From: Candidatus Nitrosotenuis sp.
GTDB taxonomy: Archaea; Thermoproteota; Nitrososphaeria; Nitrososphaerales; Nitrosopumilaceae
Reading direction: 5' to 3'
Assembly: GCA_004322465.1 (NCBI GenBank)
Contig: SCVO01000077.1
Span: forward strand, 1-54,883
Length of the DNA stretch: 54,883 nucleotides
In this document: piece by piece, positions 1 through 54,883 of the stretch
Position numbering within the stretch: position 1 is the first letter of the stretch
Layout of the letters: every line of letters begins with the position of its first letter
Translations under genes and position numbers: made by a program
Notes under the pieces: generated by a model
The model's database searches: none
Told to the model about the DNA's origin: nothing
The model's input: only the letters and a program-made list of their open reading frames with translations

Positions 1-68
1 CCAAAGTTCCTAATCAGGTTCTTGTCTTTGATGATCTTTAGGATCTGCTCTGTTGCCTTGTACTTCAT
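1..68 (-). CDS. Partial CDS, N-terminus only (MKYKATEQILKIIKDKNLIRNFG...), runs off the window
   Basis: ATG on minus strand at 68-66, open to window edge. Confidence 0.45.
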   Translation of the reverse strand, partial: MKYKATEQILKIIKDKNLIRNF

Positions 69-135
69 ATTTGAATGAAATCTTTCTAGAACACATATTA
101 AATCTTCTGCAAAACAGGCGCGATTTTTGTAAAAA

Positions 136-1035
136 TTAGTAAATCATAGACGAGCTAACATTTCTAATTTTCTTTTCCGTGATAAAATAACAGTCTGCAA
201 GACGTTTTCTTTTTGCGCCGTTCAACGCTACAAACTGCGATACAAATGTGTAAAAGACAACCTGGGAAATTTTGTCGCTGGATTCGATTGACGCGTTATG
301 CACGTGCAGTCCGAGTTTTTTCAGTCGCACGGTAAGCCGTTTGTTGTATTGATCATTGCGCTCAAATATTATGACGGTATCGCCTCGTTTTGCGGAAAAC
401 AGACCCATGTGCGAGAATTGTTCCATCCGCTCATAGCGCGCATCCAAACCCAAAACTTCGTGCAGCTTGGCGGCGGCATACATGGCAATAGGATAGGTGT
501 GCTGGTTCCCAAGAAAGTAGACCTTATTTTTCAGCGAGATTTTTCTTGCCTGGGCCTGTGCTGACAAGAACAGTTTTTTGGCATTCCTAATTCTGAAACG
601 ATAAACCAGAGATATGCACGTAAGCATGCTAGCAAGAAAACTAATGCTTCCAGACGTCAGTGTTTTAGAATCATTGTAGTTTAGTCTGATAATTTCTTTG
701 CACATTTTTGCAAGCTTGCTGGCATCGTTTTTTGTAATCGCGGTTGATTTTTTTGCCATCTTTGCCGCCCGGATGTTAGATACGGTGTTTCCAGATATAG
801 AAACAAAATAGACATGTTTGTTTTTTGAAATATTCCTGTTTTTTGTCAAATCGAGTGGATCTACTGCCTTTGCATCATAGTCAGAAAAGCACTCCGCCAT
901 CATAGAAGATGCCAGAGAGTCACCGCTTCCACAGAACAGTGCGTTTTTTGGATTGATTGGCTTTTGCGGTTTGAAGTCATGCATAAATTCCAGCTGCAAT
1001 GCAATGTCACGTTCTAGTGCCAGAATTGTTTGCAT
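136..1035 (-). CDS. SIS-domain (sugar isomerase-like) protein
   Basis: 299 aa; FCGSGDSLASSMMAE and VYFVSISGNTVSNIRAAK resemble SIS phosphosugar-binding motifs. Confidence 0.7.
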   Translation of the reverse strand: MQTILALERDIALQLEFMHDFKPQKPINPKNALFCGSGDSLASSMMAECFSDYDAKAVDPLDLTKNRNISKNKHVYFVSISGNTVSNIRAAKMAKKSTAITKNDASKLAKMCKEIIRLNYNDSKTLTSGSISFLASMLTCISLVYRFRIRNAKKLFLSAQAQARKISLKNKVYFLGNQHTYPIAMYAAAKLHEVLGLDARYERMEQFSHMGLFSAKRGDTVIIFERNDQYNKRLTVRLKKLGLHVHNASIESSDKISQVVFYTFVSQFVALNGAKRKRLADCYFITEKKIRNVSSSMIY

Positions 1036-1092
1036 GCTTGTTTCTATTATGGGAGGCTTTTATTTTTCATGGTGCAAACTTGAAAGTTTTGT

Positions 1093-1968
1093 TTGGGCGA
1101 ATCAAACATGCTACACTATATGATTTTGAGCAAATTTCCAGTTGTATTGTTAAGCCAGCAAAAAAGACACAGCTATTTGGTAACTGCAGAAGATGTCATC
1201 CGATCTCCCATTTCCATTAACGAAGATTCGACAGTATATGACGGAATTGAGAAAATAATCGACAACAGAATATCAGGACTTGTAGTCGACGCAAAAGACG
1301 ACCAAAAAGGAATCTTGTCCGCAAGGGACGTCGGAAGGGCTCTGATTTCAAAAAATCAAAACACCAGAAAGACTCCAATATCAAGCGCGATGCGCGAACT
1401 AGTTCTAGTTGATCAGTATGCCCCGATTCCAAACTGCGCTGACGTGATGCTTGCAAAAAAGACAAACATGATTGGAATAAGGGGCAAGGGAGGAATCAGG
1501 GGAATCATGACAAAGCACGATCTTGTCAGGTACTACCACGAGAATGTCAAGGACGAAACAAAAATCCAGAACATGATGACATATGGCAGTTTTTTTGTGC
1601 GGGATGATTCAAGCCTGCATGACGGACTGACAAAGATGCTAACAAATCAGGTGTCCCGCCTGCTGATTAAAAACTCACAAGACGAGCCAGTAGGAATTGT
1701 CACGTTTGGAAATTTTTTGGGCAAAGTGTTCAGGCACGAGCGAGATTCGCAGAGTGTTTTTTCTGAAGACTATGGCAAGGCATGCAAGATAACAGACGTG
1801 ATGACGAAACAAATAATCACAGTTACAGCCCAGACGAGCATCTCAAGGATTGCAAAAATATTGCTCGAGTACAGAATTCACGGTGTCGCAATAACAGACC
1901 GTCGCAAGATAATTGGGTTTGTCACAGAAAAAGACATAATCCGAGAATTGGCAAGAAAGGAAATTTAG
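1093..1968 (+). CDS. Multi-CBS-domain protein
   Basis: 291 aa; repeated CBS-like motifs (ISGLVVDAKDDQKGILSARDV, IHGVAITDRRKIIGFVTEKDIIREL). Confidence 0.8.
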   Translation: MGESNMLHYMILSKFPVVLLSQQKRHSYLVTAEDVIRSPISINEDSTVYDGIEKIIDNRISGLVVDAKDDQKGILSARDVGRALISKNQNTRKTPISSAMRELVLVDQYAPIPNCADVMLAKKTNMIGIRGKGGIRGIMTKHDLVRYYHENVKDETKIQNMMTYGSFFVRDDSSLHDGLTKMLTNQVSRLLIKNSQDEPVGIVTFGNFLGKVFRHERDSQSVFSEDYGKACKITDVMTKQIITVTAQTSISRIAKILLEYRIHGVAITDRRKIIGFVTEKDIIRELARKEI

Positions 1969-2004
1969 AATACGTTATTTAGAGCCAAATTTTAGACAGC
2001 AAAC

Positions 2005-2832
2005 ATGGAAATTTCCGTCGGGCACACGCCAGATTCAGATGACGCATTCATGTTTTATGGGATGCTCACAGGCAAGATCCCATCGGAGTTTACGATAAAG
2101 CACGTGATTGGCGACATTGAGGAGCTAAACAAGAGGGCGCAAAACCATGAGCTCGATGTGACTGCGGTGTCAATTCATGCATGTGCATATATTCCAGACT
2201 ATACAATTTTGCGCAGCGGCGGAAGTTTTGGAATTGGGTACGGCCCAATTGTAATTGCAAAACAAAGCATCTCCCAAGACCAGCTTAAAAATCTAAAAAT
2301 CGCAATTCCAGGAAAAATGACGTCGGCGTTTTTGCTGCTCCAGTTAATGATTGGGAAATTTGATTATGTAGAAATGAAGTTCAGCGACATCCCAGACGCA
2401 GTGAACAGCGGAAAGGTGGATGCGGGCCTTGTAATCCACGAGACTCAGCTGTCATACAAGCACGAAGGGCTGACAAAAATTCTAGATGTTGGGGAATGGT
2501 GGCACAAGACGACAAACGGCCTCCCAGTGCCGCTTGGGACCAACGTCATGAGCAACAAATTTGACCAAAAAACAATACAAAAATTTGACAAATACCTTCA
2601 CGATTCAATAAAATACGGACTTGACCACTTGGACGAGGCACTTGATTATTCCATGCAATACAGCAGAGGCAAGCCAGCCGACCTGATCAAGAAATTTGTA
2701 TCAATGTACGTAAACGAAGTCACAGTCGACATGGGAAAGCCAGGCGAGGAATCAATCAAGAGATTTTTTGCAATGGCGTCTGAGAAAAACCTCGTGCCAA
2801 AATTTGAGCTGAAAATCAGCCCGCCAATCTAA
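2005..2832 (+). CDS. mqnD: MqnA/MqnD-family periplasmic-binding-like protein, probable 1,4-dihydroxy-6-naphthoate synthase (futalosine menaquinone pathway)
   Basis: 275 aa; N-terminal GHTPDSDDAFMFYGMLTGKI typical of MqnD-like family; near MqnE-like gene. Confidence 0.65.
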   Translation: MEISVGHTPDSDDAFMFYGMLTGKIPSEFTIKHVIGDIEELNKRAQNHELDVTAVSIHACAYIPDYTILRSGGSFGIGYGPIVIAKQSISQDQLKNLKIAIPGKMTSAFLLLQLMIGKFDYVEMKFSDIPDAVNSGKVDAGLVIHETQLSYKHEGLTKILDVGEWWHKTTNGLPVPLGTNVMSNKFDQKTIQKFDKYLHDSIKYGLDHLDEALDYSMQYSRGKPADLIKKFVSMYVNEVTVDMGKPGEESIKRFFAMASEKNLVPKFELKISPPI

Positions 2833-2882
2833 GTCCCAAAATCAAGAGATGTGTATAATAATAATAAAACCCATTTAGAGTT

Positions 2883-3179
2883 GTGGTCCTAGTAGACAAA
2901 AAGATACTGGCCGGAGGAGTGCTGATGGTATCAGTCGGGCTAGCCCTTTTGCTTAATCTCAATTCCTCAACTCCGATAGGACAGGCTGACATGACGCAGG
3001 CCCAGATAGACGACCTTCTGGCAAAACAGCAGGAAAACAAGAACTATTCTAATCTAGCTGGAATGGTGGCGGGTGTGGGGTTTTTGCTGGTTCTGATTAG
3101 TTTTGGTGCAAGAAGAAAAAGAGGCGGCGCAAAACCAGTAGAAAAAGATCAAAAGCCTAAAGACTTTAATGAAATTTAA
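2883..3179 (+). CDS. Small membrane protein, two predicted TM segments
   Basis: GTG start; hydrophobic stretches GGVLMVSVGLALLLNL and GMVAGVGFLLVLISFGA. Confidence 0.6.
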   Translation: MVLVDKKILAGGVLMVSVGLALLLNLNSSTPIGQADMTQAQIDDLLAKQQENKNYSNLAGMVAGVGFLLVLISFGARRKRGGAKPVEKDQKPKDFNEI

Positions 3180-3193
3180 TTCCCAAAAGTTTA

Positions 3194-3508
3194 ATGATTC
3201 ATGCCGAAATCAGCGTCTACCCAATCGGGACTGACACTACAAGTATGAGCATCTACGTCGCGCGTGCAATCGAGGCAATAAGTGGTTTTGAGGGAATCAA
3301 GTACCAGTTGACTCCGATGGGAACAGTTCTGGAATCAGACAAAATCGAAAAAATATTCGAGGCTGCAAAAATAATTACAGAGACGGTTCACAGAATGGGA
3401 GTAAAGCGAGTCGAGGTAATTCTCAAGATAGACTCTAGATCAGACAAGGCTCAGACGATACAGTCAAAGGTAGAATCAGTCACAAAACACTTGTCAAAAT
3501 GTTCTTAG
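3194..3508 (+). CDS. MTH1187-family thiamine-binding-like protein
   Basis: 104 aa; AEISVYPIGTDTTSMSIYVARAIEAI...YQLTPMGTVLES. Confidence 0.75.
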   Translation: MIHAEISVYPIGTDTTSMSIYVARAIEAISGFEGIKYQLTPMGTVLESDKIEKIFEAAKIITETVHRMGVKRVEVILKIDSRSDKAQTIQSKVESVTKHLSKCS

Positions 3509-4591
3509 CGTCTTAAAGAACGTGTTTCGCTGTATTGGCTCCCGTCCAATTTCCTTTACCATGGTTGCCAGCTCCACCACTGAGGAGGCAGTCGGCTTTC
3601 CTGCTGCGCGGTATATTTCCTCAGAAAACGCAGTCCCCACGAGGTCGCTTCCGCCATTAGACAGTGCGACCTGTGCAAGTTTTTTCCCAAATGCGACCCA
3701 GTAAACTGAAATGTTATTCAGCACGCCTGCAAGCATGAGTCGCGATACGGCGATAATTTTCAGATCATATATGGACGAGCATTCGTGTTTTACAAGATCG
3801 TTTTGTTCCAGTTCGGTATTGTCAAGGCTAAACTTTAGCGGAATAAAGGTGATGAATCCGCCAGTTCTTTTTTGCAGCTCACGGATTTTTATGAGATGGT
3901 CAATTATGTGGTGCGGCTTTTCAATGTGGCCGTAAAGCATCGTCGCGTTGCTCCTAATCCCCAGGTTGTGCGCCTGCTCTATGGTGTCAAGCCATTCCTG
4001 CCCAGAGCATTTGCCTCGCACTATTTGGCCACGTATTTCAGGGTGGAACAGTTCTGCGCCACCCCCAGGCATCGAGTCCAGGCCTGCCGCCTTTAGTCGC
4101 GACAGTATCTCCTTGACAGAGTTTTTTGTTAGTTTTGATAGAAAGAATATTTCGGCAGCAGTGAATGCCTTGACTGTAAGTTCTGGGTGGTGTTTTTTTA
4201 TTATCTTCATCATGTTTTCGTAATAGTCCAGTGTCAGTGTAGGATGAAAACCGCCTACGATGTGAACCTCTGTTGCGCCCATTTGTTTTGCAAGCCCCAC
4301 CCTTTGCTCAATTTGCTCAGGACTCAGAGTATACGCATCGGATTCATCCCCCTTTCTGTAAAACGCGCACATCTGGCAGCTTGCGGCGCACAAATTCGTG
4401 TAGTTCATGTAGTATGATGCGGCAAACGTCACCTTGTCTCCAACCAGTTCTTTTCTCACAAGATCCGCAGTTGCCCCAACAGTGAAGAGATTATCGTTTT
4501 CCATTAGCTCCAAACCGTCATTGTGTGACAGTTCCTCCCCAGAGAAAACTCGTTCTAGCGCTTTTGATTCACTGATTAAATCGCGTAACAA
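3494..4591 (-). CDS. mqnE: Radical SAM protein, CofH/MqnC/MqnE family, probable aminofutalosine synthase
   Basis: 365 aa; CAASCQMCAFYR radical SAM CxxxCxxC; HIVGGFHPTLTLDYY; PGGGAELF. Confidence 0.75.
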   Translation of the reverse strand: MLRDLISESKALERVFSGEELSHNDGLELMENDNLFTVGATADLVRKELVGDKVTFAASYYMNYTNLCAASCQMCAFYRKGDESDAYTLSPEQIEQRVGLAKQMGATEVHIVGGFHPTLTLDYYENMMKIIKKHHPELTVKAFTAAEIFFLSKLTKNSVKEILSRLKAAGLDSMPGGGAELFHPEIRGQIVRGKCSGQEWLDTIEQAHNLGIRSNATMLYGHIEKPHHIIDHLIKIRELQKRTGGFITFIPLKFSLDNTELEQNDLVKHECSSIYDLKIIAVSRLMLAGVLNNISVYWVAFGKKLAQVALSNGGSDLVGTAFSEEIYRAAGKPTASSVVELATMVKEIGREPIQRNTFFKTLRTF

Positions 4592-4638
4592 CGGCTTGTT
4601 TGAGTCAGGATGAATATAAAATAAACTGACTGTGCTGC

Positions 4639-5367
4639 TCAGTTATCGGATGTTTTGTTTGTAGACGACTTTGGCTTTATCTTCTCAAGCAGAGCTTGTT
4701 TTGCTTTTTCTACCTTCTTTTCATATGCAGTCTTTATGTGCGCCTTTGCCGCATCTTCCAGCGCTTGTCTTTTCTCTTTGACTGCCTTTGCGGCCGCTTG
4801 TTGTTTCTTTACTAGTTCATTGTGCATTGTTTGCTGGTCAAGGAGAGTTTTTTCTTTTGTAGCTTTTTGAGTTAGGCTCAGTTCCGCCTTTTGCTTTTCA
4901 ATCTGAGCCTTTGTATCCACTTGCTTTTGTGCATCAAGCATCTGCTGTCTTTTCTGCGTCATGTTATTGATTTGCTGCTGTGCTCTTTCTTTTATCGCAT
5001 TAATTTCATCTAGCTTTTCCTGCTGTTTTGCCAACATTACTTTTTTTGCAGCCTCGTTTTGTTCCTGCAGCGCCTTTCTCTTCGCATCCAGTTCTTCTTG
5101 CTGCAGTTTTTTCTTGTCAATCACCTCTTTTCTTTTCATCGCGTCTGCACTTTGGAGTGCTTTTTGCTTCGCTTCGGCGATTTTTGCTTTCTCTGCCTGG
5201 ATTGCATCAAACTCGCGTATTCGCTCAGAGGCCGTTTGTTTTGTCGGCTTTACGCCGCTCTTTACTTTAGAATCAGTAGAGTTTGCAGAGTCCGCCATCG
5301 ACAGATGTGGAATTACAATCAGAGATACAAGCAGCATGATTGAAACCATAATTCCAGTTTTTTGCAT
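4639..5367 (-). CDS. Secreted Lys/Ala/Gln/Glu-rich coiled-coil protein
   Basis: 242 aa; signal peptide MQKTGIMVSIMLLVSLIVIPHLSMA then continuous charged helix. Confidence 0.65.
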   Translation of the reverse strand: MQKTGIMVSIMLLVSLIVIPHLSMADSANSTDSKVKSGVKPTKQTASERIREFDAIQAEKAKIAEAKQKALQSADAMKRKEVIDKKKLQQEELDAKRKALQEQNEAAKKVMLAKQQEKLDEINAIKERAQQQINNMTQKRQQMLDAQKQVDTKAQIEKQKAELSLTQKATKEKTLLDQQTMHNELVKKQQAAAKAVKEKRQALEDAAKAHIKTAYEKKVEKAKQALLEKIKPKSSTNKTSDN

Positions 5368-5453
5368 AGTCAGGACATGTTGCTTTTACTATAAATTGGT
5401 AACTACGCAATAATTCAGAATTTTAATCATAAAATAAAAAATGCTAGTTTTGG

Positions 5454-6053
5454 TTACGAGTTTTCGGTGCTGTTAGACGTAGCTGGTTTGCTTGGAGCTT
5501 TTGCTTCGGCTTTGGCTTTCATTGCAGCCATCTTTTCGTCCAGCATTGCTCGCTTTTCCGCCATTTTCTTGTCAAGCGACTCAGCCTTTTTTGCCATCTT
5601 GTCTTCGAATTGTGCTCTCATCTTTGCCATTTTTTCTTCAAACGCTGCTTTTCTGTCTGCTGCAGACTGCTGCGCAAGTGCTTTCCTTTCAGTTATTTTG
5701 TCTTCTGCTTTTGTTTTCATTTCAGTCATTTTTTGTTCTGCTTGCGCTTGCTTTTCTGCCATCTTGCCTTCTTTTGCAGACTTTAGTTCTTGCATCTTTT
5801 GTGCCCTGTACGCAACGATGTCATCAAGAGTTTGTTGTTTTTTTAGCGCTTTTTCCTTTAGCTCTTTTACTTTTGCATCCACTCTAGACTGGATTGTTTG
5901 TTTCTTTTCTTCCATCTTTTGCATCATTTGGTCTGTTTTTGTAGTGTCTGAAGATGTAGCGTTTGAGTTTGTTTCCGCAAATGAAAGTCCAATTGGTCCA
6001 ACCATTACTGCTGCTAAGAGCAGCAGTGACATTAGAAATCCCAATTTTTGCAT
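5454..6053 (-). CDS. Secreted Met/Lys/Ala/Glu-rich coiled-coil protein (paralogue of neighbour)
   Basis: 199 aa; signal peptide MQKLGFLMSLLLLAAVMVGPIGLSFA; repeated EKMAKM/DKKMAEK heptads. Confidence 0.65.
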   Translation of the reverse strand: MQKLGFLMSLLLLAAVMVGPIGLSFAETNSNATSSDTTKTDQMMQKMEEKKQTIQSRVDAKVKELKEKALKKQQTLDDIVAYRAQKMQELKSAKEGKMAEKQAQAEQKMTEMKTKAEDKITERKALAQQSAADRKAAFEEKMAKMRAQFEDKMAKKAESLDKKMAEKRAMLDEKMAAMKAKAEAKAPSKPATSNSTENS

Positions 6054-6160
6054 ACAGATGTGCGCCTTTAGACGATATTTAACATTATGGAACTTTGATA
6101 CGCAAAAAACCAGCCTGCCAAGAATTGGCGTGAAAGATTAAAGTATGTTTTAAGACAAAC

Positions 6161-6334
6161 ATGCTCATGGTGCTTCCAATTGTCGACGAGTACAAACCAA
6201 AGTGCTATCTTTGCAACAATCCCTTTGACACCATAGAAAAACTGCGAGAGCACCAGGAAGCGGAACACAAGGAATTTGTTGAGCACCACGAATCAAGACG
6301 AGAGCCAGCCCCTGGCGACGTAACAGTGTTTTAG
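6161..6334 (+). CDS. 57-aa single C2H2 zinc-finger protein
   Basis: Hand translation MLMVLPIVDEYKPKCYLCNNPFDTIEKLREHQEAEHKEFVEHHESRREPAPGDVTVF; C-x2-C-x12-H-x4-H. Confidence 0.65.
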   Translation: MLMVLPIVDEYKPKCYLCNNPFDTIEKLREHQEAEHKEFVEHHESRREPAPGDVTVF

Positions 6335-6344
6335 CGGATTTGGA

Positions 6345-6938
6345 ATGTCGTCTGAAAAAACACTACAAGATGCAAATATCCTGTTTTTGAAAAAAAGATT
6401 TCAAGACGCCGTAGCACTGTATGACAGAGTGCTGAGGACAGATCCAAAAAACATTGTTGCCCTAAACAACAAGGGGTACGCACTAGGCAAGATGAAGGAT
6501 CATGAAAATGCAATACGGTGTTACGATTTGGTATTGCAGATCATCCCAGACGACAAGACTGCGCTAACAAACAAGATCTCATCTCTGAGAAAGACAAAAA
6601 GGTACGAGGAGGCAGAAGGCTACTGCAACAAAATTTTAGATGCAACACCAAATGACCTCATCACACTATACCACAAGGAGCGGATTCTGTTTTCTTTGGG
6701 GAGTTATGCTGACGCCGTATCCTGCTGTGATGCGATTTTAGCAAGCCGTCCAGAAAACGGCGAAGTGTTGTTTGACAAGGCGGCAAGCCTTGCAATGCTA
6801 AACAGTGTCAACGAATCACTAAATGCACTATCCAAGGCGTCAGGTGTCTCCCAGAAATTCAGAGCAAAGGCAAGAGGTCACAAGGCATTTGCAAAACTAA
6901 ATGACGACGCTAGGTTTTTGAAACTAGTGTCCGGCTAG
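6345..6938 (+). CDS. TPR-repeat protein
   Basis: 197 aa; tandem TPR motifs (ALYDRVLRTDPKNIVALNNKGYALGKM). Confidence 0.85.
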   Translation: MSSEKTLQDANILFLKKRFQDAVALYDRVLRTDPKNIVALNNKGYALGKMKDHENAIRCYDLVLQIIPDDKTALTNKISSLRKTKRYEEAEGYCNKILDATPNDLITLYHKERILFSLGSYADAVSCCDAILASRPENGEVLFDKAASLAMLNSVNESLNALSKASGVSQKFRAKARGHKAFAKLNDDARFLKLVSG

Positions 6939-7414
6939 GCAGACTTTGACTTTTTTAACAAGTTTTGAGCTATCTGCTTGTTTATGAGGGCGACATCGTA
7001 ATCCTTGTCTATTCGCAATGCCTTTTTGAAATACTTGAGGGCCTCTTCGACTGATCCCAATTCCCCAAGTGACAATCCCTTGTATGCAAGTGCCATCGTG
7101 CATTTTTTATCAAGCAGTATGGCATCATCATAAGAAAGGATCGCCTTTTTGAACTCACCCAGCCCATGCAGTACTGAGCCACGATTGACAAGTGCCGTGA
7201 TGTTTTTCGGATCAATTTTGAGCGCGTTGTCAAAACAGGTCAACGCCTGCTTTAGCTTGTCAAGGTTCTGCAATGCCACGCCCTTGTCGATTAGCGCATT
7301 GACATTGTTTGGGTCGATTTTGAGTATGCGGTCGTACAGTTTTATCGCCTTTTCAAGATCACCGTCTTCGCACAAATCAAATGCCTGACTCAAAATCTTT
7401 TCAATGTTATTCAA
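6935..7414 (-). CDS. TPR-repeat protein
   Basis: 159 aa; KAIKLYDRILKIDPNNVNALIDKGVALQNL repeats. Confidence 0.85.
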   Translation of the reverse strand: MNNIEKILSQAFDLCEDGDLEKAIKLYDRILKIDPNNVNALIDKGVALQNLDKLKQALTCFDNALKIDPKNITALVNRGSVLHGLGEFKKAILSYDDAILLDKKCTMALAYKGLSLGELGSVEEALKYFKKALRIDKDYDVALINKQIAQNLLKKSKSA

Positions 7415-7496
7415 TTCGTCATTTACAAAAGTGTTTGATTGAGATAATAATTATTCCGTTGTCAACAGCAAAGACGGTGCGCGCTTAATATGGAAT

Positions 7497-7724
7497 TTAT
7501 GAGGAGTATTTGTCTGCAGGATCCATTTCGAGCGATTTGTTAAAACACTCCAGCGCCTCGTCGTATCGCCCAAGGCTTCGCAGTGCGGCGCCTTTTTGAT
7601 TCCAGATATCAGGATCGTTTTGGTTTAGCAGCAGGGCTTGCTCAAAATAAGCCAGCGCATCTTCAAAGTTCCCGTCAACGAGGAGGCTTTTGCCTTTCTT
7701 TACCAAGTCAGATATTTCAGGCAT
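7497..7724 (-). CDS. Small TPR-repeat protein
   Basis: 75 aa; DALAYFEQALLLNQNDPDIWNQKGAALRSLGRYDEALECFNKSLEMDP. Confidence 0.8.
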   Translation of the reverse strand: MPEISDLVKKGKSLLVDGNFEDALAYFEQALLLNQNDPDIWNQKGAALRSLGRYDEALECFNKSLEMDPADKYSS

Positions 7725-7827
7725 GCAATACTGTTGGTCGCTCTTCCTATACTAGGTTTACGCGGAACCAGTGTATGTTTGAATAGAACAGACTAGGGTT
7801 AAAACGCCAAACAGTAAAACCATAGAC

Positions 7828-8229
7828 ATGAGCTTGAACATACTAATTGCTGAGGACAACCAGTTCACGGCAACCCAGTATGACAGAATTTTGCGAAAAT
7901 ACGGCCATCACGTTGTCATAACAAGAGACGGCACCGAATGCCTAGAAAAATACCACAGGGAGCTCAAAAGGACGGAATTTGACTCGCTTGACGAGACGCC
8001 ATTCGATGTTGTGGTGCTTGACCAATCAATGCCAAAAAAATCAGGCTCAGAGGTAGCAGAGGAGATTCTTGAAGTCAGCCCAAAGCAGAAGATCATATTT
8101 GCGTCCGCTTATGCGCTGACAGGAAACAGCGACACAGCCCAGCTCAAGAAAAAGGTAGACTTTTTGCAAAAACCGTTCTCGCTTAGGGCATTTGTGCAAA
8201 AGATAGAAGGCGAACAGCCTACCGAGTAA
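7828..8229 (+). CDS. Response regulator receiver-domain protein (single domain)
   Basis: 133 aa; AEDN, VVVLDQSMP, FLQKPF receiver motifs. Confidence 0.85.
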   Translation: MSLNILIAEDNQFTATQYDRILRKYGHHVVITRDGTECLEKYHRELKRTEFDSLDETPFDVVVLDQSMPKKSGSEVAEEILEVSPKQKIIFASAYALTGNSDTAQLKKKVDFLQKPFSLRAFVQKIEGEQPTE

Positions 8230-8455
8230 ACTTTTCGCACATGCATGACTCCACGAGACACGAGTCATGGTTTCTGATATGATCATTTAGCAAATGCTTG
8301 CAGCCGGTGTTTTTGCAAATCCTCTTGTTTCGTTCTTTTTGGATAATTTTTTGCGCGATGGCGTTAGCCTCTTCCTTTGAGTAGTGTTTTTTGGCAACAT
8401 AGTATCGCAGTATTCTGCCATAAAGGCGGTCAACGTCGAAATATTTTTCAATCAT
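8219..8455 (-). CDS. Conserved small protein with Cys/His-rich C-terminus
   Basis: 78 aa; CKNTGCKHLLNDHIRNHDSCLVESCMCEKF possible metal site. Confidence 0.6.
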   Translation of the reverse strand: MIEKYFDVDRLYGRILRYYVAKKHYSKEEANAIAQKIIQKERNKRICKNTGCKHLLNDHIRNHDSCLVESCMCEKFTR

Positions 8456-8521
8456 ATGGCATCACATCACAGTACGCCTTCGACGAATTTAATCTAGATT
8501 GGGTACAAAACAAAAAAACAT

Positions 8522-9013
8522 TTGAAAAAATACGACAGGTTTAATATTTGTAAAGTGCTATCTGGAGTCATATTGCTAGACAAGACAGACATAAAAATTC
8601 TAAAAAACCTGCTAGTCGACGCGAGATTGTCATCAAGGCAGATGGCATTAAAGTTGGGCATGTCAACAGTTACAATATTGACCAGAATCAAAAAGATGGA
8701 AAAAGAAAAGATAGTCAAAGGATACACCGCAATAATTGACCATGAAAAGCTCGGCTATGACCTGACTGCAATAATTGAGATATTTACAAAGAAGGGCAAG
8801 ATGGTCGAAATCGAAAACGAGCTATCGAGCCTTGAAAACGTATGTGCCGTATACGACGTTACTGGGGAATCAGATACGGTAGTTGTAGCCAAGTTCAAAA
8901 ACAGAGACGAGTTGAGCAGGTTTGTCAAGACGATATCCTCAAAGCCAAACGTGGACAAGACAGTCACAAACATAGTTTTAAGCACCGTAAAAGAGGATTT
9001 CAGGCTAGTTTAG
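8522..9013 (+). CDS. Lrp/AsnC-family transcriptional regulator (true start may be a downstream TTG at LLDKTDIKIL)
   Basis: LDKTDIKILKNLLVDARLSSRQMALKLGMSTVTILTRIKKMEKEKIVKGYTAIID. Confidence 0.85.
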   Translation: MKKYDRFNICKVLSGVILLDKTDIKILKNLLVDARLSSRQMALKLGMSTVTILTRIKKMEKEKIVKGYTAIIDHEKLGYDLTAIIEIFTKKGKMVEIENELSSLENVCAVYDVTGESDTVVVAKFKNRDELSRFVKTISSKPNVDKTVTNIVLSTVKEDFRLV

Positions 9014-9055
9014 AATACGGAATATTAATAAAATTTTAAGAATCATTCAGCTTAA

Positions 9056-9676
9056 ATGAGATTTCTCGCCCTATCCATACTGGCATCGTTTTTGGTATTG
9101 CAGGCATACTGCATTTCAGAATCTTCCTTTGTGTCGTTTTCGGCAAGTGCCCAACAGCAGGACAGTCCCCAAACAACCCGCGGCTCTGAGGAAATTTCTG
9201 AGTACTATAGCGTAAAGGATGTACGGCTGGCACTGGTCATAATGGCAGTTGCAGTAGTTGGTCTGTTTTTGTATCTTGCACGCGACATAATTCTTAGGAG
9301 AAAAACAGGTTACGAGGAAAAAGATTTGGACTCCAAACGAAATAGAGATTATGAAAAGTACCACTCCCCCTGGAACGAGGACGAGGACGACTTTATCCAT
9401 TCTTCAAAAAAGAGCAAAGACGCCGAGGAGTTCAGAAAGCAAGTACAAGAATCAAAGCTTCCAAACTATTACGACATGTTGGGAGTCCCAAATGACGCAG
9501 ACCAAAAACAAATCAAGTCGAGATTCAGGCAGCTTGTAAAGGAACTGCACCCGGACAAGTCAAGAGACGAAAAGACCGCGGAAAGGCTTGCAGAGATAAG
9601 CAAGGCGTACAAGATCCTATCAGACGCAGAAAAAAGAAAGACATACGACGCATACTACAAGGCGTCAATCGAATAA
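9056..9676 (+). CDS. Membrane-anchored J-domain protein
   Basis: 206 aa; N-terminal signal/TM, TM ALVIMAVAVVGLFLYLARDI, C-terminal J domain with HPD (ELHPDKSRDEKTAERLAEISKAYKILSD). Confidence 0.85.
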   Translation: MRFLALSILASFLVLQAYCISESSFVSFSASAQQQDSPQTTRGSEEISEYYSVKDVRLALVIMAVAVVGLFLYLARDIILRRKTGYEEKDLDSKRNRDYEKYHSPWNEDEDDFIHSSKKSKDAEEFRKQVQESKLPNYYDMLGVPNDADQKQIKSRFRQLVKELHPDKSRDEKTAERLAEISKAYKILSDAEKRKTYDAYYKASIE

Positions 9677-10069
9677 TTCAGTTCCAACGACAATAAGGTT
9701 TAGCTCAAGGCCGTCTCCACGCTGCACATAGTTTGTCAAATTCGCGACAATCGCCAGCCGCTTTTTTGCGCCATCCAATTCCATATTGGTCAGAAATTTG
9801 ATCTGCTCAAAGTCGGTGTTAGGCCCCAGCATTGTTTTGGAAAGAACTTGGGACAGTGCGGCGCCTGAAAACTTTGCCTTGATTTTGAACTCTTTCAAAT
9901 TGGAAAAGTAAACTCCTCCGCGCAGAGTCGGTTTTGTCACCGGGATTTGCGAGCGCTCCATGCTAAATGATTCCACATGGTATTCCAGTCCGCCAACCAA
10001 CATGGCAAAATCCAGCCGGTCTTGCTGTTCCACCAGTGAGGAGATTATTTTGGTTTCATCCATCCACAT
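9665..10069 (-). CDS. Conserved hypothetical protein
   Basis: 134-aa ORF, convergent with J-domain gene. Confidence 0.55.
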   Translation of the reverse strand: MWMDETKIISSLVEQQDRLDFAMLVGGLEYHVESFSMERSQIPVTKPTLRGGVYFSNLKEFKIKAKFSGAALSQVLSKTMLGPNTDFEQIKFLTNMELDGAKKRLAIVANLTNYVQRGDGLELNLIVVGTELFD

Positions 10070-10107
10070 ATGGTGAAAAATTTAGTGCTTTGAGCTTTAC
10101 TGATCCG

Positions 10108-10338
10108 TCACAGCTCAAGCACGCCAGACTGCAGCACCTTTAGTTTTAGCATGAGATCGATTTTAACCTCCTTGCACGCCAGTCGGATCTCTGATTTTGG
10201 CACGTCAAAGTCGTTTTGGATTACTGCATAGATTTTGTTTTTGTCAGAACATCCTTCCTCAAGAAGGTGCATTATTGTTGATTTGATTTGGGATTTAATT
10301 GGGGATTTAATTTTGATTTGTGTTTGTTTTGTGCTCAT
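10108..10338 (-). CDS. Small hypothetical protein, HTH-like
   Basis: MSTKQTQIKIKSPIKSQIKSTIMHLLEEGCSDKNKIYAVIQNDFDVPKSEIRLACKEV. Confidence 0.5.
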   Translation of the reverse strand: MSTKQTQIKIKSPIKSQIKSTIMHLLEEGCSDKNKIYAVIQNDFDVPKSEIRLACKEVKIDLMLKLKVLQSGVLEL

Positions 10339-10564
10339 GATTATACCACAAACCGATTTAGTAGAATACAATGTGTGTGTTCGCGCGACATTAGCAAGTT
10401 GTTTGATTCAATCAAAAACACAATACTTGACATAGAATAGATCGGGGAAGATTTTTTTAATTTGAATTTCTCGTATAAGAATTACATAATAATTTGTAAT
10501 ATTTACAAAATTCGTTTGAATTATTGGCTACAGATTTAAAACAGAGTGGATTATCGATAATTCA

Positions 10565-11893
10565 ATGCAATTGTTTGCAAATCCACAAACCCTCAGAAAC
10601 GAAATCATCAACCTGTCGGTTTCGTGTGGATTGGACAAGCCATGCTATACCCGCATGTTAGATTATACAATAAAGCTCTTCGAGTCCCAGGGACTGGGAA
10701 AAGATTACTACGGATACCACAACATAACGCACGAGCTTGAAGTAACGTATGTTGCGATGATTGTTCTAAATTGGAAGAGCATACTAAACAACGTCAGACC
10801 AGAAGATTTCAAGTATCTTTATGCAGGTGCACTGTTTCATGACTTTGATCCACAAAAAAGCGTAGACAAGCCGCACGAGGACAACGTGATCAGATTTCTG
10901 ACGCATGACGGCAGTGTGAAAGAGCTTTGCCGCGATGCGGACATGGATCTAAACATAGTAAAGGCAATGATTTTGCGCACAACATACCCATGGAGCGGCA
11001 AGCTAAAAGAGCGCGCCGAAAAACAAATTCAGGAATGCTTCAACGAATCACCCTTAACAAAAGACAACCCGCAGACGCAGGAGTATTTCATGAAGTTTGG
11101 ATGGCTGCTCTCAATAATTGACAGAGTGAGCGGATACGCACTTGGAGACTTTGGCAAGGCAATGGACATGGCAAAAAAGAACGCACATGCGCTGGCATGG
11201 CATCCGTCGTTCATAGTGAAACGCTCAGTGGCATACTTTGAGGATCTCTTAAACGACGAGGCAGAAATGTGTGAGACTGTCCTAAGAGCACTGCCAAAGC
11301 ACATGAGAAAAAACTTCATGGATGTGGTGACGGGATTCTTGAATTTGCGACAGCAGGAAATAAAAATTCAATCGGATTATCTGTATGAAAACCTCAAACT
11401 GGTTCCAAAAATCGAATCGATGAAAATAAGAGACGACTCAGATTTTGTAAAAACGCTAGTTGAGATATACAACGAACTGCCAATGCCATTACAGTTTGAT
11501 AGCGAGCACTTTGAAAAAACCATGAGGGATCCAAAGACAATACTCAACACGTTAAGACTCGGAGGCTCAGATGGCCCAATAATCGGATTTGCAAAAGGCG
11601 GACCAATAGAAAACTACACGCTGCGTCCAGAAATAATAGACGAAAATTTCGGCAAGAGCAACACTGTGTTTTTGGAACCAATTGCACTAAAGATGGGATA
11701 CTGGGGACTGCAGGGCGGAAGCGAGATGAGGCATTTATTCACCATGCAGGCACACTCTATGAACTACAAGTATCTGACAAGTTTTGCCCTAAGGGATGTA
11801 ATTCAGAGGAGAATAGACGGCAACGAAAAGGCTGAATTCGTTACCAAGTTCGACCCAGAGAGATGGGACTATTACAGAATAGATCTCAGATAA
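10565..11893 (+). CDS. HD-domain protein with GNAT-like C-terminal region
   Basis: 442 aa; HNITHELEVTYVAM...AGALFHDFDPQKSVDKPHEDN (HD phosphohydrolase-like); C-terminal VFLEPIALKMGYWGLQGGSEMRHLFTMQAHSMNYKYLTSFALRDVIQRR. Confidence 0.7.
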   Translation: MQLFANPQTLRNEIINLSVSCGLDKPCYTRMLDYTIKLFESQGLGKDYYGYHNITHELEVTYVAMIVLNWKSILNNVRPEDFKYLYAGALFHDFDPQKSVDKPHEDNVIRFLTHDGSVKELCRDADMDLNIVKAMILRTTYPWSGKLKERAEKQIQECFNESPLTKDNPQTQEYFMKFGWLLSIIDRVSGYALGDFGKAMDMAKKNAHALAWHPSFIVKRSVAYFEDLLNDEAEMCETVLRALPKHMRKNFMDVVTGFLNLRQQEIKIQSDYLYENLKLVPKIESMKIRDDSDFVKTLVEIYNELPMPLQFDSEHFEKTMRDPKTILNTLRLGGSDGPIIGFAKGGPIENYTLRPEIIDENFGKSNTVFLEPIALKMGYWGLQGGSEMRHLFTMQAHSMNYKYLTSFALRDVIQRRIDGNEKAEFVTKFDPERWDYYRIDLR

Positions 11894-11953
11894 AGTCATT
11901 TTTGTTATTTGCTCAATGATTCCGGCATGCAAACTCTTTAGTATCCTACAGTT

Positions 11954-12391
11954 TTGTATTCATGCGTGCTAGAGAAAATTTTGATTTTTGGCATATGTGT
12001 TTTAGTTTTAGTTTCAACGCCGCACGCATTTGCGCTAGATGGCACACATCGCGCCGAATTAAAAAACGCACGACTAGTAAATGCATTCGGGGAGACAACA
12101 CCTGAAAACATCAATACGAACCAGCAGGTGCAGATTTCAGCAGACATTACGAACAAGCAGGACAAAAACCAGGAATTTGTCTGCATAGTCCAGGTATTAG
12201 ATCAGAACAATGTGCCGGTTAAACTGGCATGGATACAGGCGTCGTTACAGCCACAGCAGACTTTTTCGTCTGCAATTTCATGGGTCACAGACAAGCCCGG
12301 AACATACACTGCCCAGATATTTCTCTGGGACAGCATCAAGAATGCGGATGCACTTGCCGGAAAACTGGATCTTAGGATAATTGTGAGCTAA
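11954..12391 (+). CDS. Secreted hypothetical protein, Ig-like fold suspected
   Basis: 145 aa; signal peptide ILIFGICVLVLVSTPHAFA; beta-rich. Confidence 0.6.
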   Translation: MYSCVLEKILIFGICVLVLVSTPHAFALDGTHRAELKNARLVNAFGETTPENINTNQQVQISADITNKQDKNQEFVCIVQVLDQNNVPVKLAWIQASLQPQQTFSSAISWVTDKPGTYTAQIFLWDSIKNADALAGKLDLRIIVS

Positions 12392-13445
12392 CGGGTCGCA
12401 TTACAGAGCGGATCACCCTGTGGCAGACCATTGCGCCAATCACGCCCATTACTGCACACGGAATCACTATGAGTGGAAAAACGGAAAGAATCATTTCAAA
12501 GTAAATTTTTGCAGTCATGCTGGCAGAAACAATCTGGTTTGTTTCGATTTTGTTGTACACGTGCGTGATTAGCGGATAATACACAAAATACCCAAGCATT
12601 CCAAAGATTCCACCTGTAAAGTATGTGCGCATTTTGTTTGCAGATAAATTTAGCATCAGATCACAGAGGACTATTGGGACTAGAGTAAACAAGTAAAACG
12701 GAATTGTCGGATGCAGCCATGGATTTGGGATGATGGAGGTTGCCATGTTTATTACGATTAATGTCGCGCCGGTGACTGAGATAAAGCCAAATTTTTTGCC
12801 GTTTGCGACATATGCCATTGACAGCATCATTGAAATCAAGAATGGAAACGCAAGTGTCGCAAAAACTGCTCCGAAAACAGGGTTCGGATTGAAATCAAAA
12901 TAATCGGTTTTTGAAAACGGCAGTGAGAACGAGAAGAACAGCCCAGTCGCAGACAGCCACATAGGAAGTATGCCAATAACGGTCAGAATGTGTTTTGTGA
13001 GATGCGATTTTTCCGCAAGGCGTTTTACAGTTGAAAGAAACGCACCGACGCTTGAAAACACCATGCCGCATATCAGCACCAAGTGGGGCGGGCTTAGCAG
13101 TCCATCCAATCCAAAGTTAGAGTGCCAGAGAAAGTCAAAAGGTCCGGCGCCGACTAGCAACGCAATTCCAATCTGCACCAGACTTGTTGAAACGCGATTT
13201 TCTGTTTTTAGTTCGTCTGATCTTTTCAACATTACCAAGACTGCCCCGGACAACGCAATCATTACCCCGGAGTAAAGGACAAAGTGCGGTGTCGAGAAAA
13301 ACGTTTCAGGCCTATTCAGCAAGTGGTTTGATATGTCCCAGCTGCCGCCAGTAGTCACAACCAATATTCCAAGACTCACCAGCACGTTGCCAAGAAAAAA
13401 CATCCCATGTTTTTTTGAGGCAGAATCGCTCTTTGAGATTGTCAA
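12372..13445 (-). CDS. Polytopic membrane protein
   Basis: 357 aa; many TM segments. Confidence 0.65.
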   Translation of the reverse strand: MTISKSDSASKKHGMFFLGNVLVSLGILVVTTGGSWDISNHLLNRPETFFSTPHFVLYSGVMIALSGAVLVMLKRSDELKTENRVSTSLVQIGIALLVGAGPFDFLWHSNFGLDGLLSPPHLVLICGMVFSSVGAFLSTVKRLAEKSHLTKHILTVIGILPMWLSATGLFFSFSLPFSKTDYFDFNPNPVFGAVFATLAFPFLISMMLSMAYVANGKKFGFISVTGATLIVINMATSIIPNPWLHPTIPFYLFTLVPIVLCDLMLNLSANKMRTYFTGGIFGMLGYFVYYPLITHVYNKIETNQIVSASMTAKIYFEMILSVFPLIVIPCAVMGVIGAMVCHRVIRSVMRPVSSQLS

Positions 13446-13451
13446 CAGTCA

Positions 13452-14051
13452 TCATCCCATGCCAGGTTTATCTAAATTATCTGAGACCATTACAGAAAAA
13501 GACTCCACGTATTCGTTTTGGTGATCCCTAATCCCACCATATGGGTAATGCGAGTGGTCGCCAGAATGAGGAATTGCGACAGTCTTTGCAAAGACGGTAA
13601 AGTTTCCTGCCGAGTCGGGGGTTATTTTCATCTCAATTGAGTAGTGTGCGCCAGGGTTTACTGGCCTGCTGTATGCCTCAATTGAGGGATATTGCGCCTT
13701 GATTAACGCGGTTCCGCCGGAATATTCGTAGCCTATGTCATCCCCGGTTTTTACATATCGCGGAGACTGGGTAAAATTATAGCCTACGATTTTTACAGTA
13801 TTGCCAATCTGCGTGATGCTTGGAAACGCAACTGACACTATCTGGATGTCGGCAGAATCATTAGAGTTGTCAGAATCTATCGTAATGTTAAACGAATCCC
13901 CAAGACGGATTTGGTTTGAGCTTAGTTTCGCAGTAAAGATAGGCTCAGGCTCCAGCGTCTTTACGTTTGAGTATTCCGAAGGAATCACAAACAGAACCGC
14001 GCAAAAATAAACTGCAAGACCCATCAGAGTAAGAATTAGCGCAAGTTTCAC
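13452..14051 (-). CDS. Membrane-anchored extracellular protein
   Basis: 199 aa; N-terminal TM MKLALILTLMGLAVYFCAVLFVIP; 6 nt upstream of the polytopic gene. Confidence 0.6.
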   Translation of the reverse strand: MKLALILTLMGLAVYFCAVLFVIPSEYSNVKTLEPEPIFTAKLSSNQIRLGDSFNITIDSDNSNDSADIQIVSVAFPSITQIGNTVKIVGYNFTQSPRYVKTGDDIGYEYSGGTALIKAQYPSIEAYSRPVNPGAHYSIEMKITPDSAGNFTVFAKTVAIPHSGDHSHYPYGGIRDHQNEYVESFSVMVSDNLDKPGMG

Positions 14052-14066
14052 ACGGTATGGTTTTTT

Positions 14067-15398
14067 GTGGCAGATAAAAATTCTAGGACTAAATACTGGT
14101 ATGCTAACTATTCCTTGTTGAGTCTAACTATCGCGCAAAAGAAAATCGCCGTCGGATCTTTTCTTGGATGGTCGCTTGATGGTTACGACATAGTTTTGAT
14201 GCTTCTTGTAATCCCATCAATTAGTCAGATGTTTTTCCCATCAGGGAATCCAGTGTTTAGCATAATGGCAACATTTGCATCATACACCATCACTCTCATA
14301 ATGCGCCCTTTGGGATCGGTGATTTTTGGAATCTACGGCGACAGGTTTGGCAGAAAGAAATCCATGGTGATCACAATACTTGGGTTTTCAGTTGCCACGT
14401 TTACAATCGGTTTGCTGCCAACATATGCAACGATAGGGATCATGGCCCCGATTCTTTTGATAATGATTCGCCTCATTCAGGGGATATTTGCAGGCGGAGA
14501 GTGGGGCAGCGGAGCAGTCATAACAATGGAGAGCATTGCCAAACAGAAAAGGGGACTCGTTTCAGGGTTTTTACAGAGCGGCTTTTCGTTTGGGTTTTTG
14601 CTAGCGGCAATTGCTTTTGATATCACGACTGTGATGTTTCCAGGGCAGCTGTTTGAGCAGATCGGCTGGAGAGTCTTGTTTTTTACAGGAATAGTGCCGG
14701 GCTTTGTGGCATTGTTTGTAAGATTAAGCATGAGCGAGTCCCCAATGTGGGCTGCAAAAAATAAGTCTGGCGCACTAGAAAGATCCCCCCTGAGGACGAT
14801 AGTACTTGGCAAAAAATACAGAAAAGAGTTCTTTTTGTGCGCCGCCATAATGACAGGGCTGGTTTACATGTACCATGGATCGATTAGCATTTTACCCACA
14901 TATTTGCAGCAGTTTGGCCAGTTTGACAAGGGAGATGTCGCAAAAATCATGATCTACGCGACTGCATCATCATGGATTGGCATGATCATTACGGGGTGGC
15001 TTTCGCAAAAAACTGGAAGAAAGAAGGCGATGTTGTTTTTTGTCATAGCGTCAGTCGTGGTGTCAGTGCCGCTCGCAGACGCGATATTAAACAAATCGAG
15101 TTTCGTTTTTGCATACATTGTGATATTTGCTTTTGTGGTATCAACTGCATCAGGTCCCATCCCCGCGTTTTTCTCCGAGAGGTTTCCAACACAGGTAAGG
15201 AATAGTGCTGCAGGATTTTCGTACAATGCAGGATTAATTTTTGGTTCTTGGTCGCCTTTGATTGCACTAAGTCTGATGTCAAGTGTAGAGAAAAACATGA
15301 TTCCACTTGCACTTGGCGCAAACATAATCATCGGCGCAGTAATTGTCATCATACCGACCATACTCAGCAAAGAAACCAAGGATGTCGACATGGAATGA
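14067..15398 (+). CDS. MFS transporter (metabolite:H+ symporter-like)
   Basis: 443 aa; GSFLGWSLDGYDI, FGIYGDRFGRKKSM, IRLIQGIFAGGEWGSG. Confidence 0.85.
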   Translation: MADKNSRTKYWYANYSLLSLTIAQKKIAVGSFLGWSLDGYDIVLMLLVIPSISQMFFPSGNPVFSIMATFASYTITLIMRPLGSVIFGIYGDRFGRKKSMVITILGFSVATFTIGLLPTYATIGIMAPILLIMIRLIQGIFAGGEWGSGAVITMESIAKQKRGLVSGFLQSGFSFGFLLAAIAFDITTVMFPGQLFEQIGWRVLFFTGIVPGFVALFVRLSMSESPMWAAKNKSGALERSPLRTIVLGKKYRKEFFLCAAIMTGLVYMYHGSISILPTYLQQFGQFDKGDVAKIMIYATASSWIGMIITGWLSQKTGRKKAMLFFVIASVVVSVPLADAILNKSSFVFAYIVIFAFVVSTASGPIPAFFSERFPTQVRNSAAGFSYNAGLIFGSWSPLIALSLMSSVEKNMIPLALGANIIIGAVIVIIPTILSKETKDVDME

Positions 15399-15509
15399 TA
15401 CTTTTGCTTTATAAAGAAAAACAGCCCAAAAATTGGATCGCAGTCCACTCAGGTGTGAAATATTGTTTACAGCCCTCCAGTAATAGAAGATCGCGCCATT
15501 AAGGACATC

Positions 15510-15653
15510 ATGATAGGCTATTGCGTAAAATGCAGAGCAAAACGCGAGATGGCAGGTATGAAACCAGTCACTCTCAAGAACGGAAAACCGGCAACAAAGG
15601 GAACATGTCCTTCATGTTCAACTGCCATATTTAGAATTGGAAAGGCAGCGTAA
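15510..15653 (+). CDS. 47-aa DUF5679-like zinc-ribbon protein
   Basis: Hand translation MIGYCVKCRAKREMAGMKPVTLKNGKPATKGTCPSCSTAIFRIGKAA; CxxC...CxxC. Confidence 0.75.
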   Translation: MIGYCVKCRAKREMAGMKPVTLKNGKPATKGTCPSCSTAIFRIGKAA

Positions 15654-15671
15654 GCCTTTTCCCGAACTTTT

Positions 15672-15923
15672 TTAATAATACCACTGATCGGTGTTTCCAT
15701 TCCATAAAGAGCGGAGTGGTAGTGGGTCTTTTCCGATTTCTTCCTTGATGCGATTTTCTAGTGCAAAAAACATGTTTTCCATGGCATCGACTCCGCCGTC
15801 CGCATAAAGATCCTTTCCGATTTCCACTATTCTCTCCTTTGCCCGAGGTACTTCTGGAGAGGCTGGGTTTTGAAGACATAGGGTTAACAAGTCAATCATT
15901 TCTTCTTCCAGCATGAAATCCAT
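15672..15923 (-). CDS. Small conserved hypothetical protein
   Basis: 83 aa MDFMLEEEMIDLLTLCLQNPASPEVPRAKERIVEIGKDLYADGG. Confidence 0.55.
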   Translation of the reverse strand: MDFMLEEEMIDLLTLCLQNPASPEVPRAKERIVEIGKDLYADGGVDAMENMFFALENRIKEEIGKDPLPLRSLWNGNTDQWYY

Positions 15924-15965
15924 ATGAAATCATGGATTGCGTCAGATTTGAGTATTTTGTATAGC

Positions 15966-16139
15966 CTAAGCTAATGACTGCATTCCGAGATTCTGTTTTA
16001 ATTCACATCCAGAATGCACGGGGTCGTCCGCATAGTGCGCACATTTGGAGCAGAGGAACTGGATTGGCTGATTGCATACTTGACAGTATTTCTTTACCTC
16101 CAGGGTATTGCCACAGTTTCTACAGCTGTCTATTCTCAA
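15966..16139 (-). CDS. 57-aa Cys-rich zinc-ribbon protein (TTG start assumed); frame is also open upstream to the helicase stop
   Basis: Hand translation LRIDSCRNCGNTLEVKKYCQVCNQPIQFLCSKCAHYADDPVHSGCELKQNLGMQSLA; four CxxC-type pairs. Confidence 0.6.
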   Translation of the reverse strand: MRIDSCRNCGNTLEVKKYCQVCNQPIQFLCSKCAHYADDPVHSGCELKQNLGMQSLA

Positions 16140-16208
16140 GAAGTACTCATTATGGGATCTTAGTATTTGATCTTTTCCATATTGAAAATACAGTGAAAGT
16201 TGGTAATT

Positions 16209-17936
16209 CTAGCTCGTGATGGAGCGTATCTTGTCGTGGATTTGTGCCAAAATCAGTTCAGCCTTTTCCTTGTTTTCAAACGACTCTACTTTGTTGTCCA
16301 TTATTGCGTCAATTTCATAGCTCTTGTCCACGAGAACCCGTGCAACATGCTCATCCAGGGTTCCATTGCCCATCAGGTAGTATGCAAAGACAGTACTTTT
16401 TTGCCCAATTCGGTGCAACCTGTCTTCTGCCTGCAGGTGTATTGCTGGACTCCAGTCAAGCTCTGCAAATATCACATATTTTGCGCGGGTCAAATTAATT
16501 CCAACGTTTCCTGCGCGCAACCCGGCAATCATTAATTTGGTCTCGCCGTTTTGGAACGTGTCTATGCTGTTCTGTCTTTCCTTGTCGGATTGTCCTCCAA
16601 TGATTGACGCGGGTTTGAATTCTGCAAGGCTTTGATGGAGCAAAGAATGAATCGCCTTGTGGTGGCAAAAGACAACCACGCTTTCTTCTATTTCCATTAT
16701 GTTTTTAACAAAATTAATCACGTGTGGCAGCTTGGCAACGCCTGCAACCTGTCTTTCGCTTTGGATTGCGCGCTGGTATGCGGTCGACGCGTCAAACGCG
16801 GTCTGTGCCGCCTTTCTGTCATCCTCAAGTTTTTTCCAAATTTTCTCAAGTTCCTTGTTGTAATAGTTGATATCGGCATCGATTATTTCCTTGTGACGGA
16901 TTTTTTCTTTGAGCTCTTGTAACACGTCGGTTTTCTTTCGTCGCAGCATCACGTGTTTTTGCAGCATGTTGCGGAGAGACTCTCGTTTGTTCTCAAGCAC
17001 TATTGCCTTCCCTTTTTCGTTTATGTAGCAAAAGTATTCGCAAAATTCCTTAAAGCTCCCAAGCAGTCCAGGGCGCAGAATGTCAACGATTGGCCAAATT
17101 TCAGAGCCGCGATTGTATATCGGAGTGCCAGAAAGTCCAATTCTGTACTTTATCGATTCCAGTGCAGACAGCTTCTTTATCGCATGATACTTTTGCGTTG
17201 TTTTGGAACGGAGGTTTTGCACTTCATCGCACACGATTGTTCTGAGGTTTAGTTTGGCAAGGTCCTTGTATCTTTTGAACAACAGTTCATAATTGATTAT
17301 GTAAAAGTCGTATTTCCCAAGGTCTTCTGATTTTCCAACCCGGATGATTGTTGATGTTGGCGGCTTGTCGTCGATCAGTCGGCCGTTTCTGCTTTTTAGT
17401 TTCAAAAACTTTTCAATTTCCCTCTGCCAGTTATTCAGAGTTACAAGTGGGGCAACAATCAGTGCAGGATACGTACCCTGTTCGGTTCCAATGTAGGACA
17501 GCGTTTCGACAGTTTTTCCAAGTCCCATTTCGTCGGCAATCAGCGCGTTGCCAGACGACTTTATTAGAAAGTCAAGTCCCTCTCTCTGAAAGTTCAGCAG
17601 GTTTCCCTTGAATTGTTTTCCGGGATTTGCCAGCTGCAGCTTTTCTATCCTCTTTGGCTTTTTTGGCTCAGGTTTTGTAGGCATTGGTAGCTTTTTCTGC
17701 CACGTGGTCTTTGAGAGGATCTCAAGCGGGTACCTGTCCATTATCCATTTTATCTGTAGGACGTTTTTTGGATCGTCAGGAACAATTGCCTCGAACTCGC
17801 CATCGCCGTACCAGGCTTGCGGAATAATCCTTGAGACCATCGCGACTGCGCGTTCCCCGGTTACTTTCCAGCTCCATGTGCCAGAAAACTTGTCTAAAAC
17901 ATATTCCAATGTACCAAAACTAGTCATGGTCGTCAA
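16209..17936 (-). CDS. SNF2/Swi2-family DEAD-like helicase
   Basis: 575 aa; LIADEMGLGKTVETLSY (Walker A), VCDEVQNLRS (DExQ-type), GLRAGNVGINLTRA, AEDRLHRIGQ. Confidence 0.9.
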   Translation of the reverse strand: MTTMTSFGTLEYVLDKFSGTWSWKVTGERAVAMVSRIIPQAWYGDGEFEAIVPDDPKNVLQIKWIMDRYPLEILSKTTWQKKLPMPTKPEPKKPKRIEKLQLANPGKQFKGNLLNFQREGLDFLIKSSGNALIADEMGLGKTVETLSYIGTEQGTYPALIVAPLVTLNNWQREIEKFLKLKSRNGRLIDDKPPTSTIIRVGKSEDLGKYDFYIINYELLFKRYKDLAKLNLRTIVCDEVQNLRSKTTQKYHAIKKLSALESIKYRIGLSGTPIYNRGSEIWPIVDILRPGLLGSFKEFCEYFCYINEKGKAIVLENKRESLRNMLQKHVMLRRKKTDVLQELKEKIRHKEIIDADINYYNKELEKIWKKLEDDRKAAQTAFDASTAYQRAIQSERQVAGVAKLPHVINFVKNIMEIEESVVVFCHHKAIHSLLHQSLAEFKPASIIGGQSDKERQNSIDTFQNGETKLMIAGLRAGNVGINLTRAKYVIFAELDWSPAIHLQAEDRLHRIGQKSTVFAYYLMGNGTLDEHVARVLVDKSYEIDAIMDNKVESFENKEKAELILAQIHDKIRSITS

Positions 17937-18128
17937 TGATCTTCGTTGAATTGTTTTTTAGGTTTATGAATCTTGAGTTTACCAAACAGCACACCAATCG
18001 TCTGAACTTTAGAATAAGAATTATAGAAAAAGGATGGTTTTAGATTGATTTTTGAGTCAAATAAACGCCGGCAGTAGGTTTTTTCTAATTATTTACCAAC
18101 TTGAGCGAAAATCGAAGAATGTGGCGAT

Positions 18129-18251
18129 TTACTTGTGCTTGTGCATCTCAGAGTCCACGTGGCAGTCACAGCTGCACAGCTCGGTTTTGTGGTCATTTTG
18201 ACAGTCGATGCACTCATAGTGCCTATGTTTTTCGCAGCTACCGCAGATCAT
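18129..18251 (-). CDS. 40-aa Cys/His-rich micro-protein
   Basis: Hand translation MICGSCEKHRHYECIDCQNDHKTELCSCDCHVDSEMHKHK. Confidence 0.5.
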   Translation of the reverse strand: MICGSCEKHRHYECIDCQNDHKTELCSCDCHVDSEMHKHK

Positions 18252-18295
18252 TATTCTAATGGATCAATACATTTTGTCATATTTTAGGTCTACTT

Positions 18296-18955
18296 TCAGA
18301 GATCGATTTCGCTTTTGCCCAAAATGAACATTGTCAACTCGTGATATTTCACGGGATCGATTTCCTTTGCAAAGTTTTTGTCTATATTAATCAGATAGAC
18401 AGAGTTTAGCTTTGCGTTTACGATATCATCATACGCAATTGGAGGGTTTTTGTAAAACCTATCGCATAGGGACTTTATTTTTTTAATTTCAGACTCAGGC
18501 CTCAGTGCAGAAGGACTTAGGAAGATCTTGTTTATCGGCAGCATCCCAATTACAGGCGTTGCAAGCGAAAACTTGGCGCAATACTTGCTATAGCGAGCAA
18601 TCTTGCTTACGATTCTTGACACATAATAGTCGATGGTATCAAGCGCGTGTTCCGGAGGAGTAAAGCCGGTCTCGATTTCAATTATCGATATGTGATCGTT
18701 CTTTTTTGCATAGACGTCGCAGACTAGCGAGTCAGTCAGCTGTTTTTCTACGTCCACAGTGTATCCATTTGATATCATGTTTGCAGCGCAGATCAGCTCA
18801 AGTACGGAATGGTTGATTTTCACCAGGTTTTGCTGATACAGATCGATTAGCCTTTGGCGAACAAAGTTTAGTTTTGGCACGTCATCTTTTTGCAGACTCG
18901 ATGCAAGGCGGTCGGTTATCACATAGACATCGTCTTTGAATTTCTCCACATCCAA
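18296..18955 (-). CDS. Conserved hypothetical, possible PD-(D/E)xK-like nuclease fold
   Basis: 219 aa; SLVCDVYAKKNDHISIIEIETGFTPPEHALDTIDYYVSRIVSKIARYSKYC; fold is an inference. Confidence 0.55.
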   Translation of the reverse strand: MDVEKFKDDVYVITDRLASSLQKDDVPKLNFVRQRLIDLYQQNLVKINHSVLELICAANMISNGYTVDVEKQLTDSLVCDVYAKKNDHISIIEIETGFTPPEHALDTIDYYVSRIVSKIARYSKYCAKFSLATPVIGMLPINKIFLSPSALRPESEIKKIKSLCDRFYKNPPIAYDDIVNAKLNSVYLINIDKNFAKEIDPVKYHELTMFILGKSEIDL

Positions 18956-19042
18956 AAAGGTTCAGCATTACCTCAGATGGTATGGTTAATGAAGATACTT
19001 GTGATTTCAGGGATTGATAAAATTAAAAATTATTTACCAGGC

Positions 19043-21184
19043 TTAAACTGGTTCTCTTACACTTTTGACTTTGGCAAATGCAGTTGGGTCACCGTTGATT
19101 GGATCCACTGTGATAGAGACTGTGTCCTTTGCGGTTCTGCCCAGTCCATCGCTGACAGTTAGCTCAAATGTCAATGTCTTTGTTTCTCCGTTTGAGACAT
19201 CAGGTGTTTCAAAGGATGGCTTTGCAATGTCAGATGCTGACAATGTTACACTCTCTCCAGATATCTGAGTCCAGATGTAGTTCAATTTGTGCTTGAGTGG
19301 ATCCTTTCCAGAGCCAAACAGAGTCACAACAGAGTGCTCATCGACTGTTTGATCCTTGCCAGCATATGCAGTTAGTGCTTTTGAGGCAAGTCCCTTCACT
19401 GTGACATCGACGGTGTCTGCGTCACTGTCTACAGTTCCGTCGTTAGCGATTAATTGGAATGTTAGTACTGTGTCAACAGCAACCTTTGGTGCTACAAATG
19501 TCACTGATGGGTCAGTTGTTGAAGATAGGGTAACTGATGGACCTGCTATTTGGCTCCATACGAATGTCAATGGTTCTCCATCTTCATCTGTTGCAGAGCC
19601 TGCAAGGTTGACAGTTGCATCGATATCTACGGTTTGATCATCACCTGCGTTAGCTACTGGTGGTGAGTTAACTGGAAGTACGGTCACTTTGGTTGTGTCC
19701 TTTGCTGGGCGGCCATTTTCGTCAGCAACTCTAAGCTCAAATACCAGCACCTTGACTTTGCCGTTTGCAACTATTGGTGCGGTAAATGTTGGTTGTTGCT
19801 CATCAGTTGATGACAATGTTACTGCTTCGCCGCCAACTTGTTTCCATGAATAAGTCAAATTCTCACTGTCTGGGTCTTCTGCAGAGCCAGAAAGCGTAAC
19901 GTCAGTTTGTTCATCTACTGTTTGGTCAAGTCCAGCATCCGATGATGGTCTTGCGTTATCGGAAGTCACGGTGACCATTACAGAGTCTGTTCCTTCTCCG
20001 CCGTATGGGTCAGTCACAGTTAATTCAAATTCATAAGTTGCAGATGCTCCTCCAGATACTTCTGGTGCCTTGAACTTTACTTCAAATCTGTTTGGTGATA
20101 TGAGGCTCACATCGTCGCCGCCAACTTGTTTCCAAGTATACTTTAGTATGTCTCCGTCTGGGTCTGTGCCAGAGCCAGCAAGTATTACAAGTCTATTTGA
20201 CAAAGTATTCTTGTCAGGACCTGCGTCTGCTACAGGGTTATCGTTAATTGGTCTAACTCTGATAATTACAACGTCAGTTGATGATCCGCCGCCGTCTGCA
20301 GCTGTGCAAGTAAATCTAAATGCTGTTGGAACTATTTGTCCATTTGGAATTTCAGGTGCAGTGAATGTTGGGTCTGCACTGGTTGTTGATGAAAGTTTTG
20401 CAAATGGTCCAAGTGTTTGTGTCCAAGTGTATGAGAGTTCTCTATCAAGTTTATCATCACAAGAGCCGTTTAGTTGTACGTTTGTTCCTTCGTCAACAGT
20501 TTGGTCATCGCCTGCATGTGCAGTAATCAGCGTAGTCTTTGCCGCGTTGACTTTGATTACAACGCTATCACGTGCTACTCCGCCATAACCGTCGCCGACA
20601 GTTAGTTGGAATCGCAGTGTACCAGAGTTTCTCTCCATTGTGCTAGTGTCAAATGAAGGATTTTGGTCGTTTACATCAGATAGTTCTACAATTGGTCCGT
20701 CGATTTGTGACCAGTGATATGTCAAAGCATCTCCGTCTGGGTCTGTGCCGTCACCTTGGAGGGTTACTTCGTCATTTTTGTTAACGGATTGATCAGTACC
20801 TGCGTCAGCAGTTGGTGGCTGGTTTCTTGGCATGACTGTGATTTTTATTGTGTCTTTGTCAGTTGCGCCATAAGGATCAGTAACAGATAATTCAAAACTC
20901 AAAATTTTCACTTTGCCGTTTTCAACGTCAGGGGCAGTAAAGGTTGGTTCTGCAACGGTTGTTGATGACAGTTGGACTGCTTCGCCACCAACTTGTTTCC
21001 ATTGGATGGTAAGGGAGTCGTTGTCTGGATCAATGCCGGTTCCAGATAAGGTTACAAAGTCGCCCGCTTTTACGATGTTTTGAGGATGTGAGCTTGTACT
21101 ACTGGTTTGACCAAAGGCATGCGGAGATACCATGCTGACAACCAGTAGTGTCATCAAAACTGTGTAAAATTTTAATTGCAACAT
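19043..21184 (-). CDS. Secreted surface protein of seven ~95-aa PKD/K319-like beta-sandwich repeats
   Basis: Signal MLQLKFYTVLMTLLVVSMVSPHAFG; repeated AGxDQTV...DPDGD.LTY.WxQ.GG..V.LSS...PTF.AP... units. Confidence 0.8.
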   Translation of the reverse strand: MLQLKFYTVLMTLLVVSMVSPHAFGQTSSTSSHPQNIVKAGDFVTLSGTGIDPDNDSLTIQWKQVGGEAVQLSSTTVAEPTFTAPDVENGKVKILSFELSVTDPYGATDKDTIKITVMPRNQPPTADAGTDQSVNKNDEVTLQGDGTDPDGDALTYHWSQIDGPIVELSDVNDQNPSFDTSTMERNSGTLRFQLTVGDGYGGVARDSVVIKVNAAKTTLITAHAGDDQTVDEGTNVQLNGSCDDKLDRELSYTWTQTLGPFAKLSSTTSADPTFTAPEIPNGQIVPTAFRFTCTAADGGGSSTDVVIIRVRPINDNPVADAGPDKNTLSNRLVILAGSGTDPDGDILKYTWKQVGGDDVSLISPNRFEVKFKAPEVSGGASATYEFELTVTDPYGGEGTDSVMVTVTSDNARPSSDAGLDQTVDEQTDVTLSGSAEDPDSENLTYSWKQVGGEAVTLSSTDEQQPTFTAPIVANGKVKVLVFELRVADENGRPAKDTTKVTVLPVNSPPVANAGDDQTVDIDATVNLAGSATDEDGEPLTFVWSQIAGPSVTLSSTTDPSVTFVAPKVAVDTVLTFQLIANDGTVDSDADTVDVTVKGLASKALTAYAGKDQTVDEHSVVTLFGSGKDPLKHKLNYIWTQISGESVTLSASDIAKPSFETPDVSNGETKTLTFELTVSDGLGRTAKDTVSITVDPINGDPTAFAKVKSVREPV

Positions 21185-21454
21185 TTTTATCGTAAAAATT
21201 CCACTGATTAAAAGCTTTCGTTCAATTTTGTCTAGTTTTGGGATCAACAATTTGTTTTATCGATCTTTTTTGCAGTTTTAGATCAAATGACAGAATTCAG
21301 ATCGTTTGTTAAAATGTAGTGATTTTTTTGAAAACGTTGTGGCAAGTCCTGCCAAGACAGTTCGCATATAATCGGAATTACTAAAAAATAACTGATTTAC
21401 AACTAATGCGATTTTGATACCAGACCTTAACAGACATCAATTAGATCCAAGCCA

Positions 21455-22363
21455 TTGAGACAAATCACATTAGTAGTAATCGTGTTTTTTGCCACAATTG
21501 GCATCGGAGTCGCGTCTGCTGCGCCGTTTGATTATATCGTAAATGTCAAGCTAGAGCAATATCAAATCGAACTAGGACAGAATCCAGTCGTTTTTGGCAC
21601 AGTCACCGACAACGTGCTAAGGCCAGTCCCAGGAGTAGAGGTAAAAATTACGTTTGGTTCGAATTCGGCTACAGCAGTAACGGATTCAGCCGGAAAGTTC
21701 AGACAGGAATTCTCAGAGCAGCAATCCCCCGGAATTTTTTCCGTGAATGCTTTCGCAAAGCAAAACGACAAGAAGGGATTTGGCGGCACCACACTCAGAA
21801 TATCAAAACAACTGACAACGTTTGGAGAGATGTATTATAATTCAGAACTGGCCAAGTTTGACCAGAAAAAATCAGATCCGTACCAGTCGTTGAAAATCAA
21901 AAATTATGAGAAATTCCTAAAGGAGAAGAGCAAGGCGTACCAAAAGCAGCTCGACATAGAAGCAGAAAAGATAATGCTGCAAGAAAAAAAGAAACTGGCT
22001 GATCAGAGCCTGAACCAGACAATTGTCGAACGAAACCCAGGTCCGGGCGATTTTTCAGGCTACAAATATGACAAGTACATGTCAGAGATAAACCCAAGCG
22101 TGAGGGACGACATTGCAAATCAAATGAACTATACGAAAAAAACGATCGACGATGCACGCGTTGCCATGAAGAAGGTTTTGGATAAAGGCGGCAGTTTGGA
22201 CGAGGCAAGAAAGGCGTACCTGGAGAAACTTTCCATAAAACGAGAAAACTTGGAAAAAATCGCCGACCTAAACGCCACTGAGAACCATTCCAAGATAAAG
22301 AAGCATGCAGACAAAGACAGTAAAAAGGTAAAAGGGCTCACCGCTAAGAAACTCTACAAGTAG
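21455..22363 (+). CDS. Secreted protein with N-terminal carboxypeptidase-regulatory-like Ig domain and long coiled coil
   Basis: 302 aa; VFGTVTDNVLRPVPGVEVKITFGSNSATAVTDSAGKFRQEF; Lys/Glu-rich helix. Confidence 0.65.
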   Translation: MRQITLVVIVFFATIGIGVASAAPFDYIVNVKLEQYQIELGQNPVVFGTVTDNVLRPVPGVEVKITFGSNSATAVTDSAGKFRQEFSEQQSPGIFSVNAFAKQNDKKGFGGTTLRISKQLTTFGEMYYNSELAKFDQKKSDPYQSLKIKNYEKFLKEKSKAYQKQLDIEAEKIMLQEKKKLADQSLNQTIVERNPGPGDFSGYKYDKYMSEINPSVRDDIANQMNYTKKTIDDARVAMKKVLDKGGSLDEARKAYLEKLSIKRENLEKIADLNATENHSKIKKHADKDSKKVKGLTAKKLYK

Positions 22364-22465
22364 CATTTTTTGCAAAGTCCGCTAAAAATCCCCAGTGCCA
22401 GATTGGAACTGCAAAATCCGATCAAGTTCCGAGAAGGATATAATCGAAGGTACAGAAACTGCCCC

Positions 22466-22705
22466 ATGAGGGTCACAAGGGTCGATTTAGGAAGGGGAAT
22501 CATCAAGAATCTTTCTTCAATACTAGTTGACGAAGAAGGGGTTTCGATTGAGAGCATTTGGCAAACAATTGAGGACTTTGGGATAAACCGAGAAGACTTG
22601 AAGAAGCTAAGTCCTACATACAAGGATCTTTACGAGATATACTCGGCAATTCGGGCGTATCGCGTGAGTGTCAAGTATCTAAAGGAACTCAAGAACAAGT
22701 TTTGA
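22466..22705 (+). CDS. Small hypothetical helical protein
   Basis: MRVTRVDLGRGIIKNLSSILVDEEGVSIESIWQTIEDFG...; internal ATG of the 22370 ORF preferred. Confidence 0.55.
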   Translation: MRVTRVDLGRGIIKNLSSILVDEEGVSIESIWQTIEDFGINREDLKKLSPTYKDLYEIYSAIRAYRVSVKYLKELKNKF

Positions 22706-22740
22706 TTCAGACACGGTTTGAATCAAAAAGGGGCGCGTGA

Positions 22741-23337
22741 ATGAACATAAACGATCTTAAGGAAAAATGCATCCTAATCGGAGTTTCTGCAGGCATCTTT
22801 CTTCCATTTAGACTGCTTGCAAGCCAATATCTTGCGGAGCACTGGCTTGGCAATCTTGGTTTTGCCACATCGGTATCCTTGCTCCTATTGTTCTTGACCA
22901 AGAAAAACAAGCTTGGCAGGTTTGGCGAGATTTTGAAGAACCAAATCAGAAAGGCAGTGTGGGGAAAGTCGTCTGGCGTGATCATTTTTTTGCTACTAGG
23001 ATTCATGGTTTACTTTGGATCAGTCGTCATACTTGTGAATCAAGGAAACACCACATACCGCGACGACAAGGAGGCATTGTTCCAAGACATATTCAGCAAA
23101 GAATCCGCCAATTCCCACCTCAAGCTTAAGGGACCAGGCACAAATAACGCAGAATTTGCAGGAGTTTCCCAGATAAGACATGCAGAGTACGTCTTTGCGA
23201 TATCGTACGCCATACTAAACGACCTAACCGGTGACTGGCTTGCAAGCGTACATCTGATTTTGTTCATGGAGCAAGTCGAGATGGTTGGCCTTTTTTGGGT
23301 CTACAGGAAAATGTTCAGGCCAGTCAACGCAGCGTGA
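22741..23337 (+). CDS. Membrane protein, hypothetical
   Basis: 198 aa; several hydrophobic segments. Confidence 0.6.
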   Translation: MNINDLKEKCILIGVSAGIFLPFRLLASQYLAEHWLGNLGFATSVSLLLLFLTKKNKLGRFGEILKNQIRKAVWGKSSGVIIFLLLGFMVYFGSVVILVNQGNTTYRDDKEALFQDIFSKESANSHLKLKGPGTNNAEFAGVSQIRHAEYVFAISYAILNDLTGDWLASVHLILFMEQVEMVGLFWVYRKMFRPVNAA

Positions 23338-23419
23338 TTTTCTTAATTTATCCTAGTTTGTCTGTTTTGAACAAACAAATTCAGAATACCACACGGTGTG
23401 ATTTTGACTTTGAGTCCAC

Positions 23420-24376
23420 TTGTTCAAAGACAGCATGTTAGTTGGTTTTTTTGTCACGGGATTGTTGATTTTTTCTTATCAACAGGTAGCCTTTGGACAA
23501 ATGGACAAAAGTTTGGAAGTAAGAATTCTAAACGGCGCGGCAGACAACGAAACTGCAAAGGCATTCTACCCGGACATACTTCCAATTGAACCAGGAGACA
23601 GCGTGACGTGGGTAAACGAGGACTCTAAGGCGCACAGCATCACAAGTGGGATGCCAGAGGCGCCCGAATATTCAGGAATATTCTTTAAAACTGGAAACAT
23701 TGACGCACAAAATTCAGGCTCTGTCAAAATAACGGACCTCAAGGACCATTTTGCATTCTATTATTTTTGCGAGATTCATCCGTGGCTGACAGGAAAAATA
23801 GTCGTATCAACTGCCCCGGAGTCACAGCCAGACACGGCGCTTCCAATTGCCATTAGCCGCACACAGTACAGCAAAGGCCAAGACGTTCAGGTCACAGGCA
23901 AGGTTGCCGACGACTATGCAAAGATATCGTATGATCTTTTGGTGTATGACAAAGCCAAGTTAGTCGATATCGTATCGGGGCACTTTAATGAAGACTCGAC
24001 GCTGAGCGAAACAATACACACTGACAGACTAGCCAGTGCAAAATACACACTCAAACTTGTTTACGGCCTGCCGACGCAAGTAGCCAGCACTGGATTTGAT
24101 TTGGAAAACGCCCCGGAATACAAAATTCCAGGTTGGATTAAAACGGAAGCAAAATTGTGGTCAAGCGGGACCATTTCTGACGGGGAGTTCATCAAGACAA
24201 TACAATACTTGTCCAAAGAAAAGATAATCGACTCCCAATCACAGATTGACCAGCCAAAGGCAATCCCATACTGGATAAAGACAAACGCGTCGTGGTGGAC
24301 AAACGGCCAGATTTCAGATGCAGAGTTTGTCAATGCTTTAGAGTACCTGGCAAATGCAGGAGTCATACAAATTTAG
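23420..24376 (+). CDS. Secreted cupredoxin (plastocyanin-like) protein with tandem C-terminal WIK/WW repeats
   Basis: 318 aa; PGDSVTWVNEDSKAHSITSG...FYYFCEIHPWLTGKIVV copper site; two C-terminal ~40-aa repeats. Confidence 0.8.
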   Translation: MFKDSMLVGFFVTGLLIFSYQQVAFGQMDKSLEVRILNGAADNETAKAFYPDILPIEPGDSVTWVNEDSKAHSITSGMPEAPEYSGIFFKTGNIDAQNSGSVKITDLKDHFAFYYFCEIHPWLTGKIVVSTAPESQPDTALPIAISRTQYSKGQDVQVTGKVADDYAKISYDLLVYDKAKLVDIVSGHFNEDSTLSETIHTDRLASAKYTLKLVYGLPTQVASTGFDLENAPEYKIPGWIKTEAKLWSSGTISDGEFIKTIQYLSKEKIIDSQSQIDQPKAIPYWIKTNASWWTNGQISDAEFVNALEYLANAGVIQI

Positions 24377-24378
24377 TG

Positions 24379-24618
24379 TTACTTTGGCTCGATGTAAATC
24401 CTAACTGCCTCCAAGTGGGAACAGTTTGCTTTGAGCCCCTTGCCGTGATGAAACTTGTAGAAGTTCTTGTATCCAAGGCAGTCGCATGAATCGGATGTGA
24501 CCATGTAGGACTTGGTCGGGTCGGACGATGACCTTACCTGATACAGATCATCGTCGATCTTTATTACGTTGCCTTCCTCAACGAGCTTCTTTGCTTTTTT
24601 TATCGTACTTGCACTCAA
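24379..24618 (-). CDS. SWIM-type zinc-finger protein
   Basis: 79 aa; SDSCDCLGYKNFYKFHHGKGLKANCSHLEAVRI (CxCx(n)CxH). Confidence 0.65.
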   Translation of the reverse strand: MSASTIKKAKKLVEEGNVIKIDDDLYQVRSSSDPTKSYMVTSDSCDCLGYKNFYKFHHGKGLKANCSHLEAVRIYIEPK

Positions 24619-24737
24619 CTACACATCATGTGGCATTTGGGATTAGAAAAGATTGCGAAAATTGAATCTTAATTGTAGAGAAAATTTATGCGCACAAGTC
24701 ATAAGGCATATCAATGGACTTTTGATTGGAATAGCAA

Positions 24738-25061
24738 TTGGAGCGAAAATTCAACCAGACTCCGGGAGACACAAATATTGCAATACTTGGCTACCTGACA
24801 AAGGTTGGAACTTGGATGAATTTAAGGCAGATAACCACCGGAACTCCAGGCTCGGATCTCAACAGAGACAGATTAAGGTCAATTTTAGAGAGTTTTAACA
24901 AAAAAGGCTTTGTCGAAATCAGAGAAAGCCAAAACCCAAAGGCAAAGTTCGAGTACAGGGTAACCGAGAAAGGAAAGGTGTCGTTCCTAAAGTGCGTCAA
25001 CTTTGAGCCGGACGTCAGATACATTTTGGGGCTAAGGGATTTTAAGGATAATTCTATCTAG
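24738..25061 (+). CDS. Winged-helix-like DNA-binding protein
   Basis: 107 aa; NIAILGYLTKVGTW...LRSILESFNKKGFVEIRESQNPKAKFEYRVTEKGKVSFLKC. Confidence 0.65.
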   Translation: MERKFNQTPGDTNIAILGYLTKVGTWMNLRQITTGTPGSDLNRDRLRSILESFNKKGFVEIRESQNPKAKFEYRVTEKGKVSFLKCVNFEPDVRYILGLRDFKDNSI

Positions 25062-25912
25062 TTTATCCACAGCATCGAATACCCTTGGTCTTCTTCAAAG
25101 ATCAAATCCATGTTATACTTGAGACCCAGTTTCTGCATCAGCTGCGATAGCTGATTCGACTGCAGATCCTCATCATAGTTTTTTGCGACACACAGAACAC
25201 GAAATATTTGCTTGTTGGATTTTGACAGTGCTTGCGCAAACTGGTTTATTGTCTTAAACGAGACATCGTCAAAGAACTTGACGATGAAGTCGCCTTTCTT
25301 TGTGGCCACCACAATGTCTACAGTTTCGTTGTCTATTGTTTGGTTTGTCTTGTATGGTAATTTTCTGCCCTCGGATTTATCGCGCCCAAGCAAGGAGCGC
25401 AGCTCTGGAAACACGAGGCTTGAGTGGTTTAGAATTTTTTCTATTTTTGTTGCGCCCTCTGGGATCGATGTCTCAAAATTTACCAAGTACGACTGTCGGA
25501 TAAGCTGATTTTCAATTGTTTTTAATTCCTTTTTGTACGATTGCCCCCTGTATGTAATCCATAAAAACAAAAACGATAGCAGACCAATTACAAGCCCGTT
25601 GCTTGCCATCAGCCAAGTCTGCGTAGAGTAAAGCGCAACTATGCTTTCGCCTGAGAAAACTTGTTCGCCGTTAGGAATGAAAGACAGTTCCACGTCACCA
25701 GTCTTGTCATCACGGATTTCTGCAATACGGCCGTGCTTGTTTATTTCCTGCTGAAAGTAATACTGAGACATAGAGATAATTACAGATAGAGACAGCAGGC
25801 CGATTATAACCATCACAAGGGTAACGCGGTGCCAGACGCTGAGGTTTTCAATCGCAATGTCTAGTCTTTCTGCAAGGGACAGCTTGTCGTTTTCAGACAC
25901 ACAGGTGATCAT
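25058..25912 (-). CDS. Two-TM membrane protein with cytoplasmic C-terminal domain
   Basis: 284 aa; TM VTLVMVIIGLLSLSVIISM and LMASNGLVIGLLSFLFLWITY. Confidence 0.6.
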   Translation of the reverse strand: MITCVSENDKLSLAERLDIAIENLSVWHRVTLVMVIIGLLSLSVIISMSQYYFQQEINKHGRIAEIRDDKTGDVELSFIPNGEQVFSGESIVALYSTQTWLMASNGLVIGLLSFLFLWITYRGQSYKKELKTIENQLIRQSYLVNFETSIPEGATKIEKILNHSSLVFPELRSLLGRDKSEGRKLPYKTNQTIDNETVDIVVATKKGDFIVKFFDDVSFKTINQFAQALSKSNKQIFRVLCVAKNYDEDLQSNQLSQLMQKLGLKYNMDLIFEEDQGYSMLWIN

Positions 25913-26000
25913 TTTTTGTAAATATTTAATGAATTGTTACAATTTGTAACATGATACAGTTATTGCAAAATCGCTTTTATACCCACGGCTAACCCATATT

Positions 26001-26426
26001 ATGGAAATTGGAAAAGCCCAAACCGTAGTTTTAGACTCTAATGTGTTTATCAAAGAAATTCAGGAGGGTCGCGTTTTAAGACCAATCGCAAAAAAAATGA
26101 AACGACAGTCATCAAAATTAGTAATGCCAGAAACAGTCCTAGGAGAGGTTGCAAAAATCACCGGCTCCGATCCAGTAACAACGATGACGCATGTCTACCA
26201 GTATTGCAAGCAGCCCATAATGATAGACAGGACGGACGAAATAATTACCGAGTCTGCCAAGTTATCACAGAAATATTACGAGTGTCACACCCCAGACAAT
26301 TTTATTTTGGCAACTGCCAAGCTAACGGGCTCTACTTTGGTCAGCTTCGACAGGGATCTGCTGCAGACTGCAAAGATGGAGGGGGTTCAGGCATTTTTGC
26401 CAAGAAATTACATAAGATGGGGCTAA
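26001..26426 (+). CDS. PIN-domain protein
   Basis: 141 aa; VLDSNVFIKEI, late CHTPDNFILATAKLTGSTLVSFDRDLLQTA. Confidence 0.8.
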   Translation: MEIGKAQTVVLDSNVFIKEIQEGRVLRPIAKKMKRQSSKLVMPETVLGEVAKITGSDPVTTMTHVYQYCKQPIMIDRTDEIITESAKLSQKYYECHTPDNFILATAKLTGSTLVSFDRDLLQTAKMEGVQAFLPRNYIRWG

Positions 26427-26429
26427 ACA

Positions 26430-26810
26430 ATGTCTACGATGAACGCGCTAGTGCTTGAAGACAATCCGCGAATTACAGGGCTGTACGAAAAAATTTTCGC
26501 ATCCGTCGGCTTTGAGGTAGACTTTGTGTTTGACAAGTTTTCATGCATTGACAAATTTTTAAATCCTGACAAAGACTATGATTTTGTCATTCTTGAAAAA
26601 TCCGCCAAGTTTGACGAGTCAGTCAACTTGGAGGACAAAATTCTGTCAATGAACCCACGCCAAAAAATATTCTTTCTTTCCCCGTACATGTCTGCAAGAA
26701 GCTCCGAGTTTGACAGCCTCAGTGAGACGATGAACCTGATTGACAAGCCGTTTGCGATGGTCAGCCTTCTTTCGTACCTGGAGCTAAACGCGCCAGCCAT
26801 TCCACAATAG
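26430..26810 (+). CDS. Degenerate receiver-domain protein (phospho-acceptor position Glu)
   Basis: 126 aa; VLEDN, FVILEKS instead of xxLDxx, LIDKPF retained. Confidence 0.75.
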   Translation: MSTMNALVLEDNPRITGLYEKIFASVGFEVDFVFDKFSCIDKFLNPDKDYDFVILEKSAKFDESVNLEDKILSMNPRQKIFFLSPYMSARSSEFDSLSETMNLIDKPFAMVSLLSYLELNAPAIPQ

Positions 26811-26826
26811 ACATTTTAAGCTAATT

Positions 26827-27894
26827 TTGCAAAATGGGTCAATGGGACTCAGGCGGTATTTGGCCACTCGCGGAATCATACTGTTTTGTGTTTTATTGAC
26901 AACCCTTTTGCTGACAATAATGCTTGTCGGCTCCAACATGGACGTCATTCTAAAGAAGGGAGTGTCAATTCAGATAAGATCAGAAATTACAGAAAACAAA
27001 CTGCTCATGAATAGTTTCAAGGACACAAAAGAGCTAGATCAGTTCATACAGAACCGAATTGACGACAGGATCAGAAATCTTGGTCTTGACTCCCCGTGGT
27101 ATTCCCCAAACAGAATTGCGCTTTCCATGTACAAGATTATCACGCTTGACTTTGGCCATGCAACGTTTTTGTCAAGCGATTCTGGGTCATCGCTAGTATC
27201 AGATATAATTTTGGAAAAGCTGCCAAGGACTGTGTTGTTGTTCACCACTGCAACCATAATCATATCCCTGATTGGCATATTTCTCGGCGCGCTTGCCGGA
27301 AGCAAGACGGGATCAAAAATCGACAAGTTGACATCGTCGTTTGCAGTCATCAGCGGAAGTTTTCCAGTGTGGTGGATAGGAATGCTGATGATTTTTGTTT
27401 TCGCGTTCACGCTTCACCTGTTTCCTGCAAGGGCAACGCCACTCATTGCCTCAAACGATCCCGGGTACATACCGTCACTATTCTACCACATGACGCTTCC
27501 GCTAATCACCATAGTCCTAATCGGGTTTGGAACGTGGGCATACATGGTTCGCAATTTCATGATAAACATAATGCATGAGGACTTTGTCGCAGTCAAAAAG
27601 ACAATCGGTATTTCGCAAAGAAAGATCATCTTTCATAGTGCGCTGAAAAATGTCGCACCGCCAATAATCACAGTGCTGGCACTGAGTCTTTCTGGCTCAC
27701 TTGGAGGGGCAATCATCACAGAGGCAGTCTTTGATTGGCCAGGCATGGGAAGACTGTACTTTGAGGCAATCAACGTGATGGATTTACCAGTGATCATAGG
27801 CGCAACATACGTGCTGACTGCATTTTTCCTAATCAGCATATTTGTCTCAGATCTGCTGTACGGCTACTTGGATCCAAGGATAAAGACGATTTAA
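26827..27894 (+). CDS. ABC transporter permease, DppB/OppB-like
   Basis: 355 aa; GALAGSKTGSKIDK, EDFVAVKKTIGISQRKIIFHSALKNVAPPIITVLALSLSGSLGGAIITEAVFDWPGMG. Confidence 0.85.
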   Translation: MQNGSMGLRRYLATRGIILFCVLLTTLLLTIMLVGSNMDVILKKGVSIQIRSEITENKLLMNSFKDTKELDQFIQNRIDDRIRNLGLDSPWYSPNRIALSMYKIITLDFGHATFLSSDSGSSLVSDIILEKLPRTVLLFTTATIIISLIGIFLGALAGSKTGSKIDKLTSSFAVISGSFPVWWIGMLMIFVFAFTLHLFPARATPLIASNDPGYIPSLFYHMTLPLITIVLIGFGTWAYMVRNFMINIMHEDFVAVKKTIGISQRKIIFHSALKNVAPPIITVLALSLSGSLGGAIITEAVFDWPGMGRLYFEAINVMDLPVIIGATYVLTAFFLISIFVSDLLYGYLDPRIKTI

Positions 27895-27895
27895 C

Positions 27896-29254
27896 ATGGG
27901 GCTACTCAGAAATGATCTTAGTGCAGGCATTCTAAAAAGCAAAGTCGGCATCAGCGGGGTTGGAATCTTGGCATGCCTTATTTTAGTATCTGCGTTCACC
28001 ATAGTCTTCATTCCGCTTGACACATACAAGCAGTGGAACAACCCAAGCAGCTGGACATCGTTTCCAAAATCCGCACTTCCGTCATGGGTAAACTTTTTCC
28101 TTGTGAAGAAGATCCCAGAGCACCAATTACTTGAAAACGTCCAGACTGCAATACAGACAGGACGGGACACAAGAAAAATAATACAAGATTTTGAGACGGA
28201 TTATTCCTTTGATTACTTTCCAAACGATTTCATATACCAGTATACGGTAGAATATCAAGGAACTCCAGTGTTGGAGTTTGACGTCACAAGGCCAGACGGA
28301 GTTACCCTGCATTTGTTGTCATATTCCCTGCCAGACGCAAAATCCAGAACCGTGTTTTCAGATAAGATTTTTTCAGCAAACGAATCCATACGAAAAAACA
28401 TTTTGCTTGCGTCTGACAGATTCGCATTCCCAATTGACAACATGGCAGTTGAGGAGGTGGTTTTCTCAAAGATAGGCACCCACGAAGTGTTAAAGGGAAA
28501 ATACACGTTTGTGACAAAAATATCTACAACAGATACGCAGAGCTCAGTCCACGATTCAAATCTGATCATAGGAGGCAAGGTTTTTGGCATGATTGGAACA
28601 GACGAGCAGAGACGGGATTTGGCAATCGGATTGCTGTGGGGAACGCCGCTTGCGTTGTTTATCGGAATAACAGTTTCAGTGGCATCAGTAGTATCTGGCC
28701 TGGTTTACGGGGTTTTTGCAGGCTACAAGGGAGGAAAAACGGACGAGTCCATGATGCGATTCAACGACATCATTTACGCGTTGCCCGCACTTCCGTTTCT
28801 CATAATCTTGGCAGTCACAATAAGCAACAGCATATTTTTGATGATTGGTTTTCTGATGATTTTCGGTTGGGTTGGGATTGCCAAGGTTTCAAGAAGCATG
28901 GCTCTGCAAATAAAAAACAGGCAGTTTGTCGAAGCGTCCAAGACAATGGGCCAGAAAAGCTCAAAGATAATCTTCAAGCACATCATACCTCAGATCATGC
29001 CATATGCGCTTGCAAGCATTGCAATATCAGTGCCCGCCGCAATTACAACGGAGGCAGGACTGAGCTTTTTGGGCCTAGGAGACCCAAGCTTTCCGACATG
29101 GGGGCAGATACTTCACGACGCAAGCACGCATGGGGCAGTCACTCGAGGGTTGTGGTGGTGGGTAATACCTCCCGGGATAATGATAACAATCACGGGACTT
29201 GCCTTTGTTTTTGTTGGAAACTCTCTTGACAGTTCGTCCAGAATAAGGCGCTAA
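27896..29254 (+). CDS. ABC transporter permease, DppC/OppC-like with large extracellular insertion
   Basis: 452 aa; FVEASKTMGQKSSKIIFKHIIPQIMPYALASIAISVPAAITTEAGLSFLGLGDPSFPTWGQIL. Confidence 0.85.
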   Translation: MGLLRNDLSAGILKSKVGISGVGILACLILVSAFTIVFIPLDTYKQWNNPSSWTSFPKSALPSWVNFFLVKKIPEHQLLENVQTAIQTGRDTRKIIQDFETDYSFDYFPNDFIYQYTVEYQGTPVLEFDVTRPDGVTLHLLSYSLPDAKSRTVFSDKIFSANESIRKNILLASDRFAFPIDNMAVEEVVFSKIGTHEVLKGKYTFVTKISTTDTQSSVHDSNLIIGGKVFGMIGTDEQRRDLAIGLLWGTPLALFIGITVSVASVVSGLVYGVFAGYKGGKTDESMMRFNDIIYALPALPFLIILAVTISNSIFLMIGFLMIFGWVGIAKVSRSMALQIKNRQFVEASKTMGQKSSKIIFKHIIPQIMPYALASIAISVPAAITTEAGLSFLGLGDPSFPTWGQILHDASTHGAVTRGLWWWVIPPGIMITITGLAFVFVGNSLDSSSRIRR

Positions 29255-29574
29255 GATTCCAGAGTAAAGTTTCTAATGATGCTTACAGTTTGATCGTTGA
29301 GCTTTAGCGTATATGCTGCAGAGTTTGGCTCGTTGTACTGGGCCAATATTTCGGCGAATTTTGTCTTGTCCTTTCCGCGTTCGTAAATTCCCCCCGTTTC
29401 CTTTATGCATAGAGGAAACTTTTTCATGTTAAGGCCTGCCTTTAGCAGGTACTCGACAAATTTTTTGTAGTGTTCTGTTTCGTACCAGTCTATGTTTTTC
29501 TCTTCACACACCACAATCCATGTATCAATTGAATTTTGATAGATTGCCTTTTTCCTAAGATCCTCAAGTGTCAT
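29251..29574 (-). CDS. Conserved hypothetical protein
   Basis: 107-aa ORF. Confidence 0.55.
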   Translation of the reverse strand: MTLEDLRKKAIYQNSIDTWIVVCEEKNIDWYETEHYKKFVEYLLKAGLNMKKFPLCIKETGGIYERGKDKTKFAEILAQYNEPNSAAYTLKLNDQTVSIIRNFTLES

Positions 29575-29581
29575 GATACGG

Positions 29582-29905
29582 TTAAAAGTCAGCGCGCTTC
29601 ATTTTTGAGCCGCATCGAGGACACATTGCGCCCTTGAATCGGTGATTGCATGTGAGGCAGACATACTTTACACTTGTGCCTCCCTCAGAGTTGGAGCCAA
29701 AGAATCCTCCGCCGCCGGAATCCCCGCCATAGCCTTTGACTTTGCTCATGTATCGGCGCCTTATGAAAAGAGGCAAAAGTATGAAAATTGCAAGTGCGGC
29801 TGCCAGTCCATACGGAAACGGCAGTATCATTTGCAGTCCAATACTTACCGCGAGGGACGCAAACAGAAAGATTAGGTAATTTCTATAGTTGTACAATACA
29901 ATCAA
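29582..29905 (-). CDS. Membrane protein with C-terminal zinc ribbon
   Basis: 107 aa; two TM then VKYVCLTCNHRFKGAMCPRCGSKMK. Confidence 0.7.
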   Translation of the reverse strand: MIVLYNYRNYLIFLFASLAVSIGLQMILPFPYGLAAALAIFILLPLFIRRRYMSKVKGYGGDSGGGGFFGSNSEGGTSVKYVCLTCNHRFKGAMCPRCGSKMKRADF

Positions 29906-29951
29906 TCTTCGAAAAAACCTTATAAAGTTTTGTCAGCTTTTTACCACAGTT

Positions 29952-30347
29952 CTAGTTCTCAAAAATTATTTCAAGCGCGTTTCCGTTGCTGTCCCAGGCA
30001 AAAATGTCCTCATTGCTATCGTACGGGGATTTGATTATTATCGAGACTAGGCCGAAAAAGTTCTGCATGTCAGTTACAGAAGGATCGGCAGGGCCAGTCG
30101 GATGCGAATGAACTATTCCGACATACGACAGATCAAATGGCAAAAACGAATGAGGAAAGCCGGCGAAGGTTTGGCCACCATATGAGAACGGCGGTATTAC
30201 AAGGCTCTCTATTGTGATTATTCCTTTTTTTGATTTGCCTTTTAGAATAAGAATTCCTTCGTTTGGGTGCTTCATCTTGCAGTATGATAAAATTCCATCC
30301 TTGGGATCCTTTTTTAGAAGCACCTTTCGGCGCGTTTCGTCACCCAT
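29952..30347 (-). CDS. JAMM/MPN+ metalloprotease (Mov34/JAB family)
   Basis: 131 aa; GIVHSHPTGPADPSVTDMQNF = HxHPxGxxxPSxxD. Confidence 0.8.
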   Translation of the reverse strand: MGDETRRKVLLKKDPKDGILSYCKMKHPNEGILILKGKSKKGIITIESLVIPPFSYGGQTFAGFPHSFLPFDLSYVGIVHSHPTGPADPSVTDMQNFFGLVSIIIKSPYDSNEDIFAWDSNGNALEIIFEN

Positions 30348-30367
30348 TTATTCCACCAAAGAACCAG

Positions 30368-31645
30368 TCACACCAAGATAACGTATTCGGTGTTTGAAAT
30401 ACTTTGTAAGTCATGGCTTAATTCCGAAATCATTTTTGTGCGCTGGCTTGTCTCGTGAGCAAGATCGGATTCAAGTTTTTTAATTTTTGATTCGGCGTCG
30501 TTCTTATCAGTCATCGCCTTTTGCAATTTCTGTTCGAGTTCGCCAAACGAGCCAATATCAAAAACACCAAGCTTGCCTTGTAGGTCACGGTCTTTTTTTA
30601 TCAAGTCGTTTTTTCGCATCAGAAAATCATCCAGTTTCTGAATCAGGCTGTTGATCTGCTCTACTGACTTGTCTGCTTCCTTTACCGACACCGCGCCAGA
30701 CAGTGTTCCTTTCATGCAGGATTCCAGAATCACCACTATCGCGTCTTTATTTTCAGCAGTCATGGTCTTTGACGGGCTTTCAATCAGTTCCTCCATGAGA
30801 ATTTTGAGCGGCTTTTCAAGCGAGGTCACATAGACGTATTTGCCAAGTGGCCTGGATATTTTGGAAAACTCCTCATCTATTTCCTTGCCAAGTTTGTTTT
30901 CTTCTTTTTTGTTCTGCTCGATTTGGTTTTTAATCTCCAGGTATTCGGCGTGCTGGGGACTTGATTTTATCGAGTCAGTTTGGTTTTTGAGTGAAGATAC
31001 AGAATCGGCAAGCCCGTCGCATATTGTTTTTAGTTTCGGGATCTGTGCGGATTTGTCATTTATGATTTGGCTCGCATCGATAATCTTGTCCATCTTTTCT
31101 TTGATCAGCGATTCATCAGACTCCAATTTTGTGTAGACGTTGACCAGCCGCAGTATGGACGCAGAGCTGGTGCTAATTGTTGCGAGATGATCTTTTAGGT
31201 CTTGAGCGTATTTTTTGGCAAACACGTGAATCACTCGGCTGTTCTTTCCAAGCACATCGCCTATTTTTTTTAGGGCCTGAGAGGTGATCTCTGACGCTTT
31301 TTTTACGTCATCAAATGTGTCTAATTGAGGAATTTGGATTTTTGCCTCTTTTGATATTGTGTTGATTATTTCGGTTTTGCTTCTTGTCACGATTATCTTT
31401 AGCTGGTTATCGATATCGTCCACCTTGAGATTATCGTTGGACAGATGATCTATTATCTTTAGAATTGAATTCAGTTCGATTTGTATATTCGAAAATAACG
31501 GCTTTGTGTTATTGATCGTCTGTTTTTGTTTTGAGTTTTTTATATCAGACAGTATTGAGTTAATCTGATCCAGGCGGATTTCCTTTGAGGACGCAGGGGC
31601 TTGCTCTTCTTTGCCCGATTTCTTTTTACTCCAGCCAAAAACCAT
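30368..31645 (-). CDS. Long coiled-coil protein
   Basis: 425 aa; extended heptad-rich, MVFGWSKKKSGKEEQ start. Confidence 0.65.
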   Translation of the reverse strand: MVFGWSKKKSGKEEQAPASSKEIRLDQINSILSDIKNSKQKQTINNTKPLFSNIQIELNSILKIIDHLSNDNLKVDDIDNQLKIIVTRSKTEIINTISKEAKIQIPQLDTFDDVKKASEITSQALKKIGDVLGKNSRVIHVFAKKYAQDLKDHLATISTSSASILRLVNVYTKLESDESLIKEKMDKIIDASQIINDKSAQIPKLKTICDGLADSVSSLKNQTDSIKSSPQHAEYLEIKNQIEQNKKEENKLGKEIDEEFSKISRPLGKYVYVTSLEKPLKILMEELIESPSKTMTAENKDAIVVILESCMKGTLSGAVSVKEADKSVEQINSLIQKLDDFLMRKNDLIKKDRDLQGKLGVFDIGSFGELEQKLQKAMTDKNDAESKIKKLESDLAHETSQRTKMISELSHDLQSISNTEYVILV

Positions 31646-31731
31646 GCTAATATTCCATTCCGATTAAATGTATACGTGTCGAAGGGTCGATTAAAGTTTA
31701 CAAATTTAAACGGCATGTTCCGCCTCAACGT

Positions 31732-32211
31732 ATGAGCACCGCTATTCTTGCAGATGACGGAAATGGCCAATATTGCGGGACAGTATTGCAGGCAGTAACA
31801 ATTAGCGCTTCAAAAAAGAATGTTTGGAAGGAAGTAAGCAACATAGTGGGCCTTCCAGACTGGGTTGTTGATATCAAAAAGGCAGAATTTCTTTCAAAGA
31901 CCAAGTACGGCATTGGCGGAGCGCGAAGACTGTGGTTTGCGGATGGCAGCATAGTTGACGAGTATGTAACTGGCTGGAAAGACGAACAATACTTGTCATA
32001 CATTGCCACAAGCGGACTTCCATTACGAGGATATCACGCAACGATATCCATCACGCCTAGGAAAAACGCATCCTATGTTTTGTGGTCAGCGTTTCTTATC
32101 AGCGAGAAGACGGATAGAAAGAAGTTTGAAGAATTCCTCGCATTTATGGAATCATTCTACTCCAATTCCCTCAAAAACCTCAAAACCAGAATAGAAAAAC
32201 AACATAACTGA
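31732..32211 (+). CDS. SRPBCC/polyketide-cyclase-like protein
   Basis: 159 aa; ASKKNVWKEVSNIVGLPDWVVDIKKAEFLSKTKYGIGGARRLWF. Confidence 0.7.
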   Translation: MSTAILADDGNGQYCGTVLQAVTISASKKNVWKEVSNIVGLPDWVVDIKKAEFLSKTKYGIGGARRLWFADGSIVDEYVTGWKDEQYLSYIATSGLPLRGYHATISITPRKNASYVLWSAFLISEKTDRKKFEEFLAFMESFYSNSLKNLKTRIEKQHN

Positions 32212-32233
32212 GTGCGTGTATTGGTTTTTTGTC

Positions 32234-32554
32234 ATGAGCGACACGCGTCTTACAATGATTGGGATCGCGCTCATTTTTGCAGGATTTTTAATATTTGGAA
32301 TCTTTGGCCAAAAATACCATACATTTACGATTCAAGCGCAGGAGTTTGGAGACTGCTATGATTTTTCTGAGGACGGAAAACAAACCAAAATAGATTGTAA
32401 CATAGTACTGCAGAATCAAATTTTGTTTTTCGGGTTTGTCATCGGTTTGATTGGGCTTGGGATATTTTTCCTAGTCAGGGGCGTCAGGGGCAGGTGGGAC
32501 CAGGATGTAAAGCCAGAGGACGCAGTTGGTCCCGGATCATCGTTTCCAAGCTAA
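32234..32554 (+). CDS. Small membrane protein
   Basis: TM MIGIALIFAGFLIFGIFG and ILFFGFVIGLIGLGIFFLV. Confidence 0.6.
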   Translation: MSDTRLTMIGIALIFAGFLIFGIFGQKYHTFTIQAQEFGDCYDFSEDGKQTKIDCNIVLQNQILFFGFVIGLIGLGIFFLVRGVRGRWDQDVKPEDAVGPGSSFPS

Positions 32555-35268
32555 ATTTGGATTACTCCACGTTCCATTAGGTATTGGATTGCCCGGACAA
32601 AATCAGCATTTCCTATTTTGCCTTCTGCCCACCAACCAGCATTGGTTTTAATCCAAGATGGGATTTTTTGTTCGTTATTTTGCGAGGGGGAGGCGGTGAG
32701 GATCTTCTGCTCTGCCAGATATTCGAGCCCCCTTGTAAAATCAGAATCAGAGGCGCTGCCCTGCGACCACGACTCAGCGCCGCTTTTAATCCAGTCGGGA
32801 ATCACCAGCGATTTATTTTCTAGAATCGTCGGGATTTCGTCAAGTGCGACCACGCCAATTCCGCTTGACTTGAGATCATCCAGTACATCATCTAAGAACT
32901 GGAGCTTGTGCGAATCAACCTCGTTTTTTGATACCTGCCCATCCTTGACTGCAAAGTCTTGAGATTGCAAACTAATTACAGCGTAACCATACTGGCTTAT
33001 GTTGGACTTTATTTTGGCCAGAGCCTTTTGAGGTACGGTCCCAGTGTAAAACGGGTCATCGTCCATCAGATTCGCAAGCAGTGATGTGCTGGGCACGTGT
33101 TTTAGCGAATCAGCATAAGGCGGGGAATCCCTTGCAACGCTTGCGCTAAAGTAGGGCATCTTGTTTTGCGCAGTAGCCTCAAGGGTTTGCGCGTTAAACA
33201 AGTCAAGCGGCGGCACGAACGTGGTAGGCTTCACATGCAGAGTTTGGAATATCTTGTCGTTTGTTTTTTGGATGCTAGCTGCCTGCTGTTCCTTGTCATA
33301 CGCAGTGTGATCAACATACTCCCAACCCCTGTTCGCTATTCTAAGAGATGCATCGCTTTGTATTTTTTCCTTTATCAGATTAACTACTTTTGGATCACTG
33401 CCAAAGAATTTTCCAATCACGCTTACTGTGAGCGGGACGTTTTTCTCTCCAAACTTATCGATTGCTGCATTCTGCACGTCATTTAGATAGAAATCCTGAA
33501 CGTTATCCATCCTAAATGCAACACAGTTACAGTTTGCGGGCTCTTTTGGTTTGTCATTAGCCTGCGGTTTTTGTGGCGCCTGTTTTTCAAACGAGCTTAT
33601 TTCGCCAATGGTCACTATTTTGAGCCCCTGACTTCGTACTTTGTCTATTAGCAATCCGAGTTGCTGGACGTGAGTTTGATTTACTTTGTTCTGGTACACC
33701 CCATCCGAATATGTAGAAAACTCGTGCGGATGCATCATGACTACAGCATACCCGTAATTGAACAAACTTTCGTTTATCCCGTCAAGCACTTTGTCTATTG
33801 GTTGAACTTTCCAGCTTGCTTCCTGCCTGTCAAGTATTGAGGTTTGTGTTGCAGCCGGGAAATAGTAAAGGGTTGATTTTTTGAATGGTGGCGGCTGCCC
33901 AGTCGACGTGTGAGAGCTGATTTGTGTGAAGTTGTTCTTTTTCATTATGGCAATTGTGTTGTCGTCGTACAGGTTTTCTGGAGGAATGAACGTGGTAGGA
34001 GTTACCCCGAGGACGTCGTGAATTTTTTTGTTTGACTTTGCAAAGTCGTCTGCCTGCTGGTCTTTTGTCAGGGCAGTCATTACCCTGTGCGTCCAGCTGT
34101 GATTCGCTACTTCCAGATCAAAGTTCTCATCCTTTAGTGCGCCTTTAATGAGAGGAACTATCTTCGGATCATCGCCAAACACGTTTGCAATTATTCCGAT
34201 TGTGAGGCTTGCCTGTTTTTGCTCAAACGTGTTAAGAATGTCGGTTTGAGCGCCATTTAGAAAGTAGTCTTGAATGTCGTCGAGTCTGAACGCCACGCAG
34301 TTGCAATTCAGGTATTCCGAGTTCAGATCCGGATTGTGAAGATAAATTTTGAAAATAGTTTCAGAGCCAGATATTGCAATTTTCTTAGATGCGACGGTTG
34401 CCAGGCTGCCGTTGGCGGATTTTGACTTTATGTAGAGGGCATAGTTGCCCACCTTGAGATTTGCAAATCCCGCAAGGCCCTTATCAGATACTGGCGATTC
34501 GCCAAGTTTGTTTTTCTTGCTATCATATAGCTGTGCAACAAAGTCCCCGTCAGACCTGCCGACCTTTGCTTTTGTTGTATTGTATACTTCGACTGAGATT
34601 AGTTTGTCCACGATTGTCGGCCAGTTTGTTACGACTTTGAGCTCCTGGGCAATGTTTGGCAGCAGTTTTATCGGAGTTTGGGTGTATTTCAGGTCAGGCC
34701 CCAGGGAGACCTCGGCGTAATAATAGTCGGTTTCTTTCATCGTAGGGTACATCCACGATCTAAGAGTCTGGCCGTTTGCGTCGGTTTCAGAATAGGCCCA
34801 AAGTTTCCCATCAAAAGACTTGATCCAAACGCCGGCGTTTGCGAGCGGAGTCTCGCCGTCGCTATAAAAAACAGAAAGGCGCAGTCCGCCGGCATTTTTT
34901 ATTGTGATTTCTACACTGTCGCGAGTTTTTTGCAGATCAACAAACGCCGCGTCGCCATAGAGATTGTTCATGTATACTTCAAACTTGTACTTGTGCCCCA
35001 TCGGGAGAGAGTCGACCACAAACGGAATGGCAGTAACAGGAGTAATCTCTTTGAATGGCGTGTTTTCAAAATCACGATACACCTTGATTAGCAAGTTATC
35101 AGGTGGCACTCTGTCGCCGTTTTCGCTCTTTACTGTGATCTCAACTGAGCCAGTATTTTGTTCTTGGTAGGATAGCGCGGGGATGAAAATCAAAAATGAG
35201 ATTGCCAGAAAAATCATGCAGTTTTTAAACATGTCAAATTTTCTATGTTTTCCTAATTTTATAACCAT
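32551..35268 (-). CDS. Secreted protein with two polysaccharide-deacetylase (NodB-like) domains and tandem C-terminal WIK/WW repeats
   Basis: 905 aa; FRLDDIQD...NHSWTHRVM...PTTFIPPENLYDDNT; second copy FRMDNVQD...ANRGWEYVDHT; C-term PSWIKTNAGWWAEGKIGNADFVRAIQYLMERGVIQI. Confidence 0.8.
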   Translation of the reverse strand: MVIKLGKHRKFDMFKNCMIFLAISFLIFIPALSYQEQNTGSVEITVKSENGDRVPPDNLLIKVYRDFENTPFKEITPVTAIPFVVDSLPMGHKYKFEVYMNNLYGDAAFVDLQKTRDSVEITIKNAGGLRLSVFYSDGETPLANAGVWIKSFDGKLWAYSETDANGQTLRSWMYPTMKETDYYYAEVSLGPDLKYTQTPIKLLPNIAQELKVVTNWPTIVDKLISVEVYNTTKAKVGRSDGDFVAQLYDSKKNKLGESPVSDKGLAGFANLKVGNYALYIKSKSANGSLATVASKKIAISGSETIFKIYLHNPDLNSEYLNCNCVAFRLDDIQDYFLNGAQTDILNTFEQKQASLTIGIIANVFGDDPKIVPLIKGALKDENFDLEVANHSWTHRVMTALTKDQQADDFAKSNKKIHDVLGVTPTTFIPPENLYDDNTIAIMKKNNFTQISSHTSTGQPPPFKKSTLYYFPAATQTSILDRQEASWKVQPIDKVLDGINESLFNYGYAVVMMHPHEFSTYSDGVYQNKVNQTHVQQLGLLIDKVRSQGLKIVTIGEISSFEKQAPQKPQANDKPKEPANCNCVAFRMDNVQDFYLNDVQNAAIDKFGEKNVPLTVSVIGKFFGSDPKVVNLIKEKIQSDASLRIANRGWEYVDHTAYDKEQQAASIQKTNDKIFQTLHVKPTTFVPPLDLFNAQTLEATAQNKMPYFSASVARDSPPYADSLKHVPSTSLLANLMDDDPFYTGTVPQKALAKIKSNISQYGYAVISLQSQDFAVKDGQVSKNEVDSHKLQFLDDVLDDLKSSGIGVVALDEIPTILENKSLVIPDWIKSGAESWSQGSASDSDFTRGLEYLAEQKILTASPSQNNEQKIPSWIKTNAGWWAEGKIGNADFVRAIQYLMERGVIQI

Positions 35269-35280
35269 AGCTGAAACGTT

Positions 35281-36168
35281 GTGTCTGATGAATCAACAAG
35301 ATCAATAGTGCAAAGACGCGGACCAAAGATGAATCAGGCTTTTATACGCCAAAGCCAAAGTAAGCAAATGAGACAGGTCATACTTGGCATCATACTGCTT
35401 GGTCTTTTTGCATCGCTGATTCCGGGAATCGTGCATACTGCGGATGCGGCAACAGCTAGCAAGAAAATTTGCGGAGACAAGCTTTGCTCTGAAATAAAAG
35501 GAAAGGCATGTCCCAATGGAGAGCTGCAAGATCCAATAAATAAAAAATGCTACGCTGGATCTTCAGGATGGAAGATTACAGGATATTTTCTTCCACTAGA
35601 AAAAGACTATTCCAGAGACATCCTGGTTTCTGCGTATGTGCAAGGCGCAAAGAAAGACGGCTCCCCGGACTATGTTGAAAACAATTCAACGTATTACATA
35701 AAGCAGTTCAGATCAACGTTTCTCAAAGAAATAGCAGTTCAGGGTTCCGGAAAGACAAATGAAAACAAAGTACTTCAGAGCTGGAAGGACGACTTTATCT
35801 CTCCAAATGGGCAAAAAACTCGATTCTACCACTATGGTAAATGCGCAATGACATTTTCAGGGGTCTGTTTGCCCCTAGCACCAAGTTCACTCAGTGAGCA
35901 AAAAATAATGGTCGCAGTGACTGCCGGCAAGACAGACATGGGCGCAGGAGTTATTGCCCACGGAACACTGTTGCACATTCCAGACATTCCTGCACCGTGG
36001 AACACTAGGACATACTGGGCAACAGACGTTGGAGAATGGAAGGATAAGCACATTGACATATTCACAGGTTACGGGATTGCGGCAAGAGATGCGGCATTTA
36101 AGATAACCAAGCTGCCGCCGAAAGAAAACAGCAGGGTCTTGGCAGTAGGGTTTGACAAAATCAAGTAG
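35281..36168 (+). CDS. Secreted protein with putative 3D-domain/double-psi beta-barrel
   Basis: 295 aa; GKTDMGAGVIAHGTLLHIPDIP...TYWATDVGEWKDKHIDIFTGYG resembles the three-Asp 3D domain pattern. Confidence 0.6.
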   Translation: MSDESTRSIVQRRGPKMNQAFIRQSQSKQMRQVILGIILLGLFASLIPGIVHTADAATASKKICGDKLCSEIKGKACPNGELQDPINKKCYAGSSGWKITGYFLPLEKDYSRDILVSAYVQGAKKDGSPDYVENNSTYYIKQFRSTFLKEIAVQGSGKTNENKVLQSWKDDFISPNGQKTRFYHYGKCAMTFSGVCLPLAPSSLSEQKIMVAVTAGKTDMGAGVIAHGTLLHIPDIPAPWNTRTYWATDVGEWKDKHIDIFTGYGIAARDAAFKITKLPPKENSRVLAVGFDKIK

Positions 36169-36173
36169 AGTAG

Positions 36174-38054
36174 CTATTGTTGCACCCTTTGTGCGCTAGT
36201 CCACTTGGCCTTAAGTCCGACGAATTCTTCAAAAATTGCCTTTAGCTGCAGAACATCTGTTAGCTGTTTGTATCCAAGCACCATAAACACGGAATAGAGT
36301 ATCATTTTCTTGTCATCCTTGTCCATCCTAACTGCCATTGCCGAAAGTAGGTACTGCATTATTATGAACATCCCAAGGGTAAATGTCACATAGTAATAAT
36401 TTCCAACAGCTAACTGATAGATTGCAAAAGCTAAAACCATCAAGCTCGCTGCTGGAACCAAGAGCATGTGAATTGCCATCAGCGGATATGAGAATTTGTG
36501 CAGATACCCAAATCTTGAGTTAAGCAAAATATCAGAGTGCCTCCTTAGCACCTGAAGGTTTCCGCGATACCATCGTTTTCGCTGCTTGTAAAAATCACGC
36601 AGTTTCTGCGGCGCCTGAGTATACGCAGTTGCCATGTTATTTCCGCTTATTATCATTCCAGATCGTAGAACCTTTAGCGTGGCATCAAAATCCTCAACAA
36701 GGGTGTCATTATGGTATGCCCCCGCCTCCTCAAGCTTGCTTTTCTTAAATGCCCCAAGGGCCCCAGGAACTATGGTGATTGCGCCAAAATAATCAAGACC
36801 CCGCCTCATGATTTGTATGCCAGACAAATATTCAAGAGCCTGGCACCACGTAAGGCAGTTGATTCTGTTTCGGATCTTTATGTTGCCCGCAACTGCTGCC
36901 ACGTCTTCGTTTGAAAACGATTTTGCGATGTGCCTTAGTGCAGTATGGCCAATTATTGTATCGGCATCCAGGATTACAATTATCGAGCCTGTCGCATAAA
37001 GCAATCCAGCGTTGAGTGCCGAAGCCTTTCCACCGTTTTCTTTGTGTATTACTTTGACTTTGTCTTTGTAGCGCGATGCGATTTCCAGTGTTTGGTCCTT
37101 GCTCCCGTCATCGATCACTATAATTTCCTTGTCAGGATAATCCGTGGAGAGGAGCGACTCTATCGTGGTTCGGATGACTTTTTCTTCATTGTATGCAGGC
37201 ACGAGTACGCTCATCTTTGGATACGAGTCGGGCTCTTTTAGCAGTGCCTCTTTTGAAACGCTTCGTATCGCAAGAGGAATGAAAAGCATCGTCTGCCAAA
37301 ACGACAGCGTCAGGCACCAGACAAAAATGGTTTGCATGATTGTCATAAGCCCATTAGCATATCCGTCGTATGCAATCATTGTTCCAAGTACAAACGGCAT
37401 TATCAGTACAATTATCGAGTAAGAGGAGGCACCGCGGCGCCCATAGGAATATTGCGATTTCGGCTCTCTTTTGGATACGATTTGATAGAAAACCATCACA
37501 GCTGCTACTGAAATTGCAATCATGCTGAGATATGAAAACATGCTATAAGCAGTAATTACAAGCAATGCAAAAATCACGGACGCCAGCAGTACCAAGACAG
37601 GATCGGTTTTTGCCCGCACGGTTTTAATTTTGGTTTTCTGCCCCATCGGTTCCGTTTTAGATTCTTCAGGAATCTGCGCCATTTCGTGATTCTGCGGCTC
37701 TGCCTTTAACACAGAGTCAAAACATGCCGCATGAAACCACTTGTCGTGGTATCGGATTGTGCGTTCTTCAAGATTTAATCCGTGATTGCAAGATGCACAG
37801 TTGTGTATGCGCCTAACTGGGTTCGAGGAAGAAGCAGGGGCGCTCAGTCGTTGCGCAGTTTTTACATTGGCGTTTTTGACAGGTTGAGTTTTTTGCAGCT
37901 GCGCATGTTTTTCGCTTAGGTATTTTTTGTCAGATTCGTAGATTTTCTTCCCTTTTTCAAGCGAATGCGATATGTAAGACAGTCTACCGGCATCACCCAT
38001 CCCAGATGCTTGTAGTTTTTTTACCAGTTCTAGCAGAATTGCGTCATTATCCAC
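36174..38054 (-). CDS. Processive family-2 glycosyltransferase with N-terminal LIM-like Zn knuckle
   Basis: 626 aa; VIDDGSKD, ILDAD, LVEDFDATL, KQRKRWYRGNLQ; N-terminal CASCNHGLNLEERTIRYHDKWFHAAC. Confidence 0.85.
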   Translation of the reverse strand: MDNDAILLELVKKLQASGMGDAGRLSYISHSLEKGKKIYESDKKYLSEKHAQLQKTQPVKNANVKTAQRLSAPASSSNPVRRIHNCASCNHGLNLEERTIRYHDKWFHAACFDSVLKAEPQNHEMAQIPEESKTEPMGQKTKIKTVRAKTDPVLVLLASVIFALLVITAYSMFSYLSMIAISVAAVMVFYQIVSKREPKSQYSYGRRGASSYSIIVLIMPFVLGTMIAYDGYANGLMTIMQTIFVWCLTLSFWQTMLFIPLAIRSVSKEALLKEPDSYPKMSVLVPAYNEEKVIRTTIESLLSTDYPDKEIIVIDDGSKDQTLEIASRYKDKVKVIHKENGGKASALNAGLLYATGSIIVILDADTIIGHTALRHIAKSFSNEDVAAVAGNIKIRNRINCLTWCQALEYLSGIQIMRRGLDYFGAITIVPGALGAFKKSKLEEAGAYHNDTLVEDFDATLKVLRSGMIISGNNMATAYTQAPQKLRDFYKQRKRWYRGNLQVLRRHSDILLNSRFGYLHKFSYPLMAIHMLLVPAASLMVLAFAIYQLAVGNYYYVTFTLGMFIIMQYLLSAMAVRMDKDDKKMILYSVFMVLGYKQLTDVLQLKAIFEEFVGLKAKWTSAQRVQQ

Positions 38055-38192
38055 AAATTTCTTTGATTTAGAATTTTAATATTATTTGGCGTGTTTAAAT
38101 TTGACAATTGTCTTCAAATTTTCAAATAAGAATCAGATTTGTTCGCAGATGTCGGAATTAGTTACAGATTTAGGCACAGTTGAAGGTTTGAC

Positions 38193-39581
38193 TCATTCCA
38201 CAAAATGCTGCTTAACCAGATCATCATAGAATCGGATTGACTTTATGTTGACGAATTCCAGCATGCCGTATCTTGAAAGCTCCCTACCGAACCCGCTGTG
38301 CTTGATTCCCCCAAATGGGATCCTAGGATCAGATATCAAAACATTGTTTATTGTGACCATGCCGGACTCGATTCTCCTTGAGAGTCGTTCGGCCTTTTCA
38401 AGGTCCCGCGTCCATATGCTTGCACCAAGCCCAAATGGAGAGTCGTTTGCAAGGCGTATTGCCTCTGCCTCATCATCTACTATTGTGATTGGGGCGACTG
38501 GACCAAATGTCTCCTCAGAAGCAATTCGCATTTTTGGAGTAATCTTGGTAATTACAGTAGGAGTGTAAAAGTAGCCCTTGCTGCCGGTTCGTTTTCCGCC
38601 GGTCAGCAATTCTGCGCCACCTGCCACGGCATCGTTTACCAGTTCTTCGATTTTGTTTATGCCATCACTGTTGACCAGCGGGCCAATATCGGTTTCTTCA
38701 GACATCGGATCTCCGACTCTAAGGCTTTCGGTTTTTTGAACAAATTTTTCAATGAATTCCTTTGCTACGTTTTTTGTCACAAAGAATCTCTTTGACGCGA
38801 TACAGCTTTGACCGCAGTTGATGAATCTTCCTTTCACTGCCCCGCTCGATGCTTTTTCTATGTCAGCGTCATTGCATACTATGAAAGGATCACTGCCACC
38901 GAGTTCCAATACGCATTTTTTTAGATTCGACGAAGATCTTTGTGCAATCTTTATGCCGACAGATGTACTGCCAGTGAATGTGACTGCGCTTACATCCGAA
39001 TCCAATAAAGGCTCAACGATGCTAGAGTCGCCGACTAGGGTCTGAAACACTCCGTCTTGAAATCCTGCCTTTCTAAACAGGTTTTCTATTTCAATTCCAC
39101 ACTGCATGGTTGCGCTTGCAGGTTTGAGAACGATTGTGTTCCCAGCCATGAGGGACGGCGCTGCAAATCTCAACGCTTGCCAATATGGAAAGTTCCAAGG
39201 CATGATGCTGGCAATTACCCCGAGCGGTTCAAATGAGACTATGCTTTTTCTCGCATCGGTGTTTATCGCTTCATCGTGTAAGAAAATATCGCTATTGTCC
39301 GCATAGAACTCCATGGCCCACGCGCATTTCTCAACTTCAGAAAGAGATTCCTTAAGCGGCTTGCCCATCTCTGTGGTTGCCACGCGGGCCAGTTCAGATT
39401 TATTTTTTCTCAATTCCTGAGCAAGAATGTGGGTAAAGTGGGTTCGCTTCTTGATGTCTTTTCTCCAATCCACAAATGCTGTTTTTGATTTTTTTACAGC
39501 CTCAAGTATTTTTTCCTTGTTAATGATATCATATTCTGCGATGACTTCCTCGGTTGCCGGATTTATTGTTCTTAGAGCCAC
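38193..39581 (-). CDS. NAD(P)-dependent aldehyde dehydrogenase, succinate-semialdehyde dehydrogenase-like
   Basis: 462 aa; VTFTGSTSVGIKIAQRS, LELGGSDPFIV, INCGQSCIASKRFFV. Confidence 0.85.
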   Translation of the reverse strand: MALRTINPATEEVIAEYDIINKEKILEAVKKSKTAFVDWRKDIKKRTHFTHILAQELRKNKSELARVATTEMGKPLKESLSEVEKCAWAMEFYADNSDIFLHDEAINTDARKSIVSFEPLGVIASIMPWNFPYWQALRFAAPSLMAGNTIVLKPASATMQCGIEIENLFRKAGFQDGVFQTLVGDSSIVEPLLDSDVSAVTFTGSTSVGIKIAQRSSSNLKKCVLELGGSDPFIVCNDADIEKASSGAVKGRFINCGQSCIASKRFFVTKNVAKEFIEKFVQKTESLRVGDPMSEETDIGPLVNSDGINKIEELVNDAVAGGAELLTGGKRTGSKGYFYTPTVITKITPKMRIASEETFGPVAPITIVDDEAEAIRLANDSPFGLGASIWTRDLEKAERLSRRIESGMVTINNVLISDPRIPFGGIKHSGFGRELSRYGMLEFVNIKSIRFYDDLVKQHFVE

Positions 39582-39683
39582 TTGCTTATGTCAGGCTAAT
39601 TGGCGTATTAATGTTCCAAGCGGCGACTGGCCATCCACGGGTGCATCTATACTTTAAATGCATTTCAGTGGTAACCAATTAAG

Positions 39684-40805
39684 TTGAAAAAACCAGCCAA
39701 TGACACCTCAGGTGACTTTGAGACGGTGCTCGTGTTGCAGGGAGGAGGATCACTTGGCGCATACGAGTGCGGAGTATACAAGACACTGCAGAAGCACAGG
39801 ATAAAATTCGACATTGTTGCTGGAACGTCGATTGGGGGGATTAATGCGGCAATCATCGCTGCAAGCAAGGACGACGACCCCGCAAAAAATCTAGAAGACT
39901 TTTGGCTCACACTGGCAGAAAGAACAACACCCTCATTTTTTCCAGAAGAAACGAGGGCACTTTTGTCAGCAATGCAGTCTTCAATTTATGGGAACCCGAA
40001 GGCGTTTGCGCCGATTTGGTTTGCTCCAACTTTTTTGAACTTTTTCAACCTACCATACCTTTATGACATTACACCGCTCAAAAACACGCTAAAGGAATAT
40101 ACGGATTTTGGAAAACTCAAAGATCCCAAAAACCCAAGACTAATTGTAACTAGTACCGACATCCAGAGCGGAAAATCATGCATATTTGACAGCAGGCGAA
40201 ACGACATTGATGCCGAACACGTCATCGCAAGCGCAGGATATCCGTTCTATGGCATATCATGGACAAAGATAGATAACAGATACCTGTGGGACGGCACACT
40301 TCTGAGCAATACGCCATTAACTGAGGTAATCGACGCATCCCCAAGACAAGACAAAAAAGTCTACATTGTAAATCTATTTCCGCAAAGACAAGACGAAATT
40401 CCAGAAAACATGGTAGAGTCGTGGCATCGGGCAAGGGACATTATGCATACTGACAAAACGGATCACACAGTCAGAATGTCACGAGTCATCTCAAGACAGC
40501 TTGCGTTGATAAAAGAAATGCACGACATCATCGAATCGGCCAATTTGAACAAGGGAGATGCTGAAAAATTCTCACTGTTAGAATTGGAATATCACAGATT
40601 AGCGTGCGAGCGAGGCGCCATAATCAGGCAAGTAATACGCATAGCGCGAAAGGAAGACGTTCATTTCCTTTTTGAGGACGCCGACTTTTCAATTGCCACA
40701 ATAAAACAGCTAATTAGAAACGGTGAGATGGACGCCGAAAACGCCCTTGCAGACAAAACGCCAAATGCAAAAATCGGTTTGCATAAAAAAGATACCAAGT
40801 ACTGA
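39684..40805 (+). CDS. Patatin-like phospholipase
   Basis: 373 aa; LQGGGSLGAYECGV, GTSIGGINAA (GxSxG), DGTL (Asp of dyad). Confidence 0.85.
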   Translation: MKKPANDTSGDFETVLVLQGGGSLGAYECGVYKTLQKHRIKFDIVAGTSIGGINAAIIAASKDDDPAKNLEDFWLTLAERTTPSFFPEETRALLSAMQSSIYGNPKAFAPIWFAPTFLNFFNLPYLYDITPLKNTLKEYTDFGKLKDPKNPRLIVTSTDIQSGKSCIFDSRRNDIDAEHVIASAGYPFYGISWTKIDNRYLWDGTLLSNTPLTEVIDASPRQDKKVYIVNLFPQRQDEIPENMVESWHRARDIMHTDKTDHTVRMSRVISRQLALIKEMHDIIESANLNKGDAEKFSLLELEYHRLACERGAIIRQVIRIARKEDVHFLFEDADFSIATIKQLIRNGEMDAENALADKTPNAKIGLHKKDTKY

Positions 40806-40903
40806 AAAAGATCAATATTTCAGACGCATGTAATCAGGAAAACAGGTCGCAAAATGCACTGGTTCTTATTAGCGAATGGACAGATCCATATATCTGATAG
40901 TGT

Positions 40904-41818
40904 ATGGTTATACAAACTTTCAACAAAGAAGGTCAATGCAGACGTTGCAGTAAAGGAATGATGATGACTGACGACACAACAGGCGAAAGATTTTGCAACA
41001 GTTGCGGTTTTGTAATTCTCGAACGCGTTGATGATTCCGGCCCTGAACGCCATTTGTTTTCAAAGGACGAACGCGACGACAAGACGAGAACTGGCGCGCC
41101 CACATCCCTTGCAATGCATGACATGGGACTTGCAACAATAATCGGACACACAAACAGAGACGCTACCGGTAAACCGCTTTCTTCTTCAATGAAAATGAGC
41201 ATGAACAGACTCAGGACGTGGGACAGCAGAAGTCAAGCCCACGTACAAGCAGACAAGAATTTCAGACATGCATTCACTCAGCTGGACAAGCTGAGGGACA
41301 AGCTTGCCTTGTCGGACGCAGTAGTTGAGAAAACAGCTTACATTTATCGCAAAGCACTTGCAAAGGGCCTAGTCCGAGGAAGGTCCATCGAGGGATTGCT
41401 GGCAGCAGCGGTTTATGCCGCATGCCGCGACGTCGAGACGCCCAGAACTCTAAACGATGTGTCAGAGGCAATCAACGTAAAAAGAAAAGACGTTTCAAGA
41501 AACTACAGGTTGTTAGTGCACGAGCTTGAGCTGAAAATGCCAGTAGTTGATCCAATCAGCTGCATGTCAAAGATAGCAAGCAAGGTAGGATTGAATGAAA
41601 AGACAAAGCGAAGAGCGCTTACGATTCTGGAGGATGCGAGCACGATGCAAATTACTGCCGGAAAGGATCCGATGGGACTTGCAGCTGCGGCACTTTACAT
41701 ATCATGCATAAAATGCAAGGAGAATGTTTCGCAAAAAGAAATCGCGCTCGCAGCTGGCGTGACTGAGGTTACGATCAGAAACAGGTACAAGGGATTACGA
41801 GAATCATTAAAATTATAA
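40904..41818 (+). CDS. tfb: Transcription initiation factor IIB (TFB)
   Basis: 304 aa; Zn ribbon CRRCSKGMMM...FCNSCGFVI, B-finger region, two cyclin folds. Confidence 0.9.
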   Translation: MVIQTFNKEGQCRRCSKGMMMTDDTTGERFCNSCGFVILERVDDSGPERHLFSKDERDDKTRTGAPTSLAMHDMGLATIIGHTNRDATGKPLSSSMKMSMNRLRTWDSRSQAHVQADKNFRHAFTQLDKLRDKLALSDAVVEKTAYIYRKALAKGLVRGRSIEGLLAAAVYAACRDVETPRTLNDVSEAINVKRKDVSRNYRLLVHELELKMPVVDPISCMSKIASKVGLNEKTKRRALTILEDASTMQITAGKDPMGLAAAALYISCIKCKENVSQKEIALAAGVTEVTIRNRYKGLRESLKL

Positions 41819-41916
41819 TTCAGCTTGCGTTGCAAAACACATCATGTTTTCACTTATTCGATGACAAGGTATAAGGCTTAGACGAGACGAAATAATACAT
41901 AACCCAAAATTCTACT

Positions 41917-44100
41917 TTGCTTAAAGTTTTAGAGGCATATTCACGGGATGTTGGCAAGGGAATAGCTCGCCTTGATTATGATTCTGCAGATTCGGTTGCC
42001 GCCGCAACTGGCGATGTCCTTGAAATCAAAGGGAAAAAAAGAACAGTTGCAAAATGTCTTCCACTATACCCATCAGATGAGGGAAAGGGCATCATACGAA
42101 TTGACGGCGTTACAAGAAACAACTTGGGAATCGCAATAGGTGACAAAGTAGAAGTCAGAAAAATAAGGGCGGTTCCTGCCGAAAAAATCGTCGTGGCGCC
42201 GCTAGAGGTGATTCCATCTATTGATGAGAGGTACCTTACAGAGTCGCTAGAAAACACGCCGCTCATAGTTGGAGATTATGTCATGGTACGATATTTTGGC
42301 GGCAGATTAACTTTTCAGGTAATAGATGTCTCGCCAACTGCAGACGCAGTAATTGTAACTCAAAAGACGACGTTTGTCATTGGAGAGAAAAGCGAATCAC
42401 TTCATGGCATCCCTCACATATCATACGAGGACATAGGCGGCCTTACAGACGAGATACGAAAAGTCAGAGAAATGGTAGAGCTCCCAATGAGGCATCCAGA
42501 GATTTTTGAAAAACTCGGAGTAGAGGCACCAAAAGGAGTTTTGCTGTATGGAGTGCCAGGCACGGGAAAGACGCTTTTGGCAAAGGCAGTGGCAAACGAA
42601 AGCAATGCTCATTTTATCAGCATTTCTGGTCCCGAGATAATTGGCAAGTTTTATGGCGAGAGCGAGGCAAGGCTGCGAGAAATTTTCAAAGAGGCAAGAG
42701 AAAAGGCCCCGACCATTGTGTTTATTGACGAAATTGATTCCATTGCACCAAAGCGAGACGAGGTAACAGGCGAGGTAGAAAGACGAGTGGTCTCACAAAT
42801 GCTCTCACTCATGGACGGCCTTGAGGCAAGAGGCAAGGTAATTGTCATTGCGGCAACAAACAGGCCAAACTCGCTTGATCCAGCACTTAGAAGACCGGGC
42901 AGATTCGACAGGGAAATCGAAATCAAGGTCCCACAAAAAAAGGGAAGGCACGAGATACTTTTGATACACACCAGAAACATGCCGCTAGCAGACGACGTTA
43001 ATTTGGACAAGTTGGCATCCATTAGCCACGGATACGTTGGTGCGGATTTAGAATATCTCTGCAAAGAAGCAGCGATGAAATGCCTGAGGAGGCTGTTGCC
43101 AGAAATTAATCTGGCAGATGAAAAAATCTCGTCCGAGGTTTTGGATAAACTAATAGTTAATGCGGATGACTACAACAATGCGTTTCGAGAAATCATACCG
43201 GCAGGTATGCGTGAAGTATACATAGAAAATCCAGACGTCTCTTGGAACGACATAGGAGGACTTACAACCGTAAAGCAGGAACTGCAGGAAGCAGTAGAGT
43301 GGCCAATGAAGTATCCGACATTCTATAGAAATCTAGGCTACAGGATACCTCGCGGAATTTTGCTTCACGGGCCAAGCGGCACTGGAAAAACACTTTTGGC
43401 AAAGGCAGTGGCGACTGAGAGCGAGGCCAATTTCATTTCAATAAGGGGTCCAGAATTGCTATCAAAATGGCTCGGAGAGTCGGAAAGAGGCATAAGGGAG
43501 ATTTTCAGGCGAGCTCGACAGTCATCGCCATGTGTGGTGTTTTTTGATGAAATTGACTCCATTGCATCAATCAGGGGAATGAGTGGTGACACGTCAGTTA
43601 CAGAACGAGTCGTCAGCCAGCTCTTAACTGAGATGGACGGAATAGAAACCCTTTACGGAGTGGTTGTGATTGCCGCAACAAACAGGGCAGACATGATCGA
43701 TCCCGCACTGTTAAGGCCGGGCAGATTCGACAGGACCATTCTAGTACCAATGCCAGACAAGGAGGGCAGGAAAAAAATCCTAGAGATCAGCACAAAGGAA
43801 ATCCCGACAGACAAAGAAATCAATTCAGATGCAGGTAAAAATCCAGATTATGTTGATTTAGAAAAAATCGCAGATGCATCAGACGGATTGAGCGGAGCAG
43901 ATGTAGCATCCATTGCAAATACAGCAGCATCAATCGTAATACACGAGTTCTTAGGAAAATACCCAGATCCAAAAGAAGCTGAAAAACAGGTTAACGATGC
44001 AAAGGTAACAATGAGGCACTTTGAGGAAGCACTGAAAAAAGTCAAAATACAAAAGGACATCAAGATTGCAGAGAAGATAGCAGTTCCATACTACATGTGA
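41917..44100 (+). CDS. cdc48: Cdc48/VAT AAA+ ATPase
   Basis: 727 aa; N-domain, two AAA modules with GVPGTGKT and GPSGTGKT, Walker B FIDEIDSI and FFDEIDSI. Confidence 0.95.
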
Positions 44101-44124
44101 TTCTGGCAAAAAGATTACTGCTGC

Positions 44125-44991
44125 TTATTGTATGATCAGATAGACAATCACGGTTTTTGCCTCATTGCTTGCAGTGACATACCACTTTCCATGGTCATAT
44201 GGTTGCGACGGCGAATAAAACAAAACATAAGTTCCATCAGATTGGGTACTGGTGTTAGCAGTGTAGACTTTGCCTGCAGGACTAGTTAGAGTTGCAACCA
44301 CCGAAGTATTTGGTTTTCCTATCCCGGAGACGTCAATAATCTCGCCATTGCGATAGATGGATTTTCCAGTCTGTACTGTGAACGAGGTCGACGCAGTGTT
44401 TGAAGTATCAGTGCTGCTAGGTGCGCGAATCCTGATTTGTTGGGATTCTGTGACGGCGTCGGCGACTAGTCGAATCTCATATGTTCCAGCAGGCAATGCG
44501 CTAGAAAGTTTTAGTCCATACATTATGGTTCCAGTTGAGTCAGACCAGGCTTCGTTGTTAAGCAGAATAAAGCCATCATCCAAAAACTGCACTTGTGCCA
44601 TTTTTTGTGGCTCAGCTCCAGTGACAATTATCTTGACCGTTTCGCCTGGCAGATACTCGTATTTGTCAAGATCGATTAGCAATCTGGACTGTTGGATTGT
44701 CTGAGGCTGCTGCACTTGCTGTGTGTTTTGTTTTTCAAGATCAACTAGTTTCTCTTGAATTTTGTAAATGTCAGTTTTTATTGTGTTCAGCGAGGCAACG
44801 TCGCTTTTTATTTGTGCAACCTGCATACTCAATGCAGACAGTTCGTCAGAGTAGTCCGGCATTGTCACAGGTGCAGGTTTATTGTCTTGCATTTCCGTGC
44901 TCACAGTTGTCACACCATATGCCGCAACCGCTGCCAGCAAAAGAGTCGATAATCCTATTATCGCAATTATGTACTCCTTCATCATGGGCAC
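44125..44991 (-). CDS. Membrane-anchored extracellular protein, coiled coil plus Ig-like domains
   Basis: 288 aa; TM MKEYIIAIIGLSTLLLAAVAAYGV; YLPGETVKIIVTG, YRNGEIIDVSGIGKPNTSVVATLTSPAGK. Confidence 0.65.
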   Translation of the reverse strand: MPMMKEYIIAIIGLSTLLLAAVAAYGVTTVSTEMQDNKPAPVTMPDYSDELSALSMQVAQIKSDVASLNTIKTDIYKIQEKLVDLEKQNTQQVQQPQTIQQSRLLIDLDKYEYLPGETVKIIVTGAEPQKMAQVQFLDDGFILLNNEAWSDSTGTIMYGLKLSSALPAGTYEIRLVADAVTESQQIRIRAPSSTDTSNTASTSFTVQTGKSIYRNGEIIDVSGIGKPNTSVVATLTSPAGKVYTANTSTQSDGTYVLFYSPSQPYDHGKWYVTASNEAKTVIVYLIIQ

Positions 44992-45179
44992 AATTACACG
45001 TCAAAAGTATTTACGGCGTGCTTAGCTCAGACCAGCGACGGAATTACAGAACAGTTTACCATACGAATCATCTTTGTGCCACACCGTATCGGGCTAACAG
45101 GCATGACATGTGATTATAGCACATCGGTTCATAAGATTTCTACGCACGAGTTTTATTAAAAAATTGTAAAAGAAACGTA

Positions 45180-45482
45180 ATGAAATACACTGAGGAAGTC
45201 ATTTGGCAAGTCTGGGCAAAGGCATCAGTAATTGGAGCTAATGATCCTACATTATGGAGAAAAGACGAGTACGGAGCTTGGATCTTTAGAAGCGATTACA
45301 AGAATAAAGATTCAGAGTACGGATGGGTAATAGACCACATAAAAGAAGCACCCATAGAAACGAATGCAACATCAAACCTCAGACCGCTCCACTGGCTAAA
45401 CAGCTTGAAAATAATAGATGGAGGTTCCAAACATCGTGTGACATCAGACGGAACTCACAATTTGTTTCCTAAAACGACATAA
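45180..45482 (+). CDS. Small HNH-like protein
   Basis: 100 aa; YGWVIDHIKEAP...SNLRPLHWLNSLKIIDG resembles DH...NLxPLHWxNNxxK HNH pattern. Confidence 0.6.
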   Translation: MKYTEEVIWQVWAKASVIGANDPTLWRKDEYGAWIFRSDYKNKDSEYGWVIDHIKEAPIETNATSNLRPLHWLNSLKIIDGGSKHRVTSDGTHNLFPKTT

Positions 45483-45539
45483 TATTTCATAGAAAATTTG
45501 TAAAAACCAGGTTCAAACTATTTAAAGAAAAAATCTAGG

Positions 45540-45636
45540 CGCCAGGTAAGGGATTCGAACCCCTGTGTGCGGATGCACAGCCGCTATCCTGTTGAGTGAT
45601 CTCGAGGCGGCCGCCGTACCACTTGGCTAACCTGGC
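45540..45636 (-). tRNA. tRNA-Ser(CGA), type II, with ~15-nt anticodon-loop intron
   Basis: Hand fold: acceptor GCCAGGT/ACCTGGC, D-arm GCC/GGC, anticodon stem GCCGC/GCGGC with 22-nt loop, long variable arm TGTGC/GCACA, T-arm AGGGG TTCGAAT CCCTT, discriminator G73. Confidence 0.8.
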
Positions 45637-45715
45637 ACTTATCATACAACCCAGATTGCCCCTAATATAGCAAATCAGCAGTAGATACAAAAACAAGATT
45701 TGCTCAGACATAACA

Positions 45716-46741
45716 ATGGGCTTAGATCTAAAGGGACTTTTGGTAAAAGAAAAAACAAGACTCGAGGCGTTTTCGTCAAAGGTAATCGCAGTTGACGCAT
45801 ACAATACGATGTACCAGTTTTTGGCAATAATTAGGGGACCCGACGGCACGTCACTGTCGGATTCGCATGGAAGAATTACGAGCCACCTGAGCGGATTATT
45901 CTACAGAAACATCAACTTTCTGTCGCTTGGGATAAAACCGGTTTATGTCTTTGACGGCAAGTCACCATCGCTCAAGTCAGCCGAGATTGCGCGCAGAAAA
46001 CAGATCAAAAAAGACGCCACAGTAAAATACGAAAGAGCCGCAGCCGAAAGGAATCTGGAAGACATGAGAAAGTTTGCCCAGCAGACCACTGCGATGCAGG
46101 ACGGCATGGTTGATGACGCAAAGCACCTCTTGGAATTATTTGGCATACCATACATTCAGGCACCATCAGAAGGAGAGGCGACAGCTGCGCATCTAACAAA
46201 GACAGGTCTTGCGTATGCAGCCGCAAGCCAAGATTACGATTCGTTATTGTTTGGGACAAAAAGGCTCGTCAGGAATTTTACAAATAGTGGAAGACGTAAA
46301 ATCCCAAATCGCAATACATACATCGAGATAGAGCCAGAGTTAATTGAAACGCAAAAAGTTCTAGACGAACTAGGAGTGACAAAGGAGCAGCTCGTAGACA
46401 TTGGAATACTGATTGGAACCGACTTTAATCCAGACGGGTTTGACAGGATTGGACCAAAGACTGCTCTCAAGATGATAAAGGAGCATGGAAAACTGGAAGA
46501 TATTCCACAGATTCAGGAAAAACTCTCACAGATAGACTATTCAGAAATCAGAAATATTTTCCTCAACCCCAAGGTAGCCGACGTATCAGAGATCAAGTTT
46601 GACACTGTAAATTATTCAGAGATAGTCAGGTATCTCTCTGAGGAGCGTAGTTTTTCAAAAGAAAGACTGGAATCGTCACTGAGCAGACTGCAAAAGACCA
46701 CGGAGAAACGTAGTCACACACTAGAACAATGGATGAATTAA
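45716..46741 (+). CDS. fen: Flap endonuclease FEN1
   Basis: 341 aa; [78 protein letters not shown]. Confidence 0.95.
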
Positions 46742-46810
46742 TCCAAATTTGTATTAGATTCAGTAACAATTTGTAGCACGATTTAAGAATTATGGAGTTT
46801 TAGTCTATTT

Positions 46811-47218
46811 GTGCAAATCAGCAGAGATCTTACAGATTCGGCAATTAGTCTCTTCAAAGGAAAGAATTTTGCATTCATAGCATCGCTAATGAACGATGGC
46901 GCTCCACAGATAACCCCAGTTTGGATTGATTATGACGGTCAATTCTTTCTAGTCAATACTGCAGAAGGACGAACAAAGCAAAAAAACTTTGAACGAGATC
47001 CACGAGTGGCATTATCAGTAGTTGATCAAACCAACCCGTACAACACAGTTAGCATTAGGGGAAGGGTAGTAGAACAAACTACGAACGGTGCTGATGAGCA
47101 TGCAGACAAGCTTGCAAAGAAATACCTAGGAGTAGACAAGTATCCATTCAAAGCGCCAGGAGAAAAGCGAATTATTTTGAAAATAAAGTCAGAAAAGATT
47201 TTTCACATGTCTAGTTGA
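46811..47218 (+). CDS. PPOX-class (pyridoxamine oxidase-like/F420-binding) protein
   Basis: 135 aa; FAFIASLMNDGAPQITPVWIDYDGQFFLVNTAEGRTKQKNFERDPRVALSVVD. Confidence 0.85.
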   Translation: MQISRDLTDSAISLFKGKNFAFIASLMNDGAPQITPVWIDYDGQFFLVNTAEGRTKQKNFERDPRVALSVVDQTNPYNTVSIRGRVVEQTTNGADEHADKLAKKYLGVDKYPFKAPGEKRIILKIKSEKIFHMSS

Positions 47219-47250
47219 AGTTGATTTTGATACAAACACACTAATCTAAA

Positions 47251-47316
47251 AAAATAGCCATACTGTGAAACTTTTAGCCCGCGTTCCTTGACCCGCCCAG
47301 CGGATGAATTAATCCA
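47251..47316. repeat. Copy A of a 66-nt intergenic repeat
   Basis: Aligns without gaps to 49608-49673, roughly 54/66 identical. Confidence 0.75.
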
Positions 47317-47436
47317 AATTCTCACAAAGCATAATCAGCAATATTCGGCAGCAGGATGTAATGATACCAATTAAGACTTTACAGTTTCAGCAATCAAAAA
47401 TGAATCTGTCCACCTCAAAATTTTGCTAAAAACCTT

Positions 47437-47799
47437 TCAAGTGTTCCGGTACGTCTCTACTATTTCTTCAAGCAGTTCTGGGGCAAACGGCTTGAAAAGC
47501 ACTTTAGTTGGATTCAGTTCAGATAGTTTTTGCTCGCTGTCGCGTCTCAAGTCCGCTGTCACAATTATCACCTTTGCGTCTGGGTTGATTTTTCTTATCT
47601 TTTCAAGCGCGTAAAATCCGTCGTAATCTTCCATCATGAGATCCAAAAACACTAAATCGGGTTTATATTTTTCATAAAGTTCTACTGCATCTTTTCCACA
47701 GTAACCCTTTGCCAGAACATTCACGTTTAATATTTTCATATAATCAACAAAAACCTCGACGGTATCACGGTCATCATCAATTATGATTGCACTTATCAA
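47437..47799 (-). CDS. Single-domain response regulator
   Basis: 120 aa; IIDDDRDTVEVF, LVFLDLMMEDYDG, LFKPF. Confidence 0.9.
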   Translation of the reverse strand: MISAIIIDDDRDTVEVFVDYMKILNVNVLAKGYCGKDAVELYEKYKPDLVFLDLMMEDYDGFYALEKIRKINPDAKVIIVTADLRRDSEQKLSELNPTKVLFKPFAPELLEEIVETYRNT

Positions 47800-47833
47800 C
47801 CTGTCAAGTATAAGAAAATTAGTTAATAACCTA

Positions 47834-47857
47834 CCAACTTCGATGAATCGAAGTTGG
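47834..47857. promoter_or_regulatory. Perfect 11+2+11 palindrome, candidate operator
   Basis: CCAACTTCGAT-GA-ATCGAAGTTGG, ~35 bp upstream of receiver gene start. Confidence 0.6.
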
Positions 47858-48188
47858 AATAGTTCCCATTATTTTCTAAATATGATAAGATGGTAATACA
47901 GTATGAAGATATAAAACGACGATATGCATAGTTTAGCATTTTTTTGTGAAGAAAACTGTTGCAAGTTATAAAGTTTTGTCTGTCCATTTTAGACAAGTGA
48001 CTGCTGTTATGTTTTGAATGAACATTATAATCTGTGGAGTTTTTTGGCAATAAAAAAAACATAGGCTGCAAAAAACCAATACATGATAACGCAATAAACA
48101 AATCCTCAATGACGGTGCCATTTGGGAATTCACATAAATTTGTACATATGATCTTTTCAGGATCTGGCAAATTGGTGAGATATTAAAT

Positions 48189-49097
48189 TTGGAACAGGAG
48201 AAAATAATAGATCTTGAGCAGCAAAAGATCATATTTGCACATCTAACCAAGATAATGAAAAATAAAATAGAGATACTCGAAAACCAGAGAAATGTCGTAT
48301 CATATGCACTGGCTGCAAAAATCGCATCAGAGTCAAGCACAAAAACATCAAGAAACCGAATCAAGTTAAAAACGATTTATTGCATAACCGCATTCGCAAT
48401 CATTGCGTGCGGATCAGTCATCGCAATTAACCTAAAGTCAGATGATGCAGAGCCATTCAAGACAAGATACATGGTTGAAAATCTCAGGGGCGATACGGTA
48501 GACACGTGGAAATTTTGGAAGATCGATGCAGAGTCCACACTGGTTGTGAATATTATGAATTCAGGCATGGTCGGTGAGCATAAAATAAAGTCGATTAAAG
48601 ATGCCATTCTTTCAACGGACACGTTAAGCATGGATGACTCTATCACCCACAAGGGACTAGGCACCAGCTCAACTTACTTTGTCGGTTGGAAGGGAGCATT
48701 GGAGGAATCCTCGGCGATGAAAACCAAATACGTGATACCGACCAAATTCAAAATAATCGAATCCGAATCTGAAGTAGGAAATATAGTCATAAAACTATCC
48801 GCGCTAAAAGACCAGGACGGCTATTCAGGATTTACAAAGTCAACAGTTGACGGAAATGAAATCCTCAAGTCACAGATTGTCATTTATGACGCAGGCAGTC
48901 TTTCTGATGATGGACTTGAGGCAATAGTAAGGCATGAGTTTGGCCATGCCCTTGGTCTTGGCCATTCGACAGCGCCTGAAGATCTTATGGCACCTACCAT
49001 AAGCATGCAAGTCCCATACATTTCCGAATGTGATATTGGTGCAGTTTCTCAGCTGTATGATGGAGTGACAATGGACAAAACAGTGTGCACGAAATAA
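48189..49097 (+). CDS. Membrane-anchored matrixin-like zinc metalloprotease
   Basis: 302 aa; TM IYCITAFAIIACGSVIAI, HEFGHALGLGH with downstream Met (DLMAP). Confidence 0.85.
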   Translation: MEQEKIIDLEQQKIIFAHLTKIMKNKIEILENQRNVVSYALAAKIASESSTKTSRNRIKLKTIYCITAFAIIACGSVIAINLKSDDAEPFKTRYMVENLRGDTVDTWKFWKIDAESTLVVNIMNSGMVGEHKIKSIKDAILSTDTLSMDDSITHKGLGTSSTYFVGWKGALEESSAMKTKYVIPTKFKIIESESEVGNIVIKLSALKDQDGYSGFTKSTVDGNEILKSQIVIYDAGSLSDDGLEAIVRHEFGHALGLGHSTAPEDLMAPTISMQVPYISECDIGAVSQLYDGVTMDKTVCTK

Positions 49098-49098
49098 G

Positions 49099-49521
49099 AT
49101 GAAAGGTGCTGGCCTGACTGCAATCATTGTTGATGATGACTATAACACGGTTGTAACTTTTACTGACATTCTTGAGTTTAATGGAATAAGAGTGGTAGGA
49201 ACCGGATACACTGGAAAAGACGCCGTAAAGATGTATGAAAAACTGCGACCAAACGTAGTTTTTTTGGACGTCATGATGCCCAAACCACATGACGGGTTTT
49301 ACGCGCTTGAAAATATTCGAAAAATAAATCCTAATGCTACAGTAATCATGATCACGGCAGATCTTACGGTAGAGACAGAGGACAGATTGCAAAATCTATG
49401 CGCTCACGCTATCGTGTACAAGCCTTTTGATATTAAGAAAATACTTCAGATACTAGATGAAATGATGACAAAAAATATCAGAACTGTGAAAGCGATCCAT
49501 GATAAACAGAATCTTGCTTAA
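49099..49521 (+). CDS. Single-domain response regulator
   Basis: 140 aa; IVDDDYNTVVTF, VVFLDVMMPKPHDG, VYKPF; starts 1 nt after protease stop. Confidence 0.9.
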   Translation: MKGAGLTAIIVDDDYNTVVTFTDILEFNGIRVVGTGYTGKDAVKMYEKLRPNVVFLDVMMPKPHDGFYALENIRKINPNATVIMITADLTVETEDRLQNLCAHAIVYKPFDIKKILQILDEMMTKNIRTVKAIHDKQNLA

Positions 49522-49607
49522 TTTGTTTTTCTGGTAATGTCAAATTTGTGGATTGTTACTTGCGGTTTTGTCAATTGGATTTCAAACACGTCGTATCTAA
49601 AATTTAA

Positions 49608-49673
49608 AAAATAGTTGCACCCTGAAACTTTTAGCCCGTGTTCCTTGGTCCGTCCAGCGGATGAGTCAATCCA
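49608..49673. repeat. Copy B of the 66-nt intergenic repeat
   Basis: See copy A at 47251-47316. Confidence 0.75.
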
Positions 49674-49786
49674 CGTGTGAATTTTAGATATTTACGTTAT
49701 GTTCATCCAGTTTTCAACAGAAAAACTAAACATGTTTTCGTATAATCGATGATCTATCTTATTAAACAAACTTGCAGGATACAGGC

Positions 49787-50176
49787 ATGTCATCTATTGA
49801 GATGATGTGCAATACAGAAAGGCTTCAAAAGATGATGGCGACTGCAGGAATAGAACTGTTCGGAATTATCAACAAAAACGGCAGAATATTGGACGCGTGG
49901 AGTAGAAAGGATCTCCGTATTTCAAAAGAAAAAAAAGAGATTTTGTTTATGCAGATTGCACTCCAGAGCTCCATGCAGCGCGATTTTGATGAGGATCTTG
50001 GGACGGTGAGTTTTTGCATGATCAAGCGCGAGAAATTAAGATTCATCTATCGTCCAATCGGCCTAGGCAACACGGCCCTAGTTGTTACGAACAAAAATAA
50101 TGATAAAAATGATTTCAGATTAATTGACGACCTGTGCAAGATATACAGTTCTGAAATGCAGGGGGAAGACTGCTGA
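49787..50176 (+). CDS. Conserved hypothetical (roadblock/DUF6659-like suspected)
   Basis: AGIELFGIINKNGRILDAWSRKDLRISKEKKEILFMQIALQSSMQRDFDEDLGTVSFCMIKREKLRFIYRPIG. Confidence 0.6.
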   Translation: MSSIEMMCNTERLQKMMATAGIELFGIINKNGRILDAWSRKDLRISKEKKEILFMQIALQSSMQRDFDEDLGTVSFCMIKREKLRFIYRPIGLGNTALVVTNKNNDKNDFRLIDDLCKIYSSEMQGEDC

Positions 50177-50177
50177 T

Positions 50178-50363
50178 ATGAACATTTACGACAAAAGGGT
50201 CATCAGCTGCAGTAAATGTGATAGGTACATAGGCGAAGTAGATTATGACGCAGAAATCATTTTGCCAAAATGCGGCAAATGTGCAAACCCAATACCATCC
50301 ATGCCAGATGACGTAGAACGTATTTTCAAATCCAACAACAAAGAAATCGTTGTACTTCATTGA
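50178..50363 (+). CDS. Small zinc-ribbon protein
   Basis: MNIYDKRVISCSKCDRYIGEVDYDAEIILPKCGKCANPIPSMPDDVERIFKSNNKEIVVLH; two CxxC. Confidence 0.65.
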   Translation: MNIYDKRVISCSKCDRYIGEVDYDAEIILPKCGKCANPIPSMPDDVERIFKSNNKEIVVLH

Positions 50364-50677
50364 TAAAAATAATTAAAAATCAAGTGACTTGAGTTTGATT
50401 CATATCACATCACTTGACATGATCACCAGAACTATGTGAGGACGTCTTCAGTATTCTTAGAAGAGCTTTGTTTGTCCTCGTTCTGCGGTTGGGATTTGGA
50501 GCGCCGTAATTTCAATTCAACACCTCCTTGTTACGGGATGTCATTTTGAAATATAACGATCGATTAACTTTGTTACTGAGCAAATGATTAGCAAGTTTTT
50601 TAAAGTCGCCAAATCAGGTTTTCAGTTTTATTTGTGTATAGGAGGTCAATCACAGATCATACGATAAAAATCAGTCA

Positions 50678-51028
50678 TTAGTTAGCGCTAAAGACGATTT
50701 CTTTTTTCATCGCCCACTTGATCAGCGGGGAGCTTGCAACTATTAGGTCGATTCCCTTTCTAGTTATGCGATATTCCACTTTGAATGGGGGAGTCTTCCC
50801 ATATCTGGTACTCGTTATCAAGCCATCACTTTCCAAGCTTTTCAAGGTAGATGAGAGGGTGGACGGCGAAATTCCGGCAAGAGACGCCAACAATTCGTTA
50901 AATCTCATTTTGCTGTTATTGCGCAATTCCCAGATCACCCCAAAATTCGATCGCTTACCCACAAAACTGCTCACCTTGCCAAGATACGGTCTAACATAGT
51001 CAGACTGTTCAGTAGAAAACACTTTCAT
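50678..51028 (-). CDS. HxlR-type winged-helix regulator
   Basis: 116 aa; MRFNELLASLAGISPSTLSSTLKSLESDGLITSTRYGKTPPFKVEYRITRKG. Confidence 0.8.
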   Translation of the reverse strand: MKVFSTEQSDYVRPYLGKVSSFVGKRSNFGVIWELRNNSKMRFNELLASLAGISPSTLSSTLKSLESDGLITSTRYGKTPPFKVEYRITRKGIDLIVASSPLIKWAMKKEIVFSAN

Positions 51029-51067
51029 GTCCTTGCCATGGATTGTCCTTATTTTTAAGAGTAGTCT

Positions 51068-51346
51068 TTAACCCCTTAGCACATTTAGGAAATCTTGGAC
51101 TTCTTTTTCGGATGTCATTTCTCCCAGTTCATTTTCCAAATCATCTATTATTTTACCATAAGAATTTTCATAAACGTCCTTCAGTGTGTTTTTTAGGTAT
51201 TCGGGATGGTCAAAACAGTCAGTGATTTTACAGTTATAGTCTCTTTCCAGTCTTGAAAGCACTGAGAAGTATTGCGGCCCGTTAATTCGCATCAGAACAA
51301 CTTCAATGGAAATTGCAACTAATGCTTTGAGATTATTGTCCGACAT
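51068..51346 (-). CDS. Small helical hypothetical protein
   Basis: 92-aa ORF. Confidence 0.55.
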   Translation of the reverse strand: MSDNNLKALVAISIEVVLMRINGPQYFSVLSRLERDYNCKITDCFDHPEYLKNTLKDVYENSYGKIIDDLENELGEMTSEKEVQDFLNVLRG

Positions 51347-51478
51347 ACGCGTTTAACATAAAATCAGCATACAATAGATAGGAGTTGATCATTTAGCACA
51401 CACAACTTTACGCCTACGGGATATTTACATTTTCAAATGTTATTCAAATATTCAGAGTCAAAATCAGACAATCAATTG

Positions 51479-51498
51479 AACTTCGATACGTCGAAGTT
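51479..51498. promoter_or_regulatory. Palindrome, candidate operator (second copy of motif)
   Basis: AACTTCGA-TACG-TCGAAGTT, 39 bp upstream of RHH-like gene ATG, just upstream of TATA-like TTAAATAAG. Confidence 0.6.
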
Positions 51499-51537
51499 TA
51501 CATGTTAAATAAGTAAATTGCAGCAAAATTTTGGAAG

Positions 51538-51738
51538 ATGGTAAAAAAACGAATAACTATTACGCTTGATAAAGAATTTGATGAAAAAATCCGTCAGTTA
51601 CAAGTTGATTTTATTATGAAATCAAACAAAAGTTGGAGCTACTCATCGGTACTGAGCGTAGTTATTGGCGAGGGCCTGAGGGCTCTGAGCCACAAAACAA
51701 AGAGCGCAAAAGACGAAAAGCCATCAAAAAAACAGTGA
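51538..51738 (+). CDS. Ribbon-helix-helix-like small DNA-binding protein
   Basis: 66 aa; KKRITITLDKEFDEKIRQLQVDFI...WSYSSVLSVVIGEGLRAL. Confidence 0.65.
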   Translation: MVKKRITITLDKEFDEKIRQLQVDFIMKSNKSWSYSSVLSVVIGEGLRALSHKTKSAKDEKPSKKQ

Positions 51739-52089
51739 TTGAAAGCATGGCTCACGCAGGGATAAAAACACATCCGGCAGTCGTGATAGACGACAAGAAT
51801 GTCATCTACCTTTTTTGAGTATCAAAAGATGATACAAGTGCCACAGGAACCAGTCGGGACAGCAAAAGTGCTCTAGAACCAAATACTGCAAAATCCACTA
51901 GAGGTTACAAAAATGCGGAATCGGCGGATGATCTCAAAAGCGCAAAACAGGCCCTAAACTAGAATCATCAGAGCCTAGATGTCCACCTAGACACAAAAAA
52001 TGCATTAAAACACATGTGTGTTGCCAAGATATCTCATAGAACGATTGTTACGCAAAATTTTTTAATTGCCGTTTTAGAGAATTTACGAA

Positions 52090-52446
52090 TTGAAGATAAT
52101 AGCAATAGCATCATTGGTCTTGTTTGCAATGCTTTTTTCTGCACCGTTTAGTCACGCATTTGCAGAATCTGTGCCTACAAAGATGGATGTAAAGTCAATC
52201 ATGACCACATACCAGTTAGCAATAGAAAAAGCCAGATCCGACTTCAAGGCGGCAATTGACAAATCACAGGCAGACGCAAAAAGCGCAATCTCAAAAGGAA
52301 TACCAACTGACAAGATCAACGCAGACTCCAAGACAGCGATCGACAAGGCAAGACTAGACTACAAGATTGCATTGAAAAAAGCCAAGACAGATTCAAGGAC
52401 CAGTCTAGACCAAATTAAAGCCGCAATCAATACCAAATCAAAGTAG
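52090..52446 (+). CDS. Secreted Lys/Ala/Asp-rich helical protein
   Basis: 118 aa, TTG start; signal MKIIAIASLVLFAMLFSAPFSHAFA; repeated AI(D/S)K..AD.K. Confidence 0.65.
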   Translation: MKIIAIASLVLFAMLFSAPFSHAFAESVPTKMDVKSIMTTYQLAIEKARSDFKAAIDKSQADAKSAISKGIPTDKINADSKTAIDKARLDYKIALKKAKTDSRTSLDQIKAAINTKSK

Positions 52447-52503
52447 ACCCACTAACTGAAGGCTATTTTGCAGGATTTTTTCTCTCGGGTTTTAGGTCGG
52501 AGT

Positions 52504-54408
52504 TCATGAGATCTGATTTTTTATGTCGTCAAACGCAGCCTGAATTTCACTTACCGCGGCGCCGTCCTCAAGTGTACTGACATCGCCAATTTTTTCGTTG
52601 CTTGCAATTGCCCTCAGTAGCCTCCTCATTATTTTGCCGCTTCTTGTTTTTGGCAGCTTTGATACAAAATAGATTTGCTGAGGAGTCGCAATTGCCCCAA
52701 CGTCGGACCTTACCTTAGACATGACTTCATTTTGAAGCGTCTCCGAAACTTTGATTCCTTCCTTTAGCACCAAAAACGCAATTATTGCCTCGCCTTTAAT
52801 TTCGTGCGGAATTCCACACACTGCTGCCTCCGCCACCCCACGGTGCGACACGAGGCTGCTTTCAAGTTCGGCAGTGCCTATTCTGTGTCCTGCAATTTTC
52901 AGTATGTCGTCCGCGCGGCCAAGCAGCCAAAAGTATCCGTCGCCGTCTTTTATCGCATAATCCCCAGTGTAGTAAAAGCCGGAGTATTTTGACCAGTAAA
53001 CTGACTTGTACTTTTCGTCATCGCCCCACAAGGTCAAGAGCATTCCAGGCCATGGTTTTCTAATTACAAGGTACCCCTTTGTGTCAGGGAGTGTTTCCTT
53101 TCCAGCATCATCAACTACTGCGATATCAACTCCAGGTATGGGAAATGTTGCAGAGCCAGGCTTTAGCGGAATTGTTTCAAGGCCAGGCAGTGGGCTTAGC
53201 ATCATGCCACCAGTTTCGGTTTGCCACCAGGTATCAATTATCGGACACTTGTCTTTCCCTATTGTTCTAAAGTACCACTTCCACACCTCGGGATTTATTG
53301 GCTCGCCGACGGTTCCCAACAGTCGAAGCGAGGACAGGTCAAACGAATTTGGGATTGCGTCGCCGTATTTCATGAACATTCTGAGCGCCGTTGGCGTAGT
53401 GTAGAATATTGTGACTTTGTATCGTTGAAGAATGTCCCACATTCTGGACTGGGACGGATAGTCGGGTGCCCCCTCATACATCACCTGTGTTGCGCCACAT
53501 AGCAACGGGCCATATGCCACGTAGCTGTGTCCCGTGACCCATCCAATATCAGCAGTGCAGAAATACACGTCGGAGTCTTTTATGTCAAACGCCCACCTAA
53601 AGGTAGAATGAAGGTGGGTCAGATACCCCCCAGTGTCATGGAGTACTCCCTTCGGCTTGCCTGTCGTGCCAGACGTATACAGGATATACAGTGGGTGCGT
53701 GCTTTCCAGCGGTTCCGCGCCGCAGACATCAGGCGAGTCCCTTACAATGTCCTCCCAGAACAGATCCTTTTTGTTTTGCGATATTGGGATCTTTGTTCGC
53801 CTCAGCACAATTACATTTTGCACAAAATCGAGGTTTTCAATTGCGGCGTCAACCACCTCTTTTAGTTTTACAATTACTCCGCGCCGGTATCCGCCGTCTG
53901 CAGTTATGATTATTTTTGATTGCGAGTCTACGACCCTGTCGTGTACGGACGCTGCGCTAAAGCCTGAAAATATCACGGTGTGTATTGCGCCAATTCTGGC
54001 ACACGCAAGCATTGCCACCATTATCTCAGGCACCATCGGAAGGTAGATTGTGACCCTGTCGCCTTTTTCGACGCCAAGTGATTTTAGCCCGTTTGATACT
54101 TTTTGAACGTCAGAAAAGAGTTCCCCATATGTGATTGTGTGTCTTTCCTCGTTTTCGCCCTCCCACAGTATGGCAGGCTTGTCCTTTTGGTTTTGGTGAA
54201 TGTCAAGCGCGTTGTAGGAGGCGTTTATCTTGCCCCCAACAAACCAGCGGGCAAATGGAGGATTCCATTCCAGGGTTGTGTCCCACGCCTTAAACCACGA
54301 AAGGCGCTTTGCCTGACTTGCCCAAAACTCAACATAATCCTTTGATGCATCGGACCTGATTTTTGCATCGTTGTTTCCAAGACCAATGGAAAACTTTGCA
54401 GGTTCCAC
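52504..54408 (-). CDS. acs: AMP-forming acyl-CoA synthetase, acetyl-CoA synthetase-like
   Basis: 634 aa; YTSGTTGKPKGVLHDTGGYL, DTWWQTETGG, KTRSGKIMRRLLRAIA. Confidence 0.9.
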   Translation of the reverse strand: MEPAKFSIGLGNNDAKIRSDASKDYVEFWASQAKRLSWFKAWDTTLEWNPPFARWFVGGKINASYNALDIHQNQKDKPAILWEGENEERHTITYGELFSDVQKVSNGLKSLGVEKGDRVTIYLPMVPEIMVAMLACARIGAIHTVIFSGFSAASVHDRVVDSQSKIIITADGGYRRGVIVKLKEVVDAAIENLDFVQNVIVLRRTKIPISQNKKDLFWEDIVRDSPDVCGAEPLESTHPLYILYTSGTTGKPKGVLHDTGGYLTHLHSTFRWAFDIKDSDVYFCTADIGWVTGHSYVAYGPLLCGATQVMYEGAPDYPSQSRMWDILQRYKVTIFYTTPTALRMFMKYGDAIPNSFDLSSLRLLGTVGEPINPEVWKWYFRTIGKDKCPIIDTWWQTETGGMMLSPLPGLETIPLKPGSATFPIPGVDIAVVDDAGKETLPDTKGYLVIRKPWPGMLLTLWGDDEKYKSVYWSKYSGFYYTGDYAIKDGDGYFWLLGRADDILKIAGHRIGTAELESSLVSHRGVAEAAVCGIPHEIKGEAIIAFLVLKEGIKVSETLQNEVMSKVRSDVGAIATPQQIYFVSKLPKTRSGKIMRRLLRAIASNEKIGDVSTLEDGAAVSEIQAAFDDIKNQIS

Positions 54409-54471
54409 GATTCTGGTTTTACTTGGTTATTTGTAAACGTTAGAAATTAGAAAAAAAGAGCAGTGCCTTCT

Positions 54472-54846
54472 CTATGTTGCTTCCATGCTTGCAAACCAAT
54501 CAGTCCGGCTTTTGTCGGTGTTTGGTTTTGCAGGTGCGGTAGGATTATCAGCATTCTGACCTATTGGTGACCGCCAGGATTCCTCTCTATTCGATTCGGC
54601 CGGAGGGATACTGGCAGATGCGCCAAGGGGCTCTACCTGATGTTGTCCCGAAGCTTGGCTTACTTGCACGTTTATCTGATCAGGATTAGGTGCTTCGGCT
54701 TTTACTTCGTTTGTTTGGTAAGAAGGCGTTGTGTGAGCCTCGACTTGTTTGCCATTGTTGGTCACAAGGTATGAAACTGCAGATTGTTCTATTTGCTCTT
54801 TTTGGTTTATCTGTACTTGAGCCCCATCCAGTGACATGTCAGTCAT
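54472..54846 (-). CDS. Hypothetical Gln/Pro/Asn-rich protein; frame stays open to the window edge so the true start may lie outside
   Basis: 124-aa ORF; in-frame HEKAEIVNIQRR upstream of the ATG. Confidence 0.5.
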   Translation of the reverse strand: MTDMSLDGAQVQINQKEQIEQSAVSYLVTNNGKQVEAHTTPSYQTNEVKAEAPNPDQINVQVSQASGQHQVEPLGASASIPPAESNREESWRSPIGQNADNPTAPAKPNTDKSRTDWFASMEAT

Positions 54847-54883
54847 TCTTCTTTGGATGTTGACAATCTCTGCCTTCTCATGA

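Follow-up and report, generated by a model that had tools for sequence, protein, structure and literature searches.

The NodB deacetylases linked to glycosyltransferase family 2 (GT2) enzymes of the kind considered here, namely those of the Pga, Ica and Nod systems, act on polymers or oligomers, and the Nod enzymes make short oligomers. The two activities also occur as single bacterial proteins (NodB-GT2 and GH18-NodB-GT2 fusions), annotated as "bifunctional polysaccharide deacetylase/glycosyltransferase family 2", and no described product was found for these fusions. Ammonia-oxidising archaea (AOA) are among Earth's most abundant microbes, and they attach and form matrix. Exopolysaccharide (EPS) genes are reported for N. 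viennensis, with up-regulation on filters of exported polysaccharide deacetylases, while the EPS capacity of Nitrosopumilales is said to be limited (PMC11561398). PMC7554672 infers EPS-related gains for every AOA ancestor that it reconstructs, and SEM images of N. maritimus, N. viennensis and N. franklandianus show putative EPS, although a transcriptome study found the proposed biofilm CAZyme candidates unchanged, adhesion genes excepted (PMC12448741). Our literature search, outside of which most subscription papers lay, returned no description of a Nitrosopumilaceae GT2-NodB locus, its MltA-like partner or its TackOD1 association. The initial annotation of the DNA studied here held that a dedicated polymer system had not been described for AOA; that remark survives for the conserved GT2-NodB pair, on which no paper was found, but is too broad in view of the EPS gene sets reported for Nitrososphaera viennensis (PMC11561398).

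Here, we describe a locus of Candidatus Nitrosotenuis sp. that probably makes and tailors a secreted amino-sugar polymer. The window, meaning the whole 54,883-nt stretch that was analysed, is contig SCVO01000077.1 of a 1.68-Mb draft genome, and reading its open reading frames placed three genes where they had initially been annotated. The genes and their parts are as follows.

32551..35268, minus strand: secreted NodB-type protein, 905 aa (Polysacc_deac_1 matches)
32554..32817, minus strand: C-terminal tandem ~40-aa module of the NodB-type protein (WIKxxAxWWxxGxI...IQYL...GI)
32824..33531, minus strand: NodB domain 2, residues ~580-815, metal ligands lost
33589..34305, minus strand: NodB domain 1, residues ~322-560, D-D ... 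HSWTH ... MHP kept
34333..35214, minus strand: N-terminal region of the NodB-type protein, residues ~19-312, weak prealbumin/Ig-like matches
35281..36168, plus strand: secreted 3D/MltA-like protein, 295 aa as longest ORF (family profile)
35923..36111, plus strand: 3D-like region, residues ~215-277, D249 and D259 corresponding to MltA D297 and catalytic D308
36174..38054, minus strand: processive-type GT2 synthase, 626 aa (motifs, Pfam/NCBIfam, AlphaFold model)
36555..37220, minus strand: GT2 catalytic core, residues ~279-500, with DDGS, DAD, ED and QRKRW
37710..37805, minus strand: LIM-like Cys/His segment of the GT2, residues ~84-115 (E=0.028, below cut-off)

The GT2 and NodB genes are co-directional, whereas the 3D/MltA-like gene is antiparallel to both, so that the three do not form a single operon. 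The ends of the 3D/MltA-like and GT2 genes are 5 bases apart; the start of the former, taken as the longest ORF, is 12 bases away from that of the NodB gene. Since homologs begin at Met17 or Met30 (window positions 35329 or 35368), the true gap between the 3D and NodB genes is probably 60-100 bases, and such a later start would leave space for a divergent promoter between them. Upstream of the locus, two ORFs at 26827-29254 (plus strand) read like Dpp/Opp-type ABC permeases.

The synthase comprises an N-terminal helical segment, a LIM-like segment and a catalytic domain flanked by predicted membrane helices, four on its N-terminal side and two on its C-terminal side; hydropathy likewise gives four segments before the catalytic domain and two after, with one further peak within it. 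The LIM-bearing N-terminal part is found in the GT2s of Nitrosotenuis, Nitrosopumilus and Nitrosarchaeum and is missing from Nitrosotalea-type orthologs. The protein matches the Pfam GT2 family (E=8.8e-36) and carries the D, D, D, ED, Q(Q/R)xRW motif set of processive GT2 synthases, as DDGS (315), DAD (363), EDFD (454) and QRKRW (491); DDGS, DAD, ED and QxxRW are invariant or nearly so in homolog sets of 26 and 36. An AlphaFold model (pLDDT 82.8, from an alignment of 36 sequences) has a GT-A domain between membrane helices, which is the fold of the processive GT2 family, and a PDB structure search with this model ranked BcsA and the hyaluronan synthases first, over 400-550 columns. Motifs and predicted fold together thus strongly suggest a processive synthase of the BcsA/hyaluronan-synthase type. 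The initial reading of a processive, polymer-type GT2 is borne out by the retained motifs and by structural matches to BcsA and hyaluronan synthases, as opposed to single-addition dolichol-type enzymes. Nitrosotenuis genomes also hold a second, divergent GT2 of the same family, 44-47% identical (L080:11541-13511, plus strand, and L175), with a TackOD1 gene neighbour of its own.

Conservation was surveyed in 115 Nitrosopumilaceae genomes, excluding that of the window, with a GT2 called at E below 1e-140. The GT2 was carried by 45 of them, and a NodB gene adjoined it on the same strand in 44, with the 3D gene lying between the two in four; in the sole exception, the GT2 sits at a contig end. The genes flanking the pair vary between groups of genera, which argues that GT2 and NodB travel as a unit. 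Similar pairings recur farther afield. For example, haloarchaeal plasmids of Natrinema, Halorussus and Halorubrum carry a DUF2334 gene followed by a GT2 gene, their ends overlapping, and DUF2334 also matches the window NodB protein. NodB genes occur near the closest Chloroflexi GT2s, Kocuria (L200) encodes NodB-GT2 as one protein with a chitinase gene adjoining, and Prevotella (L207) combines GH18, NodB and GT2 in a single protein. At three loci (L154, L165 and L170), the search beside the GT2 turned up a TackOD1 gene but none for NodB. In a GT2 tree, archaeal and Chloroflexi sequences group together, with the fused proteins on their own branch beside them, while PgaC of E. coli and Acinetobacter separates from the GT2s of archaea and of NodB fusions on a branch of its own. 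Several forks are weak and NodC, BcsA and two others have long branches; for this reason, the tree is read no further than its grouping of archaeal, Chloroflexi and fused NodB-GT2 sequences.

Taken as a whole, these gene neighbourhoods support the GT2-NodB pair as the real unit of the locus, in which the synthase would be functionally tied to a secreted deacetylase. The initial annotation had proposed a coherent set of three neighbouring genes; synteny is indeed kept for the pair, but the trio as such is not conserved, the 3D gene being patchy and missing in the majority of genomes that carry the GT2. A neighbouring gene at 32216-32554 encodes a 112-aa protein with hydrophobic segments, which was considered as a PgaD analogue but seems an unlikely one: its synteny tracks one genomic context and not the pair, and it did not turn up next to the pair in other genomic contexts.

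The whole NodB protein matches Polysacc_deac_1 with E=9e-27 (93.9 bits against a cut-off of 23.1), both Polysacc_deac_1 stretches exceed the cut-off as DNA matches, and a single N-terminal hydrophobic segment spans residues 14-32. The N-terminal region (~19-312) is kept even in homologs that lack one NodB domain. To read the catalytic residues, the domains were aligned to domain 1 of the window protein, which keeps the full set (D, D, H, H and the motif-5 H). In domain 2, DN replaces DD, R/Y replaces both His and Q replaces the motif-5 His, and this domain is broken in all 36 linked two-domain NodB proteins; it is probably non-catalytic, judging by these residues. The two polysaccharide-deacetylase domains originally called are therefore both present, domain 1 intact and domain 2 degenerate.

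The full residue set of domain 1 is present in 9 of the 36 two-domain proteins, and most of the others listed have Asn for the second metal His. In most linked NodB domain 1s (L078-L105), the second His of HxxxH is replaced in this way in an otherwise intact motif, for which an altered metal site or a new activity are candidate readings. Deacetylation may consequently be weak or absent in most Nitrosopumilaceae outside the subset to which the window belongs. Nitrosotalea-type loci have a pair-linked protein with one broken NodB domain and, on the other side of the GT2, a divergently oriented, intact, stand-alone NodB gene. Some loci would thus offer one sound deacetylase, to judge from the residue survey and this intact gene; at two loci (L120 and L169), the NodB frames are split. 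The ~40-aa tandem module (WIKxxAxWWxxGxI..F...IQYL...GI) lacks a Pfam match and occurs in 19 stretches of the window genome, including a predicted secreted protein at 23420-24376 (plus strand) that is plastocyanin-like by eye. It is a candidate surface- or glycan-binding module of AOA.

A further neighbour of the GT2 emerged from more distant loci. Genes with a TackOD1 domain (PF18551), several of which also have a receiver domain, lie directly upstream of the GT2 in loci of Bathyarchaeota, archaeon HR01, Nitrososphaera and Chloroflexi. With a TackOD1 profile built from genes upstream of GT2s, a match was found within four genes of the GT2, in several orientations, at 71 of 119 loci, a count that takes some genomes twice. 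TackOD1 lies near the GT2 in most Nitrosopumilus and Nitrosarchaeum loci, upstream of it at L176, L178, L179, L181-L183, L185-L187, L189-L192 and L194, and after NodB in most of L084-L105. Among the best 30 TackOD1 loci across the phylum, eight had a GT2-like ORF and one a NodB-type ORF within ~1.5 kb. The profile search found no copy beside the window pair and two elsewhere in the window genome. In Natrinema (L197:4299-5684, plus strand), a TackOD1 match and DUF2334 share one protein directly before the GT2, which supports the link by a fusion. TackOD1 is described as a domain of obscure function; it has been noted in type IV pilus loci, and receiver domains are fused to BcsA-like GT2s in Methanobacteriaceae (PMC5847659). 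The simplest reading of these associations is that TackOD1 is a putative regulator of polymer synthesis.

The gene between GT2 and NodB encodes a protein with an N-terminal hydrophobic segment (residues 33-51). The window copy by itself falls short of the 3D family (PF06725; E=0.17, 12.6 bits against a cut-off of 23.8), and a PDB search with this single sequence gave no match. However, 9 of its 13 homologs match PF06725 at E<=1 (best E=1.4e-9), and the top PDB match of the family profile is E. coli MltA (E=0.003), with hhalign giving E=1e-6 for profile against MltA. It is at the family level, then, that the early suggestion of a 3D-like middle protein was upheld. D249, D259 and T100, the equivalents of MltA D297, D308 and Thr99, are invariant in all 13 homologs; the residue aligned with catalytic D308 is Ala in 2pi8, as expected of that MltA D308A mutant. 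The T100 correspondence is by motif only and is not significant alone, T100 lying in a TGY motif, kept in 13 of 13, that also holds MltA T99. The MltA D261 equivalent is shifted or lost in Nitrosotenuis copies and falls in an AVD motif in most other homologs. A predicted structure from seven sequences (pLDDT 37.6) is too low for any fold claim.

In 3D/MltA enzymes, D162/D308 is catalytic and is oriented by T91/T99, and YuiC, the minimal 3D enzyme, releases a 1,6-anhydro-GlcNAc product from penta-NAG (PMC4499186). The 3D gene was found in 36 of 250 family genomes. It occurs in 21 of 45 GT2-positive genomes as against 3 of 70 GT2-negative ones (Fisher test, 6e-8, which ignores kinship). Of 38 3D genes, at least 10 lie next to the pair, versus 0.24 expected with shared ancestry left uncorrected. 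Three arrangements occur: between GT2 and NodB (Nitrosotenuis), beyond the GT2 (L083, L090, L091 and L119) and beyond NodB (L101 and L102). Together with the repeated adjacency, this variety suggests that the trio is a local variant of an association that is looser overall. AOA are not known to have peptidoglycan, so another GlcNAc-type substrate seems likely for the 3D protein, and the GT2 product would be the obvious candidate.

It may instead be that the 3D/MltA-like protein has nothing to do with the pair and attacks the bacterial peptidoglycan of competitors, its position being a chance insertion. Such a role would fit the action of the MltA family on peptidoglycan and a gene that is antiparallel, patchy and, in several genomes, far from the pair, and it is compatible with polymer synthesis by GT2 and NodB. 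It is nonetheless unlikely, given the repeated adjacency in at least three arrangements, the co-occurrence with the GT2 and, in two genomes (G054 and G060), a 3D gene within about 1 kb of TackOD1, itself a frequent GT2 neighbour.

For the preferred reading, a secreted amino-sugar polymer, a pathway of three steps can be proposed. Most firmly, the membrane GT2 would polymerise a nucleotide sugar, most likely UDP-GlcNAc, and pass the chain across the membrane by a channel of its own, like BcsA and hyaluronan synthase; as regards UDP-GlcNAc supply, an archaeal GlmU model matched only below cut-off in the draft genome of the window. The secreted NodB protein would then deacetylate part of the chain via domain 1, while domain 2, the N-terminal Ig-like part and the C-terminal module would probably bind polymer or cell surface. 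Less firmly, and in some species only, the MltA-like protein may act as a lytic enzyme with a 1,6-anhydro mechanism, its cuts trimming the polymer or setting it free. This mechanism needs a free O6, which a 1,6-linked chain lacks, so that a chitin- or chitosan-like polymer, and not 1,6-linked PNAG, is predicted if the 3D protein cuts it. Cells might use the product as capsule, matrix or attachment material. The pair gives a testable route to the slime of these archaea and supplies concrete targets for an AOA polymer and its synthase, since two cultured organisms, Ca. Nitrosotenuis chungbukensis (L116) and Nitrosotalea devanaterra (L153), carry it.

A bolder and rather doubtful extension is that TackOD1 acts as the phosphorelay switch of a widespread archaeal and Chloroflexi polymer synthase, in analogy to the way c-di-GMP and PilZ control the cellulose and PNAG synthases of bacteria, and that the MltA-like protein has been repurposed from peptidoglycan to the cells' own amino-sugar polymer. 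Should the TackOD1 link hold, a domain family that lacks a function would gain one.

More specific is the view that this is a true archaeal PNAG system in which the GT2 makes poly-beta-1,6-GlcNAc and NodB partly deacetylates it, as in PgaC/PgaB or IcaA/IcaB, the pairs to which the initial annotation likened the genes. PgaC_IcaA (TIGR03937) is indeed the top NCBIfam model for the window GT2, the next being far behind, its relatives (archaeal, Chloroflexi and fused bacterial proteins) score 180-210 bits, and the GT2 is paired with a deacetylase. The score of 199 bits is, however, less than half of the curated cut-off of 422, PgaC sits on a separate branch, in a tree that has long branches, no small two-TM, PgaD/IcaD-like partner was seen to be conserved and the MltA-like neighbour could not cleave a 1,6-linked chain to give 1,6-anhydro ends. 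Strict membership in Pga/Ica is therefore rejected on score and branch, and a PNAG product appears improbable. Equally hard to sustain is a pair that builds or edits a short glycan on lipid or S-layer glycoproteins with no free polymer, in the face of QxxRW, helices on both sides, the long BcsA/hyaluronan-synthase match and the action of known GT2-linked NodB enzymes (Pga, Ica, Nod) on polymers or oligomers. In its favour are the match of the archaeal mannosyltransferase PcManGT to the GT domain in the structure search and the S-layers and N-glycans of AOA noted in literature cited by PMC12448741.

Set against known systems, the GT2 shares with BcsA and hyaluronan synthases a fold, motifs and membrane helices on both sides, but identity in the structure match is 16-20% and no PilZ domain was detected in the window GT2. 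The 3D motif and the catalytic Asp and Thr are held in common with MltA (GH102) and the Sps-YuiC 3D enzymes, whereas the window protein is archaeal and short, with one of three Asp shifted or lost. NodBC likewise has neighbouring GT2 and NodB genes, yet the window GT2 scores just 70 bits to the NodC model. PgaBCD and IcaADBC also combine a processive GT2 with a secreted CE4 deacetylase; the archaeal GT2 differs in falling below the PgaC_IcaA cut-off, on a different branch, with no PgaD/IcaD found. The haloarchaeal DUF2334-GT2 operons are alike in their adjacent deacetylase-family gene, and their GT2 is 40-42% identical to that of the window, although their NodB-type gene is shorter (346-461 aa) and lies upstream of the GT2. 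Finally, the NodB-GT2 and GH18-NodB-GT2 fusions of Kocuria and Prevotella have the same two enzymes, are neighbours in the GT2 tree and also recur with a glycan-cutting partner, in the form of a GH18 domain or an adjoining chitinase gene. The archaea differ in keeping the genes separate and in having, where a cutting enzyme is present, an MltA/3D-like one in place of GH18. We place the locus, as a variant, with the known NodB-GT2 polymer systems.
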